Positions 1 through 64,000 of a stretch of 64,000 bases of DNA are shown piece after piece. Within the stretch, counting starts at the first letter, position 1. Each line of letters starts with the position of its first letter. Both the position numbers and the translations under genes were made by a program. This DNA is from Clostridioides difficile CD160 (GTDB lineage: Bacteria; Bacillota; Clostridia; Peptostreptococcales; Peptostreptococcaceae): contig NZ_AVHW01000086.1 of the NCBI RefSeq assembly GCF_000449425.2, positions 124,001 to 188,000 of the forward strand, given 5' to 3'. Below the pieces are notes generated by a model. The model was not told the origin of the DNA, did not search any database, and saw nothing but the letters and a program-made list of their open reading frames with translations.

Positions 1-1045
1 CAACCCCTTGTGGTAAAATTAATATCTTATTAAATTCTTCTTTTCTATCTCTTATCATCTCAAACGCTTTGTATGTGTCTTCAAGCGAAAATCTATGAGA
101 TACCATTTCTTTTAATTTTATTTTTCCTTCATTAACTAGGTTGATTCCTTTAGTCCATTCTTGTCCTGGGAATGGTGCTGAATAAGAATTCCAGAAACCT
201 TTTAATTCTAGTTCTTTTCTAAATATATTTTCAAATGCTTCTTCTGATAAAGTTATATCTGAATATGCTATTCCTAAAAATCCTATTTTACTTTTCTTTT
301 TAGTTATAAGTAAGCATTGTTCTTGAGTTATTTTTGAACCTGCACATTCAAGAGCTATATCAACACCTTTTCCATCAGTAAGTTCTTTTATTTTTTCTAC
401 TGGGTTAACATCTTTAGCATTGATTATTATATCAGCCCCTAGTTCCTTTGATTCTCTTAATTTATTATCAGATATATCAACTGCTATAATTTTTCCTGCT
501 CCTGCTATTTTAAGTCCTTGTATTACTAATTGTCCCATTGTTCCACTACCCATTACAGCTACAGTGTCTCCAACTTGAACACCTATATTAAGTACTCCAT
601 GCATAGCAACTGCTAATGGCTCTATCATAGCTGCATCTTCAAAATCCATGTCTCCTATTGGTAATACATTTGTAGCTTTTATATTTGCATACTCTGCAAA
701 AGCTCCAAAAGTCTTAGCTCCTAACATTCCATGGTCATCACATAGTGAAAATAATCCTCTTTTACAATATTCACATTCATTACAAGGTATAAAAGGAATT
801 GCAACTACTCTATCTCCAACTTTTACATTCTTTACATCCTTACCAACTTCAGCAATTACTCCAGAAAATTCATGTCCTGGTATAGCTGGAACTGGATATT
901 TCCAATGTTTTAATACTCTTGGAGGATCTGACCCACATATTCCTGCTGCCATAACTTTTATTTTTACTTCATCACTTTCACATGGTTTTATTTCTATATC
1001 TTCAAATCTCATATCATTTGTGCCATGTAATACTGCTGCTTTCAC
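1..1045 (-). CDS. gatD: Galactitol-1-phosphate 5-dehydrogenase-like zinc alcohol dehydrogenase (3' end outside window)
   Basis: Medium-chain zinc-dependent dehydrogenase, likely oxidising galactitol 1-phosphate to tagatose 6-phosphate with NAD. About 348 residues are visible and the gene runs off the left edge within a few codons of its end. The start is a GTG at 1045 (reading V/M-K-A-A-V-L-H-G-T) behind a GGAGGAG-type ribosome site. Visible hallmarks are the N-terminal A-G-I-C-G-S-D zinc-ligand motif, the G-H-E-F-S-G-V motif, a cluster of cysteines for a structural zinc, and a Rossmann region near the middle. It is the last gene of the galactitol PTS operon, 130 bases after the EIIC gene, and that context is what points to galactitol rather than another polyol. 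Sorbitol or threonine dehydrogenase activity cannot be excluded from sequence. Confidence 0.82.
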   Translation of the reverse strand, partial: MKAAVLHGTNDMRFEDIEIKPCESDEVKIKVMAAGICGSDPPRVLKHWKYPVPAIPGHEFSGVIAEVGKDVKNVKVGDRVVAIPFIPCNECEYCKRGLFSLCDDHGMLGAKTFGAFAEYANIKATNVLPIGDMDFEDAAMIEPLAVAMHGVLNIGVQVGDTVAVMGSGTMGQLVIQGLKIAGAGKIIAVDISDNKLRESKELGADIIINAKDVNPVEKIKELTDGKGVDIALECAGSKITQEQCLLITKKKSKIGFLGIAYSDITLSEEAFENIFRKELELKGFWNSYSAPFPGQEWTKGINLVNEGKIKLKEMVSHRFSLEDTYKAFEMIRDRKEEFNKILILPQGV

Positions 1046-1175
1046 GATAAATCTCCTCCTCTTGTATTTTGTATTTTTTAAAAATTTATAAAAAATATTA
1101 CTCTTTTCTAGTAGCTGCTAAATGTTAAATTTTCGCATACTTTACTAAAAAAGAGTAATCTCTATTAACTACATA

Positions 1176-2450
1176 TTAGAATATTCCAAATGAAGAAACT
1201 AATTGAGATAATTTCAATATTCCCCATTTTAGCAAGTTACCACCTGTATCTATACTTGTAACCATTGTTGTTCCTTTTGGCATCATATCTGCTTGTTGTA
1301 ATAATTGTGTATGAACATCTGCAAAGTTTGTAGCCATGTAAAGTGATATAGCTATTACTATAGTTCCTGTTATAACTGATTGAACTATATTACCTTTTCT
1401 AAAGCATACTATAAATGCCATATAGAATGGTATTGTCGCTAAGTCTCCAAATGGTAAAACTTTATTTCCTGGTAATATAACAGCTAAGAATAGAGTTATA
1501 GGAACAAGTATAAGAGCTGTTGATATAACTGCTGGATGTCCAGTTGCTACTGCTGCATCTAGTCCTATATAAAGTTCTCTGTCTCCATATTTTGCTTGTA
1601 AGAAATCTCTTATTGATTCTGAAATTGGAATTAAACCTTCCATTAATATTCTAACCATTCTAGGCATAAGTAACATTACTGCACCCATTGATATACCTAC
1701 ATTGAATATTCCTGCTACATCATATCCAGCAAGTGCTCCAAGTATTATACCTAATATAATACCCATCATCATTGGTTCCCCAAATATACCAAATCTTTTT
1801 TGTATAGAGTCTGGGTCTGCTTGTATTTTATTTATTCCTGGTATTTTTTCAACAAATTTTCCTACTAAATATCCAAGTGGAGCAAATGAAGCTGTTGAAC
1901 CAGTTGGTAATGCTATACCTTCTAAATCGTAAAATTCCTGGACGTTTTTGGCTGTTTTTTCTGCAATAAATAGTACTAATAATTCCATTAATATCGCACA
2001 GAATATAGCCCAAATATAACTTCCTGTTACTATATATCCAACTGCACCTGCTACTATAAAGTGCCAATAGTTCCATATATCAACGTTTAATATCTTTGTT
2101 TTATTGAAGTATAATAATAGTAAGTTTACTAATAAACAAACTGGTATTAATATTGGTGCAACTGGTGAAGCCCATGTTGCTGATGCTGTTGTTGGCCAAC
2201 CAACATCTATTACTGTTAAGTTAAGTCCAAATCTTTCAACCATTCCTTGAGCTGCTGGCCCTAGTGTTGAAGTTAATAGGTTTACAACTAAGTTTATACC
2301 CACAAACCCTATACCAATTGTAAGACCTGACTTTAGAGCTTTTGTAAACTTAATTCTAAATATCATTCCTAAGACTACAATTGTTATTGGTAGTATTACT
2401 GTTGGTCCCATGTTTAAAATGTATTGTACTACTGCTAATAATTTATCCAT
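1176..2450 (-). CDS. gatC: PTS galactitol-type EIIC membrane component
   Basis: Membrane channel of a galactitol-family phosphotransferase system (424 residues), which binds and translocates the polyol while the partner EIIB phosphorylates it. The sequence is strongly hydrophobic with about ten membrane segments and reads like the PTS_EIIC GatC family, including the conserved cytoplasmic stretch G-I-A-L-P-T-G-S-T-A-S-F-A-P and the D-R-E-L-Y-I-G-L-D-A-A-V-A motif. It lies between the EIIB gene upstream and the dehydrogenase downstream. The start has a good AGGAGG-like site about eight bases upstream. The galactitol assignment rests on the family and on the gatD neighbour. Confidence 0.88.
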   Translation of the reverse strand: MDKLLAVVQYILNMGPTVILPITIVVLGMIFRIKFTKALKSGLTIGIGFVGINLVVNLLTSTLGPAAQGMVERFGLNLTVIDVGWPTTASATWASPVAPILIPVCLLVNLLLLYFNKTKILNVDIWNYWHFIVAGAVGYIVTGSYIWAIFCAILMELLVLFIAEKTAKNVQEFYDLEGIALPTGSTASFAPLGYLVGKFVEKIPGINKIQADPDSIQKRFGIFGEPMMMGIILGIILGALAGYDVAGIFNVGISMGAVMLLMPRMVRILMEGLIPISESIRDFLQAKYGDRELYIGLDAAVATGHPAVISTALILVPITLFLAVILPGNKVLPFGDLATIPFYMAFIVCFRKGNIVQSVITGTIVIAISLYMATNFADVHTQLLQQADMMPKGTTMVTSIDTGGNLLKWGILKLSQLVSSFGIF

Positions 2451-2508
2451 TTATAAATCCTCCTTTTTCTGTTTTATAAAATATGATTTCAATGTATTTA
2501 TGATAGGA

Positions 2509-2784
2509 TTATTTTAAAGCATCTAATATTTTTTTATCTAATGCTGCTGTATTTACTCCAGTTATATACGCTGTTGCTTTTATTGCTGGTATATTATAAG
2601 TTGTTGGTAATATAGTTGTAGATACTATTAAATCTGCTCCATCTTGCTTTGTTGCACACTCAGCTATTTTGCATTGTATAACTTCTGCTTGTATATTATT
2701 TTCCTTAACTAATCTCTCTACCTTGTCACAAACTACTGTTGATGTTGCTATTCCTGCTCCACATGCTACTAATATTTTTTTCAT
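2509..2784 (-). CDS. gatB: PTS galactitol-type EIIB component
   Basis: Small cytoplasmic EIIB protein of 91 residues that carries the phosphate from EIIA to the sugar. The phosphocysteine is in the N-terminal loop K-K-I-L-V-A-C-G-A-G-I-A-T-S-T, typical of the lactose/galactitol EIIB fold. Length and position (between EIIA and EIIC genes) are as usual for gat operons. The ribosome site GGGAGGAAATAAAA precedes the ATG. Confidence 0.9.
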   Translation of the reverse strand: MKKILVACGAGIATSTVVCDKVERLVKENNIQAEVIQCKIAECATKQDGADLIVSTTILPTTYNIPAIKATAYITGVNTAALDKKILDALK

Positions 2785-2848
2785 TTTTATTTCCTCCCAA
2801 TGATTTTATTTTTCTATTTTTTATTCTTAGTACTTTTATTTTTTATTT

Positions 2849-3307
2849 TTATAAAGACTTTATTGTCTTTAAAACTTCTTCTTTGTCAGTAGAATTTATT
2901 AACTTGTCAACTAACTCTTTATTTTGCATAATTCCCATTAACTCTGTTAATACAGATAATTGACTATGTGGTTGATTAAGTCCTAGTACAAAAGCTAAAT
3001 TTACAGGAACTTTTTCATCTTGGTCTTCCATAGAACTAAATACTACTGGTTCATTAAAAGTACAGACTGCTATAAATTGCTCTTTTATATATTCTGCATC
3101 TGTATGTGGTATGGCTACTCCATAATCACCTAGATTTAAACCTGTTGGAAATACATTCTCTCTTCCTAATATTTTTTCTCCAAATTCTTCTTTTACAAAG
3201 CCTAATTCAAAAACTTTATTATGTATTTCTTTAAAGAAATCTTCTTTTGTTTTACACTCCATTTTAAGGTTTATAACTTTATCACTTACAAAATTTATAA
3301 ACTCCAT
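2849..3307 (-). CDS. gatA: PTS fructose/mannitol-type EIIA component
   Basis: First gene of the galactitol operon; cytoplasmic EIIA domain of 152 residues that takes phosphate from HPr on the histidine in the motif V-A-I-P-H-T-D-A-E. The start was placed at 3307 because AGGAGGTGTAAAT lies directly before this ATG; a longer in-frame start at 3328 would include the ribosome site in the coding region. A sigma-54 promoter lies about 60 bases upstream. The next gene, the EIIB, follows after 64 bases. Confidence 0.88.
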   Translation of the reverse strand: MEFINFVSDKVINLKMECKTKEDFFKEIHNKVFELGFVKEEFGEKILGRENVFPTGLNLGDYGVAIPHTDAEYIKEQFIAVCTFNEPVVFSSMEDQDEKVPVNLAFVLGLNQPHSQLSVLTELMGIMQNKELVDKLINSTDKEEVLKTIKSL

Positions 3308-3363
3308 ATTTACACCTCCTAATTGCACTTATCTTATATCTTGTTTTTCTTGCCTTTATATAA

Positions 3364-3380
3364 AGCATGTCGCGTGCCAA
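3364..3380 (-). promoter_or_regulatory. Sigma-54 (-24/-12) promoter of the gat operon
   Basis: On the minus strand the site reads TTGGCACGCGACATGCT. It matches TGGCACG-N4-TTGCW with the diagnostic GG and GC dinucleotides at the right spacing. It sits 57 bases before the gatA start. A sigma-54 activator with PTS domains is encoded at 10516-13440, which supports this reading. Confidence 0.85.
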
Positions 3381-3404
3381 AAAGTGGCTTTTTTTGTGAA
3401 ACAA

Positions 3405-3420
3405 AAGAAAATGTTTTCCC
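3405..3420. promoter_or_regulatory. CcpA (cre) site upstream of the gat promoter
   Basis: The sequence AAGAAAATGTTTTCCC fits the C. difficile CcpA consensus as I remember it (RRGAAAANGTTTTCWW) at every position except the last two. It lies about 25 bases upstream of the -24 element, which suggests that preferred sugars repress galactitol uptake. Confidence 0.65.
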
Positions 3421-3799
3421 TAAAATACCACTCTGTTATAGGATTTAACCTAACTTTCATTGATAAATTTTTTTTAATTTTTATTTTAATTTTTACTTGT
3501 TAATCACTTAACTAACCATACTTTTTTATATTTTTTGTGGTTTTTTTTGTTACAGAAATGATTTTTTTGTTTTTTATTAATGGTTTTTTATGTTTAATAA
3601 TAATTTTATGTAATTATTCTCTCTAAATATGATTTACTTTTTTATATTTTCTCTATCATTCTATTTTTATATGAATGAATTTTCATATAATTGTCCAATA
3701 AAATTCATTTTTGGCATAAATAAATTCATCTATTTTCTTTATTCATATAATAAAATCAAGTTGTCAATATGAAAACTTAATATGAAAAGGTGGTAAACT

Positions 3800-5278
3800 A
3801 TGAAAAGAAAAAATTTATTTAAGATTGTATTTTTATGCAGTGTATTATTCATTTTTGGATTATTTGTAAATCGAGTCTTTGCAAGTCAAAACAAATCAAA
3901 ACCAACACTAGATATTACTATAAATGGTTATAATATAACACTTTCTAAAGAAGGCATTTTTAATAGTCAAAATGTAAAGCAACTTAATTCTACTAATCAA
4001 AATAGCATAACAATAAAAAGTCATGATAAAGCAAGCATCGTAAAAATAAATGACAAAGAAATAGATATATCTAAAAATTCTACTTTTGAATTGAAAGAAA
4101 TAAATAGCTCTTCAAAAATAAAAATATCTGTTATGTACAAAAACGAAAATTCATATAGAAATTATTATATAAATTCTCTTTCAAAAAATTTTCCAAAATA
4201 TAATGTTACTGCAAATAGCCCTTATGATGGTGATTATTATCTTACTACACACAATGAAGAACATAATTTTGTATTTAAATTGGACAATGATGGAAATATA
4301 GTTTTTTATAAAGAAGTTGAATCAAATCCTTTTGACTTTAAAAAAATAACTACAGAGGATGGAAAAATTAGATATGGATACTTACTACAAGATAAAGACT
4401 CAACAAAAAGAATAAATGCCGTTGGATATTCACCAACTTATCTTGTAATCTTAGATGAAAATTATAATGAAATAAATAAAATTACTATGGAAAAAAGTGA
4501 AAATATAGAGGCTGGCACTGAATTAGAAAATCATGACTTTATATACATAAATGATAATCACTACATTGTTTCTAGTTATCAAAAAGTTAAAGCAACAAAT
4601 ATTTCATCAGACTTAAGTAAAGGGAATTCACCTTATGTGGTAAATAGTGTATTACAAGAAATAAAAGATGGAAAAGTTGTATGGCAGTGGGAAAGCATTG
4701 ACAACCAGAAACTATATTCAGAAAGTGTTGAAAATAATACTTTTAGCGACAAAAGTGACTCAGCTTTAGATTATGTACATTTTAATTCTATGACTATTGA
4801 CCCAAATGATGGAAACTTAATTTGTTCATTTAGAAATTTAGATGAAGTTATAAAATTAGATAGAAAAACAGGAGAAATTGTTTGGACACTAGGAGGATTA
4901 GGAGATGAGTTTAACTTAACAGATAATCAAAAATTCTCAAGACAACATAATGCTAGAATTACAGAAGATGGATATATAACTCTATATGATAATGGTGTAA
5001 AAAATCAAGCTACAAGAGTTGTTAAAATAAAATTGGATGAAGAAAATAAAAAAGTTACTGAATATCATTCATACAGTATAGATGACTACTATAAATACAT
5101 GGGTTCAGTTCAAGAAATAGATAGTGATAAAAAAGTATTTTTAATTGGTACTGGAGGAAAAGCTGGAGAAAATCAAGATTTAGTAGCTATAGAAAAAGAC
5201 TTTTCTAATGACAAAATTTATTTTAAGTTCTCATTTAAAAGTGGCGAAAGTATGTATAGATGTTATAAGATTCAATAA
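3800..5278 (+). CDS. Exported arylsulfotransferase (ASST)-family protein
   Basis: A 492-residue protein with an N-terminal signal sequence (hydrophobic residues about 8-27, likely cut after V-F-A). Residues about 130-490 look like the arylsulfotransferase beta-propeller family, which moves sulfate between phenolic compounds without PAPS. The pattern E-N-H-D, then D-Y-V-H-F-N-S-M, then S-F-R-N-L-D-E-V, then F-S-R-Q-H-N-A-R reproduces in order the three histidines and one arginine of the E. coli AssT active site. The N-terminal 35-125 region looks like a separate beta domain. It stands alone, with AAAGGTGG before the start and a hairpin terminator after it. Substrate is unknown; a phenolic sulfate from host or diet is possible. 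Confidence 0.78.
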   Translation: MKRKNLFKIVFLCSVLFIFGLFVNRVFASQNKSKPTLDITINGYNITLSKEGIFNSQNVKQLNSTNQNSITIKSHDKASIVKINDKEIDISKNSTFELKEINSSSKIKISVMYKNENSYRNYYINSLSKNFPKYNVTANSPYDGDYYLTTHNEEHNFVFKLDNDGNIVFYKEVESNPFDFKKITTEDGKIRYGYLLQDKDSTKRINAVGYSPTYLVILDENYNEINKITMEKSENIEAGTELENHDFIYINDNHYIVSSYQKVKATNISSDLSKGNSPYVVNSVLQEIKDGKVVWQWESIDNQKLYSESVENNTFSDKSDSALDYVHFNSMTIDPNDGNLICSFRNLDEVIKLDRKTGEIVWTLGGLGDEFNLTDNQKFSRQHNARITEDGYITLYDNGVKNQATRVVKIKLDEENKKVTEYHSYSIDDYYKYMGSVQEIDSDKKVFLIGTGGKAGENQDLVAIEKDFSNDKIYFKFSFKSGESMYRCYKIQ

Positions 5279-5320
5279 AAAATTTATCTTGAAATAGATA
5301 CCAATTTAAATTAATACAGC

Positions 5321-5365
5321 TCCTGCAAGTAAAATAAACCTATTATTTCACTTGCAGGATTATTA
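5321..5365 (+). terminator. Rho-independent terminator after the ASST-like gene
   Basis: CCTGCAAGTAAAATA pairs with TATTTCACTTGCAGG (one mismatch) over a short loop and is followed by a T-rich stretch. It starts about 45 bases after the stop codon. Confidence 0.8.
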
Positions 5366-5587
5366 TTTTAATATAAAAAGCAGATGCCAACTTTTATGTT
5401 GTTATAACACCTGCTTAAATATTAGAAAATCACTATAATACCATATTATTGGTATTTTCCTGCCTACAGTTTTTAATTTCTTATATTCACTATATAATTC
5501 TATTTATTTGGACTATATAAATTATTATAATACATATTTTCACTGTCCTGTATTAACTTCTACTTGTATATATATTAATTTAAGTTG

Positions 5588-7507
5588 TTAAGGTTTTGCT
5601 ATTACAAACCTTTGGTCTTCACTAGGAGAAACACTTTTCTGTTTTTCTATATATTCTGTTATTATATCAGTAACTTTAATGTTCGTCTTATCACACTTCT
5701 TAATATATTTCTCTGGAACACTATAGTCCATAACAGCAATTGAATATGATTTATTTAAATCTATAGAATCTCCTTCTGATGTTGTAATTTTTTTAATTCG
5801 TTTACCTGGTTTATCTGTTGGAGAGTACTCCATTTTAAGACCAGAGAAATAATAAAACCATCCACTACTATTGTTATCCACAGTTATAGAATGTTCTAAA
5901 GTATTAAGAAGGTCTTTACCAGTCATACTTATCTTCCATAGTGTACCAGTCTCTCCATGCTTTAAATCAGGAAATATTCGTTGTATATCTGTTGTAGTAA
6001 TATCACCTTTATAAAGCTTAGCACTAACTCCTTTACCATTATAGCGTCCATCTTTACCATTATCTAAAAATAATGCAATTTCACATCCACTTTTAGCACG
6101 CATCGCATCTGTTATAATATTTCCTGTTTCAATCATAGAGAAATCTTTTTTAGCATTTCCAATTATTTTAGGACTTACAGCTTTTGAAGAAAGGGTGCTC
6201 TGTTTATCCACCATTTTTATAACATCATTTTTATCTAAAGTTCCATTTATCATTCCAGCAAGACCATCACGCAACGAGTCTTGTGTATTTTTAAAAGTAG
6301 GAAAAACAGCATATCTACCATGTTCTAAAGCTGGCAATAAAGGTTCTATCTCAGGTTCACTTGGTAATGACATTCCCTTTAGACTTGAGAACATACCACC
6401 TGCATCACTAGACAATGATTTTTGCCCTTCAGGCGTACTAATATAATTCATCAACTGCATTACTAAATCATATTTTTCTTTATTTTTTGATTCAGTTAAA
6501 TTTTTATTAAGACCAATGTAACAAACCATATATAATCTAGCCCAATCTCCATCTTCTCCAGGGCTAAAAAATGGCATCAGTGCAAATTCATCAGTAGAAC
6601 CAGTTTGAGCAAAACCTGAACGTGCCAATAAATTAGAATCTTCTGTCATAGCACACTTACGAGTAAATAACATGTTTTGGCTATCTTGATAATGTAGGTT
6701 TAAATCATTCTTCTTTAGTATACCTTTTTGGATAAGTTCTTGAAAAACATCTAGAGACGTATTAAATTGGTCGCCAAAACTTCCATTTCCATTATTATAA
6801 TTATCAAGCCACTTAGCATCTTCAGGTTTACTAAAACTATTTGCATAGTTAAAACCAATAAATGGAGTCTCTAAAACTTCTTTATTTCCAAGACTCAATT
6901 GTAATGAACGTATACCTGTCTTCTCAATTTTTTGACATAGTTCAATAAACTCATTATAATTTTTAGGTACATCCCAACCATGTTCTTTGAATAACGTTTT
7001 ATTATATACAATAGCACGTATAGTTGCAGGACCTGGTAAATAGTAAAGTTTTCCATCCCTAATAATAGGTTTAAGCATAGATGTATTATATTTACTGGTA
7101 AAAGTCATACCAGACAAATCAATAAGTCGGTCATCCCAATATTCCTCTCCTACATCTAGTGGCCAAGTCATAACTATATCTGTTAAATCATCATGTTCTA
7201 GACGTGCTTTATATTCCTCTGCCAGAGTAGTATTAGCTGTATAGTTTCCAACTTGAACAATATCAATATTAGGAAACTTTTCTTCAACAGCCTTTTCAAA
7301 ATTATTAATTGAAAAAGCATACTTAACCAAAATGGTAATAGGAGTTCGATTATCTTGGGTTACTTTTTGTGTTAGAATATCTTCTGTTTCATTTTTTGTA
7401 CACCCACAAGTTATAAAAGTTACAAAAATACTAAGTAAAATTAATACCAAGGATAGTTTGATTTTATAAAAGCGTTTTAAACATTTAAGCTTCAAACATT
7501 GTAGCAT
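5588..7507 (-). CDS. Lipoprotein with solute-binding domain fused to a 5'-nucleotidase C-terminal domain
   Basis: A 639-residue predicted lipoprotein: signal peptide with lipobox I-T-C-G-C near residue 35. Residues about 55-430 are an extracellular solute-binding family 1 domain of the sugar-binding type (K-N-Y-N-E-F-I-E-L-C, G-P-A-T-I-R-A-I-V-Y-N-K-T-L-F). Residues about 470-620 look like the 5'-nucleotidase C-terminal domain (T-G-N-I-I-T-D-A-M-R-A-K-S-G-C, then D-I-T-T-T-D, then F-S-G-L-K-M-E-Y-S). The metallophosphatase domain normally found before it is absent. It starts 6 bases after the stop of the EAL gene, so the two are co-transcribed, and it may act as the external sensor or ligand for that membrane protein. 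No ABC permease genes are adjacent, which argues against ordinary uptake. Confidence 0.75.
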   Translation of the reverse strand: MLQCLKLKCLKRFYKIKLSLVLILLSIFVTFITCGCTKNETEDILTQKVTQDNRTPITILVKYAFSINNFEKAVEEKFPNIDIVQVGNYTANTTLAEEYKARLEHDDLTDIVMTWPLDVGEEYWDDRLIDLSGMTFTSKYNTSMLKPIIRDGKLYYLPGPATIRAIVYNKTLFKEHGWDVPKNYNEFIELCQKIEKTGIRSLQLSLGNKEVLETPFIGFNYANSFSKPEDAKWLDNYNNGNGSFGDQFNTSLDVFQELIQKGILKKNDLNLHYQDSQNMLFTRKCAMTEDSNLLARSGFAQTGSTDEFALMPFFSPGEDGDWARLYMVCYIGLNKNLTESKNKEKYDLVMQLMNYISTPEGQKSLSSDAGGMFSSLKGMSLPSEPEIEPLLPALEHGRYAVFPTFKNTQDSLRDGLAGMINGTLDKNDVIKMVDKQSTLSSKAVSPKIIGNAKKDFSMIETGNIITDAMRAKSGCEIALFLDNGKDGRYNGKGVSAKLYKGDITTTDIQRIFPDLKHGETGTLWKISMTGKDLLNTLEHSITVDNNSSGWFYYFSGLKMEYSPTDKPGKRIKKITTSEGDSIDLNKSYSIAVMDYSVPEKYIKKCDKTNIKVTDIITEYIEKQKSVSPSEDQRFVIAKP

Positions 7508-7513
7508 ATAGTA

Positions 7514-9799
7514 TCACTCCTCATCATTTTTTGGTAACCCAAATAAAAGTTCTTCAAAATTTGAAATTGGCATTGGTTTTGCAAATACATAACCTTGAAT
7601 ATAGTCACAACCTATTTCTTTTAGCATTTTTACTTGATTATAATCTTCAACACCTTCTGCCACAGTAGTCATGGAAAGTGATTTCGCCATACCAATGATA
7701 CTACTTACTACAGACTTAGTACGACCATAGTTGTTTTTAGTATTTCTAAAAAATATCTTATCTAATTTTAATGTATCTACAGGTATATCCTGTATAAGAT
7801 TTAATGAAGAGTATCCACTTCCAAAATCATCCATAGAACATCCAAATCCCATTGAATGAATTTCATCAATAATGGCAGATAGGCGTTCAGTGTCTTCATA
7901 TACCATATTTTCTGTCAGCTCAATCTCAATATACTGTGAAGGTACATTATAACGTGAGAAAATTTCATAATACTTATCTAAAAATTTTTCATCTTTTAAT
8001 TGAATTCTTGAACAGTTTACAGAGATTTTTACTAAATCTTTACCTTCATCAAACCATCTTTGCAAAGTCATACAGACATTTTCAAACACCCATAAATCTA
8101 CGTTTACAATAAATCCATTTTTCTCAAATAATGGGATAAATGCATCTGGATAAATCATTCCCTCTGACTTACTAATCCAACGGACTAATGCCTCTGCCCC
8201 TCCTATTTTTTCATTTTCAGTCATATATTTAGGCTGTAGATATACTTGGAATTCTCCTTCTTCTAAGGCACTTTCCATCATATCTTCTAATTGTTTTTCA
8301 CGTACTAATTGTTGACGAACTTTTTCATTATAAATCGAGTACTTTATCTTATTATTTTTAAAATCTTTTGTAGAATCACGCAGTGCAAGCTTTGCACGGT
8401 CTGCCATGTATGGAAATTCCATAGAAGTATCTGTAATTATAAAAACACCAAACTGCATAGAAAGAGAAGCCCATTCAAACCCATACTTTCCAGAATTTTT
8501 CATTATGGCATTATACCAATCTTCAAATCTTTTAGTTAGAGAAGTGTCTTCACTATATGTTATAAGTATACAGAAGTTATCTGCAAACAATCTTCCCATA
8601 CATTCATTAGGAGCTAAAAGAGATGTTATACCATCATATACTCCACGTAATATAGAATCTCCAGCTTCTCTTCCAAACTGGTCATTTAGCATTTTAAACT
8701 TTTCAATATTCATATATACAAGTGCATGTTGTTCAGATGATTGTTTCAATAATTCATCTGAGATATTATAAAATCGTTGTATTGTATTTCCTCTAGTTAC
8801 AGTATCTACATAAGCAATATACTCTAAGTTCTTCTTATGTCTATAAAAAGATATTATCAAAGCTATTGTAAGAATTGCAAATGCTAGTGTTATAAAACCA
8901 CATAATAATAATGTAATCTTCAACAATAAGTTTGACTTTGCATTTACTACAGATACTGGCACAAAAGTTAACAAGTACCAATCCTCCTGTCCAATAGGAA
9001 TATATACCATATATTCATGTGAACCATTTAATTTAAATCCTACTTGCCCACTAAGATTATTGTTTATATCATTTTTCATCTTATTAAAATCACTATTAGA
9101 GTCTAACTTAGATTGACTTATAGTGTTCAGTATATTATACCCTGTTTTTTCAGCAATAGGAGATGACGAACGAACTACAACAGTACCATCTTTATTGATA
9201 ATATGTGAATATGCTTGATTATTAAATGAAGTCATAGATAACACTTTATCAAAAGATTCAGGAGAGTAACTTATTGCAAGTGCAACTATATTTTTATTAT
9301 CAATAACCACACTATCTAGTGGTACAGCAAAAACTATACATTCCTTATTATCTATCATTTGTGATGTAGACATAGACTCTTTCTTATTTATGACAGCATC
9401 TTGAAGGTATGTGTCACTACTAAGAGATACTGATTTACCATCAGAATTGTATGCAACTCCATTTTCATCAATCATCATAATATCTTGACAATTCCAATAT
9501 TTTTTTTGAGAATCCATCATAGGCTTTGCTTTATGAAAAGAATCTATATTTGTATTTTTTATCATTAATGCTATTGTATCTAATATAGAGTAACTGTCAT
9601 CAATAATCTTACTCACATTACTCCCTATTCTATTAGATATTTCTTGAAGATAGTTACTACTTTCTTCTTGCACAGTATTTCTCAATTTGCAATAGTATTT
9701 AAAACATACTATACCCATAAAAAAACATATAACTATGAATACTATCGCTATTGTTCTAACCATTTGTGCGCTGTTTAACGTTTTTCTTTTTACACTCAT
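7514..9799 (-). CDS. Membrane sensor with Cache-like, degenerate GGDEF and EAL domains (c-di-GMP phosphodiesterase)
   Basis: A 761-residue protein, likely hydrolysing cyclic di-GMP. Two membrane helices (about residues 15-35 and 290-315) flank an external region of the double-Cache type. The GGDEF domain is degenerate: the signature site reads R-L-F-A-D-N-F. The EAL domain keeps Q-P-K-Y, A-E-A-L-V-R-W, E-N-M-V-Y-E-D and D-D-F-G-S-G-Y-S-S-L, so it should be active. The start at 9799 has AAGGGG upstream; an upstream in-frame start at 9898 would add a low-complexity tail without a ribosome site. It is co-transcribed with the downstream lipoprotein. Cyclic di-GMP turnover in this species is tied to motility and adhesion. 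Confidence 0.85.
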   Translation of the reverse strand: MSVKRKTLNSAQMVRTIAIVFIVICFFMGIVCFKYYCKLRNTVQEESSNYLQEISNRIGSNVSKIIDDSYSILDTIALMIKNTNIDSFHKAKPMMDSQKKYWNCQDIMMIDENGVAYNSDGKSVSLSSDTYLQDAVINKKESMSTSQMIDNKECIVFAVPLDSVVIDNKNIVALAISYSPESFDKVLSMTSFNNQAYSHIINKDGTVVVRSSSPIAEKTGYNILNTISQSKLDSNSDFNKMKNDINNNLSGQVGFKLNGSHEYMVYIPIGQEDWYLLTFVPVSVVNAKSNLLLKITLLLCGFITLAFAILTIALIISFYRHKKNLEYIAYVDTVTRGNTIQRFYNISDELLKQSSEQHALVYMNIEKFKMLNDQFGREAGDSILRGVYDGITSLLAPNECMGRLFADNFCILITYSEDTSLTKRFEDWYNAIMKNSGKYGFEWASLSMQFGVFIITDTSMEFPYMADRAKLALRDSTKDFKNNKIKYSIYNEKVRQQLVREKQLEDMMESALEEGEFQVYLQPKYMTENEKIGGAEALVRWISKSEGMIYPDAFIPLFEKNGFIVNVDLWVFENVCMTLQRWFDEGKDLVKISVNCSRIQLKDEKFLDKYYEIFSRYNVPSQYIEIELTENMVYEDTERLSAIIDEIHSMGFGCSMDDFGSGYSSLNLIQDIPVDTLKLDKIFFRNTKNNYGRTKSVVSSIIGMAKSLSMTTVAEGVEDYNQVKMLKEIGCDYIQGYVFAKPMPISNFEELLFGLPKNDEE

Positions 9800-10515
9800 A
9801 TAATATATATCCCCTTGAATAATAAATCTAAATATGTATGAATAATTTAAAAATTTCGAATTTAACTTAAGCTTCAAGTAAGTTATTGTATAATACAAAT
9901 TTAGATTAACAATAATTTAAATATCTTTATTTATACAAGAATGTTATTTTCTACTACCCTCTATTACTTAAGAAAATAGGAAATTATTGTATTTTCATTA
10001 CTAATCTCATAATAATCAATCCTTAAAAAATAAACACTTGATAGCCATTTTTATCAATTTATAAAAGATGGTTTAATTATTCTATTAGTTATTAGAAATA
10101 ATTAATAATTAATTTTTTAATATAGCAACCTATCCTTATTATAGCTTCTATATTTTAATTTTGGAATAGTTTAGATATTTTTTATATTTATATATAATAA
10201 TATCTTGATTTTTTTTAAAACCTATGTGCAACATATCTTTAAACATACCAAAAATCTTACTATGTACTTATATTTTAGTGCTATATTTATGTTTTAATAT
10301 ATAATAACAATACTATAAAAATAAAATGACAAAAATATTAATAAACATTATCTTATACTGAGTTATCTGTAAATAAAAAAGGCTAACACTATAAAACCAA
10401 ATAAGCTGATTTTAAGGTATTAACCTTATATTGAATAATTGACTAGATAAAATAATCCATTTTAAAACTCATACTAAAATCAATTGTCCTTATTTTTACA
10501 TTTTTATATTAAAAA
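9800..10515. other. 716-base intergenic region
   Basis: Very AT-rich, with no credible gene. It should contain the promoter of the EAL gene, but no confident -35/-10 pair was picked out, and no c-di-GMP riboswitch motif was seen. Its left half ends in the terminator of the sigma-54 regulator (10380-10427). Confidence 0.5.
10374..10427 (-). terminator. Terminator of the sigma-54 regulator gene
   Basis: On the minus strand AGGTTAATAC pairs with GTGTTAGCCT (two G-U pairs), with further pairing inside the loop, followed by TTTTTTATTT. It lies about 90 bases after the regulator stop codon. Confidence 0.7.
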
Positions 10516-13440
10516 TTAACTTAATATCTTTTTTATTTCATTTTTATCTTCAGTATTTAATAGAACTTCTAAAGTATGTTGGTCATTAATTTTTGAAAAC
10601 AAGCTTCGTATTTCTTTTTTATTGTTTTCTTTAAGTGCTAATAATACTACCAAATCTACCATAAATTTATTATCCCATACAATAGGTTTATTTAATCTTG
10701 CTATGGCTATTGCAGGCTTTATAACGTTTTCTGGAAGACCATGTGGTACAGCTACCTTTGAGCCCATTACAACACTTCCCATAGCTTCTCTTTTATATAC
10801 ACTTAAGATATACTTTGAATCTACATATCCACCTTCTTCAAGCTTTGAAACAAGAGTATCAATTATATACTCCTTTGAAATTCCTTCAAAATTGTATAAA
10901 ATCAAATCTTCATGTATTAAATTATCCAATTTATTATCACTATTTAAAGCTGGTTGTTTATTATTTAAGTGTTCTAAAACTTTATTAATACCATTTTTTC
11001 CAAGTACCTCGTTATAAGAGATAAAAGGTACATTTTTATAATCTATATCAATAGTTCCACAGATAGCAATAATATTATATTCAGTTTCAATATCATTTAA
11101 CTCTTCTTCTAAATTATTATTTAAAAAAGCAATTGGCTTTACTTCAATTGAAGTATCATACTCCTTAATTTGTTTTTCTATATGCTCCTTTAAATTTAAA
11201 GCTGTGCCTACACCACTCAAGCACAATGTAATAATTACATTTTTCTTCCCATACTCATTTTTTCTATAACTAAACTTATTTGTATTTATCATGGCATAAT
11301 TTTTATTTTTCTTTAAATCCGCTATTATCCCATCTAAACTTTTTCCTTCAATAGTTGCAAGTTTTCCTGCTTCCATTGCCAATAATGTATCTACTCTGTT
11401 TACGGTTTTACATCTAATACCAAGTCTTTTTTCAACCTCATCACCAAGAATTACTAAAGAACCCATATCAATTAGGACTAGAATCCCTTTTCTAGCTTCT
11501 ATCTTCCGAAGTTCCTCTAATACATGTTCTATACCTTCTGATGGTGAATCCGTAAGTGCTATTTCTATACCCAATGTACATTCTATACCAAGAATATGGT
11601 TTACGACATTAGACATTTCAATACCGACTTTACCATGTGTAACTATTACTACTTTTACTTTATCTTTTATACTTTCCTCATTATAGCAAAATTTATTTAT
11701 ATAATAAGCTAAATATCCAAGTTCATCTTCTGGAAATGTAACTTGTGTTAAGTCTTCTACTATACCCATTATATATCTGGATAACTCATATTCCATTGGC
11801 ATTGATGCTTTTATTTTATCTAAACTCGGATTTATTATAGGTTTACCATCTTTTATTCTACCTATAGCATGTTCGATGTGAATTGCTAGAGCTAAATATA
11901 GCCCTTGATTTACATGTTTAAACTGCTCTTTAATAAATATTATTACCTTATCCATTATCTCTAGTGTAGACTCTTTTAATTGTCCACCCCAGTCTATTCT
12001 ACTTCTCCTGTCAGACAAGTTTTTATTATTTTTAATAGCATTAAACTTTTTATCTAACTTTTCTATAAATGCATTTTTTAATTCTTCTTCAGAAAAACAT
12101 TTACTCTCCAGAACCTTAAGTTCTTTTTCTGCATAATTGTATATTTCACTTATCTCATTATCTGATAAAATTCTATTTTTCCCACTAACCAATTCACTAA
12201 TATCTATATATATATCTTCAACTGAGAACTCAGAATACTTTTCATTTTCACAATTACAATCATAATATCCACTTTTTATATAATCCCTTAAACTATCTAA
12301 ATCTATAATTACCTTATCGCTAGAAAATATTGATTTGCTAAAAGCCCTAGCACAGGTTACTTGTATATCACTCTTTAACTGACCTATATTTCCAGTACAC
12401 TTATAATTCATTAGTGCACACATAACTTCTTTAGTTATTATAAAATTCTTGTTTACTCGTTTTGCTTCTCTTTCAAAAAACTTTATTATTATTTCATATC
12501 TTTCAGACTTCGGTCTTTCACTCATATTAGGTAAATTTATTACCATTGGTATACGTCTTCTAAATGTTTGAAGTAAATTAGAATTTGGATTTTCTGTTGT
12601 AGCACTTATTATGAGAACATTTGCCTTTCTAGTAGAACTACTTTCTCCTAACCTTCTAAATTCTCCTCTATCTATTAATGAAAATAATATCTCTTGCCCA
12701 GCAGCAGGCAATCTATGAATTTCATCTAAAAATAAAATTCCATTATCAGCTTGTTCTACAAGACCTTCTCTATTTGCATCGGCTCCTGTATATGCACCTT
12801 TTACTACTCCAAAAAGTTGAGCTATCAATAAATTAGGATTTTCTGCATAATCTGCACAGTTAAACACTATAAACGGACTGTTCTCTTCTTTGATATTGTT
12901 TTTTACAGCATATTTATACATACATGTAGCTAGTTCACTTTTTCCTACACCTGTCTCTCCATATATTATAGTATGAAGACCATTAGGAGGATACATTATT
13001 GCTGACTTAGCTAAGTTTACCTTTTCTTTTAGGCTTCCTTTTATACCTATCAAGTCTTCAAATCCATCTTCTTCTACAGCCTTACTTACCTTTACATGCT
13101 TTCCCGATGATGCTGGTTCTTTATCTTTAATACCACTCTTTGACTGATTCAAATTTTCTTCTTTTAACAGTTTGGACACTGCACTTCTTGATATGTTATA
13201 TCCATTTTCTATTAATATCTCAGTTATTTTTCTTTCAGACATATGAGGGTTTTCACTTACAATTTTTGATATATCTTTTATTAATATTGTTTTTCTTCTT
13301 TCTCTTGAATCTAAAATATTATTCTTCTTTCTGACTGCTATAACTTCAGACCTAGCTACGTCTAACATTTCAGCAAGTTCTTGGTCTGTATATGGATTTT
13401 TTTTATCTTCTCTTTGTATTTCTCTTAATATTTTATCCAT
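10516..13440 (-). CDS. LevR-type sigma-54-dependent activator with PTS regulatory domains
   Basis: A 974-residue activator. In order: N-terminal helix-turn-helix region (about 1-100), AAA+ sigma-54 interaction domain (about 130-370) with Walker A G-E-T-G-V-G-K-S-E, the sigma-54 contact loop as G-A-Y-T-G-A and Walker B G-I-L-F-L-D-E-I-H, a PRD domain (about 480-590, with H-I-E-H), a mannose-type EIIA domain (V-T-H-G-K-V-G), a galactitol-type EIIB-like domain (C-L-S-G-V-G-T-A) and a C-terminal fructose-type EIIA domain (V-A-V-P-H-G-L-P). Several sites could be phosphorylated by PTS proteins. The ATG at 13440 has GAGGAGG upstream. The sigma-54 promoter of the gat operon 7 kb away is the best target in this window, which is inference. 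Confidence 0.88.
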   Translation of the reverse strand: MDKILREIQREDKKNPYTDQELAEMLDVARSEVIAVRKKNNILDSRERRKTILIKDISKIVSENPHMSERKITEILIENGYNISRSAVSKLLKEENLNQSKSGIKDKEPASSGKHVKVSKAVEEDGFEDLIGIKGSLKEKVNLAKSAIMYPPNGLHTIIYGETGVGKSELATCMYKYAVKNNIKEENSPFIVFNCADYAENPNLLIAQLFGVVKGAYTGADANREGLVEQADNGILFLDEIHRLPAAGQEILFSLIDRGEFRRLGESSSTRKANVLIISATTENPNSNLLQTFRRRIPMVINLPNMSERPKSERYEIIIKFFEREAKRVNKNFIITKEVMCALMNYKCTGNIGQLKSDIQVTCARAFSKSIFSSDKVIIDLDSLRDYIKSGYYDCNCENEKYSEFSVEDIYIDISELVSGKNRILSDNEISEIYNYAEKELKVLESKCFSEEELKNAFIEKLDKKFNAIKNNKNLSDRRSRIDWGGQLKESTLEIMDKVIIFIKEQFKHVNQGLYLALAIHIEHAIGRIKDGKPIINPSLDKIKASMPMEYELSRYIMGIVEDLTQVTFPEDELGYLAYYINKFCYNEESIKDKVKVVIVTHGKVGIEMSNVVNHILGIECTLGIEIALTDSPSEGIEHVLEELRKIEARKGILVLIDMGSLVILGDEVEKRLGIRCKTVNRVDTLLAMEAGKLATIEGKSLDGIIADLKKNKNYAMINTNKFSYRKNEYGKKNVIITLCLSGVGTALNLKEHIEKQIKEYDTSIEVKPIAFLNNNLEEELNDIETEYNIIAICGTIDIDYKNVPFISYNEVLGKNGINKVLEHLNNKQPALNSDNKLDNLIHEDLILYNFEGISKEYIIDTLVSKLEEGGYVDSKYILSVYKREAMGSVVMGSKVAVPHGLPENVIKPAIAIARLNKPIVWDNKFMVDLVVLLALKENNKKEIRSLFSKINDQHTLEVLLNTEDKNEIKKILS

Positions 13441-13495
13441 TTTTCGCCTCCTCACTTAAAAAATTAATCTATTTCAATATATTATACACCAAAAT

Positions 13496-13522
13496 AAGAC
13501 TAGGCAAAATAGCCTAGCCTTA
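13496..13522 (-). terminator. Terminator after the transaldolase-family gene
   Basis: On the minus strand AAGGCTAGGC and GCCTAGTCTT pair across a TATTTT loop, followed by ATTTT. It lies 55 bases after the stop at 13578 and separates xpt-tal from the regulator gene. Confidence 0.7.
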
Positions 13523-13577
13523 TTACTTAGAATTTCCATAATAGCCACTTTAATATACTTATAATCACACTTTACAA

Positions 13578-14228
13578 TTATAATTTTAAAGAAGCACCTT
13601 CCCAATCCTTCATAAAGCTATCTATTCCTTTGTCTGTCAAAGGATGCTTAATCATTTGGTTTATAACTTTAAGAGGAACTGTTGCTATATCTGCTCCCAT
13701 TCTAGCAGCCTGTAAAACATGTATTGGATTTCTAACACTAGCAACTATTATTTGAGCCTCAATACTATTTACACTAAATATGTCAACGATTTCTTCAATT
13801 AAATCAAGACCATTTTGTGATATGTCATCTAATCTTCCAACAAAAGGACTTACATATGTAGCACCAGCTCTAGCAGCTAAAAGAGCTTGTCCGGCAGAGA
13901 ATATAAGTGTAACGTTAGTTTTTATACCTTTACTTGATAGTACTTTTACTGCTTTTAATCCTTCTGCTGTCATAGGTATTTTTATAACTATATTTTTATG
14001 TATCTTAGATAATTTTTCTGCTTCTTCTATCATTCCTTTATGCTCTAAACTTATTACTTCTGCACTTATTGGTCCATCTATTATTTCGCTTATTTCTTTA
14101 ACTACCTCTATAAAATCTCTACCTTCTTTAGCTATTAGTGATGGATTGGTAGTCACTCCACATATCACACCTAAATCATTTGCTTCTTTTATCTCTTCAA
14201 TATTGGCTGTGTCTATAAAAAATCTCAT
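13578..14228 (-). CDS. Transaldolase / fructose-6-phosphate aldolase family protein
   Basis: A 216-residue small transaldolase-family enzyme, probably cytoplasmic, exchanging or cleaving three-carbon units of sugar phosphates. Recognisable motifs are [11 protein letters not shown] at the start, [13 protein letters not shown], the Schiff-base lysine in [11 protein letters not shown] and [13 protein letters not shown]. The start at 14228 follows GGAGG by eight bases; an upstream start at 14273 lacks a site. It lies 64 bases after xpt and may share its riboswitch-controlled transcript. The family includes both transaldolase and fructose-6-phosphate aldolase; sequence alone does not separate them here. 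Confidence 0.88.
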
Positions 14229-14292
14229 AAAAAAATCCTCCATAATTACATAATTAAAATATGTGCTAAACACAAGTATATAATATCATAAA

Positions 14293-14865
14293 TTATCTAA
14301 AGTTTACAGTTCCATTATCTATAGATTCTACTACTGCCAAAGATTCTAATCTTACATTATTGGCCTTTAAAAGTGCTCCTCCAGCTTGGAAACCTTTTTC
14401 AATAACAATTCCTACTCCAACTAAGTTTGCTTCTGCTTGCTCAATTAAATCTTTAAGACCAAGAGCAGCCCTTCCATTTGCCAAGAAATCATCTACTATC
14501 AGTATCTTTTCACCTTTGTTTATATACTTTTTAGAAACTTTAACTGAGTATTCCTTAGCCTTAGTGAATGAATATACATTAGTTTCATACACGTCTTTAT
14601 CTAAGTTCTTAGATTCCGATTTTTTTGCAAATACTACAGGTGCATTATCAAAATACTGCGAAACAATTGATGCTATAGCTATTCCTGAAGCTTCTATTGT
14701 AAATATTTTATCTACCTTTTCTCCTTTAAATCTCTCTTTGAACTCTCTTCCTATTTCATTTAAAAAAGCTACGTCAATTTGATGATTTAAAAAGCTATCA
14801 ACTTTTAGTATGTCATTTCCTGAAACACTGCCTTCTCTCAATATCTTTTCTTGTAAAGCCTTCAT
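14293..14865 (-). CDS. xpt: Xanthine phosphoribosyltransferase
   Basis: Purine salvage enzyme of 190 residues that makes XMP from xanthine and PRPP. The start [12 protein letters not shown] and the PRPP-binding loop [13 protein letters not shown] are characteristic of bacterial Xpt, and the length is exactly that of the family. A guanine riboswitch with terminator occupies the leader at 14963-15130, as in Bacillus xpt-pbuX, though no purine permease gene follows here; a transaldolase-family gene does instead. Confidence 0.93.
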
Positions 14866-14962
14866 TGAACTCCCACCTAACCCTTTCTAAAATTATATTA
14901 ATAAAAAAATTATATTTGCTCTAATTTTACTATCTATACTACTAGTATTTTATATTAAAATA

Positions 14963-14999
14963 CTAAAAAAGCTCCTGTCTATATCATAGACAGGAGCTT
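14963..14999 (-). terminator. Riboswitch-controlled terminator of xpt
   Basis: On the minus strand AAGCTCCTGTCTAT pairs perfectly with ATAGACAGGAGCTT and is followed by TTTTTT. Its 5' arm contains CTCCTGT, which is complementary to ACAGGAG at the 3' side of the riboswitch P1 helix (15061-15067), so the terminator and an antiterminator are mutually exclusive. Confidence 0.92.
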
Positions 15000-15059
15000 A
15001 AAATTCAAAGTAATTAACTTAATATATAATTTAAAATAAGTATAAACTATATCTTCTTC

Positions 15060-15130
15060 ACTCCTGTAGTCAAGCTATTAATGGTAGCTTAGTAGAAACA
15101 TTTGAACCGTATTATCAAAAATATACAGGT
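15060..15130 (-). ncRNA. Purine (guanine-class) riboswitch upstream of xpt
   Basis: On the minus strand the leader shows P1 (CCTGTA with TACAGG), ATACGG in the J1/2-P2 region, the invariant GTTTCTAC of J2/3, and GACTAC before the P1 3' strand. The specificity base is the C of GACTA, which marks guanine or hypoxanthine binding rather than adenine (GATTA). Ligand binding should stabilise P1, free the terminator at 14963-14999 and switch xpt off. Confidence 0.92.
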
Positions 15131-15252
15131 AAATATATTAATTTATTCTTTTTAATTATATATTATAATTCTCTATTATTCAACAAATAATTCAAACTGT
15201 GTAGAATAATATACCATAAATAGTTTATCAACACTCAATTTTTCAAGCAAAT

Positions 15253-16401
15253 TTATAAATTTTCCATAAATGTATAACTTTTTTCAATATTATCTAAAAG
15301 TTCATCATCATTTATATTAGCTATTTTAGCAATGGCTTTTTTTACCCCATTCAATTTTATCAACTCTTGTAATTCTACACTTTGAGCATCTTCACTATTA
15401 TTATAATGAAGTGCTGCACCTATTCCAAGAATCAAATTATCAACTGATAATCCATATGACTTTGCTGTAATTAAAGGTTTAATCAATCTATCTTTGTCAC
15501 TTAATTTTCTTAATGGCTCTCTTCCAACTCTAACTACATCGTCATTAAGATATGGATTTTTAAATCTATTTAAAATCTTATCAATATACTTATAGTGTGC
15601 TTTGGAATCAAAATTGTATTTTTTAATTAATCCTTCTCCACTTTCTATCATAGCATTTTTAACTATATTACAAATGTATTCATCTTTTATACTTTCTTCT
15701 ATAGTCTTATATCCTTTTAAATAGCCTATATAAGCTGTTATAGCATGTCCTGTATTTAGTGTAAACAATTTACGTTCAATATAAGCCATAAGATTGTCAG
15801 CTAAGTTCATTCCAACTATGTTTGGTATCTCTCCTTTAAATCCTTGTTTTTCAACATTCCATTCATAGAAATTTTCGACTGTTACATCAAGAGGATTTTC
15901 ATTTTTACCTGGAGGAACTATTCTATCAACTGAACAGTTTGGGAAACCAACATACATCTCTAAATAGTCCACTTCTTCCTTACTTAAATACTTAATAACT
16001 TCCTCTTTTAAAGAAGAACTTGCATATATTGCATTTTCGCAAGCTATTATATTTAGATTATATGTTAATCCATTTTCTTTTCTAGTCTTTATACCTTTTG
16101 CAATTGTAGAAGCTATTTTAGTTAAAACTAAAGGTCCAACTGCTGTAGTTATTATTTCAGCCTCTACAATCTCATCTATTATTTCTTCTTTTATAGATGA
16201 AACTCCACTTATATTATCAATTACTTCATCTATACATTCTACATCTCTTATGTGTATAGTGTATTTTTTATCTTTATTTATTGCGTTTAATATTTCTTCA
16301 TTTACATCAGCAAATACTACATGATAACCTGATTTAACTAATAAGCCTCCAATAAATCCTCTTCCAATATTTCCTGCTCCAAACTGAATTGCCTTTTTCA
16401 T
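15253..16401 (-). CDS. mtlD: Mannitol-1-phosphate 5-dehydrogenase
   Basis: A 382-residue NAD-dependent enzyme converting mannitol 1-phosphate to fructose 6-phosphate. The N-terminal nucleotide-binding motif is K-A-I-Q-F-G-A-G-N-I-G-R-G-F-I-G, and the mid-protein K-L-F-T-L-N-T-G-H-A motif of polyol-specific long-chain dehydrogenases is intact. It is the last gene of the mannitol operon, 18 bases after mtlF, with an AGGAGG ribosome site. Confidence 0.95.
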   Translation of the reverse strand: MKKAIQFGAGNIGRGFIGGLLVKSGYHVVFADVNEEILNAINKDKKYTIHIRDVECIDEVIDNISGVSSIKEEIIDEIVEAEIITTAVGPLVLTKIASTIAKGIKTRKENGLTYNLNIIACENAIYASSSLKEEVIKYLSKEEVDYLEMYVGFPNCSVDRIVPPGKNENPLDVTVENFYEWNVEKQGFKGEIPNIVGMNLADNLMAYIERKLFTLNTGHAITAYIGYLKGYKTIEESIKDEYICNIVKNAMIESGEGLIKKYNFDSKAHYKYIDKILNRFKNPYLNDDVVRVGREPLRKLSDKDRLIKPLITAKSYGLSVDNLILGIGAALHYNNSEDAQSVELQELIKLNGVKKAIAKIANINDDELLDNIEKSYTFMENL

Positions 16402-16419
16402 TTTAAGTTCCTCCTAAGA

Positions 16420-16842
16420 TTAGTTGGCAAAAGCTTCCATGAAAGCTTGTTTGTCATTTGAATTTTTTAGTCTTTCTGTTAAATCATCATCTAAAACTAT
16501 TGCTATATTAGATAATATCTCTAAATGTTCATCTCCAACACCAGCTATCCCTATTAATAAGTAAGCTTTTTCTCCATCAAAATCTATTCCATTAGGAAAT
16601 TGTAATATAACTATTCCTGAAGATAAAATTTCTTTTTTAGCTTCATTTACACCATGTGGAATAGCAACACCCATTCCCATATATGTAGTCATTACTTTTT
16701 CTCGTTCTAACATTGCTGGTATATATTCTTCTTTTACATACCCATTTTCAACTAATTTTCTTCCTGCTAAAGTTATAGCTTCTTCCTTTGAAACACTATC
16801 TAATCCTAAAAATATATTATTCTCATTTAATACTTTACTCAT
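16420..16842 (-). CDS. mtlF: PTS mannitol-specific EIIA component
   Basis: Stand-alone EIIA of 140 residues. It receives phosphate from HPr on the histidine of G-V-A-I-P-H-G-V-N-E and passes it to the EIIB domain of MtlA, which lacks its own EIIA domain. It lies between mtlR and mtlD in the usual clostridial order, with a GGAAGG site before the start. Confidence 0.93.
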   Translation of the reverse strand: MSKVLNENNIFLGLDSVSKEEAITLAGRKLVENGYVKEEYIPAMLEREKVMTTYMGMGVAIPHGVNEAKKEILSSGIVILQFPNGIDFDGEKAYLLIGIAGVGDEHLEILSNIAIVLDDDLTERLKNSNDKQAFMEAFAN

Positions 16843-16870
16843 AATATCAACCTTCCTTTTTAATATAATT

Positions 16871-19009
16871 TTATTTATCTATAAATGTTTTTAATCTGTT
16901 TGTATAAAAATTAAAAACTATATCTTTTACTTCTAATATCATCTCTTCTATATAAAATTTATTTATCTTATTAGTAAAAACTATATTATCTATTAGTGAA
17001 CCACTTATTTCACTCATTATTTGCCTCTGATAGCTAGGTGAATTTTTAGGAAGCAACATAAAAACTACATTATCAATTTCTTCATTTGAATCTAGCATGA
17101 TTTTGTTTTCTAACTTTATTATTGCTAACTTCATAATATCTATTCTTTCACTCATACAATGTAATAATAGAATTTTTGATTCTTCTATATATGGAATTGA
17201 GATTTTTAATCTTTCTTCTAATGCTTCTTTTATAGATATTCTATCTTCACTAGACTTTGCAAATATTTTTGATGAATCTACAATAAGCTCACTTAAATCT
17301 TTACTTTTAAATTTTTCAAATTGAACTTCCTCTAAAAATTGAAGAATATCTTTTCCTATATTCATGCTTTCTGTTATCTGCTCATAAACTTTATTCTTAT
17401 TTTTAGTATCGTTTTTTACATTTAAATTAATTAGTTTATTTTGAGCTATAGACTTTATTTTTTCCTTGATTATCTGTTCATCTTCTAAGCTCATAAATGG
17501 ACCTACACATATATAATCTAAGTTTGTATTTAACTCAACTGTAGACACAATTAAGTCCACATCTTTTTCCCTTAAATAATCTTCATCTATATTTATAGCT
17601 GAGATGGTTTCAAGTATATTTAAGTTTGGAAACTTATTTTCAATCTTAGTTGATAAGAATCTTGATGTCCCTATTCCAGTAGGACATGCTACAACAAGAT
17701 TTATATTAGTATACATCATTAGATTTTTTTCTATAGCTGATGCAAAGTGCATTGCAATATACCCTATTTCAGACTCAGGTATTGAATTTATATTTAGCTT
17801 ATCTTTTATTATTCTAGAAATTTTTTCAACTCCATTATAGGCATATGAATACTTACTTTTTATTTCATCTAAAAGAGGATTCCTTATTTCTAATCCCATA
17901 TTCAATCTATTTATAGAAGGCCCTAAATGATTTGCTAGGTCTTTAAACAATCTCTCATCATTTTTAAGACTTATTTTAAATTCATCTTCAGCTAAATCTA
18001 TCATCTTGTTTGTAATGTCCATCACTTCTATATCATCTAAGTTTAAAGCTTTATGATTTGAAGATGACCTTTGCTTTGCACCTCTGATGTGCATGGTTAT
18101 ATATCCAACCTCATCTAATGGTATATCCATACTAAAGTCTATTTCCATACCATTTACGATTTCTTGGGCTAATCTAAACTCTTCTGTCATAGATAATTCT
18201 TTTAGAAATTCTTTGTCCATAGTTATATTTTCACCATTTTTTATCCTTTGTAAAGCTAATGAAATATGAACTACAAGACCTATATATGCACTATCAGCTA
18301 AATTCACATCTAAATCTGAAAGCTTCTTTGTTAATGTACTTTCAACTTTTCTTATTATGCATCTATCCATTAAGTTTAAAAGTCTATTTTCACTTAAAAT
18401 TTCTATTGCTTTATCTGTCTGTATATTCTCACTTATATTTCTGACCATATCTAATATTTCTTTTTCATTGAATGAATCATATATAAGATTTACATATGCT
18501 TCTCTGAAGCTTTTTTCCTGACCTTTTAGGTAAACACCAAGCCCTGGTTTTCTAACAAGCTCAATATCAAATCTTTCCAACCATTTACTTGCTAATGCAA
18601 AATCATTATTCAATACCCCTTCAGATACTTTTAATAGTTTTGCAAAATAATAAGATTTTACTGGCTCATTAGAAATTAGTAGCTTTGATAATATAATTAA
18701 ATTTCTTTCTTCCTTACTATATTCTTTTTCTATTTTCTCTTCTTCTAACAACTCGATTATAAAGTTTTGATTTTCTATATTTTCTTCTAAAATCAATCCA
18801 ACTCCTGGTTTTTTTACAAAATTAAAATCATTTTCATCAAACCATTTTTCAATTCCAGACATATCTCTAAGTACAGTTCTTGAACTTAAATCCAACTCTC
18901 CTGCAATCTCAGAAATAGTTATTGGAATATTTTTTTTTGAATTTTCTACTATCATTAGTATTATCTTTTTTTGTCTAGATGTAATCTTCTTTTTTTTCAA
19001 ATTATCCAC
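16871..19009 (-). CDS. mtlR: MtlR transcriptional activator with PRD and PTS domains
   Basis: A 712-residue PRD-type regulator of mannitol uptake. In order: two helix-turn-helix regions (about 10-170), PRD1 (about 190-290, with V-V-H-I-S-L-A-L-Q-R-I-K), PRD2 (about 300-405), an EIIB-galactitol-like domain (C-P-T-G-I-G-T-S-R-F near 425) and an EIIA-like domain (about 560-700). In the EIIA-like domain the usual I-P-H motif reads I-P-Y, so its phosphorylation may differ; a histidine remains in L-L-L-H-C. The gene sits inside the mannitol operon between mtlA and mtlF, so it should activate its own transcription. Mannitol is inferred from the neighbours. Confidence 0.9.
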   Translation of the reverse strand: MDNLKKKKITSRQKKIILMIVENSKKNIPITISEIAGELDLSSRTVLRDMSGIEKWFDENDFNFVKKPGVGLILEENIENQNFIIELLEEEKIEKEYSKEERNLIILSKLLISNEPVKSYYFAKLLKVSEGVLNNDFALASKWLERFDIELVRKPGLGVYLKGQEKSFREAYVNLIYDSFNEKEILDMVRNISENIQTDKAIEILSENRLLNLMDRCIIRKVESTLTKKLSDLDVNLADSAYIGLVVHISLALQRIKNGENITMDKEFLKELSMTEEFRLAQEIVNGMEIDFSMDIPLDEVGYITMHIRGAKQRSSSNHKALNLDDIEVMDITNKMIDLAEDEFKISLKNDERLFKDLANHLGPSINRLNMGLEIRNPLLDEIKSKYSYAYNGVEKISRIIKDKLNINSIPESEIGYIAMHFASAIEKNLMMYTNINLVVACPTGIGTSRFLSTKIENKFPNLNILETISAINIDEDYLREKDVDLIVSTVELNTNLDYICVGPFMSLEDEQIIKEKIKSIAQNKLINLNVKNDTKNKNKVYEQITESMNIGKDILQFLEEVQFEKFKSKDLSELIVDSSKIFAKSSEDRISIKEALEERLKISIPYIEESKILLLHCMSERIDIMKLAIIKLENKIMLDSNEEIDNVVFMLLPKNSPSYQRQIMSEISGSLIDNIVFTNKINKFYIEEMILEVKDIVFNFYTNRLKTFIDK

Positions 19010-19034
19010 TCCTAATCAGTGGTACTTTTTATTT

Positions 19035-20456
19035 TTATTTAGATTCTAATCTTTTAAATAATGTATCTAAATTTGGGTCATTTAAAAAGTTGTTTATTGA
19101 AACTATCTCAACACTTGAATTATTCTTAGCTACTCTTTCAACTAGTGTATTATGAGTTACTACTATTTGTGTATCATCTGGAAGATTATCGACAGATGAA
19201 TTTGTAATTTCTATATTCAAATCTAAATTTTTTATTCTATTTTTAAATCTAGAAGCTCCCATTGCACTAGAACCCATTCCCGCATCACATGCAAATACAA
19301 TCTTCTTAATTTCGTTTACTTCAAGTTGCTTTTCTTCAACACTTTTATCAGAATTCTTACTTGCAGATTTCATATCACTCATTTTTGCTTTAGCTTCTTC
19401 TAAAGTACCATCTTCTTCACTTTGATTTGCAGAAGCTCTCTTAACAAATGGCGCTGCTACCAAGAATGATACAGCTGTTGCCACTGCAACCCCTGCTAAG
19501 ACTGGAAGTAACCCTCCCTTTGGTGCTAGTGCCATAAGTGCAAATATGCTTCCTGGTGATGGTGCTGCTACAAGTCCAGCTCCTAGTATTGAGAAAGTTA
19601 ATATTCCTGCTGCTCCACCTGCCATTGTAGCTAATATTAAAACTGGATTCATTAAGATGTATGGGAAGTATATTTCATGTATACCACCAAAGAAATGTAT
19701 TATTACAGCTCCTGGTGCTGATTGTTTTACGCTTCCTCTACTAAACATCCAGTATGCTAATAGAACTCCTAAACCTGGTCCAGGGTTACTTTCTAATAAG
19801 AACATTATAGATTTACCTGCTTCTTTTGCTTCAGCTATACCTATAGGTCCTAATATACCATGATTTATTGCATTGTTTAAGAACAATACTTTTCCAGGCT
19901 CTATAAATGCTGAAACTAAAGGTAATAAACTTTTGCTAACTATAAATTGAACTCCAGATTCTATAAGAGCTGTACCTGCTACTATTGCTGGCCCTATTGC
20001 ATAAAATCCTAATATTGCAAGAAGCATACCTATTATACCTATTGAAAAGTTATTTACTAACATTTCAAATCCTGTTGGTATCTTACCATCTACAAATTTA
20101 TCGAATTTCTTGATTATCCATCCTGCAAATGGTCCCATTATCATAGCTCCAATAAACATTGGTATATCAGCTCCAACGATTACGCCCATCGCTGCTGCTG
20201 CACCTATTACTCCACCTCTTTGTCCTGCTATTGCTTTACCACCAGTGTAAGCTATCAACAGTGGTAAAAGGTATTTTATCATTGGGTCACCTATTGTACT
20301 TAATTTCTCATTAGGCATCCACCCTGTTGGTATAAATAATGCTGTTATAAGGCCCCATGCTATAAAAGCTCCTATATTTGGCATTACCATACCACTTAAA
20401 AATTTTCCTATTCGCTGTATAGATGTCTTTATTGTCGATTGATTAGAACTGCTCAT
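19035..20456 (-). CDS. mtlA: PTS mannitol-specific EIICB component
   Basis: A 473-residue mannitol transporter with the EIIC membrane domain (about 1-340, including G-G-I-H-E-I-Y-F-P-Y, the substrate-binding G-I-H-E motif) and a C-terminal EIIB domain (about 375-473) with the phosphocysteine in V-F-A-C-D-A-G-M-G-S-S. A charged linker joins the two. It lacks the EIIA domain found in E. coli MtlA; mtlF supplies it. It is the first gene of the operon, with GGAGG before the start and a clear promoter at 20517-20545. Confidence 0.95.
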   Translation of the reverse strand: MSSSNQSTIKTSIQRIGKFLSGMVMPNIGAFIAWGLITALFIPTGWMPNEKLSTIGDPMIKYLLPLLIAYTGGKAIAGQRGGVIGAAAAMGVIVGADIPMFIGAMIMGPFAGWIIKKFDKFVDGKIPTGFEMLVNNFSIGIIGMLLAILGFYAIGPAIVAGTALIESGVQFIVSKSLLPLVSAFIEPGKVLFLNNAINHGILGPIGIAEAKEAGKSIMFLLESNPGPGLGVLLAYWMFSRGSVKQSAPGAVIIHFFGGIHEIYFPYILMNPVLILATMAGGAAGILTFSILGAGLVAAPSPGSIFALMALAPKGGLLPVLAGVAVATAVSFLVAAPFVKRASANQSEEDGTLEEAKAKMSDMKSASKNSDKSVEEKQLEVNEIKKIVFACDAGMGSSAMGASRFKNRIKNLDLNIEITNSSVDNLPDDTQIVVTHNTLVERVAKNNSSVEIVSINNFLNDPNLDTLFKRLESK

Positions 20457-20516
20457 AATTTTACCTCCATTTGAATTATATTCTATATCGATATGATTCC
20501 CTTTTGTTATACTTTT

Positions 20517-20545
20517 ATTATAGAGTTTATATTTTCTAGTAACAA
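20517..20545 (-). promoter_or_regulatory. Sigma-A promoter of the mannitol operon
   Basis: On the minus strand TTGTTA (20540-20545) and TATAAT (20517-20522) are separated by exactly 17 bases. It lies about 60 bases before the mtlA start. Confidence 0.75.
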
Positions 20546-20550
20546 CTTTA

Positions 20551-20563
20551 AGAAATCGTTTCT
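20551..20563. promoter_or_regulatory. Imperfect cre-like palindrome upstream of mtlA
   Basis: AGAAATCGTTTCT lies directly upstream of the -35 box. It departs from the C. difficile CcpA consensus at about three positions, so CcpA binding is only possible. Confidence 0.35.
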
Positions 20564-20577
20564 ATGTCACTTAAGAT

Positions 20578-20593
20578 AATGACATTTGTCATT
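20578..20593. promoter_or_regulatory. Perfect 16-base palindrome upstream of mtlA, possible MtlR site
   Basis: AATGACATTTGTCATT is a perfect palindrome centred about 43 bases upstream of the -35 box. Known MtlR operators have TGTCA/TGACA-like half sites, so MtlR is the best candidate; this is inference. Confidence 0.45.
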
Positions 20594-21291
20594 TTAGTTT
20601 TTGTTTAACTTTATTTATGTAGTACTTTAGAGTATCTAGTGTTACAAATAATACTATTTTTATAAAATATTTAAATTTATAATATTCTTTTTTATTATAT
20701 ATTGTATATTTTTTTCTGTAGTATTTTAAAACATATTAGTATTTTTAAGTTATTTAATAATTTTATACATTAGATTAGATACTGTTGACAAAGAAACACT
20801 CTGTAAATTATATATATTCTTCTATTATTTCTATATAATTTACTTAATTGTGAGAACATTATTATTTTAAAGTTACTTATACTTAGAATAACTTCATTAC
20901 TTTGTGATTAATTAACTTTAATAGAAAAACCAATAATAATTCAATTAAATAATTTTATTAGAGGTACTTTTGGATATACTAATATAGACTTATTTGACCT
21001 GTGCTTTTGATATTTGTACTCTCTATGTCAATATTGTCAACATAAAGTGTATAAGTATAATGTATGGATAACTAAATATTAATTTCTAATTAGCTACTAT
21101 ACAATATTAAACATTATTTAATATACAATATTACCCTATAAAGCAATATATATTAAACAAATTTAATGAAAATAGTTTAAATTTTTCAAAAATCTCAATA
21201 TTTGACAAAATACTTTAATAAAATTAAAGAATAAGTTATAATTAATACTATCAATTATAAAAAGTATAAAAATATAAGGAGTGATTAAAAA
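20594..21291. other. Long AT-rich intergenic region before the IMP dehydrogenase gene
   Basis: About 700 bases without a credible gene. Near its right end TTGACA at 21202 could be a -35 element with a weak TAAAGA 17 bases later. The imperfect inverted repeat around 21026-21046 (TATGTCAA and TTGTCAACATA arms) could be an operator. No purine riboswitch was found upstream of the IMP dehydrogenase gene. Confidence 0.4.
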
Positions 21292-22791
21292 ATGGCGTTT
21301 TATTTTGATACACCATCACATACTTTCAGTGAATACCTTCTTGTTCCAGGTTTCTCTTCTACTGATTGTATACCTGCTAATGTAAGTTTGAAAACACCTG
21401 TTACTAAATTTAAAAAAGGCGAGGAAGCAGATATTTATATGAATATACCTTTGACTTCTGCTATTATGCAATCTGTTTCTGATGACAAGATGGCTATTGC
21501 ACTTGCTAAAGAAGGTGGTATTTCATTTATATACGGTTCTCAAAGTATTGAAAGTGAAGCTGCTATGGTAGCACGTGTTAAATCTCACAAAGCTGGTTTT
21601 GTTGTAAGTGATTCAAATATTAAACCTGAGAATACACTAAAAGACATTCTTGAATTAAAAGAAAAAACTGGACATTCTACAGTTGCTGTTACTGAAGATG
21701 GGACTTCAACTGGTAAATTATTAGGTATTGTCGCAAGTCGTGATTATCGTATAAGTCGTATGGATTTAGATACTAAAGTTAGTGAATTTATGACTCCTAT
21801 GTCATCCATAGTTTATGCTAACAAAGACGTTACTTTAAAAGAAGCAAACAACATTATATGGGACCACAAGCTTAATTCTCTTCCTGTACTTGATGACAAC
21901 GGTAATCTTGTTTATATGGTATTCCGTAAAGATTACTCTTCTCATAAAGAAAATCCACTTGAGCTTTTAGATTCTTCTAAAAGATATGTAGTTGGAGCTG
22001 GTATCAATACTAGAGACTTCGCTGAACGTGTTCCTGCTTTAGTTGAAGCTGGTGCTGATGTTTTATGTATAGATTCTTCAGAAGGTTTTTCTGAATGGCA
22101 GAAAATAACTCTTGATTTTATTCGTGGAAAATATGGTGATACAGTTAAGGTTGGAGCTGGAAATGTAGTTGACCGTGAAGGATTCCTTTACTTAGCTGAA
22201 GCTGGTGCTGACTTTGTTAAAGTTGGTATTGGTGGTGGTTCTATATGTATTACTCGTGAACAAAAAGGTATAGGACGTGGACAAGCTACTTCTATAATTG
22301 AAGTTGCACAAGCTAGAGATGAGTACTTTGAAAAAACAGGTATTTATATTCCAATTTGTTCTGATGGTGGTATCGTTTATGACCATCATATAACTTTAGC
22401 TTTAGCTATGGGTGCAGATTTTATAATGCTTGGTAGATACTTCTCTCGTTTTGATGAGAGTCCAACTAACAAAGTTAATATAAATGGTAGTTATATGAAA
22501 GAATACTGGGGAGAAGGTTCTGCACGTGCTAGAAACTGGCAAAGATATGACCTTGGTGGAGATAAGAAGCTTTCTTTTGAAGAAGGTGTTGACTCTTATG
22601 TACCTTATGCTGGTTCTTTAAAGGACAATGTAACTCTTTCTTTAAGTAAAGTTCGTTCTACTATGTGTAACTGTGGAGCTCTTAGCATACCTGAACTTCA
22701 AAAGAATGCTAAGCTTACACTTGTATCTTCTACTAGTATAGTTGAAGGTGGAGCTCATGATGTTATGTTAAAGGATAATAGAAATTTATAA
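21292..22791 (+). CDS. guaB: IMP dehydrogenase of the Tritrichomonas-like type
   Basis: A 499-residue enzyme catalysing NAD-dependent oxidation of IMP to XMP. The barrel is interrupted by two CBS domains (about residues 100-220). The catalytic loop is [11 protein letters not shown] with the active cysteine, the phosphate site C-S-D-G-G-I is present, and the flap reads [13 protein letters not shown]. These, and the start [18 protein letters not shown], are much closer to the protist Tritrichomonas foetus enzyme (from memory) than to ordinary bacterial GuaB, whose loop is usually G-P-G-S-I-C-T-T-R. AAGGAGTGAT precedes the ATG. The gene stands alone. Confidence 0.88.
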
Positions 22792-22798
22792 TATAAAT

Positions 22799-22921
22799 AA
22801 AAGAGGCTGTCTCGAAACAGAGATAAGCTTCTTTTCTATTGTTGAAATTATAAAAATATATTTATTTCATACAAAAAGAGCGCCTCATGAACTAAAAAGT
22901 TTATTTTGAGACACCCTTTTT
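22799..22921. repeat. Inverted-repeat element between convergent genes (terminator or small mobile-like element)
   Basis: The left arm (AAAAGAGGCTGTCTCG) and the right arm read on the other strand (AAAAAGGGTGTCTCAA) are nearly the same and enclose about 90 bases. It separates guaB (+) from telA (-) and has A- and T-runs at both ends, so it could end transcription both ways. Sequences ending in this motif are familiar from other clostridial intergenic regions, but copy number was not checked. Confidence 0.5.
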
Positions 22922-22934
22922 CTAATATACGCTT

Positions 22935-24092
22935 TTATTTAACTGTAAATTCAAGAAGCTTGCTTTTAAGTTCATTTTCTATTTTTGATAGTTCAACTTC
23001 TGCTTCTTGTCTCTTTATTCTACCATCATGTTGTATCTTAACCACTTCATCAATAGTTGATATTAAAGATTGATTAGTTTTCTTAATTGTATCTATATCT
23101 ACAATTCCTCTTTCTGATTCTTTTGCTGTTTCTATTGTTCCCATCTTTAGAGTTTCTGCATTTTTTAGTAATAGCTCATTTGTCATATTGCTAACTTCAC
23201 GCTGTGCTTTCATAGCTTGATTTAAGTGAGAAATTCCAAGAGCAAGTACTATTTGATTTTTCCATAATGGAATTGTATTTACTATAGTTGATTGAATCTT
23301 TTCTGCCATCAAATTATTACTATTTTGAACTAGTCTTATCTGTGGAGCCATTTGAAGCGATACCATTCTAGTTAATTCTAAGTCATGAATCTTCTTTTCA
23401 AATCGGTCACAAAGTGAAACCATATCATTCACAGCTTGAGCGTCTTCTGTTGAGCCAGATAATCTAGCCTTTTCTCTCAATTTTGGCATTTCGTATTCTT
23501 TCATATCTTTTAACTTTTGTTTACCTGCTATAATATACATAGTAAGTTCTTTTGAGTAAGCTAAGTTCAACTCATACATCTTATCAAGCATAGCTATATC
23601 TTTTAATATTTTAACCTGATGTTTTTGAAGTTCTTTGCTTACTTTGTCTACATTTACCTCTGCGCTATCATACTTAGTTTTTAGATTTGAAATTTTATTA
23701 TTTGCCTTTTTAAAGATTCCTAAAAAACCACCCTGTTCTTTTTCGTCTGCTGAAAATGCTTTTAAATCAGTAACTAGATTTGTAAGCATATCTCCAACTT
23801 CTCCTAAGTCTCTAGTTTTAACACTCTTTAAAGCTGTTTCAGAGAATCCTGCCACCTTTTTTTGGGCACCAGCTCCATATTGTAAAATCATATTTGTATT
23901 TGTAATATCTATTTTTTCTGCAAATTCCTTTACCATCTTACGTTCAGATTCAGACAATTTTTCTTCTTCTGGGTCTTTTTCATCCTTTTTCATTAACATA
24001 TCAGAATTATTTATATCACTTGTATTTGATTCTTCTCCAAATGGGTCAAGTGTTAAAGTTGGCATAACTGGTATATCATCTAGATTATTCAT
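22935..24092 (-). CDS. TelA-family toxic anion resistance protein
   Basis: A 385-residue cytoplasmic coiled-coil protein of the TelA/KlaA family, whose members are linked to tellurite and to cell-envelope stress resistance, with unknown biochemistry. It is rich in long helices, including D-I-A-M-L-D-K-M-Y-E-L-N, L-Q-M-A-P-Q-I-R-L-V-Q-N-S-N and the C-terminal K-T-N-Q-S-L-I-S-T-I-D-E-V region. The first 40 residues are acidic and disordered. It follows the XpaC-like gene by 114 bases, the usual pairing. The ribosome site is GAGGAG. Confidence 0.87.
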   Translation of the reverse strand: MNNLDDIPVMPTLTLDPFGEESNTSDINNSDMLMKKDEKDPEEEKLSESERKMVKEFAEKIDITNTNMILQYGAGAQKKVAGFSETALKSVKTRDLGEVGDMLTNLVTDLKAFSADEKEQGGFLGIFKKANNKISNLKTKYDSAEVNVDKVSKELQKHQVKILKDIAMLDKMYELNLAYSKELTMYIIAGKQKLKDMKEYEMPKLREKARLSGSTEDAQAVNDMVSLCDRFEKKIHDLELTRMVSLQMAPQIRLVQNSNNLMAEKIQSTIVNTIPLWKNQIVLALGISHLNQAMKAQREVSNMTNELLLKNAETLKMGTIETAKESERGIVDIDTIKKTNQSLISTIDEVVKIQHDGRIKRQEAEVELSKIENELKSKLLEFTVK

Positions 24093-24206
24093 TATATCTT
24101 TCTCTCCTCTTCCTTTATAAAGTACTGATTAACTTATATATCACATGTTTTTTACTTTATGACTACTTAATTGTTCAAAAATAACAGAATATTTTTTATA
24201 TTGAAG

Positions 24207-25127
24207 TTAAAATTTACCACTCGTTAATCCCTCTTGAACTAACATGTTCTCTAAAACAGTAATGTCTGTAGAGATATCTATTGCTTCATCTTCAAACAGA
24301 TAGTCTAATTGATTTTCAAAAGCTATTACGATTGTACTCATTGTATTTTCAATACTTTCCATAGTTGTCGTTATATTTTCTCTGTCTATACCTTGCTCTT
24401 CCAATGTATGATATGAATTCAACAGCTTTAAAGTCGTTGGAAGATAATAGTCCATAAATTTTTGTATTTGAGTAAGTTTTGATGGGTCATGTTTTACAAC
24501 ATCAAATATTTTCCCTGTAACATCCTCTACTTGTACAATTTTATTACACATTGACTCTGATTTAATATTTTTATTAGCTTCTTTTATTTGTGTTAAATAA
24601 TCCATTCCTTTATTTATAATTGTATCAACTTCATTAACCTCATCAGTTTGTTCTTCTTCTTTGACTTCATATGCTACATCTTCATATCTTGCTGGAATGA
24701 AATCTTCATTTGTCAACACAATTTGATTACTTCTTTTATCAATATAAGTATTTATAAAATAGTTTTTATCTATCATTTTTTGCACATCTTTTATTATAAA
24801 ATTTAGTGATTTAGATGTACTTTCGGCAATAAGTTCTACTGGAATAATATTTCTATTACTTATGATTGTACAATATTTTTTATAACGAGAAATTTGGTCT
24901 CCTAATCTCTTACCTTTAAAGATACAAACTCCTCCTATAATTAAAAACACTGCACATACTTGAATAGGAAGTATTACAGCCCATCCAATTATAATAGAAA
25001 TAGTTGAAAGTACTAGAGCTGATAACGTAAACAAACCTACTAAGCCCCATCCAACTATTTTTAAAAATTTACTTAAAAATGAATTTATTAACACAGATTT
25101 TTTGGAAAAATTTTCTGATTTATACAT
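24207..25127 (-). CDS. XpaC-like membrane protein (5-bromo-4-chloroindolyl phosphate hydrolysis family)
   Basis: A 306-residue protein with two or three membrane segments near the N-terminus (about residues 25-75) and a cytoplasmic helical domain. It resembles the XpaC family, named for a Bacillus protein affecting indolyl phosphate hydrolysis, and it lies immediately upstream of the telA gene as XpaC usually does. The middle residues 165-185 are acidic. A catalytic role is not evident; a membrane partner for TelA is a reasonable guess. Confidence 0.75.
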   Translation of the reverse strand: MYKSENFSKKSVLINSFLSKFLKIVGWGLVGLFTLSALVLSTISIIIGWAVILPIQVCAVFLIIGGVCIFKGKRLGDQISRYKKYCTIISNRNIIPVELIAESTSKSLNFIIKDVQKMIDKNYFINTYIDKRSNQIVLTNEDFIPARYEDVAYEVKEEEQTDEVNEVDTIINKGMDYLTQIKEANKNIKSESMCNKIVQVEDVTGKIFDVVKHDPSKLTQIQKFMDYYLPTTLKLLNSYHTLEEQGIDRENITTTMESIENTMSTIVIAFENQLDYLFEDEAIDISTDITVLENMLVQEGLTSGKF

Positions 25128-25304
25128 AGTTTATATCCTTTCATTTTCACTAATATTATTAATATATTGCAGTTTGATTATACAATTACTTACTTATTAC
25201 TGTCAAGGAATTTGAATTTCTACAAATTATTTCAAATAAAGTAATAGACTTAAATATAAGCATATTTTAAATCAAAAATATACTTATATTTAACTCCATA
25301 TAAA

Positions 25305-25352
25305 AATAAGAGAACTTAACTTTAATTAAATTTAAGTTCCCTCATTTTTATT
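25305..25352 (-). terminator. Terminator of the succinate/4-hydroxybutyrate operon
   Basis: On the minus strand GAGGGAACTTAA pairs with TTAAGTTCTCTT across a loop and is followed by ATTTTTA. It lies about 65 bases beyond the 4hbD stop codon. Confidence 0.75.
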
Positions 25353-25411
25353 TTTATATAAATATAATTAACATTGTTTATCTTAGCTATACATATAAAT
25401 GAAATTTATAA

Positions 25412-26530
25412 TTAATAAAGATTTGCAAATATCTCTCTTATTTCTTCTCTGCTAAGCTCTACATAATTATTAGCAAGTAATCTTTGTTGATTTGCAATTG
25501 TACTATCTGTAAATTCATCAATTTGACTTTCTACCATTCCGTATTCTCTTAAGGCTTTTTTAGCTATTAATTTATTTAAAAACTTTTCTAATTCTCCATA
25601 AACATCACAATTAGGGTCACATTCAAGAGCATCTGCTAGAATTTTTGTACATTTTGTGATTTTTCCATCAGGATTTTTTCTAGAATACATCTTAAACACT
25701 TCAGTAAAGAACTGATAATTTGCTTCACCATGTGCAACATGGAAAGCCCCACCAATTGAATAAGATAAAGCATGAACTGCTGCACAACCAGCATTTCCAA
25801 AAGCAATTCCTGCATAGTTTGATGCAAGAACAAAGTCTCTAAGATGATTAAATCTCTCTTCTTCCCCTTTATCAACTATCTTTTTGTATCCATCCATAAT
25901 CATTTTTATTGCTTGTAAAGAATACATCTCTGTAAATGGACTTGCTTTTGGAGAAAGATAAGACTCAATCGCATGTATAAGAGCATCCACTGAACTTGTA
26001 ACAAAGAATTTATAAGGTAATCCTTTTACAGTCTCTGGAATTAGCACTGCATAGTCCGCATAAGTTTCTTCTACTGCTAGCCCTTTTTTAGTATGCTTAG
26101 ATTTTAATTCTGCAATGGCTACATTTGTTACTTCACTACCTGTACCACATGTTGTAGGAACTACTACTAACTCTTTTATTTTTTTAGGTGCTACTTCTCC
26201 TTCAAATAAGTCAATAGATTTTTCTGGAACATCAAGTGCTAATATCTTACATATATCAACTATTGTGCCTCCTCCAAATGCAATAATTCTATCGAAATTA
26301 TATTTTTTCATTTCTTTTGTCATAGAATCTATCATTTCATCAGATGGTTCACCTGTTCCAAACTTTTCTTGGAAAATTAGATTTGTATCTATTCCAAGAG
26401 GCTTCATATATGGCTCATATATAAATTCATTAGTAATTACTAAATCATTTTTTCCTATTTTAAATTCTTCGTTGAATTCTTTAAATGTATCGAAATAAAA
26501 TATTTTTGGAACTACTCTAAGTGCTTCCAT
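25412..26530 (-). CDS. 4hbD: NAD-dependent 4-hydroxybutyrate dehydrogenase
   Basis: Iron-containing alcohol dehydrogenase of 372 residues that reduces succinate semialdehyde to 4-hydroxybutyrate. It has the nucleotide motif A-F-G-G-G-T-I-V-D, the T-T-C-G-T-G-S-E-V-T motif, and metal-ligand histidines in A-L-I-H-A-I-E-S-Y, A-A-V-H-A-L-S-Y and F-H-V-A-H-G-E-A-N. The start at 26530 follows AGAGGGGTG; the upstream start at 26578 would overlap cat2 and lacks a site. The length matches the C. kluyveri enzyme. It is the last gene of the operon. Confidence 0.93.
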   Translation of the reverse strand: MEALRVVPKIFYFDTFKEFNEEFKIGKNDLVITNEFIYEPYMKPLGIDTNLIFQEKFGTGEPSDEMIDSMTKEMKKYNFDRIIAFGGGTIVDICKILALDVPEKSIDLFEGEVAPKKIKELVVVPTTCGTGSEVTNVAIAELKSKHTKKGLAVEETYADYAVLIPETVKGLPYKFFVTSSVDALIHAIESYLSPKASPFTEMYSLQAIKMIMDGYKKIVDKGEEERFNHLRDFVLASNYAGIAFGNAGCAAVHALSYSIGGAFHVAHGEANYQFFTEVFKMYSRKNPDGKITKCTKILADALECDPNCDVYGELEKFLNKLIAKKALREYGMVESQIDEFTDSTIANQQRLLANNYVELSREEIREIFANLY

Positions 26531-26549
26531 TATTAACACCCCTCTATTA

Positions 26550-27857
26550 TTAATATTTCTCCTTAAATCTTTTTTCAAATTCTAATGCTAGACTTTCCCT
26601 TACACTTGGATGAGCTATATTAATTAAATTTCTTGCTCTTTCTCTAAGAGACTTTCCTTTTAGCTCTGCTATACCATATTCAGTTACAATGTAATCAACA
26701 TCATTTCTTGATGTTGTTATAGGTGCACCTTCATCCACAATAGAGACGATTTTTGAAATTACTGTACCATCCTTTTTTGTAGTTATTGAAGGCATAGCTA
26801 TAATCGCCTTTCCATCTTCTCCCATAGATACTCCACGGATAAAATCAACTTGACCTCCAACACCACTAAACTGTCTAAGACCCATAGCTTCTGCAACTAC
26901 CTGTCCCATCAAATCAACTTGTATAGCAGAGTTTATAGAAACCATTTTATGTTGTTTCATTATAATTGCTGGATGATTTACATAGTCTACAGGTTTTACT
27001 TCTACTGCAGGGTTATTATTTGCAAAATCGTATAATTTTTTGGTACCCATTAAGAAGGTAACTGTCATTTTCTCTTTATCAAAATTTTTATATTTGCCAT
27101 TTATAACTCCTTTTTCATAAAGAGCTAAAGTTCCATCTGAAATCATTTCTGAGTGAATTCCTAAGTCCTTTTTATCTGTCAAAAATAACATAACTGCATC
27201 TGGAATTCCGCCAATTCCAAGTTGTAAAGTAGAACCATCTTCAATTAATGAAGCACAATTTTTACCAATTGCTTCTTCTACTTCTCCAATCTTCGCAGGT
27301 TGTAACTCATATAAAGGTTGTGACTTTTCAACTATATAATCAAACTCTGATACATTAACTACTTCGCCATAAGTTCTAGGAAACTGGTCATTTACTTGAA
27401 CAATTACTGTTCTAGCAGTCTTGATAGCCTCATAAGTGTAGTCAACTGATGTCCCTAAACTACAGTATCCATGTTCATCTGGTGGAGTTACCTGTGCTAA
27501 AACAACATCACATTTTACTCTTTTTTCTCTAATTAGCTTTGGTACTTCATGGAAGAATGCAGGTGTAAAGTCGCCATCTCCATTCTCAATTGCTTTTCTT
27601 ACATTTCCACTTACAAACATTGGATTTACTCTAAAATGAGCTTCCATTCCTTTAGAAGTATATCCTCCACTACCTAAGCTTACCATGTGTTTAATCTCAA
27701 CATCTTTGTATTGTTCAGCATTTTCAATCATAGCTTCTACTAGTGCAGGAGGTTCACCTACACAATGTGCAAATACTACAGTATCCCCGTTTTTAATATG
27801 CTTTACGGCCTCTGTAGCGCTACATAATTTTTCTTGATACAATTCTCGCCAATTCAA
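26550..27857 (-). CDS. cat2: 4-Hydroxybutyrate CoA-transferase
   Basis: A 435-residue family I CoA transferase that activates 4-hydroxybutyrate to its CoA ester, with acetyl-CoA as likely donor. Characteristic motifs are the glutamate in V-T-E-Y-G-I-A-E-L-K-G, the glycine-rich Q-L-G-I-G-G-I-P-D-A-V and F-S-G-V-G-G-Q-V-D-F. It lies between the small Cys-rich gene and 4hbD, 19 bases before the latter. Confidence 0.93.
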   Translation of the reverse strand: MNWRELYQEKLCSATEAVKHIKNGDTVVFAHCVGEPPALVEAMIENAEQYKDVEIKHMVSLGSGGYTSKGMEAHFRVNPMFVSGNVRKAIENGDGDFTPAFFHEVPKLIREKRVKCDVVLAQVTPPDEHGYCSLGTSVDYTYEAIKTARTVIVQVNDQFPRTYGEVVNVSEFDYIVEKSQPLYELQPAKIGEVEEAIGKNCASLIEDGSTLQLGIGGIPDAVMLFLTDKKDLGIHSEMISDGTLALYEKGVINGKYKNFDKEKMTVTFLMGTKKLYDFANNNPAVEVKPVDYVNHPAIIMKQHKMVSINSAIQVDLMGQVVAEAMGLRQFSGVGGQVDFIRGVSMGEDGKAIIAMPSITTKKDGTVISKIVSIVDEGAPITTSRNDVDYIVTEYGIAELKGKSLRERARNLINIAHPSVRESLALEFEKRFKEKY

Positions 27858-27882
27858 TGAAATCCCCCCATTTAGCTCTTAT

Positions 27883-28158
27883 TTAAGTTTCACAAATTGC
27901 TGATTCAATTATATTTATAACTCTTTCTATATGGCTAAAATCCCACATCTTAATACACTCATTTTTCACTTTATATTGTTGATAGGATGCGCATAAAGTT
28001 GCGCATCCTCCAATTATAAGTAACAAATCATATTCCACGTTCTCTTGTGCTACACTAAAATCTACTCTACCATTGAAGTGCTCTTTGATTATTGTAAGAG
28101 CCTTCCCTCTTTCGTATCTAGGGTTACAGCCCCCACAAAATCTAACTCCACAGGTCAT
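27883..28158 (-). CDS. Small Cys-rich protein of the 4-hydroxybutyrate operon
   Basis: A 91-residue protein of unknown function. It carries C-G-V-R-F-C-G-G-C-N-P-R-Y near the N-terminus and G-G-C-A-T-L-C-A-S in the middle, which could bind a metal or form a redox centre. It lies inside the operon between abfD and cat2, 25 bases before cat2, so it is probably a helper of one of these oxygen-sensitive enzymes. Small proteins with a C-G-G-C-N-P-R motif occur near CoA-metabolism genes in other anaerobes as I remember, without a defined role. Confidence 0.7.
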   Translation of the reverse strand: MTCGVRFCGGCNPRYERGKALTIIKEHFNGRVDFSVAQENVEYDLLLIIGGCATLCASYQQYKVKNECIKMWDFSHIERVINIIESAICET

Positions 28159-28292
28159 GTGTAAATTCTCCTTATAAAAAATTTCCTTGTTTAATTAAAA
28201 ACCACTATAATTTTATAATTATCTCTTATACTCTATATTTTTTCATTAATTAATATATGTTGATATATATTTCCCTTTTACATATCAACTTT

Positions 28293-29789
28293 TTATAAAT
28301 TTAAAGCTTCCTCTTTTTTTATTCCTGCAATTGTCTTAGCTAATTCTTTCTTTTGACTTATATTTCCTTGTCTTGAAATCATTATTCTCTGAGCTTGTGG
28401 TGAACCTGCTCCATGCATTGACTCAGTTCTATAACCAACAGCTGCTGAACCAAGACATATATTTTCTAAGAATCTTAAAATTCTCATTCTTTCTTCTGTT
28501 GAAGCCACTGAAGAAGCTTTAAAATACTTATTACATACTTCGCCAATAGTCATTCCACTTGTTCCAACTTTAAGGTCTGATTTAAAGTCTTTTTCTGAAG
28601 GCATAGTAACCATAAGACCACCAGCTATATCTTCTGCAAGTCTCACTATTTCATAAGGAAATCTAGTTACATTTTGCTTACATACATTTGCAAGAAGCAA
28701 ATCTATTTGATAGTTTCCAGCTTCTGTCTTATGTCCTTCTGATGAACATGCTATACCACAACAGTATAAACTTTCATTAAGGTGAGTCATTTCTATTAAT
28801 TTATCTTTTATATGTGAAGCTTTATTTGCTCCGTTATAGTCAGCTGCTAAAGCTGCTGCTCCTATTATTACATCACCTACGCCTACTTTACAGCCACCAT
28901 AACTTTGTCTATGGTATCCAGCAAATCTCTCAACTAACATACCAGAGAAATCCCACTCTCCACATAAGAAAATTCTATCATTTGGAACAAATACATTGTC
29001 AAATACTACTAAAGCTTCTTGACCTCCAAATTCCTTATTTCCTAAATCAACATCTGCGCCTTCTTCTAATTTTCTAGTATCACAAGATTGTCTTCCATAA
29101 ATCATGAACACACCCTCAGCATCTGAAGGAACTGCAAATGATACCGCATAGTCTTTATCTGCTTCTGTCATACTTATAGTAGGCATTATAAGATGCTCAT
29201 GTGAATTTATTGAACCAGTTTGGTGTGCCTTTGCTCCTCTTACAACTATACCATCTTCTCTTCTTTCTACTATATGAAGGAACATATCTGGGTCAGGTTG
29301 AGCACTAGGTGACAATCCTCTATCTCCTTTAGGGTCAGTCATAGCACCATCAACTACTAAATCGTTTTCTTGTATATAAGTTAAGTATTTTACAAAATTA
29401 TCATGGTACTTAGTTCCATGAGCTTTATCACATTCAAATGTTGTTGAATATACTGCATTAAATGCGTCCATACCAACACATCTTTGGAAACAAGAAGCTG
29501 TTTTTTGACCACATAGTCTTTGCATCTTTACTTTTTTCACTAAATCATCAGTACTTTGATGAAGATGCCCAAATCTATTTATTTTTTCGCCTGTGATATT
29601 TGAAGTAACTGTCATTAAGTCTGTATATTCTGGGTCATGAGCTAAATCATAAGTTGCTGCTACACAATTTATAGATGGTCTAATCATAGGATGGTCAACC
29701 CAGTTTTTAACCTCTTCACCAAACATATAAACCTTAGTGTTTAATTTTCTTAAACTTTCAATATATTGAGCTCCTGTCATTAATGCCAT
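28293..29789 (-). CDS. abfD: 4-Hydroxybutyryl-CoA dehydratase / vinylacetyl-CoA isomerase
   Basis: A 498-residue flavin and [4Fe-4S] enzyme that converts 4-hydroxybutyryl-CoA to crotonyl-CoA, which can then be reduced to butyryl-CoA. It belongs to the 4-hydroxyphenylacetate hydroxylase fold. The cluster ligands of the C. aminobutyricum enzyme are recognisable: two cysteines in S-C-F-Q-R-C, and a histidine and cysteine in G-Y-H-R-Q-S-Y-G-G-C. It sits between sucD and the small Cys-rich gene, with AGGAGTGG before the start. Confidence 0.95.
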   Translation of the reverse strand: MALMTGAQYIESLRKLNTKVYMFGEEVKNWVDHPMIRPSINCVAATYDLAHDPEYTDLMTVTSNITGEKINRFGHLHQSTDDLVKKVKMQRLCGQKTASCFQRCVGMDAFNAVYSTTFECDKAHGTKYHDNFVKYLTYIQENDLVVDGAMTDPKGDRGLSPSAQPDPDMFLHIVERREDGIVVRGAKAHQTGSINSHEHLIMPTISMTEADKDYAVSFAVPSDAEGVFMIYGRQSCDTRKLEEGADVDLGNKEFGGQEALVVFDNVFVPNDRIFLCGEWDFSGMLVERFAGYHRQSYGGCKVGVGDVIIGAAALAADYNGANKASHIKDKLIEMTHLNESLYCCGIACSSEGHKTEAGNYQIDLLLANVCKQNVTRFPYEIVRLAEDIAGGLMVTMPSEKDFKSDLKVGTSGMTIGEVCNKYFKASSVASTEERMRILRFLENICLGSAAVGYRTESMHGAGSPQAQRIMISRQGNISQKKELAKTIAGIKKEEALNL

Positions 29790-29977
29790 AATAAAACCAC
29801 TCCTTTTTTTTATAAAAATTTTTATTTATGTTAATTATAATACTTCCTTCTTATGTCTGTTTCTTAATATTTAAAATTTAGTACAATACTCTGCTTTAAA
29901 TTTAATTTATGTCTTAAATTCATTCTAAATTAAAATATATTCCTATCTTAATCTAGAATGAATATTTTTTCTAAATC

Positions 29978-31369
29978 CTATCCCCAAAGTTCTTCATCTG
30001 TAGGAACTTCATTTTCTGGCATATAATAAGCAATTCTAGAAATGTTAATTAAATGCTTATAATCAAGATTTTCAGAAATACTGTTATTTCCCCAAGAACC
30101 ACAACCTAGAGTATTAGTAGGTGCAAGACCATTAAAGAAACTTCCTCCAGCACTAGTAGCACAACATTGATTAATAACAAATCTTGATACCTCTATATTT
30201 TCTCCTGCATATTCTATATTTTTAATTGTATTTGAATGGATAGATACACTATGCCCTTTTCCTTCTACATTTAAATTTGCTTTTGCAATAGCTACACCTT
30301 CTTCAAAATCTTTATACTTATATGCAGATATAACTGGACACATTTTTTCTTTTGCAAGTATATCCTCTTCTCCTGGACCATCAGCTTCTATTACTATTAT
30401 TTTTGTATCTTCTGGAATTTCAACACCTGCAATTTTTGCAATTGCATGAACAGATTGACCTACTGCATCTTTATTCATAGCTTTATTTATAAACATAGCA
30501 TTTCTAAAAGCTTCTTTCTGTGCATTATCTCTAACTATAAAACCTTTATTATTTTTAAATTCATCCATTACTTTATCAAACATTTCTTCTGCTACTATCA
30601 CTGATTGCTCTCCTGAACAAATTATACCGTTGTCAAAAATTCTTCCTGCTATTATTTTAGGCACTGCTTCTTTAATATCTACATCTCTATCTATAATACA
30701 TTGAACATTTCCTGCACCTACTCCAAGTGCTGGTTTTCCACTTGAGTATGCCGCTTTCACCATTCCCATTCCACCAGTAGCAATTACTACATCTGCTGAT
30801 GAAATTAAATTTCTTGTATTTTCTCTTGATTGTTGGTCAAGTATTTGTATTAAGTTTTCTGGTGCTCCTATTTTTTCTAATTCTTCATTAATCATATCAA
30901 CAGTTTTAGTACTACATCCAATGGCTTTATGGTGTGGTGTGATAATGATTGCATTTCTTCCTTTAAGTGCAAACATTGCATTACTCATAGGTGTAACGAT
31001 TGGATTTGTACAAGGAGTTATTGCCGCTACTACTCCAATTGGTTTAGCTACCTTTGTTATTCCAGTTTCTCTATCTATATCAATTATACCAACTGATTTT
31101 TTATCTTTTAGATTGTTATATATAACCTTTGCTTTACTTTTATTTTTAGCTACCTTGTCTTCATATACTCCCATTCCAGTTTCTTCTACAGCAAGTTTAG
31201 CTAAGTATTCAGCATTATAATACACTACTTTCCCAACTATCTTTACTATTTTATCTACTTGTTCTTGAGTATAACATTCAAACTCTCTTTGAGCTTTTCT
31301 AGCTCTCTCAATATAACCATTAATGTATTCCTTACTTAAATCTTCAAAGTTTTCTACTGCTTTTTCCAT
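29978..31369 (-). CDS. sucD: CoA-dependent succinate semialdehyde dehydrogenase
   Basis: A 463-residue acylating aldehyde dehydrogenase that reduces succinyl-CoA to succinate semialdehyde. The catalytic cysteine lies in N-G-I-I-C-S-G-E-Q-S-V, and the cofactor region includes I-T-P-C-T-N-P-I-V-T-P and A-T-G-G-M-G-M-V-K. It sits between cat1 and abfD. Similarity to ethanolamine-type acetaldehyde dehydrogenases is expected for the family; the operon fixes the substrate. Confidence 0.93.
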   Translation of the reverse strand: MEKAVENFEDLSKEYINGYIERARKAQREFECYTQEQVDKIVKIVGKVVYYNAEYLAKLAVEETGMGVYEDKVAKNKSKAKVIYNNLKDKKSVGIIDIDRETGITKVAKPIGVVAAITPCTNPIVTPMSNAMFALKGRNAIIITPHHKAIGCSTKTVDMINEELEKIGAPENLIQILDQQSRENTRNLISSADVVIATGGMGMVKAAYSSGKPALGVGAGNVQCIIDRDVDIKEAVPKIIAGRIFDNGIICSGEQSVIVAEEMFDKVMDEFKNNKGFIVRDNAQKEAFRNAMFINKAMNKDAVGQSVHAIAKIAGVEIPEDTKIIVIEADGPGEEDILAKEKMCPVISAYKYKDFEEGVAIAKANLNVEGKGHSVSIHSNTIKNIEYAGENIEVSRFVINQCCATSAGGSFFNGLAPTNTLGCGSWGNNSISENLDYKHLINISRIAYYMPENEVPTDEELWG

Positions 31370-31400
31370 TTTGAATCCGCCTCCAATTTATTAAATATTT

Positions 31401-32945
31401 TTATAATGCACTTTTAAAAGTTTCAGACTTTTTCATTGTACCTGTACTCATAAATTTACTATGCCATGATAAAGCTTCATCTAATATATGAGGAGTTTGT
31501 TTTGCTCCATTTTGACAGGCTCTATTTAAATAATCTCTAAGTTGTTCTTTATAATCTGGATGAGCACAATTTTCTATTATTTTTATAGCTCTTTCCCTAG
31601 GTGCAAGACCTCTTAAATCAGCATATCCTTGTTCTGTTACAATTACCATTACATCATGTTCAGTGTGGTCTACATGAGACACCATAGGTACTATTGATGA
31701 TATATCACCATTTTTTGCAATTGACTCAGTACTAAATATAGTTATTGCTCCATTTCTAGCAAAATCACCAGAACCACCAATTCCATTCATCATCTTTGAA
31801 CCCATAATATGAGTAGAGTTTACATTTCCATAAATATCAACTTCAATTGCAGTGTTCATTGCAATTACCCCAATTCTTCTAGCTATTTCTGGATTATTAC
31901 TAATCTCTTGAGGTCTCAGTATAATCTTATCCTTAAAGAAATCAATATCCTCTTCAAATTTTATTAACCCTTCTGGTGATGGGCTTACAGATGTAGTAGA
32001 TGCCATTGTAACCTTACCCATTCTTATTAAATCTAACATAGAATCCTGTACAACCTCTGTATAGCAAGTTAGATTTTCAAATTCAGATTCACACAATCCA
32101 TATAAAACTGCATTGGCTACACTTCCTACACCAGATTGAAGTGGAAGTAGATTTTTTGACAATCTACCTGACTTTACTTCTTCTTTCAGAAAAGCAATAA
32201 TATTATTTGATATTTTCTTTGAAGCTTCATCTACAATACCTAATGGACGTGTCTTATCTTGCATATTAGTGATTACTATTCCTGCAATCTTATTTAATCC
32301 GCAAGGTATATATGTCGTACCAATTCTATCTTTAGGATGATTTATTTCTATTGGCTTTCTATTTGGAGGATTTTCTGTAATATATATATCTGCCATTCCT
32401 TCCATTTCCATTGGTTTTGCAAGATTTATTTCAACTATCACTTTATCTGCACTTTTTATAAAAGATGGTGAATTTCCTATCCCACTAGTAGGTATAATAT
32501 CCCCATTTTCAGTTATTGCAAGTGCTTCTACTATAGCTACATCTACTTTAGGTATAGTCCCATAATTTAAAAATTGAGTAGAATGACTTAGATGCATATC
32601 TATATAATTGACATCACCTTTATTAATATTATTTCTAAGTGTAGAATTAGTCTGATAAGGAAGCCTTCTTTCAATTATACCTGTTTCTGACCATGCTCCA
32701 TCTACCTCTGGGCCTAAAGATGCACCTGAATACACAGTCAATTTTATTTTTTCTCCACTTTTAGCTCTTTCTGAAACTGCTAATGGTACCGCTTTTGGGT
32801 AACCTGAAGGTGTAAATCCACTAAGTCCAACAACCATCCCATCATTTATAATTTTAGCAGCTTCATCTGCATTCATAATTAAATCACATAACTTTTTATT
32901 TCTTAATCTTTCACTTAATTCTTCAAATACTCCTTCATTATTCAT
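31401..32945 (-). CDS. cat1: Succinyl-CoA:acetate-type CoA transferase
   Basis: A 514-residue CoA transferase that activates succinate, the first committed step of the pathway. The catalytic glutamate is in V-T-E-Q-G-Y-A-D-L-R-G, and the G-I-G-G-S-G-D-F-A-R-N motif is present. It follows the transporter gene after 26 bases and precedes sucD by 31. The family also includes acetate-forming succinyl-CoA transferases; the neighbours support the Cat1 role. Confidence 0.93.
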   Translation of the reverse strand: MNNEGVFEELSERLRNKKLCDLIMNADEAAKIINDGMVVGLSGFTPSGYPKAVPLAVSERAKSGEKIKLTVYSGASLGPEVDGAWSETGIIERRLPYQTNSTLRNNINKGDVNYIDMHLSHSTQFLNYGTIPKVDVAIVEALAITENGDIIPTSGIGNSPSFIKSADKVIVEINLAKPMEMEGMADIYITENPPNRKPIEINHPKDRIGTTYIPCGLNKIAGIVITNMQDKTRPLGIVDEASKKISNNIIAFLKEEVKSGRLSKNLLPLQSGVGSVANAVLYGLCESEFENLTCYTEVVQDSMLDLIRMGKVTMASTTSVSPSPEGLIKFEEDIDFFKDKIILRPQEISNNPEIARRIGVIAMNTAIEVDIYGNVNSTHIMGSKMMNGIGGSGDFARNGAITIFSTESIAKNGDISSIVPMVSHVDHTEHDVMVIVTEQGYADLRGLAPRERAIKIIENCAHPDYKEQLRDYLNRACQNGAKQTPHILDEALSWHSKFMSTGTMKKSETFKSAL

Positions 32946-32971
32946 AAATATCCCCCCATATAAAGTCTTAT

Positions 32972-34357
32972 TTACATTGGAAGTTTGTGTAAAACTATAA
33001 CCAATATAACTTTAGTTAACAGTGCAAATGGATACGTAGCTCCATATCCTGCTGCTGGGTCATCACTATCAAGAGCATCAACAGCTGCTCCAAGACCTGG
33101 AGTTGATGTCATACCACCACAGACAGCTCCAGATAGTAAAATCCAGTTTAATTTAAATATATATTTACCAACTAAGAATCCTATCATCATAGCTGTAATA
33201 CCTACTACTATTGCTACAAAAGCCAGATGCATACCAGATGTCATAATTGAATCAACTACTTTACCACCATATCTTAATCCAACTATTGCTAAGAAAAACA
33301 CTAGACCTATTTGTTTTAAAATGTTTAAAACCTTTTCTTCCATTCTAAAATTTACTGCCCCTATCTTACCTATATATCCAAGTACTAGAGATACAATTAG
33401 TGAACCACCTGTAGCTCCTAGTGTGAAGTATCCTAACGGACCCATAAATACATGTATTCCTCCTACTAAATATCCAGCTAGACACGTTAAGAAAAATGTT
33501 ATTATATTAAATGGAACTTCTGGTATCGTTTTACCTGCAACGCTATCTCTTGCTTCCTTCATTTCTTTTTCATATTTTCTTCTTTCTTCTTTAAGGTCCA
33601 TCCTAAATATTTTTGGAAGGAAATTTACACCTAATATTACTATTAAAACTCCAAAAGGATATGCAACTGCATGCCCTATACCAACACCTGCTTCAGCATA
33701 TGCAATATATTTATCTATTTGCTCTTGAGTTAGTGATGTAGTTGTTTTTACATCTAATTTTCCTTCTGGGTCAACAATCTTTAAAATTTCTTTTTTATCC
33801 TCTATTGAAGCTTTTTCAAACTCTTTTGATACATCTTCTGCATGTTTACCAGCTGTTTCTAAAGCAGCAGCTAATCCAGGTGAACTTGTTAATGCCCCTG
33901 TATAAACACCAGAAACTTCATAAGCACTGCTTCCTTTATTGCTTGATAATAAAGTCATTACATAAGTCATAGAACCACCTATAAAAGTTATAAGAACTCC
34001 TAAGACTACAAATCTTGCTCCATACTTCTTTAATACAGCTTTCATATCTTTTGCAGCCAATAAACCAACTGCTGCAACAAATATGATTAAAAAGAAATCA
34101 AAGAAGTCAGGAGAAATAATTCCATTTCCCATCATGACAGTTGCTGCCTTATATCCTGCTGCTGTTTCTCCTTTTGCTATTACTGAATTTCCCAAGCTAT
34201 ATGCAAGCCATCCAATAAATAATCCTGTAAATAATGCTCCTGATACCCCAAAATTAAACTTCCCAAATTTAATCTTTCCAAATAAAATTCCTGTAATTAC
34301 AGCAGCAAACATAAGTACAAAAGGATTCATTAAAAAATCCATTAACTCAAACTTCAC
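32972..34357 (-). CDS. AspT/YidE-family transporter, probably for succinate
   Basis: A 461-residue membrane protein with about ten helices in two halves. Each half has a conserved motif (A-L-T-S-S-P-G-L-A-A-A and G-M-T-S-T-P-G-L-G-A-A), as in the aspartate:alanine exchanger family, and a charged cytoplasmic loop separates them. It is the first gene of the succinate operon; succinate transport has been attributed to the C. difficile protein at this place (from memory). A GTG start at 34357 is preferred because AAAGGGAG lies just before it, while the upstream ATG at 34375 contains that site inside the coding region. Confidence 0.82.
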   Translation of the reverse strand: MKFELMDFLMNPFVLMFAAVITGILFGKIKFGKFNFGVSGALFTGLFIGWLAYSLGNSVIAKGETAAGYKAATVMMGNGIISPDFFDFFLIIFVAAVGLLAAKDMKAVLKKYGARFVVLGVLITFIGGSMTYVMTLLSSNKGSSAYEVSGVYTGALTSSPGLAAALETAGKHAEDVSKEFEKASIEDKKEILKIVDPEGKLDVKTTTSLTQEQIDKYIAYAEAGVGIGHAVAYPFGVLIVILGVNFLPKIFRMDLKEERRKYEKEMKEARDSVAGKTIPEVPFNIITFFLTCLAGYLVGGIHVFMGPLGYFTLGATGGSLIVSLVLGYIGKIGAVNFRMEEKVLNILKQIGLVFFLAIVGLRYGGKVVDSIMTSGMHLAFVAIVVGITAMMIGFLVGKYIFKLNWILLSGAVCGGMTSTPGLGAAVDALDSDDPAAGYGATYPFALLTKVILVIVLHKLPM

Positions 34358-34376
34358 TAAATCACTCCCTTTCATC

Positions 34377-34391
34377 GTTATTAAATTAACA
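34377..34391. promoter_or_regulatory. First copy of a Rex-like repeat upstream of the succinate operon
   Basis: GTTATTAAATTAACA, repeated exactly 63 bases upstream at 34440-34454. Extended to TCGTTAT-TAAA-TTAACAA it agrees with the Rex consensus TTGTTAA-N4-TTAACAA at 12 of 14 fixed positions. It lies between the operon start and its upstream region. Confidence 0.5.
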
Positions 34392-34437
34392 ATTATTATT
34401 AAAAAATATATCTCCCCTTTCTCCCTAAAACTCTATT

Positions 34438-34455
34438 TTGTTATTAAATTAACAT
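34438..34455. promoter_or_regulatory. Second, better Rex-like site upstream of the succinate operon
   Basis: TTGTTATTAAATTAACAT agrees with the redox regulator Rex consensus at 12 of 14 fixed positions, with the two changes at symmetric places. Rex control would couple succinate reduction to the NADH/NAD ratio. Confidence 0.55.
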
Positions 34456-34789
34456 TTCTAGTTAAAAAAATTTTCTTTTATTAATCTTAATCTTTTTCTT
34501 TGCGATTTAGTTAATAATTTAATTTCAAAAATAATTACTTATTTTTAAATAGTTAAAATTTTAATATTCGTTGATACAGCTACATTGTAAGTTGATTATC
34601 GTCAAAGTATATCAGCTATTCTCTTTTGTTAATTTAATAATAGCACTATTCTTAATAGATTGAAAATATCAAAAACTTATGATATGATAGTTTAAAACTA
34701 TTCTATTTTTTTACAACAATATACAAAACTTATATTGTCGTTAATTATATACTTGTCACTAATACATAAATGAAAGGAATTAATATCCA

Positions 34790-35662
34790 ATGAACATAAA
34801 TTATCTATATTATTTTCAGACTGTTTGTAAATATAAAAACATGACTAAAGCTGCTGAAAGTATCCATATTTCCCAGCCATCAATAACACTAGCTATTAAA
34901 GAATTAGAAAAAGAACTTGGCTTTGAACTTTTTTACAGAATAGGCAACAAGATAGAATTAACTCCTGAAGGAAAGATTTTTTTAGATAAATCAAAAAATT
35001 TTACGAGACAATTTGAAGACTTTCAAAGTGATGCACTAGACTTAGGGAAAAAGAGAAAGGCCTCTCTGAAAATAGGTATTCCTACAGTTTTAGGTACTTT
35101 TTTACTTTCAAAGATACTGCCTAGGTTTAATGTAATTTATCCAGATATAGAACTTAAAATTTTCGAAGTTCCAACATTTGTTGGAGCTAAAATGATTGAA
35201 GAATCTTCACTCGATTTTTGTATTGGCATAATTGATAGTGATATTTATGATGATATAGATTCAAAAACAATCTACAAAACAGAATTGTATTTAGTTACAA
35301 ATCCAAAAAATGAATTGGCAAAACAACCTATTATTTCAAATTATATGTTAAAAAATGTACCTTTTGTCATATTATCTGAAGGTTCTTATCATTATAAGAT
35401 TATAACAAAAAGACTTGAAAAAGCTAAACCAAATATAATTTTACATTCAAACCAACTTTCTACTATACGCTATTTGTTAGAAAATGACTTAGCTTCAACA
35501 ATATTGTATAAAGAAATATTTCAAAATACAGAAAATCTCTGTTCAATTCCATTAGAGCGTGCAATTACTGCAAACATTGGTGTTCTTTGGAGAAGAAATC
35601 AATACATATCTCATAGTATGAGACTTTTTATTGAATATATGGCATCTATTCATATAAATTAG
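34790..35662 (+). CDS. LysR-family transcriptional regulator
   Basis: A 290-residue LysR regulator. The N-terminal winged helix (about 1-65) shows Y-F-Q-T-V-C-K-Y-K-N-M-T-K-A-A-E and I-S-Q-P-S-I-T-L-A-I-K-E-L-E, and residues about 90-285 form the effector-binding domain. It is transcribed away from the succinate/4-hydroxybutyrate operon, the usual arrangement for a LysR activator of the neighbouring operon. The effector is unknown; succinate or a pathway intermediate is a reasonable guess. AAAGGAAT precedes the ATG. Confidence 0.85.
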   Translation: MNINYLYYFQTVCKYKNMTKAAESIHISQPSITLAIKELEKELGFELFYRIGNKIELTPEGKIFLDKSKNFTRQFEDFQSDALDLGKKRKASLKIGIPTVLGTFLLSKILPRFNVIYPDIELKIFEVPTFVGAKMIEESSLDFCIGIIDSDIYDDIDSKTIYKTELYLVTNPKNELAKQPIISNYMLKNVPFVILSEGSYHYKIITKRLEKAKPNIILHSNQLSTIRYLLENDLASTILYKEIFQNTENLCSIPLERAITANIGVLWRRNQYISHSMRLFIEYMASIHIN

Positions 35663-35837
35663 CTTTATTTTATACTAGATAGTACAATATTTTATTTAAG
35701 TAAAACATTGTAAATATTTTAGAGTATCAGTATAAAAATAAAATATATAATCTTAGAAATTATAATTGTATACATTTACATTTAAATATTATTATACTGA
35801 TACTTTTAACAATATTTTTTAATTAATAATCATGTTT

Positions 35838-36437
35838 TTAATCAGGTCTACTTGGACAACCTAACAAAAAACCCACGCATCCTGAGACAAAATCTCTCAT
35901 CTGTGAAATAGTACCTAAAGAAGCTGGAGCTGTAGTCGTAAAATTCCTTACAACAAAAAGTACTATTAGTGCTACAACACAAATTACAGTAGCTATAATA
36001 ATTTGTAATTCACTAGTTTCTCCTTCTTCAATACCTTCAATTTTATTAACAGACACTTTCTTTTCATAATTATCAGTATCTGAAGTAAATCCAATGGTAT
36101 TTTTTACATTCATTATATTATTTGTATTTGGTCCTTGACCTTTATTAGATGAATTCTCATCTACAAAAATATTTGAAGATACATCAGTATTTATATACTT
36201 TCTCGAAGATTTCTTTATAAAATTAGCACTTAAAAAATATCCAAATATAGCTGCTGAAGTTGTTCTTACTACCACATCAATAGTTGTTGTATCTTGTGAA
36301 TTCACTTCATTAACAAATAAATTGTATATAGATTGAAACATGAGTATTGCCATTACGATTATTAGACATCTGTCAATTAATTTGATTTTATACCAGGCTT
36401 TTTTTATATTTTTTATAAATTTATGGTTTTTATACAT
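35838..36437 (-). CDS. Hypothetical membrane protein
   Basis: A 199-residue protein that I do not recognise. It has hydrophobic segments at about residues 25-45, 60-80 and 155-175, a polar asparagine- and serine-rich middle part, and a C-terminus with two cysteines in G-C-V-G-F-L-L-G-C-P. The ATG at 36437 has GAGAGGTG nine bases upstream; a GTG at 36449 overlaps that site. It stands alone between a LysR gene and a terminator. Confidence 0.6.
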   Translation of the reverse strand: MYKNHKFIKNIKKAWYKIKLIDRCLIIVMAILMFQSIYNLFVNEVNSQDTTTIDVVVRTTSAAIFGYFLSANFIKKSSRKYINTDVSSNIFVDENSSNKGQGPNTNNIMNVKNTIGFTSDTDNYEKKVSVNKIEGIEEGETSELQIIIATVICVVALIVLFVVRNFTTTAPASLGTISQMRDFVSGCVGFLLGCPSRPD

Positions 36438-36463
36438 AGATATTATCACCTCTCACAATAAAA

Positions 36464-36501
36464 CTAAGCCCCCTTTACTATAATATGTAAAGAGAGCTTA
36501 A
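36464..36501 (-). terminator. Terminator after the M24 peptidase gene
   Basis: On the minus strand TAAGCTCTCTTTAC pairs with GTAAAGGGGGCTTA around ATATTATA, followed by GTTTTATT. Confidence 0.65.
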
Positions 36502-36549
36502 TGGTGAGATTATGCTATGTCTTATGTAAAAAAATATATATAAATTAAA

Positions 36550-37628
36550 TTATTTGTCTAAAATCATCAAATCTTTAGGGAATTTAGTAAGTCTTTCTGG
36601 ACCATTTTTAGTAATCAGAACAGTATCTTCTATTCTAACTCCACCCCATCCTGGGAAATAAATACCTGGTTCCATTGTTATTATACATCCCTCTTCTATA
36701 ATTTTATCACCATAATTACCAATGAAAGGTTCTTCATGAACATCTCTACCAACTCCATGCCCTATACCTTGATAATAATAATCTTCATATTTCTTGACAA
36801 CTTTTCTTACTCAGCATCTGGGATTGTAGCATGTACACCAACTTTCATGTTTTCAACACCTACATTTTGTGCTTCTTTAACCAAATTATATACCTCTAGT
36901 TGTTTTTCAGAAGCTTCTCCAACTACAAAAGTTCTAGTTGTATCAGATATATAACCATTATACATAGCACCGTAGTCTATAAGTACAAAGTCGCCTTTTT
37001 CTATAATCTTATCACTAGGTTTACCATGAAGTAACGAAGTCTTTGCACCTGATATCAATATAGTCTCAAAGCCTATATTTTGTGCTCCATTCATCTTCAT
37101 GAAATACTCCAATTTTGTAGCCAGCTCAATTTCGCTAACTCCAGCTTTTATGTGTGGAATCAATTCTTCTAATGCCTTATCTGCTATATCACATGCTTTT
37201 CTTGTATTCTTTATTTCTTCTTCATCTTTTACGTATCTTAATGTCTCTACAATATTTTCTGTAGGTATTAATTCTCCATTATCTTTCTCAATTAGATTTT
37301 TAAGTTCCTCATATTTATCGAATACTATATTAGTTCTTTCAAATCCAAGTTTCTTTATACCTATTTTATCACACACACTTTTTACTGCTTTTGCCACACT
37401 TCTATCAAAGTTATGCCAATTTATAATTTCAAAGCCTTTGCAAACATTTTCCGCAAGCTCCATATATCTACTATCAGTAACTAAGAAATTTCCGTCCTTA
37501 CAAATCACTGCATATGCTTCCTCATCAGGAAAACCACTTATATAATTTACATTGGTCTTCTTTGTTAAATACAGTGCATCAAGACCTTTGGATTCCAATA
37601 ATTCTACTACCTTTTTTACTCTGCTCAT
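36550..37628 (-). pseudogene. M24-family Xaa-Pro aminopeptidase, frameshifted near its C-terminal third
   Basis: The first part (37628 to 36807) encodes 273 residues: a creatinase-like N-terminal domain and the start of the pita-bread catalytic domain, with metal-ligand aspartates in L-I-D-Y-G and Y-I-S-D-T-T-R. It stops after I-P-D-A-E. The coding sequence continues directly in another frame (V-R-K-V-V-K-K-Y-E-D-Y) with the remaining ligands in G-I-G-H-G-V-G, M-E-P-G-I-Y and R-I-E-D-T, to a stop at 36550. One missing base at about 36808-36811 (GCTGAGTAAG where GCTGAGGTAAG would be read through) explains it. This is either a recent inactivating mutation or a sequence error; the rest looks intact. 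Confidence 0.82.
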
Positions 37629-38145
37629 GATTTTGCCTCCAAATAATAAATTTTACCTCAATTATATTATATCACTAATTAGTGTTCTTTTTTATCTAAT
37701 AGATACTTTATTTCTAAAATTTTTTCATATCTTTCTAACTTTATTTTAAGATTTCATTAGTTTTATCTAAGATATATTTATAATTGCAAATTACATTTAT
37801 ATTCATAAGTTCTGTCAATACTTATGAGGATTTTTTTCATTATATATGTGGGTTAATCAAAATTCAGTACCTACATCATGTGCATATGGGATACATAATA
37901 AAGTCGTTCCTTATGGAAGTATTAAACATTTGATTAAGCCTTTGCAAAAAAACCACGTTCCTTATGACTATATTGAAAATGAATGTTTTTTAGTTATAAA
38001 ATAGCTTATAAATAGAGTGTTTATGTGGATAATTCAAATTTTCATATAAAAATTTCAAGTAAAATATTTACAAAAACAATTATAAGAAAGATGGTGAATT
38101 GTTATATAATATTCACCGTCTTTCAGTCAATATCTGAAATAGATT
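37629..38145. other. Intergenic region with a relic or very small reading frame
   Basis: A 517-base stretch between the M24 gene and the flavoprotein gene. At 37846-38004 (+) a 52-codon frame runs from ATG to TAG (start M-W-V-N-Q-N-S-V-P-T), with the triplet V-P-Y occurring twice, but the only ribosome-like GAGGA is about 15 bases before the ATG. It is more likely a gene remnant than a functional gene. Otherwise no feature seen. Confidence 0.35.
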
Positions 38146-38721
38146 TTATATATTAATATACTTTGATATTTTAAATCCAAGATTATAGGCTTTTTTTAAT
38201 ATTTTAGTATTATTTTCAATTGAATTTTTTTCAAATGCTTTAGTCGCAATTATAGTTTTATAATGATTTAAACCCATTCCTTTAAGATGCTTACTTGTAT
38301 ATCTAAAATATCTTTTAAAGAATATTGATAGAGGTGCTGCTTGAGTATAAACCATAATTAGTTTTTTATCTCCAAATCTAGGCATATGTTTACCTTTATC
38401 TATTGTTGTAAGTGGATAAAGTCTATCTAATAATAACTTGGTTTGAGCTGATACCTGGCATATATAAACTGGTGAACCTATAATTACATACTCAGCCTTT
38501 TTTATATCTTCATATACTTGAATCATATCATCTTTAAGTGAACATGAATAATTTTTTCTACAATATAAACATCCCTGACAACCTTTAATATTCATATCAT
38601 TTAAGTAATACTTTTTTACATCAACATTATTTTTGTTTGCTCCTTTAATTATTTCATTAATTATTGTATCTACATTGCCATTTTTTCTTGGACTTCCTAC
38701 AAATGCTATTATTTTAGACAT
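38146..38721 (-). CDS. NADPH-dependent FMN reductase / iron-sulfur flavoprotein-like protein
   Basis: A 191-residue flavodoxin-fold protein. It has the FMN phosphate loop V-G-S-P-R-K-N-G-N, a cysteine cluster C-Q-G-C-L-Y-C-R-K-N-Y-S-C of the type that binds iron-sulfur in such flavoproteins, and I-G-S-P-V-Y for the flavin. It probably transfers electrons or reduces a small molecule. The start at 38721 has AGGAGTG upstream. It is about 250 bases from the arsenic-type genes and may be independent of them. Confidence 0.8.
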   Translation of the reverse strand: MSKIIAFVGSPRKNGNVDTIINEIIKGANKNNVDVKKYYLNDMNIKGCQGCLYCRKNYSCSLKDDMIQVYEDIKKAEYVIIGSPVYICQVSAQTKLLLDRLYPLTTIDKGKHMPRFGDKKLIMVYTQAAPLSIFFKRYFRYTSKHLKGMGLNHYKTIIATKAFEKNSIENNTKILKKAYNLGFKISKYINI

Positions 38722-38974
38722 TTTCAACACTCCTATTTAATATATATTTGCTATATTAAGAAATATTTGCTCCAAATATTTTTCAATTTCTTCATCTTTT
38801 CAATTTCAAAATTATTATAAAATATTGTATCTATTTTATTTATTGTATTTTCAGGCATTTTAATAACATTATCTACTTTTTTAGTGTTTGATATGAGCCT
38901 AGTTTAATATTATATTACTAATTTACTGTTTATAAGCAAGATTGATAATTGTATAAAAAAGAGAAGTTGAGATT

Positions 38975-39391
38975 TTAATAAATACTATTCATTTTGATTC
39001 TTTTGGAAAGTAACAATATTTTATCTAATATTTCATTTATCACAAAGATAAATTCTTCATCACTTTTTCCTGTGGGGTCATTCAGTCCCCAATCTTCTCT
39101 ATATATACATGGAAGATATGGACATTCTACATTACACCCCATTGTAATAATAATATCAACTTCGGGTATGTCTTTTAGTAGCTTTGAATATTGTTCTTTT
39201 TCCATATCTATATTATAAATTTTTTTCATTAAACGTACAGCATCTTGATTTATTTGTGACTTCACTTCAGTACCTGCTGAATAACTTTCAAAAATATCTA
39301 AACCTAGTTTCTTTCCTAATGCTTCTGCTATTTGACTTCGACAAGAGTTATGAACACAGATAAAAGCTACTTTGGGTTTATAGGCTACCAT
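38975..39391 (-). CDS. arsC: Thioredoxin-coupled arsenate reductase (ArsC family)
   Basis: A 138-residue low-molecular-weight phosphatase-fold protein. The P-loop C-V-H-N-S-C-R-S (CX5R) is present, as are a second pair of cysteines in M-G-C-N-V-E-C-P and the D-W-G-L-N-D-P motif, all typical of the thioredoxin-type arsenate reductase that turns arsenate into arsenite. It overlaps the preceding redox gene by 14 bases and is the last gene of the arsR-permease operon. Confidence 0.88.
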   Translation of the reverse strand: MVAYKPKVAFICVHNSCRSQIAEALGKKLGLDIFESYSAGTEVKSQINQDAVRLMKKIYNIDMEKEQYSKLLKDIPEVDIIITMGCNVECPYLPCIYREDWGLNDPTGKSDEEFIFVINEILDKILLLSKRIKMNSIY

Positions 39392-39727
39392 GTTTTTCCC
39401 TTTCTATAATTGCTTTCACTTCATCAATTGTTAAGACCTTACCATATGATACAACCTTGCTATTTATAACAAGTGCAGGAGTACTCATTACTCCATAGCT
39501 AGCAATTTGAGTAAAATCAGTTATGTGCTCAATATTGAAATCTAAATTCATTTCTGAAATTGCTGTACGTGTTGCATTTTCTAAAGCGATACATTTTGCA
39601 CAACCAGAGCCTAGAACTTTGATTCCATCTTTTTTCTTTGTCATTTCTGCATGTTCCATAGTTTCTGATGTACAATTTCCACTACAGCAACATGATTTTT
39701 TTCTTCTTTTTTATCAAATAATTTCAT
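39378..39727 (-). CDS. Thioredoxin-like small redox protein with an A7 frameshift in its N-terminal tail
   Basis: The C-terminal part (from 39659) is a small redox-active disulfide protein of about 80 residues with the active site G-S-G-C-A-K-C and T-P-A-L-V-I-N. Upstream, an excellent AGGAGG site and ATG at 39727 start a frame (M-K-L-F-D-K-K-E-E-K) that leads into S-C-C-C-S-G-N-C-T-S-E only if one base is gained in the run of seven A (39696-39702). The Cys-rich tail then joins the conserved domain. No ribosome site lies before the internal ATG at 39659. Slippage on the A run, a mutation or a sequencing error are all possible. Its neighbours suggest a role in metalloid reduction or trafficking. 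Confidence 0.75.
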
Positions 39728-39746
39728 ATTAATTTCCTCCTAGTTT

Positions 39747-40763
39747 TTATAATATTAAGAATGTATGCAAAACATTAAACATATAACCAACAGCGATAAT
39801 ACCAATTGTACAGATAGCTATAAATAAGGCAAGTAGTTTTGGTTTTACAGCTTTTTTAAGCATAATCATAGATGGTAAACTTAATGTTGTTACAGCCATC
39901 ATAAATGCAAGTACAGTTCCTAATTGTGCACCCTTGATTAGCAATGCTTCTGCAACAGGTATTGTTCCAAAAATATCTGCATACATAGGAATACCAACCA
40001 ATGTTGCTAAAATAACACCAAACGGATTGTCACTACCTAGAATTGTTTCTATCCAAGTTTCTGGAATCCAGTTGTGAATTATAGCACCAATTCCTACCCC
40101 TACTAAAATATAAGGGAATACTTTTTTAAATGTTTCACTAACTTGTTCTTTCGCATATTGAACTCTATCTTTTCGTGTCAAAGATGGTGAATCAATATCT
40201 ACATGACTTGCATTTTGTATAAAGTCTTCAACATATTTTTCCATGTGCAATTTTTCGATAATAGTACCACCAATAACTGCAATTAATAGTCCAACTATTA
40301 CATAAACAATTGCAACTTTTGCACCAAATATACTCATAAGGAGTACAAGACTTCCCAAATCTACCATAGGAGATGAAATCAAGAAAGAAAAAGTAACTCC
40401 TAAAGGAAGCCCTGCACTTGTAAAACCTATAAAAAGTGGTATAGAAGAACAGGAACAAAATGGAGTTACTGTCCCTAATAACGCAGAAACAATATTTGCT
40501 CCAATACCATGAAAGCGACCTAAAATTTTCTTGCTTCTTTCTGGTGGAAAATAACTTTGTATATAAGATATAATAAAAATCAAAATACATAATAGTATAG
40601 TGATTTTTATAACATCATAAAAAAAGAATTGAACACTACCACCTAGTCGTGTAGTATTATCTAATCCTAAAAATGATAATGTGTTGCCAATAAAACTATT
40701 TAGCCATTTCATGCCAAGAATTTGGTCTTGAAAAAACAGTATGCCTATTTGTAATATTTCCAA
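39747..40763 (-). CDS. COG0701 (DUF318/ArsP-like) permease
   Basis: A 338-residue membrane protein with about eight helices and the family signature P-F-C-S-C-S-S-I-P-L, whose vicinal cysteines are used for trivalent organoarsenical binding in ArsP. A second family motif with T-L-V-G-I-P-M-Y-A is in the later half. The context (arsR upstream, redox protein and arsC downstream) makes it the efflux component of a metalloid resistance operon. An operator copy lies 25 bases upstream of its start. A second member of the family is at 58228-59313. Confidence 0.88.
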   Translation of the reverse strand: MEILQIGILFFQDQILGMKWLNSFIGNTLSFLGLDNTTRLGGSVQFFFYDVIKITILLCILIFIISYIQSYFPPERSKKILGRFHGIGANIVSALLGTVTPFCSCSSIPLFIGFTSAGLPLGVTFSFLISSPMVDLGSLVLLMSIFGAKVAIVYVIVGLLIAVIGGTIIEKLHMEKYVEDFIQNASHVDIDSPSLTRKDRVQYAKEQVSETFKKVFPYILVGVGIGAIIHNWIPETWIETILGSDNPFGVILATLVGIPMYADIFGTIPVAEALLIKGAQLGTVLAFMMAVTTLSLPSMIMLKKAVKPKLLALFIAICTIGIIAVGYMFNVLHTFLIL

Positions 40764-40787
40764 AACAATTCCTCCATTCTATTTTTC

Positions 40788-40807
40788 ATATCAATTTTAT
40801 TTGATAT
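40788..40807. promoter_or_regulatory. ArsR operator copy between arsR and the permease gene
   Basis: ATATCAATTTTATTTGATAT, a perfect 7-base inverted repeat around six bases, the same half site as at 41157 and 41215. Confidence 0.75.
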
Positions 40808-40841
40808 GTTTTTTTTAATAAAAGCCATCTGTAGATGACTT

Positions 40842-41144
40842 TTATTTGCAAGATTCTGTATCTGTATTAGGTGTTGTGATTTCTAATAAACGCTTACTAG
40901 CATATTCACTGCCCTTTTTACTAAGGCTATAATGTGTCCATTTTCCATCTTGTCTTGATGATACTATGCCAGATTCACACAATATTTTCATGTGATAAGA
41001 TAGTGCAGATTGACCAATATTCATTTTATCAATTAAAACACAAGCACATTTTTCGCCACTCCTTAAAAGTTCGAGAATTAAAAGCCTTTTTTCATCACAA
41101 AGGGCTTTAAATATTTTTGCATCATTTTTATAGTTAATCATCAT
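40842..41144 (-). CDS. arsR: ArsR/SmtB-family metalloregulator
   Basis: A 100-residue winged-helix repressor. The recognition helix region is S-A-L-S-Y-H-M-K-I-L-C-E-S-G-I-V, and a cysteine pair (K-C-A-C-V) lies in the helix where ArsR proteins bind arsenite or antimonite; another cysteine is near the C-terminus. It is the first gene of the operon and is flanked by copies of one inverted repeat (41157-41176, 41215-41234, 40788-40807), so it should repress its own promoter. The start has GAGAGGTG upstream; a second ATG follows directly. Confidence 0.9.
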   Translation of the reverse strand: MMINYKNDAKIFKALCDEKRLLILELLRSGEKCACVLIDKMNIGQSALSYHMKILCESGIVSSRQDGKWTHYSLSKKGSEYASKRLLEITTPNTDTESCK

Positions 41145-41156
41145 TTTTCACCTCTC

Positions 41157-41176
41157 ATATCAATTTTTTTTGATGT
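41157..41176. promoter_or_regulatory. ArsR operator between promoter and arsR start
   Basis: ATATCAATTTTTTTTGATGT, inverted repeat with TCAA/TTGA core, located just downstream of the -10 box. Confidence 0.75.
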
Positions 41177-41180
41177 GTTT

Positions 41181-41209
41181 ATCGTACTATACTAATCTTA
41201 CTTTGTCAA
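41181..41209 (-). promoter_or_regulatory. Promoter of the ars operon
   Basis: On the minus strand TTGACA (41204-41209) and TACGAT (41181-41186) are 17 bases apart. Operator copies lie on both sides. Confidence 0.8.
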
Positions 41210-41214
41210 CAGTC

Positions 41215-41234
41215 ACATCAATTTTTTTTGATAT
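41215..41234. promoter_or_regulatory. ArsR operator upstream of the -35 box
   Basis: ACATCAATTTTTTTTGATAT, the mirror arrangement of the copy at 41157, 58 bases away. Confidence 0.75.
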
Positions 41235-41399
41235 GATTTATTGATTATTTTTTTGACTAAATGCTCTATACTTAAATAATTTTCCTTTAGACATAAATCT
41301 TAATTAATATCCTCTACAACAAGATATTCTTTTATAGTCTAAATTCTAATTACTTTTTTATAGAACTATTTAAATGAGAAAAAAGTAATTAGAAATGGA

Positions 41400-41578
41400 G
41401 GAATAGAAAGGTAGATAAAAATTAGAAACAGAAATTAAGGATAATTTAAATATTCCTTTTAATGAAACTAGATTTACAACTGTATTTAAATTAAATAATT
41501 TATCAGAAAAAGACATCTTAGGGTTTTGTAAAAGTAATTTAAGAATAGATATATCTTTCTTAGAAAAAATACAAAAAT
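41400..41578 (+). pseudogene. Gene remnant between the ars and grd operons
   Basis: A frame from about 41426 reads L-E-T-E-I-K-D-N-L-N-I-P-F-N-E and then G-F-C-K-S-N-L-R-I-D-I-S-F-L-E to a TAA at 41578. It has no start codon because stops lie just upstream in frame. It looks like the C-terminal end of a lost gene; I do not recognise the family. Confidence 0.4.
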
Positions 41579-41607
41579 AAGGTTATGATTTTCAAAACCA
41601 TAACCTT
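41570..41607 (-). terminator. Terminator of the glycine reductase operon
   Basis: On the minus strand AAGGTTATG pairs with CATAACCTT around an AT loop, followed by ATTTTTGTATTTTTT. It lies about 105 bases after the grdD stop. Confidence 0.8.
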
Positions 41608-41713
41608 GTAAATACTTAATTATCACTTAAAAAATAAATTTATATTTAAAGAGTACACATAAACATTTCCAAACTCATCAATTGGAAAGTCACATCTTTT
41701 AATATACTCCTAC

Positions 41714-42859
41714 CTATTTTGCAGTATATCCAGCTTTAATTAAAGTTTCAACTGCTAAATCACCTTTAGCTTCATTTACTAAAACTATTGGACCTGTACA
41801 ACCCATACCACTTTCAGCATAGATTCCATTTTTCCACAACTCAGATACTGCATCTTCTAAGTCCATTATGTCAACACCAGCTATTTGACGAGTAACAATC
41901 TCTTTATCTGGCATTTTAATTTCTACTTTTTCAGCTTTAACTTCTTTTTTAGTAAGAGAAGCTATAATATCATCAAATTTTGCTTTTTTAACTTTTGCAA
42001 ATTCATTTCTTGCAACATTACTTATATCGCCCTTTACAACATCATAAGCGTATTTTAGTGCATTTGCTACTACTGGAGAACCTGATGCTCTTGATACTAT
42101 AAGGACTCTTCTATCATAGTCTTCTCCAACCCCAGGACCATATCCAAAACCTTGAGCTTCATAATCTCCACCTGTAGTATATGAAGAAAATACTTTCATA
42201 AATATATTTCCAGATAATGTATCAGTAACCATAACATCAGGAGCACCTACAAGTAAATCATTACCTCTCATTACACACCCACCATCTGCTCTAATTGAAT
42301 CAGCAAATTCCATGTCATATCCATTATCTTTTAATTCTTTTAAACATTTCTCAACTTGTCTTGCCCCATCTACATTAAGTATTCCAACTTTTGGGCATTT
42401 ATTACCCATTGATTTGGCTGTAGCGATACCATAAATGGCATTTCTCACCATTGCTTCTATTCTATTAGTAGCACTTGTTCCTGTTGTAGTTGCAAGTATC
42501 ATTTCTTTTCCTTTAGCTGGAGTTATAACTCTACCTACTGTAGATACACCTATTGGAAAATTATAATGCATAGTAACACAAGCATCAATGTATCCTGAAT
42601 CTAATAATTCTTCCATTTTTACATGCATTTCTTTTTCATCATTAACTTCAACTACTTCAAGGTCAGTTTCTACTTTTGGTCCAATAAGTACTATATCAAA
42701 TAAATTAGATTTTGCTAATTGTGCACCATTAACCATGTTCTCTACACCATGTTCACTTCCAAGTGTAGTCACACCAATTTTTACTTTTTTGCCAAATTCG
42801 CCGCTTTCTATTGCATTAGCTACTTCTAAGAATACATCTGCGATTACTTTTTTTGACAT
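41714..42859 (-). CDS. grdD: Glycine reductase component C, alpha subunit
   Basis: A 381-residue subunit of the complex C that releases acetyl phosphate from the enzyme-bound acetyl thioester. It resembles PlsX-type phosphate acyltransferases (K-I-G-V-T-T-L-G-S-E-H-G-V, T-T-T-G-T-S-A-T-N-R) and ends with a GrdD-specific tail holding G-M-G-C-T-G-P. It is the last gene of the operon, 10 bases after grdC. Confidence 0.94.
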   Translation of the reverse strand: MSKKVIADVFLEVANAIESGEFGKKVKIGVTTLGSEHGVENMVNGAQLAKSNLFDIVLIGPKVETDLEVVEVNDEKEMHVKMEELLDSGYIDACVTMHYNFPIGVSTVGRVITPAKGKEMILATTTGTSATNRIEAMVRNAIYGIATAKSMGNKCPKVGILNVDGARQVEKCLKELKDNGYDMEFADSIRADGGCVMRGNDLLVGAPDVMVTDTLSGNIFMKVFSSYTTGGDYEAQGFGYGPGVGEDYDRRVLIVSRASGSPVVANALKYAYDVVKGDISNVARNEFAKVKKAKFDDIIASLTKKEVKAEKVEIKMPDKEIVTRQIAGVDIMDLEDAVSELWKNGIYAESGMGCTGPIVLVNEAKGDLAVETLIKAGYTAK

Positions 42860-42869
42860 ATCCTCACCC

Positions 42870-44402
42870 CTATTCTTCTAACATGTCTAGTGCTAGTTTT
42901 TTCATAGATTCAGCTATTATCTTCTTAATCTCATCCTTAGATATTCCTGAAGTCTCTTCAGTAACACCTGTATTTCTTTCAGCTATAAAAGATACTCCAT
43001 CAAATAAGTTAGTCATTCTTCCTAAGAATAAACTACCTTTTCCAACTATCATAGCTCTATTTCTATCTCCTGTAGTTAAATCATCTATTAAAAATCCTAT
43101 ATAAGGAGCTCCTGATGGTATATGTCCTTGAGTTGGTGCCCATCCTGGTAATCCTTTATTAGAAACAAAGTCTTTTAACTCTTTCTTTTCTAAGTCTCCA
43201 CGCTTAACAGCAAGTGCTCCTATCATTTTGTAGTTTGCTTCTGGAACATCTCCTGCTCCTGCTGGCTTAGTTATATCTGGGTTTTGCATTTCAACAGAGT
43301 ATACATCAACATCTGTTATTTTTAAATTAGCTCTATCAAGACCTGAAGTTATAAGTGCTGTCATAACTGCTTGAGGTGAAGAACCAGTTCCAACAGTATG
43401 CTTACCTGTTAAATCAGTTCTTATAACTGGGTTTACACCATCATTTTCAGATACAAGTACTGCAAATCCTCCAACAACATCTTCAAGTACAGGAAGTCCT
43501 TTTTTAACATGGTCCTTAGCATTCATTCCAAGTTTAGCACTTGCTCCACCTGCTACTACCATTACGTTTTTGTGTATTCCAGCTTTTACTAGAGCTGCAG
43601 CTTGAATTAATGCATGTGTTGGTGCTGCACAGAATCCTCTTGTATCAGAACCAGTTGCATTTTGAAGTCCTGCTATCTCAGCTATTGATTTAGCAAAGTT
43701 TCCTCCACCTCTTTGGTTTATATCTCCACAAGCTTCTTCTGAACACTCAATAACATAATCTATTTCAGCAGGGTCTATTTTGCTATGTCTTAGCATTTGA
43801 ATAGCAGATAAAACTCCAGATGCTTTTACTACTAGATTTTCAAACATTGTATGGGCATTTAAGTTAACATCTACATCATGTGCTCTTTTTACATAACCAA
43901 TGAATTTCCCATTATGGTATAATCCTTCTGCTATGTGTGTTGCTACTAATTCTTTACCTTCTTCTATATCATCACCCTTTAATTTACCTACAAATGGAGC
44001 AATTTCAGGGTAGTTATTTTCGATTTTTGGTTTTACTTCATCAATAAATTCTTGTGATAATTTTACCAAATCAAATGCATCACTTATTTGCATTAAAGCT
44101 ATGAACTCATCTTGAGGCATTATTTCTCCAAACTTACCATTTCTATTTCCCTCAATCTTTTGTTCACACCATGGCATTGGTAAATCTCTTAATTCCTCTG
44201 GTCTTCTATTTCCTATATAAACTTGATTTGGCATGTAGTTAACTACATCTTCATAACTTCTTATATGATTGCTTACTTCCTTTAAAAATTCTGAATCTGG
44301 ATTTGTTGCTCTTTCAACTGTACAAGTACTTCCATTTTGCACTATCATATCTGGAGTATGAATAAGTACATAGCCTGCCCCTTTTAAAACTGGATAAGTC
44401 AT
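42870..44402 (-). CDS. grdC: Glycine reductase component C, beta subunit
   Basis: A 510-residue thiolase-fold subunit (related to KAS III) that carries the acetyl group. Family features include G-S-D-T-R-G-F-C-A-A-P-T-H with the likely catalytic cysteine and V-V-A-G-G-A-S-A-K. The start at 44402 has GGAGGTGCAC directly upstream; an earlier in-frame start would read through this site. A 250-base gap with a strong stem-loop separates it from grdB. Confidence 0.94.
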   Translation of the reverse strand: MTYPVLKGAGYVLIHTPDMIVQNGSTCTVERATNPDSEFLKEVSNHIRSYEDVVNYMPNQVYIGNRRPEELRDLPMPWCEQKIEGNRNGKFGEIMPQDEFIALMQISDAFDLVKLSQEFIDEVKPKIENNYPEIAPFVGKLKGDDIEEGKELVATHIAEGLYHNGKFIGYVKRAHDVDVNLNAHTMFENLVVKASGVLSAIQMLRHSKIDPAEIDYVIECSEEACGDINQRGGGNFAKSIAEIAGLQNATGSDTRGFCAAPTHALIQAAALVKAGIHKNVMVVAGGASAKLGMNAKDHVKKGLPVLEDVVGGFAVLVSENDGVNPVIRTDLTGKHTVGTGSSPQAVMTALITSGLDRANLKITDVDVYSVEMQNPDITKPAGAGDVPEANYKMIGALAVKRGDLEKKELKDFVSNKGLPGWAPTQGHIPSGAPYIGFLIDDLTTGDRNRAMIVGKGSLFLGRMTNLFDGVSFIAERNTGVTEETSGISKDEIKKIIAESMKKLALDMLEE

Positions 44403-44528
44403 TTTGTGCACCTCCATAAATTTTATGAACACTTATTTTTTAATTTAATTAAAGACTCTAATTGTTGTTATTTTTGTTTTGTTGTATATTTGATTCTATT
44501 ATTGTTTATGTATTTTGGCATTTTTTAA

Positions 44529-44571
44529 GATTTCATGAATGAATAACTCCAATTTACCCATTCATGAAATC
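44529..44571. other. Perfect 13-bp stem-loop between grdB and grdC
   Basis: GATTTCATGAATG and CATTCATGAAATC pair perfectly around a 17-base loop. On the transcribed strand it is not followed by a T run, so it is not a classical terminator; RNA processing, protection or partial attenuation inside the operon are possible. Confidence 0.7.
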
Positions 44572-44655
44572 TATATTATTTTTTTGTGTATAGTTATTTT
44601 TTATTTTTAGTGTGTGTTTATATTTTTATCTATATAATATATGTGTGTGTTATTT

Positions 44656-45966
44656 TTATTTTTCAAATACTGTTTGACCATCTACTTCTGTAGTTAAAGA
44701 GTTTAATGCTTTTTCTACAAGGCCTCTTCTTAAGGCTTTTTCTTCTGTAGGGTCAAGCGCTGGATTTCCAAGTGGATGAGGTATTGCTATAGTTGGAACT
44801 ATTCTATTAGCCCCTACTGTTAATGAAATAGGTACTACTGTACACATATGAACTACTGGAAGTCCAGTTTTTTCTATTTCTTTTACCATCGTTGCACCGC
44901 AACGAGTACAAGTACCTCATGTAGAAGTTAATATTACTGCATCTACACCATCAGCCACTAATGCTGCTCCAATTTCAGAAGCATATTTTTTAGAGTTTGC
45001 AACAGATGTACCGTTACCTACAGTTGTATAGAAAGTTTCATGTAATTTTCCAATTACACCTTCTTTTTCTAAATCTCTAAGAACATCAACAGGTAATACT
45101 CTATCTGCATCTAAATTTGCATACACTGGGTCATATCCACCATGTGCAGTTTCATAAGTCTCTTCTGTTAAGTCCATAACTCCTGCTATAGAATAAGTTC
45201 CATATTTAGAAGCTGAAGAAGACTCTATTCTATCTGGATTTCCTTTTGGAACTATACCACCAGAAGTAACTAAAGCTATTTTGCATTTTGATAAATCTTT
45301 TACAGCGTTGCTTGGGTCAACTCTATCAAAGTTTGGCATTGGGTATTCAGTTTCAAATGGTTCACCTTTTATTTTCTTAACTAACATGTCAACAGCTCTC
45401 TTAGAACCTCTGTCTTCATGGAAGTAGTTAACTCTTATTCCTCTAGCTATGTATCCTTCATCTTTAGGAGTTCCAATTTCTTCTCCATTAGCAAGTTTTA
45501 CTGCAAGTTTTGCTATTTTAGGAAGTGCTTTTCTCATACCTGCTGCAGAATCAGAAGTTTCTACTACATAAACATCTTTTTTGAACATATCTGCACCTGG
45601 ATTTTCAATATACATACCTGTTAGGGCTGGTATATTTAAAGCATCTTTTACAACTTTAGTTATTGTTCCAGCAGCAACTCCATATCTACCAGCATTAAAT
45701 GCAGGACCAGCTATGAAAAGTTGTGGTTCAAAACCTTTTATCATTCCTAAAACTTCTTCACTTGCACTGTCTATATTTTCATTGAAGTAGCTATCTCCAC
45801 ATACTACTGTTCCAACTATTTCAATATCTTCACCTAATAATTTATCAAGTTGTAAACTTATTGGAGGTAAAGTTTCTGCCACATGTGGCTTAGTATCAGC
45901 TTTTTCTTCTCCACCTATACCAGCAAAGAACTGATTAATATAATGTACCGCTTTTAGTTTTCCCAT
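44656..45966 (-). CDS. grdB: Glycine reductase selenoprotein B
   Basis: Substrate-specific selenoprotein of glycine reductase (436 residues), which activates glycine as a Schiff base and forms selenocysteine-bound carboxymethyl. An in-frame TGA at 44917-44919 encodes Sec350 in the context L-T-S-T-U-G-T-C-T-R-C-G, the known GrdB position. A hairpin CGTTGC-GGT-GCAACG begins 12 bases after the TGA and is a good bacterial SECIS candidate. Reading it as two genes would be wrong, since both parts are in frame and match the full family length. Confidence 0.96.
44890..44904 (-). promoter_or_regulatory. Candidate SECIS hairpin of grdB
   Basis: A six-base-pair stem with a GGT loop, 12 bases downstream of the Sec codon, where bacterial SelB-binding hairpins lie. 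Confidence 0.65.
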
Positions 45967-45997
45967 CTCTTAGTTTCACCCCTTTTGCTTTTAGGCA

Positions 45998-46471
45998 TTA
46001 AAATTTACAAAATTCTTCTCTTATACCAGACATTTCTTCTTCTATTTCTTCAACTTCTAAAACCATTTCCATCATACTTATTTGATCTTCATATACAGTT
46101 TCATCAAATAAAGCTTTCATTGGTTCCTCTACAACATGGTAAACGCTTAATCCTAAAGCAACTCCAGCAAGTGGTCCAGCGAAAGTTGGATCCCCAGCAG
46201 TTACTGTTTCGGCTGCAAGACCTGCAGCTTCGGCTTCAGCAGCACCTAGTAAAATCACAACATTTTCAGCTCCGAATTTATCAGCAGCTTCTTTAACTCT
46301 GTTTTGATTTTCTAAGTCCATAGCCCCAGCAGCAGTTCAGACAAAGCATTCTGTAGATGAGAAAACAACCTCTGCTCCTTCTACTGTTTTTACACATTCT
46401 TCTATCGCAGGTCCTGGTATACCATCACGGTCACCTATTATAAGAACCTTTTTATTACTAAGTAAACTCAT
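45998..46471 (-). CDS. grdA: Glycine reductase selenoprotein A
   Basis: A 157-residue redox selenoprotein that accepts the carboxymethyl group and is reduced by thioredoxin. The in-frame TGA at 46337-46339 encodes Sec45 in E-C-F-V-U-T-A-A-G-A-M-D, the conserved CxxU motif of GrdA. The N-terminus [16 protein letters not shown] is typical. AAGGAGG precedes the ATG. It lies between grdE and grdB. Confidence 0.97.
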
Positions 46472-46583
46472 AATAATCCTCCTTATTATATTTGTAATAT
46501 ATTTTTTTATATCTATAACATTTATTATAATTTATCTATAATATGTTTAATTAACATTACTCAATCGTTTAATAAGATACTTC

Positions 46584-47870
46584 TTAATATCCTTTAGCAG
46601 TTAAATGACCAAATCCTGTTTCATTAGTTGCACCTGTTATAGCTTGTATTTCAACTTCAATAGTTCCATCAGCCTTTAAGCTTCCATCAGAACCACCAGC
46701 TATTACATCTACTACTTCTAAATGACCAATTACTTTATCTAATTTAGGAAGTACTACAACTTGGTTAGCATTTCCACCTGTTACAACAGCATCAGCTCTT
46801 TCATCTGCATCTGCAAGTGATTGAGAACCTCCATCACGTCCAGCATATTCATCTGTAACTATAACAGTTTTTACACCTTGCATTTCTATCTTCTTACAGT
46901 TCATTATAAGGTCAGTATCTGGATTTCCAAAACCTTCTTGTGAAACTATAACTGCATCTAATCCTAAGTACTTACATAATTTAGAAGTCCAGTTTGAAGA
47001 TCTTTCTTTGTCTGCTAGGTAAACATTTTCATTAGTTATAATTACACCTACAAAGTTTATATCTTTACCATGTCTTGCATATAAGTCTTCAACAACTCCA
47101 TTGTTTATATGAACATAACTTGGGTTTTTGTCACATGCAGAAACACAGTTACCACTTACAATTGCTCCGTCCATTAATTCTGTTGGATATAATAAAGTTG
47201 GTACTATTTGTTTTGCATCCACTCCATATACATAAGTATCATGTAATAATCCTTGAGTTTGAAGCATGTAAACATATCCTACTTTTGGAAGTTCTGGATA
47301 TTCTTTTATTGACTCAAGAAGAGGTTTAGTTTCATATACTGAAACTTCATCTGGAGTAAGATTTCTTGCTGCTTCTCCTAAATACATTGCTGCTTTAAAT
47401 CCTATCATTCTAACAGCTTTTTCATGAGCGTATTGTTTTAAACCATCAATAGGTTCAGCTATTACTACAACATTATTTAATTTAGAAAATGGAGTGTATT
47501 TAGCTCCTTCTCCAGTCATGTCTACTATACCTTCTTGGAAACCTACTATTTTTCCAGTAGTTACAACAGCTACACCTTTTAAAGCATGAGTTTTTCCTTC
47601 TCCTACAGTGTCAACTTTAGACATTATACCTGGGAATATTCCCCCATTACCTTCAACTTTTACTCTTGGCTCAATAACATCTTTTACAGGTGTTATTCTT
47701 ACGCTTTCACCTGGACGAGCTAATTCTATATCTATAGATTTTATATGCTCATCTCCACCAATCTCTTGTAGCATCTCTTGCTTATTGATGAATAATACTC
47801 CATCTTTTACTTCTGTTACATCACCAAATTGAATATCTTTTATAAAGATTTTCCCTAATTCAAGACGCAT
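46584..47870 (-). CDS. grdE: Glycine reductase component B proprotein
   Basis: A 428-residue proprotein that is cleaved at an internal cysteine to give the two small subunits of protein B, the new N-terminus becoming a pyruvoyl or related carbonyl group. The processing site is recognisable as S-G-N-C-V-S-A-C-D-K-N-P-S-Y. It lies between trxA and grdA. AGGAGGTGC precedes the ATG. Confidence 0.95.
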   Translation of the reverse strand: MRLELGKIFIKDIQFGDVTEVKDGVLFINKQEMLQEIGGDEHIKSIDIELARPGESVRITPVKDVIEPRVKVEGNGGIFPGIMSKVDTVGEGKTHALKGVAVVTTGKIVGFQEGIVDMTGEGAKYTPFSKLNNVVVIAEPIDGLKQYAHEKAVRMIGFKAAMYLGEAARNLTPDEVSVYETKPLLESIKEYPELPKVGYVYMLQTQGLLHDTYVYGVDAKQIVPTLLYPTELMDGAIVSGNCVSACDKNPSYVHINNGVVEDLYARHGKDINFVGVIITNENVYLADKERSSNWTSKLCKYLGLDAVIVSQEGFGNPDTDLIMNCKKIEMQGVKTVIVTDEYAGRDGGSQSLADADERADAVVTGGNANQVVVLPKLDKVIGHLEVVDVIAGGSDGSLKADGTIEVEIQAITGATNETGFGHLTAKGY

Positions 47871-48144
47871 ACTTGCACCTCCTGTTATTTAATTTGTGTA
47901 TATGCATTTGAGTTTTTCTCAAAATTATATCATTTTATAACTTATCTTAAATCTTAAAGATATTTTTATAGTATAGTATTTTTATGTCTTAACTATTTGT
48001 TATACTATTAAAAAATATTTACTGTAAAAAAATTATTTTATTTAAAATTATTTTTTTAACAAACATAGATATAAAAAACCTTTTTTTATTTTATCTTTAG
48101 ACTAAAATATATTTTTATTTTGTTGTTAATATTTTGGCAATATC

Positions 48145-48462
48145 TTAAAGATATTTTTTAATCATGTCTTCTATATTAGGAACTGTAGCATCATCTTTAG
48201 TAACTTCGTCTACTTTTTCCCCATCTTTGTATATAGCCATAGTTGGAAGACCTAATACTTTTTGTTTTATAGCTAATCTTCTAGCTTTTGTTGTATCCAT
48301 CTTACAGAATTTTATTTTATCCCCATAAGTTTCAGCTAGTTTATGAACATCTGGCATTAATGCTTTACAAGGTTCACAACCTTCACTCCAGAAATCAACA
48401 AATACAAAACCTTCTGCGTTTAAAACTTCTTCTTCAAATGTAGCCTTATCTAAATCTAACAT
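48145..48462 (-). CDS. trxA: Thioredoxin of the glycine reductase system
   Basis: A 105-residue thioredoxin with the atypical active site S-E-G-C-E-P-C-K, the G-C-E-P-C form known from glycine reductase operons, in place of W-C-G-P-C. It delivers electrons to GrdA. The cis-proline region is V-L-G-L-P-T-M. It follows trxB by 68 bases. Confidence 0.95.
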
Positions 48463-48530
48463 TTTATTTTTCCCCCTTGAAATTTTTATTTTATTTTAAA
48501 TATTATTCATTAAATTTAATTTACAGATTT

Positions 48531-49478
48531 TTAGTTTCCAAACTTTTCATCAATATATTTCTCAGCTACTATAGATGCAATTGCTCCATCGTTAGTTGCA
48601 GTTACAACCTGTCTTAGAGTTTTAGATCTACAATCTCCTGCTGCAAATACACCTGGTATGTTAGTTTTCATGTCTTCATCAGTTATTATATAACCTTTTT
48701 CATCCATATCAACTTTACCTTTGAATAAATCAGTTTGAGCATCTAATCCAACGAAAACAAATACTCCCATTGTTCCATCTTCTTCATCTGCAAAGTATTC
48801 ATGAGTTTCTCCAGTAATCTTATTTTTAAATACAACTGACTCCAGTATTCCATCACCTTTGATTTCTTCTATTACTGTATCTAATAAGAACTCTATCTTT
48901 GGATTAGCTTTTGCTTTTTCTTCAACACTCTTAGCACATCTAAATCCTTGTCTTCTATGTACAATTGTTACTTTTCTAGCAAATTTAGTTAAATACATTG
49001 CTTCCTCTAATGCACTATCTCCTCCACCTACAACAAATACTTCAAAATCTTCAAAGAAGTCTGCATCACAAGTTGCACAATATGAAACACCTTTACCAGT
49101 AAGTTCTTTTTCCCCTGGGCAACCAATTTTTCTTGGAGTTGCTCCTGTTCCTATTATTACTGCTTTAGCTCTATATTCTGCTTTTTGACCTTTTAAAACT
49201 TTTATATCTCCATCTAGCTCAGTATCTACAATGTTATCTCTTAGAATTTCTGCTCCAAACTCTTTACATTGTTCAACCATTCTAGCTATTAGACTTGGTC
49301 CTGTTGCATTTGGAACTGACCCTGGATAATTTGCAATTTCATGTGTTATTACAATTTGCCCACCAGTTTTGTCTTTTTCTAGGATTAGAGTATTCAACTT
49401 TGCTCTTGCCCCATAAAGCCCTGCTGCAAGCCCTGCTGGTCCTGAACCAATTATTACTAAGTCATACACATTTTCCAT
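48531..49478 (-). CDS. trxB: Thioredoxin reductase of the glycine reductase system
   Basis: A 315-residue FAD protein that reduces the partner thioredoxin with NADPH. It has the FAD motif I-G-S-G-P-A-G-L-A-A, the redox pair S-Y-C-A-T-C-D-A-D, the NADPH motif V-G-G-G-D-S-A-L-E and the terminal F-A-A-G-D-C-R. It is placed between grdX and trxA, as in other glycine-fermenting clostridia. Confidence 0.95.
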   Translation of the reverse strand: MENVYDLVIIGSGPAGLAAGLYGARAKLNTLILEKDKTGGQIVITHEIANYPGSVPNATGPSLIARMVEQCKEFGAEILRDNIVDTELDGDIKVLKGQKAEYRAKAVIIGTGATPRKIGCPGEKELTGKGVSYCATCDADFFEDFEVFVVGGGDSALEEAMYLTKFARKVTIVHRRQGFRCAKSVEEKAKANPKIEFLLDTVIEEIKGDGILESVVFKNKITGETHEYFADEEDGTMGVFVFVGLDAQTDLFKGKVDMDEKGYIITDEDMKTNIPGVFAAGDCRSKTLRQVVTATNDGAIASIVAEKYIDEKFGN

Positions 49479-49573
49479 TTTGACTTATCCTCCCCAATTA
49501 GATTTCTCATTTTATTTAATATTAAATTAGATTTAATATTTAGGCTGCTTTAATAATTTTTTAACATTTTTTT

Positions 49574-49945
49574 TTATTCATACTGCATTCTTTGTATTGT
49601 ATTATAAAATATATCATAATCAATTACCCTAAAGTCGTCTTGAACACTTTCTGTCCATTTTGGAGTCTTTTTATTATTCTGAAATTTACTTGCAGTGATG
49701 ATTGCTTCTTCAATTAAGGTTAAAGAGTTTATATCCAAACGATTTCCTCTCTTTAGTATAACAGTTCTATAAGGTGTTTCATTTGGTTTTACACTCCCAT
49801 AGAGTGGATGAGATAAAAGTTCATATCCTTCATGTATCAAATCTCTACTTGCTTCTAAGATACCAATATAAGTTGTGTCTTTAAACAAAACTTCTCTTTC
49901 TTGAACTTCTTCTCTTACTTTCGGATTATTTGTAATTATTATCAT
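49574..49945 (-). CDS. grdX: GrdX-family protein
   Basis: A 123-residue protein of unknown biochemical role that begins most glycine reductase operons. It starts M-I-I-I-T-N-N-P-K-V-R-E-E and includes H-P-L-Y-G-S-V-K-P-N-E-T-P-Y-R. The start at 49945 was chosen because the longer in-frame reading back to 50065 would translate the riboswitch terminator. The ribosome site (AGAGAGT) is weak. Confidence 0.9.
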   Translation of the reverse strand: MIIITNNPKVREEVQEREVLFKDTTYIGILEASRDLIHEGYELLSHPLYGSVKPNETPYRTVILKRGNRLDINSLTLIEEAIITASKFQNNKKTPKWTESVQDDFRVIDYDIFYNTIQRMQYE

Positions 49946-49986
49946 TTTTTTACTCTCTTTCAATCTTTTATTTATTACTTGATAAA

Positions 49987-50029
49987 TAAAAAACAGGAAA
50001 AACAAATCTCCCAATTTGTCTTCCCTGTT
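49987..50029 (-). terminator. Terminator of the glycine riboswitch leader
   Basis: On the minus strand AACAGGGAAGACAAAT pairs with ATTTGTTTTTCCTGTT (one mismatch) around TGGGAG and is followed by TTTTATTT. It ends about 40 bases before grdX. Confidence 0.88.
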
Positions 50030-50039
50030 AAAATCATTT

Positions 50040-50168
50040 TCAGAGCCCCGTCCAAGTACAGTCATTTTTACCTGAGAATTTCATCTAATCTTTTGGGTAA
50101 ATAGGATTAAATTTGTCCCTTCGGTCGCTTTTTTATAAAGCAGTCTCCCATACTCTTCATCCGGATTA
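50040..50168 (-). ncRNA. Glycine riboswitch (single visible aptamer) controlling the grd operon
   Basis: On the minus strand the leader shows GGATGAAGAG, TGGGAGACTGC, GCGACCGAAGGGACAAA, TCTCAGGTAAAAATGAC and GGACGGGGCTCTG in order, the conserved blocks of the gcvT-type glycine aptamer. Only one full aptamer is visible; no second copy was found on either side. A terminator follows, so bound glycine probably favours read-through and expression of glycine reductase. Confidence 0.9.
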
Positions 50169-50248
50169 TTAAGTTATCAGAAAATTGAAAATTAAGCAAT
50201 TTATCCTTTGTTTTCTATAAATAGCTTTTTTCTATCTCTGTTGACTTA

Positions 50249-50277
50249 AGTATATAAACATTCTATAAAATTTGCAA
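50249..50277 (-). promoter_or_regulatory. Sigma-A promoter of the grd operon
   Basis: On the minus strand TTGCAA (50272-50277) and TATACT (50249-50254) with 17 bases between them. Transcription would begin about 80 bases before the aptamer. Confidence 0.7.
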
Positions 50278-50490
50278 TAGTTTTTTTATATGTATTTTGT
50301 ATACATTTTTACTTTTTTTTCCAAGTGTTGATATTACATATTTCCTGTATTTTCTTTTTTTTTTAAGTACAAACCTTTTTTGGTTTACTTTCTCAAACTG
50401 ATTAAAAATATAACTATTTTCACAGCAAATCTTTGATTTTTACATATTTTTTAATTTTTTACTTTTACCCACTGAAATTCTCATAATTTT

Positions 50491-52185
50491 TTATAATTTG
50501 CTATCATTTATTTCATCAAACCAAGATTTAACATTACCCATGATAGACTTAATACAGTTATTATCAAATGGTGAATATAAATTTCCCATACTTACAATAC
50601 CTAAAAATGATTTTGTTCCTCCAACTTTACAAATATTTATATAATCTTGCCATCCTGCATCTCTATCTTGAATCATTTTTTTCCAAAATTGTAATGCACA
50701 AACTTGAGCTAGTACATAGTCTATGTAATAAAACGGATTTTTAAATATATGACCTTGCTTAAACCACCAACAACCTCGCTCTAAAAAAGAATTATTATCA
50801 TAGTTTCTATGAGGTAAATATTTTTTCTCTAAATATCTCCATTTTTCTTTTCTTTTTGCCTTATCCTCATTAGGATTTTTATAAACATAATGCTGAAATT
50901 CATCAACAATTATTCCATAAGGTATAAATTTGACTGCTGTTGACAAGTGAGTAAATTTATATTTATCTGTATCTTCTTTAAAAAACAGATTCATCCATGG
51001 CCATGTTATAAATTCCATACTCATTGAATGAATTTCACAACTGTCAAGTGTGGGAAAATTAATCTCTGGCATATCAATCCATCTAGACATGTATAACTGG
51101 AACGCATGTCCTGCTTCATGTGTTAATACATCTATGTCATCAGAAGTTTGATTAAAGTTAGAAAAAATGAATGGCGACTTGTAATCTGGTATGTAGGTAC
51201 AATAGCCTCCAGCTCCTTTACCTTTCTTTGTTTCTAAATCCATAAGTTCATTTTCTAGCATAAAATTAAAAAATTCATCTGTTTCTTTTGAAAGCTCACT
51301 ATACATCCTTTGCCCATTCTGAATTATGTATTTTGAATCGCCTTTTAAACTTGCATTTCCTGTTAAAAATTCCACGTCTTCATCTATGTAGCTTAAGTTT
51401 TCTAAACCAAGTCTTTTAACCTGTTTTTCATAAAGCTCATTAGCCATTGGAACAACATATTTTAATACTTGCTTTCTAACGTTTTCTACCATATCTTCTC
51501 TATAGTCACTTCTCATCATTCTAACATATCCAAGCTCTACAAAATCTTCAAAGCCTAATTTTTTAGATATCTTATCTCTAAGTTTGACTAGTTTATCAAA
51601 TATGTCATCAAATTTTGATTCGTTTTCTTCAAAAAAATTATAATACGCTTTGTTGGCTAATTCTCTTGTATTTCTACAATTAGAATACATAAACTTTCCC
51701 ATACCAGATAAATTTCTTTCTTCTCCATCGAACATTATTTGTGCTGATGCTAAAAGTTTAGTATACTCCGAACACAATTTATTTTCTTCTTGCAATTCAC
51801 TTATTATATCTTTAGAAAAACTTTTTAGAGAATAGTCTATTATTGTGAAAAATTGTTCCCCAAATTTTTTTATCAAATCACATTTAAACTTTGAATTTAT
51901 TACAGCATCATAAAAATAAGAATTTAATTCTTCATACAAAGGCAGATATTCATCCCAGTAATTTTTTTCCTCTTGATAGAATTTATTAAGTGTATCTATA
52001 CTGTATCTTATTGATGCTATATTTGACAACGTTTCTATTTTATTTCTCAATAAATTAATCTTATGTATATTTTCTTGCTGTTCTTCATAATTACAGGATT
52101 TTTTTATATCTTCTACGCACTCCAAAAATTCTTTTTTTATACTATCATAATTGGGTCTTTCATACTTAAATTGTGAAAACTTCAT
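50491..52185 (-). CDS. M3-family oligoendopeptidase
   Basis: A 564-residue cytoplasmic zinc peptidase of the thimet/PepF family that trims oligopeptides. The zinc motif is D-V-L-T-H-E-A-G-H-A-F-Q, with a later E-I-H-S-M-S-M-E supplying the third ligand. The N-terminal half is a helical lid. AAAGGAGTG precedes the start. It stands alone, divergent from a HAD gene and upstream of the grd promoter region. Confidence 0.9.
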   Translation of the reverse strand: MKFSQFKYERPNYDSIKKEFLECVEDIKKSCNYEEQQENIHKINLLRNKIETLSNIASIRYSIDTLNKFYQEEKNYWDEYLPLYEELNSYFYDAVINSKFKCDLIKKFGEQFFTIIDYSLKSFSKDIISELQEENKLCSEYTKLLASAQIMFDGEERNLSGMGKFMYSNCRNTRELANKAYYNFFEENESKFDDIFDKLVKLRDKISKKLGFEDFVELGYVRMMRSDYREDMVENVRKQVLKYVVPMANELYEKQVKRLGLENLSYIDEDVEFLTGNASLKGDSKYIIQNGQRMYSELSKETDEFFNFMLENELMDLETKKGKGAGGYCTYIPDYKSPFIFSNFNQTSDDIDVLTHEAGHAFQLYMSRWIDMPEINFPTLDSCEIHSMSMEFITWPWMNLFFKEDTDKYKFTHLSTAVKFIPYGIIVDEFQHYVYKNPNEDKAKRKEKWRYLEKKYLPHRNYDNNSFLERGCWWFKQGHIFKNPFYYIDYVLAQVCALQFWKKMIQDRDAGWQDYINICKVGGTKSFLGIVSMGNLYSPFDNNCIKSIMGNVKSWFDEINDSKL

Positions 52186-52719
52186 TTAAAGCACTCCTTT
52201 ACAACTTTATTTCATATCTTTATATCATACTTTTATATCTTTGATATACATATCTTTATATACTATCTGATGCCAACTTATAAATTATTATATATATTAA
52301 ATATTCTTTACATTGTAATCATGTTGAATAATAACATATGATTCATATAATTACAATATTTTGTGGTATAAAACTGACTACTACATAAATTATTAGAAAA
52401 ACATTCATATAAAAACTACCCTCTTATTCATATAAAAACTACCCTCTTATATAAAAGCTTAGTATCTATACTAAAATGCAAACGATAGCATTTTTATAAT
52501 TAATACTTACAAAACAATTAAAAATCTGCTTTTTAAATACACGTATTATATAGATGATATTTTTATCAAAAAATTAATATTATTAAACTTTCTAAATTGC
52601 TTATCTCTTGGTATAATAGTATACAAAACTAATCATATTTTCCACTGAAATTTTGTTCAACACTAGTTGTGTCAACGTTTTCACAGGAAAATTGAGTATA
52701 TAATTTACTGGAGGCTGAT
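52186..52719. other. 534-base divergent intergenic region with a short tandem repeat
   Basis: AT-rich region between the M3 peptidase (-) and HAD phosphatase (+) genes. It holds two perfect adjacent copies of a 23-base unit (52403-52448). Near 52673-52690 are short sequences around GTTTTCAC that might form an operator. No gene seen. Confidence 0.5.
52403..52448. repeat. Perfect 23-base tandem duplication
   Basis: Two head-to-tail copies of a unit starting ATTCATATAAAAACTACC and ending CTCTT (52403-52425 and 52426-52448). Confidence 0.9.
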
Positions 52720-53541
52720 ATGTACAAATTAATCGCATTAGATATTGATGGAACAATATTAAACACGCAAAAAAGGATTACTCCTGAAGTCTTTGAATCT
52801 ATTCAAGAAGCAAAAAAGGCTGGAGCCAAAGTTGTTATAACAACGGGCAGACCTCTTCCTGGTGTCAAGGGACTTCTAAATCAATTAAACTTAACGGATG
52901 AAGGTGATTATGTTATATGTTTTAATGGAGCCATTATTCAAGAAGTCAAAAGTGAAAAAATTATACATGATGTAGAGATGACTTTAGATGACTTTGATTT
53001 TATATATAATAACGTTTGTAAAAAATATAATACCAAAATACACATAAATACAATGACAAATTTAATTACACCAAACGAAATTCCTGGCAAATATACACTT
53101 CATGAAGCGAAATTAAATGATATAGACGTTAAATATATACAAAAAGATAAAATTGATGAATCTATTAAAATCTGCAAAATTATGATAGTTGATGAACCAG
53201 AAAGATTAGAAGAAATTATACAACAACTACCTAAAAATTTATTCAATAAATATACTATAGTAAGGTCTGCTCCTTTTTACCTAGAGTTTTTAGGTAAGAC
53301 CACTAACAAAGGAACTGCCCTTAAGACATTGTGTACTAATTTAGATATTCCTATAGAAAAAGCTATTGCTGTTGGTGATGAAGAAAATGACCAACATATG
53401 ATAAAGTATGCAGGTCTTGGTGTAGCTATGGGAAATGCACGTAACAGTATAAAAGAAATTGCTGATTATGTTACAGATACTAACAATGAAAATGGAGTTG
53501 CAAAGGTTATAAATAAATATATACTTAATAGAGCTATTTAG
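52720..53541 (+). CDS. Cof-type HAD-family sugar-phosphate phosphatase
   Basis: A 273-residue haloacid dehalogenase-superfamily hydrolase. It has the nucleophile motif A-L-D-I-D-G-T-I-L, T-T-G-R-P, a lysine in G-K-T-T-N-K-G-T-A-L, and the acidic motif A-V-G-D-E-E-N-D, with a C2-type cap between. Such proteins dephosphorylate sugar phosphates or flavin precursors; the substrate is not clear. It is convergent with the selenoprotein operon. GGAGGCTGAT precedes the ATG. Confidence 0.9.
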   Translation: MYKLIALDIDGTILNTQKRITPEVFESIQEAKKAGAKVVITTGRPLPGVKGLLNQLNLTDEGDYVICFNGAIIQEVKSEKIIHDVEMTLDDFDFIYNNVCKKYNTKIHINTMTNLITPNEIPGKYTLHEAKLNDIDVKYIQKDKIDESIKICKIMIVDEPERLEEIIQQLPKNLFNKYTIVRSAPFYLEFLGKTTNKGTALKTLCTNLDIPIEKAIAVGDEENDQHMIKYAGLGVAMGNARNSIKEIADYVTDTNNENGVAKVINKYILNRAI

Positions 53542-53550
53542 ATATATAAA

Positions 53551-53666
53551 AAAAACTAAAAATAACTCTTTAGCTTTAAATTCTATTTAATATACATACT
53601 TGATACTAAAAGTATCTAGTGATAGTATGGTCTAAAATTTTTAGTTAAAGGTTATTTTTAGTTTTT
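53551..53666. terminator. Bidirectional terminator between HAD gene and saoL
   Basis: A perfect 16-base inverted repeat (AAAAACTAAAAATAAC and its complement), extended imperfectly inwards, encloses about 80 bases between the convergent genes. A and T runs on both sides allow termination in both directions. Confidence 0.7.
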
Positions 53667-53675
53667 CATCTATAT

Positions 53676-54317
53676 TTATAATAATACTTTTTGTTTAAGT
53701 TTAAATATTTTATATGATTCTACTATTGCTTCATTAATATCTAAGCAATATACATCTTCATCATCCGATAATCCTGCTTCTTTTGTCCAAGCATCAAAAT
53801 CATTCTTCGTCCAGAAGAAATTCATTATATTTCAGCAACTTGCCGCCCAATTTGAATATTTATCAAGATTTATATGAAGCACTCTTAAATGTGGATTATT
53901 CACATATTCAATTTTTTCGTTTTTTATAAATATTTCTATTTCTTTACCTGTAACACTACACATAGAATTTATTCTTACATCTTGATTAAATGTACAAGAA
54001 GTTCCTATAGCATCTATTGCACACATTGCACTGAAACTTCTACCATCGCTCAAAGTTACTTTATGATTAGTTGGTAATGCTGATACAGGATATATAAAAT
54101 TTATACTATCTCCATCAACAACTATTATATTTTTCTCAATAAAATATTGTAGTGTATTTTCTATATATTCTTTTTCTAATTTCAAATTATTACTTATACA
54201 TTCAGTCACTTCTTTAAGTGTAGCACTAGAACCTTTATCTATTATCACATCCATAATGGATAGTCTTATTTTTTGTTGTACATTATCCAAACTATTGTAT
54301 TTTTCTATTTGACTCAT
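53676..54317 (-). CDS. saoL: MerB-like organometal lyase with selenocysteine
   Basis: A 213-residue homologue of organomercurial lyase MerB. It keeps the catalytic Cys and Asp of MerB in F-S-A-M-C-A-I-D-A-I-G (compare W-C-A-L-D in MerB) and V-T-G for the following loop. The third active-site position is in S-C-U: the frame meets TGA at 53832-53834 (residue 162) directly after a cysteine, then continues N-I-M-N-F-F-W-T-K-N-D-F, matching the C-C-H-V-H-F-F segment of MerB, to a stop at 53676. A stem-loop TTCTTC-TGGAC-GAAGAA follows the TGA. Read without Sec, the protein would lose its conserved C-terminus. It is the last gene of the operon. The substrate may be an organomercurial or another carbon-metal compound; this is inference. 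Confidence 0.88.
53803..53819 (-). promoter_or_regulatory. Candidate SECIS hairpin of saoL
   Basis: TTCTTC-TGGAC-GAAGAA, six perfect pairs and a loop with GG, starting 12 bases after the Sec codon. Confidence 0.6.
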
Positions 54318-54329
54318 ATCTACTCCTCT

Positions 54330-55082
54330 TTAAACCTCATAACACTTCGATAAAGTATCAGTTAATCTAGTCTTATATTCTTCATATTTTTTGCTTCCTC
54401 TAACTCTAGGTCTTGGAATATCTATATTTATATCATCAATAACTCTACCTTTATCCCTTGACATTACTATAACTCTATCACTCATATATACAGCTTCGTC
54501 AACATCATGAGTTACCATTAATGCAGTTATTTTCTTTTTTATCCATATCCTTTCTAACTCTTCTTGTAAGTTTTGTCTCATTTGAAAGTCAACAGCTCCC
54601 AGTGGTTCATCCATTAACAATACTTCTGGATTGCATGCTAAGGCTCTTATCATAGCTACTCTTTGTTTCATTCCGCCTGATAATTGATGAGGAAATAACT
54701 TTTCTTTTCCTTTTAAGTCTGACATCACCAAGAGTTCTTCTAACATTTCTTCTCTTTTTTCCTTTTGTATTTTCTGCTGTTTCATAGGAAATAGAACATT
54801 TCCTCTTATAGTTTTCCAAGGAAATAAAGCGTAATTTTGGAATATAAAAGCTCTATCTATGCCTGGTTTTTTAACTTTTTTATCATTTATAAAAACATCT
54901 CCACTTTCTGATTTTTGAAATCCTCCTATTATAGTAAGTAAAGTAGTCTTTCCACATCCTGATGGCCCTAAAAGGCAAACAAATTGACCATTTTCTATAT
55001 CTATGCTTATATCTTCTAAAACCTTTGTATGTACTTTATTATTTACAAATGTTTTATTTATATCTCTTACGCTTAACTTCAT
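54330..55082 (-). CDS. saoA: ABC transporter ATPase of the nitrate/sulfonate/taurine type
   Basis: A 250-residue ATPase. Walker A is G-P-S-G-C-G-K-T-T, the signature L-S-G-G-M-K-Q-R, Walker B L-L-M-D-E-P and the switch histidine in V-T-H-D-V-D-E-A. It resembles SsuB/TauB and pairs with the permease whose stop codon overlaps its start (TAATG at 55082). The ATG at 55082 follows GGAGG by 11 bases. Its place in the selenoprotein operon suggests import of the same compound that the MerB-like enzyme acts on. Confidence 0.9.
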   Translation of the reverse strand: MKLSVRDINKTFVNNKVHTKVLEDISIDIENGQFVCLLGPSGCGKTTLLTIIGGFQKSESGDVFINDKKVKKPGIDRAFIFQNYALFPWKTIRGNVLFPMKQQKIQKEKREEMLEELLVMSDLKGKEKLFPHQLSGGMKQRVAMIRALACNPEVLLMDEPLGAVDFQMRQNLQEELERIWIKKKITALMVTHDVDEAVYMSDRVIVMSRDKGRVIDDINIDIPRPRVRGSKKYEEYKTRLTDTLSKCYEV

Positions 55083-55888
55083 TAATCTGCAAACCTCCAT
55101 CTACAAAGGATTTTATTTACAAACTTTAATACTCTATCTATTATAAATCCTATTAAAGCTGCAAATATCATAAGCCCAATTAATACATCTGTATGCATTA
55201 ACGTTTGAGCTTGTACCATTGAGTAACCGAGACCGGCACTCGTAGCTATAAACTCAGCTCAGATAACAGACATCCATCCTGTACTTATAGCAATTCTCGA
55301 ACCAGTTAATATATCAGGAAGAGACGCTGGTACTATTACGTTTGTAAATATCACAATTGGTGATGCTCCCATACTTCTAGCCGCATTATAATAATCTTTT
55401 GATATTGCTCTTACACCTTGAATAGTATTTAAGATTATAGGAAAAACGCCTGAAAAAGCTATTAAAAATATTGTTGGCCCATCTCCTATACCAAACCATA
55501 CTATAGTAAGAGGCACCCATGCCATTATAGGAACCTGTCTTACAGAATCTACTACTGGAGATAAAACTTTTTCAAAAGTTTTAGAAAATCCCATGATAAA
55601 TCCTATTGGAAGTCCAAACAATAGTGCATACATAAAACCTTTAAGTACTCTCTGTAATGTTATAAAAAGATTAGTAACTGTCTCTATATCTGTTATGCAA
55701 TAAAAGAAACCTTTTATTACATCTACTGGCATTGGAAGTAGTAAAGAACTTCCTATATCTTTCGCTGCAAAATGCCAAACTGAAAATATAATGACTAAGA
55801 GTATTATCTTATATAAAATATCCATACCACTATCAGATTTTTTCTTAGTTAATTTATCTATTTTATCTTTAGAAATTTTAATTTCCAA
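55082..55888 (-). CDS. saoP: ABC transporter permease with an in-frame Sec codon
   Basis: A 268-residue SsuC/TauC-type inner membrane protein with about six helices. Its frame meets TGA at 55259-55261 (residue 210) in G-W-M-S-V-I-U-A-E-F-I-A-T-S-A-G-L-G-Y, a region that in ordinary SsuC reads W-x-x-x-V-A-A-E-M-x-x-x-S-x-G-L-G. Family similarity continues on both sides of the TGA, and the last helix follows it, so read-through as selenocysteine is the best reading. A hairpin follows the codon. It begins with TTG, overlapping the previous gene by 31 bases, behind GGAGGAAATAAGAAA. A Sec residue inside a membrane permease is very unusual. Confidence 0.85.
55221..55255 (-). promoter_or_regulatory. 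Candidate SECIS hairpin of saoP
   Basis: A nested stem (GAGT with ACTC, inside it CGAG with CTCG around TGCCGGT) starts 3-6 bases after the Sec codon. Confidence 0.5.
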
Positions 55889-56646
55889 TTTCTTATTTCC
55901 TCCATATCTATATTTCTTATATTCTTGTACTGTTTCAGTGCTTTTTTAAATGTAGCTTCATTATTTAAAGCATCAACACTTTTATTGTAAAGTTTTATAA
56001 AATCACTATATCCTTTACTTTTTTTAAATTCTTTGCTTACAACTAATACATAAGTATCATAATCACCTAATTCAGTTGTAGGTTTTCTTATTCCTTCTAA
56101 TCCGATTGATTTTATACAGTCCATTACAACACCATCTACTAGATTGCTTTCTAATCCATATGCTAATGCAGTCCCTAATAACGGAGATATTTCTACATTT
56201 CCATAGTATTTCTTCACTAATTCTGATTGGTAATTTCTATTTTGAATGATTCCAATTCTTTTGGGATTACTCTTACTTAATAAAAATATATCTGAATTTT
56301 GAACTACTGTACCAACAATTTCAAATCCACTAGTTGCATTTACATACTGTTTTGCTGCATCTTTACATATGATTGCTATATCTATTTCCTCTGAACTCAG
56401 AGCCCATTGCATTGTACTTGCTCAGCAATCATTAATTGTAAAAGTATCCATTATATCACTTACTTTTATATTTTCAAAGTAGTCCCTATTTACCATATAA
56501 TTTATTACAAAACCAGAGGTATCATCAGATACCCCTATTCTTAGTTTGCCTTCTATTTCTTCTTTATCTTCAAAATTAAAAAATATTATAAATATACTTC
56601 CCAAAATAATAATAAAAAGTATTATTATATTTTTTATATTCTCCAT
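55858..56646 (-). CDS. saoB: Substrate-binding-like membrane-anchored selenoprotein
   Basis: A 262-residue protein with one N-terminal membrane helix (about residues 5-24) and a periplasmic-binding-type fold related to nitrate/sulfonate binding proteins (K-L-R-I-G-V-S-D-D-T-S-G-F near the start, D-G-V-V-M-D-C-I in the later half). The frame meets TGA at 56422-56424 (residue 75) in T-I-N-D-C-U-A-S-T-M-Q-W-A-L, just before the typical helix of the binding fold, and continues for 187 residues in the same frame. The C-U pair could capture a soft metal. A hairpin with a GT-containing loop lies 22 bases after the TGA. The gene symbol is assigned from memory and may belong to the other binding protein. 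Confidence 0.85.
56389..56402 (-). promoter_or_regulatory. Candidate SECIS hairpin of saoB
   Basis: CTCTG-AGTT-CAGAG, five perfect pairs with a G-T in the loop, starting about 20 bases after the Sec codon. Confidence 0.55.
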
Positions 56647-56650
56647 TTAT

Positions 56651-57742
56651 TTATAATACCTTTGCTTTCCAATCTTCATAACTCATACCTTCAGGAAACT
56701 CTGGATTAACTTTTTCTTTTATAAATTTATCAAAATCATCTGCTCCACAAGAATCCAATAAGCTCGTATCAATTGTATCTTCATATTTAGGTATATCATC
56801 TAATGCTTTTAAATCTTTATACATTTGTAAATTATTTTTATATTCTTCTCCTGTAACTTTCCAAGTAAGCGTTCTACCTTCTCCAACTGTCTTTTTATAA
56901 ATAGTTCTAAGTGCAACTTCTTCTTCTACATTATAATATTTTGCAAATATCTTAGCAGCTTCAGCTGGATTTGTATATATGTATTCTATTGCTTTTGTAT
57001 GAGCCAAAACCAATTTTTTTGCTAAATCTGGATGTTCTTTTATAAAGTTTTTGTTTAATGAGAATGAACAACAGTTATATTCTTTACCATTAGCTTTTTC
57101 TTTATATTGAGTAGATGCTATTATTTTTCCTGCACCATCATTTTCAGCTACAGAACCCCAAGGGTCGCAAGATGTAAAAGCTTGTATTTTTCCAGTTTTA
57201 AGAGCTAAATATTTATCTTTGTCTGAATCCATATTTACAATTTCATATTTTGATGGGTCAGTTGGTAGACCTGTTTCTGGCCCATAATCACTTGTCCATA
57301 AAAAATCACTCATGTCTGTTGCAATTTTTTTACCTACTAAATCTTTAGGTTCTTTTATATCTTTTGAAACTATTAAGTATTCAGAACCTCCAGTATGATT
57401 GTTAGCTGCTATTGTTATTGGTGAACCCTTAGGTATAGCTCCCACTAGACCTTTTGTCCCTATATAACCAGCATCCATTTTTCCTGCTGCCATAGCTTCA
57501 GGAACTTTACCATTTCCGACAGTTTTTACATTAAGACCTAAATCCTTATATATTCCAGCTGCTTCTGCTACTGGTCCAGCAGTCATATGGTCACAGTTAT
57601 AATACCCTACTGTTATTGTATAATCATCCTTTCCAGCTTTTGCTTCTTCTTTCTCTTTTGGTTTACTACTACAGCCTGTTAGTATAGATGCCCCCATTAC
57701 ACTAACTAAGATTAATGCTTGAATCTTCTTAGATACTCTCAT
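56651..57742 (-). CDS. ABC transporter substrate-binding lipoprotein (NMT1/SsuA-like)
   Basis: A 363-residue lipoprotein with lipobox I-L-T-G-C and residues about 40-360 in the NMT1/SsuA family (V-G-Y-Y-N-C-D-H-M, G-L-N-V-K-T-V-G-N-G-K-V, D-P-W-G-S). The many cysteines at places that would face the ligand are unusual: N-C-D-H, T-S-C-D-P-W, Y-N-C-C-S-F and D-S-C-G-A. They suggest a thiophilic ligand such as a metal or organometal. It lies between the Cys-Cys protein and the Sec-containing binding protein. It has no Sec codon. Confidence 0.87.
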   Translation of the reverse strand: MRVSKKIQALILVSVMGASILTGCSSKPKEKEEAKAGKDDYTITVGYYNCDHMTAGPVAEAAGIYKDLGLNVKTVGNGKVPEAMAAGKMDAGYIGTKGLVGAIPKGSPITIAANNHTGGSEYLIVSKDIKEPKDLVGKKIATDMSDFLWTSDYGPETGLPTDPSKYEIVNMDSDKDKYLALKTGKIQAFTSCDPWGSVAENDGAGKIIASTQYKEKANGKEYNCCSFSLNKNFIKEHPDLAKKLVLAHTKAIEYIYTNPAEAAKIFAKYYNVEEEVALRTIYKKTVGEGRTLTWKVTGEEYKNNLQMYKDLKALDDIPKYEDTIDTSLLDSCGADDFDKFIKEKVNPEFPEGMSYEDWKAKVL

Positions 57743-57776
57743 CTAAATTTCCCACCTTTGTGTATTATTTTTATTT

Positions 57777-58235
57777 TTAACAACATTTGTCCATATCTTC
57801 TCCAAATAAATCAACAAACTTGTTGCCTTCTACCCTATAAATTGCATACCCTACATTACCATTCTTAGAACCTGACACTATTACTTCTATTGGTGGTTTA
57901 TCATCAATATTTTTAAAAGTTATGGTTTGATTCTCTATAGGTGCTGGTATTGGTTTTGTTATATAATGGCTGTTTTTATCAGAAACTACCACTACCATTT
58001 CATTTGAATTATTACCTTTTTTATATATAACTACTAAATCTTTTTCTCCATCATTATTTAAATCTTCTTCAGCACAAGTTATTATATCTTCTTTATAATT
58101 TTTTCTAAAATACTCTAATGTTTCTTTATTCACATTTGGAATAGAGGCATCTTCTTTAAGGTTATCATCCACTATTTTTGATAAAACTATTAATGCAACT
58201 ACTACACAGGATATTATAACTATCTTTTTAAGCAT
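57777..58235 (-). CDS. saoC: Membrane-anchored protein ending in Cys-Cys
   Basis: A 152-residue protein with an N-terminal signal anchor (about residues 4-22) and an external domain with D-L-N-N-D-G-E-K-D-L-V-V (EF-hand/FG-GAP-like pattern). It ends in M-D-K-C-C-stop, i.e. a vicinal cysteine pair at the free C-terminus, well placed to hand over a thiophilic ion. This matches the protein type I remember as Cys-Cys-COOH (seleno)protein SaoC, in which one Cys can be Sec. Its start overlaps the end of the permease gene by 8 bases. Confidence 0.82.
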   Translation of the reverse strand: MLKKIVIISCVVVALIVLSKIVDDNLKEDASIPNVNKETLEYFRKNYKEDIITCAEEDLNNDGEKDLVVIYKKGNNSNEMVVVVSDKNSHYITKPIPAPIENQTITFKNIDDKPPIEVIVSGSKNGNVGYAIYRVEGNKFVDLFGEDMDKCC

Positions 58236-59313
58236 TATTCCCTATGACCTCTTTCATCTTTGGTATTATTGATTTAAATGCAAATAAAATAATTAAAATT
58301 GTACATACATATTCAAAACTATCTGGTATATTTAACATTAGTTTATTTGCCAACTGTATTGAAGAATTTGTTGTATCTAAATTTACTGAATTGTTGTTTA
58401 CTAAGAGTAAATTTGTTATGTATCCAATTATTATTGAGGATAATGTCAAAGTTACTGAATATATAATAACAGTCCTTTTTCCAATGAGTTTAAACATACT
58501 TATAAGCTCTGGTAAATTTGTAGCTGCACCAGCTATTAGAAATGTTATCGCTATCCCAGGAGATGCTCCACTTGCAACAAGAGCTGCTATAAATGGAATA
58601 TGTCCTACTGCACATACATACATAACACATGCAAGTATTGCTATACTTCCAAGTGATAGCAAACCTGGATTCCCCAAATATTTTTGAATTATACTATTTG
58701 GAAAAATTGTTGTTATAAAACCTGCAAAAAGCATTCCCATTACTACATATTTACTAATGGTAAGAGCTAACTCTCCAAAAGACCACTTAAGCCCATCAAT
58801 CATATTTTCTAGAAAACTTCTTTTTTCTTCTTCTAATTCTATTACATCTTCATCTGAATCATTATGCAAAGATAATTCTTCTTTTCCAAAGCAGTTTCCC
58901 AAAAATCCTACTAAAAATGGTACTAAAAAACCAGATATTAGATAAATAGTTGTAACTTTAGGTCCTAAAAGACCTAGACAAAGAACTACAGCTATTGGGT
59001 TTATTATTGGAGTTGATGTCATAAAAGCAAGTACTGGTCCTAAATATGCTCCTGAATAATACATGCTTATACCAAGTGGTATTACCCCACAACTACATAT
59101 TGGTAAAAACATTCCTGATATAGTACTTTTAATCAAAGAAGAAAATTTCTTATTTCCAAGTTGTTTTTGAAACCTTTTTGGAGTTAAAACATTGTGGAGT
59201 ATACCTGCCAATATGAAACTTATCATAAGCCATCCTGATGCTCCATTCAATGTAACTATAGAAGCTACTATCGTCTCTTTAACTCCATTTAAAACAATTT
59301 CTAATATATTCAT
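58228..59313 (-). CDS. saoE: COG0701 (DUF318/ArsP-like) permease of the Sao operon
   Basis: A 361-residue membrane protein with about eight helices and the family signature P-I-C-S-C-G-V-I-P-L-G, later T-S-T-P-I-I-N-P-I-A-V and C-A-V-G-H-I-P-F. It has a long charged cytoplasmic loop (about residues 145-175). It is the likely efflux partner of the operon, as the homologue ArsP exports organoarsenicals. The other copy in the window (39747-40763) belongs to an arsR operon. Confidence 0.88.
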   Translation of the reverse strand: MNILEIVLNGVKETIVASIVTLNGASGWLMISFILAGILHNVLTPKRFQKQLGNKKFSSLIKSTISGMFLPICSCGVIPLGISMYYSGAYLGPVLAFMTSTPIINPIAVVLCLGLLGPKVTTIYLISGFLVPFLVGFLGNCFGKEELSLHNDSDEDVIELEEEKRSFLENMIDGLKWSFGELALTISKYVVMGMLFAGFITTIFPNSIIQKYLGNPGLLSLGSIAILACVMYVCAVGHIPFIAALVASGASPGIAITFLIAGAATNLPELISMFKLIGKRTVIIYSVTLTLSSIIIGYITNLLLVNNNSVNLDTTNSSIQLANKLMLNIPDSFEYVCTILIILFAFKSIIPKMKEVIGNNA

Positions 59314-59339
59314 TTTTGCTACTCCTAATTTTTAAACTT

Positions 59340-59597
59340 TTAACTATTATTTATAGCTTCTACTATTGCCTTTTCAATTGTATCTTTATTTAATCTGTCA
59401 TATTTCTTTTTCTGATTTATTATTAATGTTCCTTTTGTTATAATTCCATATTTTTTTACATATGAAAAATCTTTACCTGCCTGATACAGTTTCACTTCCA
59501 ATTTATCAGTATATTTTTCTGACATTTTTTTTATAAACACTCCATGCTCATCACAAGATGGTCAAGTATTTATAAATTCAACTAAAACTTTAGACAT
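59340..59597 (-). CDS. saoT: Thioredoxin-like selenoprotein with U-P-S-C active site
   Basis: An 85-residue thioredoxin-like protein. It starts at 59597 (M-S-K-V-L-V-E-F-I-N-T) behind AGGGGATG. The TGA at 59562-59564 (residue 12) gives T-U-P-S-C-D-E-H-G, a UxxC redox motif exactly where a thioredoxin has CxxC, followed by E-V-K-L-Y-Q-A-G and Y-G-I-I-T-K-G-T-L-I-I-N. Without Sec reading only an unsupported fragment beginning at 59540 would be called. The next gene, the permease, follows after 26 bases. Its role is probably to reduce the metal or the Cys/Sec pairs of the partner proteins. Confidence 0.88.
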
Positions 59598-59639
59598 TTG
59601 TTCATCCCCTACTCAAACAATTTATCCTTGACTTAAAAT

Positions 59640-59670
59640 AATCCACAGAAAATAAGTTTTCCCATGGATT
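59640..59670 (-). other. Stem-loop between saoD and saoT
   Basis: On the minus strand AATCCATGGGAAAA pairs with TTTTCTGTGGATT (with three wobble pairs) around CTTA. No T run follows, so it may be a processing or attenuation element rather than a terminator. Confidence 0.55.
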
Positions 59671-59685
59671 GTATACCAAACTGTT

Positions 59686-60018
59686 TTATAATGTTATGAC
59701 TTGGTCTACACCTGCACTACCTAAACAAGCATATAAGTTTGGAAAGCATCCAATCGTAGCCCCATCAACCAAGTTATTCTCTATACCTCTCTCTATAGCA
59801 CATTGGTCACAAGCCATTATTATCATATCCGTTTTTTTATGTAATTCACTTAGTTTTTCTCCTATTGGATTTCCTTTCGATAAGAATAATGTATTATCCA
59901 TAAAGAAAAACATCCCTAGAACATCTACTCCATGAGTTCCTTGTTCTAATTGTGGTATTATCATTTTGTCTAAAATCTTATGTACATTAGTACTATTAAA
60001 GATATATGCTACTTTCAT
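59686..60018 (-). CDS. saoD: DsrE-family protein of the Sao operon
   Basis: A 110-residue DsrE-like sulfur-carrier-fold protein. Cysteines are in C-D-Q-C-A and G-C-F-P-N-L-Y-A-C-L-G, with V-D-G-A-T-I-G between them. DsrE proteins carry persulfide sulfur; in this operon it may carry sulfur, selenium or a metal. The start at 60018 has GGAGGAATAAAA. It is the first gene of the operon. Confidence 0.8.
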   Translation of the reverse strand: MKVAYIFNSTNVHKILDKMIIPQLEQGTHGVDVLGMFFFMDNTLFLSKGNPIGEKLSELHKKTDMIIMACDQCAIERGIENNLVDGATIGCFPNLYACLGSAGVDQVITL

Positions 60019-60204
60019 TTTTATTCCTCCATCCATTTTTTTCCTAAATTTTATACAAATTTTTACATATACAATTATATTATAAGTTCTTCTATATTTA
60101 TATGTAAAATAGATAATAGCTATATCATTAAAAGTATATATAGTATTTATCTATATTTATTAAATTATTGATTAACATTTTTCTATTCTTATTAATTTTA
60201 ATAA

Positions 60205-60251
60205 ATAAAAAATAGACTCCTTAAACTTATCAAGTAAATTTAGGGAGTCTA
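60205..60251 (-). terminator. Terminator of the nad operon
   Basis: On the minus strand ATAGACTCCCTAAATTTAC pairs with a matching arm ending GGAGTCTAT (some wobble pairs), followed by TTTTTTATTT. It lies 30 bases after the nadC stop and separates the nad and Sao operons. Confidence 0.85.
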
Positions 60252-60280
60252 TCTTAATTAAATTTATATCAATATCAAAT

Positions 60281-61117
60281 TTATATATTTCTCAGATTTT
60301 TCATACTTATATCGAGAGCTTTGACAGAATGTGTAAGTGCTCCTACAGAAACAACATCCACTCCAATTTTTCCTATAGATTCTATGGTATCTAAATTCAC
60401 ATTTCCAGAAAATTCTACAATGGCTCTTCCATTTATAATATCTACAGCTTGTTTTGCCATTTCTAAGCTCATATTATCCAACATTATTATATCTGCTTTT
60501 GCTTCTAGAGCTTCTTTTACCATATCTAATGTTTCCACTTCTACTTCTATTTTTCTGACAAAGGAAGTGTTTTTTCTAGCTAGTTCAACTGCATTTTTAA
60601 CACCACCAGCAGCTCCAATATGGTTGTCTTTAAGCAATATTCCATCAGATAAATTAAATCTATGATTACATCCTCCACCTACTTTGACAGAATATTTATC
60701 TAATATTCTAAGATTAGGTATCGTTTTTCTACTATCTAACAACTTTGTATTTGTACCTTCAAGCTTTTCAACATATTTACTAGTAGTAGTAGCTATACCA
60801 CTCATTCTCTGTAAATAATTTAATGCTACACGTTCTCCTACAAGTAAATTTCTAGTATTCCCAGTTAATACAGCTATCTTTTCGCGATTTTTTACTTTAT
60901 CACCATCATTTTTATATAACTCTACATCTACACTTCCAAGAATCTCAAACACTCTCTTAAATACACCTAAACCAGCTATTATACCATCTTGCTTACAAAT
61001 TAAATCTACAGTAGATTTAGAATTTTCATCCACAATAGAATTAGTTGTTATATCTTCACTTGGCACATCTTCTATTAAAGCATCCTGTATCATTCTATCA
61101 ATAATCAAATAATTCAT
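60281..61117 (-). CDS. nadC: Nicotinate-nucleotide pyrophosphorylase (quinolinate phosphoribosyltransferase)
   Basis: A 278-residue enzyme converting quinolinate and PRPP to nicotinate mononucleotide. Motifs are R-M-S-G-I-A-T-T-T, D-S-R-K-T-I-P-N-L-R, K-V-G-G-G-C-N-H-R and I-L-L-K-D-N-H-I. The start at 61117 follows GTGAGGA and overlaps the end of nadB by 20 bases; an upstream start at 61144 lacks support. Confidence 0.94.
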   Translation of the reverse strand: MNYLIIDRMIQDALIEDVPSEDITTNSIVDENSKSTVDLICKQDGIIAGLGVFKRVFEILGSVDVELYKNDGDKVKNREKIAVLTGNTRNLLVGERVALNYLQRMSGIATTTSKYVEKLEGTNTKLLDSRKTIPNLRILDKYSVKVGGGCNHRFNLSDGILLKDNHIGAAGGVKNAVELARKNTSFVRKIEVEVETLDMVKEALEAKADIIMLDNMSLEMAKQAVDIINGRAIVEFSGNVNLDTIESIGKIGVDVVSVGALTHSVKALDISMKNLRNI

Positions 61118-62399
61118 CGCCAAAATCCTCACTTGTTCTTTCAATTTCTTTTATAACTAATATTCTATTCTCTTTTTTTATCTTTTCTATATCTATGTCC
61201 ATATCTGGTATATCTATAAATTTAACTTTTATATTGTCCATAACTGAGTTTATATTTTTGGCTGCTCTCTTTGAAAATACAAGTCCTTCAAGTAAAGAGT
61301 TACTTGCCAGTCTATTTGCTCCATGAACGCCTGTACAACTAATTTCACCAACTGCATATAAATTTTCCATAGATGTTTTTGAGTCCAAATCGACATGTAT
61401 TCCGCCCATAAAGTAATGCTGTGCAGGTGATACTTTTATGTATTCTTTAGTTATATCTGTTCCTCTAGCTAGACATTCATTGTAAATAAAAGAAAATCTA
61501 TTAATTAAGTATTCACTACCTAAATGTGTTGCATCTAAATATACATAAGGTGAATTGTCTTTTTCCATTTGTTCAAAAATAGCTTTTGAAACTACATCTC
61601 TAGGAAGAAGTTCATCGACAAATCTTTCCTTATTTTTATTTAAAAGTTTAGCTCCCTCTCCTCTTAGTGATTCAGATATAAGCATTCTCCTACCTTCACT
61701 ATTCTCTTCATAGAAAGCTGTTGGATGTATTTGAATATACTCTAAGTTCTCTATTTTTATATCATTTCTTAAAGCTATAGCGATTCCATCACCTGTAAGG
61801 TGTCTTTGGTTAGTAGAGTTTTTAAAAAGCCCACCTATTCCACCTGTTGCTAAAACTACCACTTTTGAAAAAACATGAATCTCTTTTTGAGACTTAAAAA
61901 GTCTAGCTCCAATACACTTATTACCATCTTTTAATATATCTAAAAGATATGCATCTTCTATAAGAGTTATATTTTCTCTAGTTTTAGCTTCCTTTAATAA
62001 AGTCTTAAAAACAACCTCTCCAGTATTATCTTTACTATGAACTATTCTATTTACACTATGAGCTCCTTCTCTTGTGTAATCTATCTCTCCATTTTCTCTA
62101 TCTAAAGGCATGCCATAATCTACTATTTGTCCTACATTTTCAATAGATTCATCTGCAAGAACTTGTACTGCTTCAACTCTATTTTTATACTGTCCAGCCT
62201 TCATTGTATCTTCCACAAAAGACTCTATATCATCAATATTTCTAGCAGTTGAAATTCCCCCTTGTGCAAGATATGTATTATTGTTTTCAATTGTAGATTT
62301 TGATACTACTAATACATTTAAATTTTTTTCTAAATTTAATGCACAATATAATCCTGAAATACCACTTCCAACTATTAAAACATCTTGTTCTAAATTCAT
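61098..62399 (-). CDS. nadB: L-aspartate oxidase
   Basis: A 433-residue FAD enzyme oxidising aspartate to iminoaspartate. The FAD motif is I-V-G-S-G-I-S-G-L-Y, followed by N-N-T-Y-L-A-Q-G-G-I-S, E-G-A-H-S-V-N-R-I-V-H and G-V-H-G-A-N-R-L-A-S-N-S-L-L-E. It is shorter than E. coli NadB because the C-terminal helical domain is reduced. In an anaerobe fumarate is the likely electron acceptor. It lies between nadA and nadC. Confidence 0.94.
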   Translation of the reverse strand: MNLEQDVLIVGSGISGLYCALNLEKNLNVLVVSKSTIENNNTYLAQGGISTARNIDDIESFVEDTMKAGQYKNRVEAVQVLADESIENVGQIVDYGMPLDRENGEIDYTREGAHSVNRIVHSKDNTGEVVFKTLLKEAKTRENITLIEDAYLLDILKDGNKCIGARLFKSQKEIHVFSKVVVLATGGIGGLFKNSTNQRHLTGDGIAIALRNDIKIENLEYIQIHPTAFYEENSEGRRMLISESLRGEGAKLLNKNKERFVDELLPRDVVSKAIFEQMEKDNSPYVYLDATHLGSEYLINRFSFIYNECLARGTDITKEYIKVSPAQHYFMGGIHVDLDSKTSMENLYAVGEISCTGVHGANRLASNSLLEGLVFSKRAAKNINSVMDNIKVKFIDIPDMDIDIEKIKKENRILVIKEIERTSEDFGDELFDY

Positions 62400-62411
62400 A
62401 AGTCTATCCCT

Positions 62412-63326
62412 CTATCCTTCTGCTAATCTGTGCATATTAAGCAGTGAATTTAAAGCTTTTTCCATAATTTCATCTTCTACAGTAACTTCATTTTCCATAT
62501 TTTTAAGTGTACTGTATAAATTTTCTAATGTTGTCTTTTTCATATCCGTACATAGTATTCTTCCTCCAGGGATATAAAAGTTTTTATTAGGATTCTTTTT
62601 CTTTAATTCATGTAATATTCCTTCTTCAGTTGCTATTATAAAATTCTTATTTTCACTATTAGTAGCATATTTTATTATTCCTGATGTACTTCCTACATAA
62701 TCTCCTAAATCTCTTATTTCCTTTTTACATTCTGGATGTACCAATACTTCTGCATCTTTATACTTATCTTTTAATTCAATTATTTCTTCAGCCTTTATAT
62801 TGTTGTGGTATTTACAATATCCGTCCCAAAATATAAAGTCTTTATCTGGAAATTTCTCTGCAATATATCCTCCTAGGTTTTTATCTGGAAGGAATATAAT
62901 TTCTTTATTATCTATGTTTTCTAATATTTTAATTGCACTGGACGATGTAACGGAAACATCACAATGTGCCTTGACTTTAGCTGTAGAGTTTATATAACAT
63001 ACAACCAAAGCATTTGGATACTGTTGTTTTAGTTTTATCACGCCTTCTTCATCTACCATATCTGCCATAGCACATCCAGCGTTACTTACTGGCATTAATA
63101 CAGTTTTCTCAGGTGATAATATCTTAGCACTTTCTCCCATAAATCTTACCCCACAAAATACAACCACATCTTCTTTACAATCTCTAGCAATTTCACTTAA
63201 GTAATATGAGTCACCAACTGCATCTGCTAATTCTTGTATTTCTGGTGGTTGATAAAAATGGGCAAGTATTATTGCATTTTTTTCTTTCTTTAGCTCTTTG
63301 ATTTGATATGTTAAATCTTTATCCAT
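62412..63326 (-). CDS. nadA: Quinolinate synthase
   Basis: A 304-residue [4Fe-4S] enzyme condensing iminoaspartate with dihydroxyacetone phosphate. Recognisable elements are A-H-F-Y-Q-P-P-E-I-Q, F-C-G-V-R-F-M-G-E-S-A, H-P-E-C and the cysteine in G-R-I-L-C-T-D. It is the first gene of the nad operon, with a promoter and a palindrome just upstream. Confidence 0.95.
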   Translation of the reverse strand: MDKDLTYQIKELKKEKNAIILAHFYQPPEIQELADAVGDSYYLSEIARDCKEDVVVFCGVRFMGESAKILSPEKTVLMPVSNAGCAMADMVDEEGVIKLKQQYPNALVVCYINSTAKVKAHCDVSVTSSSAIKILENIDNKEIIFLPDKNLGGYIAEKFPDKDFIFWDGYCKYHNNIKAEEIIELKDKYKDAEVLVHPECKKEIRDLGDYVGSTSGIIKYATNSENKNFIIATEEGILHELKKKNPNKNFYIPGGRILCTDMKKTTLENLYSTLKNMENEVTVEDEIMEKALNSLLNMHRLAEG

Positions 63327-63352
63327 AATCGCACCGCTTTCTATATGTACTA

Positions 63353-63364
63353 GTGTATATACAC
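63353..63364. promoter_or_regulatory. GTGTATATACAC palindrome, probable NiaR-type operator
   Basis: A perfect 12-base palindrome that lies about 11-22 bases downstream of the -10 box of nadA. Niacin-responsive repressors commonly act at such sites upstream of nadABC; the identity of the protein is inference. Confidence 0.55.
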
Positions 63365-63374
63365 CTGTAAACTC

Positions 63375-63403
63375 ATTATATCACTTGACTATTCTTTCTT
63401 CAA
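63375..63403 (-). promoter_or_regulatory. Sigma-A promoter of the nad operon
   Basis: On the minus strand TTGAAG (63398-63403) and TATAAT (63375-63380) with 17 bases between. Confidence 0.78.
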
Positions 63404-63709
63404 GAATTTTAGACCTCTTAATATTGTTAAGATATAGACATTTACATTATCAATTGATTTATCTTTTTTACTTACCTATTTAAACTATTTTTTATGTTTT
63501 TTAATTTTTTTGTAAAATATTATCAGAATTTTGTTTATATTCTTTATTGCTATAATATTGAAAATTTTATCAAACACATGTATACTAAGTACATGATTAT
63601 GTGTATGTATTAATTTCTGAAATTATATTACTTTTAGTATTTTATAGAATTGGTAGGTTATTTCAATACGTATACAGAATCCAAAAAATTTTATAAATGG
63701 GGTGATATT
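63404..63709. other. Intergenic region before the CstA-family gene
   Basis: About 300 AT-rich bases between the divergent nad promoter and the start of the CstA-family gene. The promoter of the latter was not assigned with confidence. Confidence 0.4.
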
Positions 63710-64000
63710 ATGACAACGTTCTTAATTGGATTGGCTATATTACTAATAGGAGGTGCTTTATATGGTGCTTATTGTGAAAAAGTATTTAGCCCAGATGACA
63801 GAAAAACACCTGCTCTTGCTCAGAGTGATGGTGTAGACTACGTTCCAATGAAAAAATGGAAGAATAGTCTCATTGAATTGCTTAATATAGCTGGTACAGG
63901 ACCGATTCTAGGACCTATCCAAGGTATATTATTTGGTCCAATAGCATTTATACTAATCCCTATTGGTTGTGTATTTGGAGGAGCTTTACATGACTATATG
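63710..64000 (+). CDS. CstA-family carbon-starvation / peptide or pyruvate transporter (5' part)
   Basis: The first 97 codons of a membrane protein; the remainder lies beyond the window. The sequence has a first helix (F-L-I-G-L-A-I-L-L-I-G-G-A-L-Y-G), the CstA-typical D-G-V-D-Y-V-P motif, and the block I-A-G-T-G-P-I-L-G-P-I-Q-G followed by F-G-G-A-L-H-D-Y, all characteristic of the family. GGGGTGAT precedes the ATG. CstA homologues transport peptides or pyruvate. Confidence 0.9.
   Translation, partial: MTTFLIGLAILLIGGALYGAYCEKVFSPDDRKTPALAQSDGVDYVPMKKWKNSLIELLNIAGTGPILGPIQGILFGPIAFILIPIGCVFGGALHDYM

Follow-up and report, generated by a model that had tools for sequence, protein, structure and literature searches.

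The question raised by this locus is whether an in-frame TGA in a MerB-like gene encodes selenocysteine (Sec) and, if so, which residue of the MerB active site the selenium replaces. MerB is a well-known enzyme that breaks carbon-mercury bonds, and selenium is a very tight ligand of mercury. A Sec at the catalytic position that holds the metal would give a handle on the part that selenium plays in bond cleavage or product release. The gene lies on the minus strand at 53676..54317 of the window, by which we mean the whole 64,000-nucleotide stretch of Clostridioides difficile CD160 DNA that was analysed. Reading from 54317 to 53676, the frame contains one TGA (53834-53832) and is then open to a TAA. 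With the TGA taken as Sec it encodes 213 residues, with the motifs MCAIDA and WAASCUNIMNFF and a Cys codon directly preceding the TGA, which falls at residue 162. Translation table 11 ends the protein at 161 amino acids and leaves 51 MerB-like codons downstream of the TGA. Against the Pfam MerB profile (cut-off 27 bits), the protein that stops at the TGA scores 60.1 bits and the read-through form 91.1 bits, which argues that the stretch behind the TGA belongs to the MerB domain.

A sequence-only reading of this DNA had described the gene as a MerB homologue, and this is borne out by the Pfam MerB match, by a more specific family profile and by the predicted fold; the coordinates that it gave are correct on the minus strand. 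The specific profile is NCBIfam NF040728, named 'MerB-like organometallic lyase SaoL', which the protein matches with 215.9 bits against a cut-off of 140, while the cut-offs of the curated MerB families were not reached (51.9 vs 193 bits and 47.1 vs 200 bits). The closest relatives, found in the species collection, are 87 to 94% identical and are labelled Clostridioides difficile. The SAO system is credited to a 2023 paper by Haft and Gwadz (doi 10.1128/jb.00259-22), whose title names Clostridium difficile. In the parts available of a 2026 review that cites it, SAO stands for 'Sec-assisted organometallic', the operon is given six selenoprotein genes, and SaoL is listed with the motif CU (PMC13188914); a MerB-like selenoprotein is also listed in the available part of a second paper (PMC9312934). 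Given the NF040728 score, the C. difficile relatives and this literature, we are dealing with a known family in the genus in which it is known. SaoL is thus an already named family and not a new find, and in family score, C-U motif, operon and host our tests showed no difference from it. We put at about 0.72 the probability of the full reading, namely that the locus encodes SaoL, the MerB-like lyase that belongs to the SAO operon of this Clostridioides genome, with Sec at the site that holds the metal.

All nine sao genes are present in the window on the minus strand, every one above its family cut-off. Upstream of saoL follow saoA for the ABC transporter ATPase (54330..55100; 437.1 bits vs 360), saoP for the ABC permease (55082..55888; 430.2 bits vs 295), saoB for a substrate-binding (seleno)protein (55858..56646; 259 bits vs 140), saoX for a substrate-binding subunit (56651..57742; 499.7 bits vs 300), saoC, whose product has a C-terminal Cys-Cys (57777..58235; 186.8 bits vs 80), saoE for the efflux transporter (58228..59313; 561.3 bits vs 325), saoT for a thioredoxin-like protein (59340..59597; 129.4 bits vs 65) and saoD for a DsrE-related protein (59686..60036; 185.8 bits vs 169). 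SaoT, SaoB, SaoP and SaoL have one in-frame TGA each, which lies at 59564-59562 in SaoT (U-x-x-C), at 56424-56422 in SaoB (within a Cys-Sec pair) and at 55261-55259 in SaoP. Whereas the available text of the review gives six selenoprotein genes for the operon (PMC13188914), the window has these four with a TGA, and its SaoC and SaoX are in the non-Sec form, without a TGA. The saoT gene, which sits between saoD and saoE, is absent from the list of open reading frames of at least 90 residues; it is easily overlooked because its TGA comes early.

We surveyed the operon in 29 relative loci by tblastn with the Sao proteins of the window (e-value up to 1e−3); these comprise 9 of the 11 loci from the species collection (all but L007 and L010) and loci from 20 of the 27 further order genomes that scored over the SaoL cut-off. 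The TGA is present in SaoL at all 29 loci and in SaoP at all 27 loci that have this gene. SaoB was found at 25 of the 29 loci (TGA in 23, Cys in 2), as was SaoT (TGA in 16, Cys in 9), and SaoC was found at 23, with Cys as the last position in every case. Two loci, L012 and L082, have SaoL without the remaining sao genes nearby, apart from one generic ABC ATPase match in L012, and tblastn found no SaoT, SaoE, SaoC or SaoB in the stretch examined at L073 and L078. At L012 the TGA-containing SaoL (8821-9465) shares its stretch with selD-like (AIR synthase fold) and TusA/DsrE-domain genes, and at L082 (10010-10684) it lies behind genes that by eye are xanthine dehydrogenase-like and near a Se/S-carrier-like gene (PF11823). 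A search of a plasmid collection, from which records very near this genome were possibly excluded, gave no near match to the SAO operon. Two genomes of the same genus (G104 and G114) had no SaoL match in the order search, so not every member of the genus has the operon.

An AlphaFold2 model of SaoL, with Cys in place of Sec, has a mean pLDDT of 87.7. In structural comparison it matches MerB2 (5c17; Z 20.9, rmsd 3.5, 199 residues aligned) and MerB (3f0o; Z 20.5), with the first non-MerB row at Z 6.2, and all 11 Foldseek matches with an e-value up to 0.001 are MerB or MerB2. The prediction thus confirms the MerB fold, though not the exact position of the Sec. The pLDDT falls below 50 at residues 156-160, just before the Cys-Sec pair, Cys stands in for Sec, and the comparison gives aligned ranges only, so the position of the Sec rests on sequence alignment. 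As a check on the TGA lying in the active site, the model therefore goes part of the way: it has the MerB fold and gives no sign that the TGA falls outside the active site, but it lacks residue-level resolution there. Nor does the fold by itself prove lyase activity, since MerB2, the best structural match, has Ser at the place of MerB Asp99.

This bears on an alternative in which SaoL would be a MerB-fold metal carrier or binder and not a lyase, its Cys-Sec pair receiving from the importer a metal or metalloid that it passes on. A weak match of the fold to the copper chaperone NosL (7og7, Z 4.8), the Ser at the Asp99 place in MerB2 as the nearest solved relative, and the scores under the MerB cut-offs would all suit such a protein. 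SaoL, unlike MerB2, keeps the Asp, and the C-x-x-D motif that contains it is retained at 38 of 38 loci, some of them duplicate sequences, and in the Cys forms of SaoL described below. We consider a carrier unlikely. With MerB proper (NF033555 and NF009710; 3f0o and 5c17 among solved structures) SaoL has in common the fold (Z about 20), the equivalents of Cys96 and Asp99 and an invariant Cys159 column. The differences from MerB are that SaoL has Sec for Cys at 159 and an extra Cys at 158, that it is encoded in an operon with an ABC importer, that it scores under the MerB cut-offs and that its host CD160 has no MerA over the cut-off.

For the MerB-like lyase, the place of the selenium follows from how the residues line up with the solved MerB chains. 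In the available part of one paper, Cys96, Asp99 and Cys159 are described as essential, strictly conserved and catalytic in MerB (PMC8261052), and in that of another, Cys96 and Cys159 hold the Hg (PMC4525700). In phmmer alignments against the solved chains, Cys99 and Asp102 of SaoL align with MerB Cys96 and Asp99, as had been proposed from the C-A-I-D motif. At the C-terminal motif, Cys161, Sec162 and Asn163 lie over Phe, Cys and Ser of 3f2g, which by its title is the C160S mutant of MerB. The Ser therefore marks position 160, and Sec162 corresponds to Cys159, with Cys161 on Phe158 and Asn163 on Cys160. The Sec column (with Sec written as C) is invariant in an alignment with five other MerB-family proteins, and again when Sec and Cys forms are aligned together with three MerB-family proteins, whereas the columns on either side vary. 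A Cys just before the catalytic column also occurs in three MerB-family proteins (L042, L043 and L045).

The sequence-only reading had set the C-U pair on the Cys159-Cys160 pair of MerB, with selenium beside the catalytic cysteine, where it could help in removing the metal. Both proteins do have two adjacent residues there, and the Cys-Sec pair does sit in the C-terminal active-site motif as had been proposed. The mapping itself is one residue off and is rejected by the alignments, which set the Sec on the catalytic Cys159 itself, and a Sec at Cys160 is hard to reconcile with an invariant column flanked by variable ones; we regard it as very improbable. With Sec162 at Cys159, selenium is predicted to replace the catalytic, metal-holding cysteine and to be a direct ligand of the metal. 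Selenium may have a part in processing the metal product.

We infer the following path by analogy with MerB in all steps beyond the fold and the conservation of residues. The ABC importer SaoX-SaoB-SaoP-SaoA would bring in an organometal compound, and SaoL would bind its metal through Cys99 and the Sec162 selenolate, at the places of MerB Cys96 and Cys159. Asp102, at the place of MerB Asp99, would manage the proton by which the carbon-metal bond is broken. The metal might then be accepted by Cys161 or by one of the small proteins SaoT, SaoC or SaoD, and SaoE would export it. Mercury is our leading guess for the metal. No MerA scored over the cut-off in the CD160 genome (best match 362.6 bits vs 454.45), and in a check of 25 genomes, 23 of them with SaoL, no general link between SaoL and MerA was found, MerA being over the cut-off in 1 of 23 other SaoL genomes (G207). 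For these reasons the released metal is, as a rule, probably not reduced by MerA.

The TGA is conserved at the SaoL site far beyond this genome. It is present in 11 of 11 relatives in the species collection and in all 28 genomes over the SaoL cut-off in a search of 393 genomes of the order, CD160 included. That search matched 30 genomes, and two loci under the cut-off were dropped (L040, a MerB-like protein with Cys, and L041, which by eye seems unrelated). Searches of 398 genomes of the phylum and 391 of the class added four further genomes, two with TGA (G774 and G1023) and two with Cys (G574 and G700); four loci of the phylum search (L093-L096) scored under the SaoL cut-off and were not counted. 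Genomes that recur between the order, phylum and class searches were entered once; with CD160 included, this makes 32 distinct genomes in which SaoL passes its cut-off, 30 with TGA and 2 with Cys. The Cys codon before the TGA and the C-x-x-D motif are kept at all 38 loci from L002 to L039, among which some sequences are duplicates. At the column of the TGA, homologues have Cys, both in G574 and G700 and in MerB proteins. In the Cys-form locus of G574 (L098, contig C85) all four proteins SaoT, SaoB, SaoP and SaoL show Cys where Sec would stand, while that of G700 (L099, contig C8) combines a Cys SaoL with a TGA in SaoP.

SelB, tRNA-Sec and SelA each scored over their cut-offs in the CD160 genome, and SelB did so in 6 of 6 genomes checked. 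These six include G574 and G700, so the Cys form is not explained by a loss of Sec decoding, and we ruled out this origin. From the conservation of the TGA in 30 of 32 genomes and the presence of the Sec machinery we infer that the SaoL TGA is decoded as selenocysteine, in agreement with the earlier proposal of a Sec next to a Cys at this codon. That the TGA is an ordinary stop, giving a 161-residue protein or marking a decaying gene, is scarcely credible even though the evidence for a SECIS element is weak, because the MerB-like sequence extends past it, 30 of 32 genomes have TGA and 2 have a natural Cys form, and the invariant Cys159 column would go missing.

Directly behind the TGA we noted a possible SECIS hairpin with a TTCTTC/GAAGAA stem and a G in the loop (53787..53834, minus strand). 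The pair of Phe codons reads TTCTTC at 37 of 38 loci, and Phe codons in twelve long genes of the window are TTT 202 times and TTC 42 times. In the same set of genes the Thr codon ACG has 4 uses in 284. Against the hairpin, 35% of synonymous resamplings also yield the six-pair stem, and 3.8% an energy at or below that observed. The consensus fold of the alignment has four pairs at -1.01 kcal/mol and no double change. In the named stem 94.6% of cells are paired, barely more than the 94.1% mean of the shuffles, though slid versions reach 52-78%; a double change occurs once in it, and its covariation score is attained by 38 of 500 shuffles. Rfam gave no SECIS match at the SaoL site, and a loose threshold added a chance snoRNA match alone. 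Taken together, the evidence for a SECIS hairpin behind the SaoL TGA is no more than suggestive. In the same window, by eye, glycine reductase genes with in-frame TGA lie at 44656-46471, and Rfam SECIS_4 matches at 44879-44916 in one such gene.

Two of the phylum loci under the SaoL cut-off (L093 in G482 and L094 in G508) are MerB-like proteins with the motif C-T-TGA-PQINFF, in which the TGA likewise falls at the Cys159 column and C-x-x-D is kept. They differ from SaoL in the motif, C-T-U, and are by score nearer to MerB, with 110.1 and 103 bits on NF009710 (cut-off 193) and 65.5 and 59.8 bits on the SaoL profile. Both genomes have SelB over the cut-off. In G508 the MerB-like gene, with the TGA at the Cys159 column, occupies 8746-9378 of its stretch (L101, contig C1). 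In G482 the C-T-U gene is part of a cluster (L100, contig C47, 622-3389) with TGA-bearing MerT, HMA-domain and CopZ-like genes: the MerT gene has its TGA in G-I-C-U (PF02411, 41.3 bits vs 32.9), the HMA-domain gene, MerP-like by eye, has T-U-E-S-C, and these are accompanied by an ABC permease and the CopZ-like gene with R-U-C. The available part of the review (PMC13188914) already lists a mercuric transport protein and CopZ-like proteins that occur as selenoproteins. Our literature search found no paper on the C-T-U MerB group, which does not prove that there is none. It is conceivable, and we suggest it tentatively, that in no fewer than two branches of the MerB family, SaoL and the C-T-U group, Sec has replaced the catalytic Cys159. 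If this is true, the C-T-U cluster would amount to a system for mercury detoxification based on selenium, and mercury would then be the likely metal of SAO too.

Because the SaoL family had already been named, the gain from this locus lies in the residue assignment and in the Cys forms. Placing the Sec at Cys159 and not at Cys160 guides the choice of mutants, and SaoL proteins that naturally have Cys could be used as controls. Elsewhere in the window, at 38975-41144, we noted by eye a small cluster of its own, with genes for ArsC-like, ArsE-family thioredoxin-like and ArsR-like regulator proteins, together with a SaoE-related permease that scores under the SaoE cut-off.
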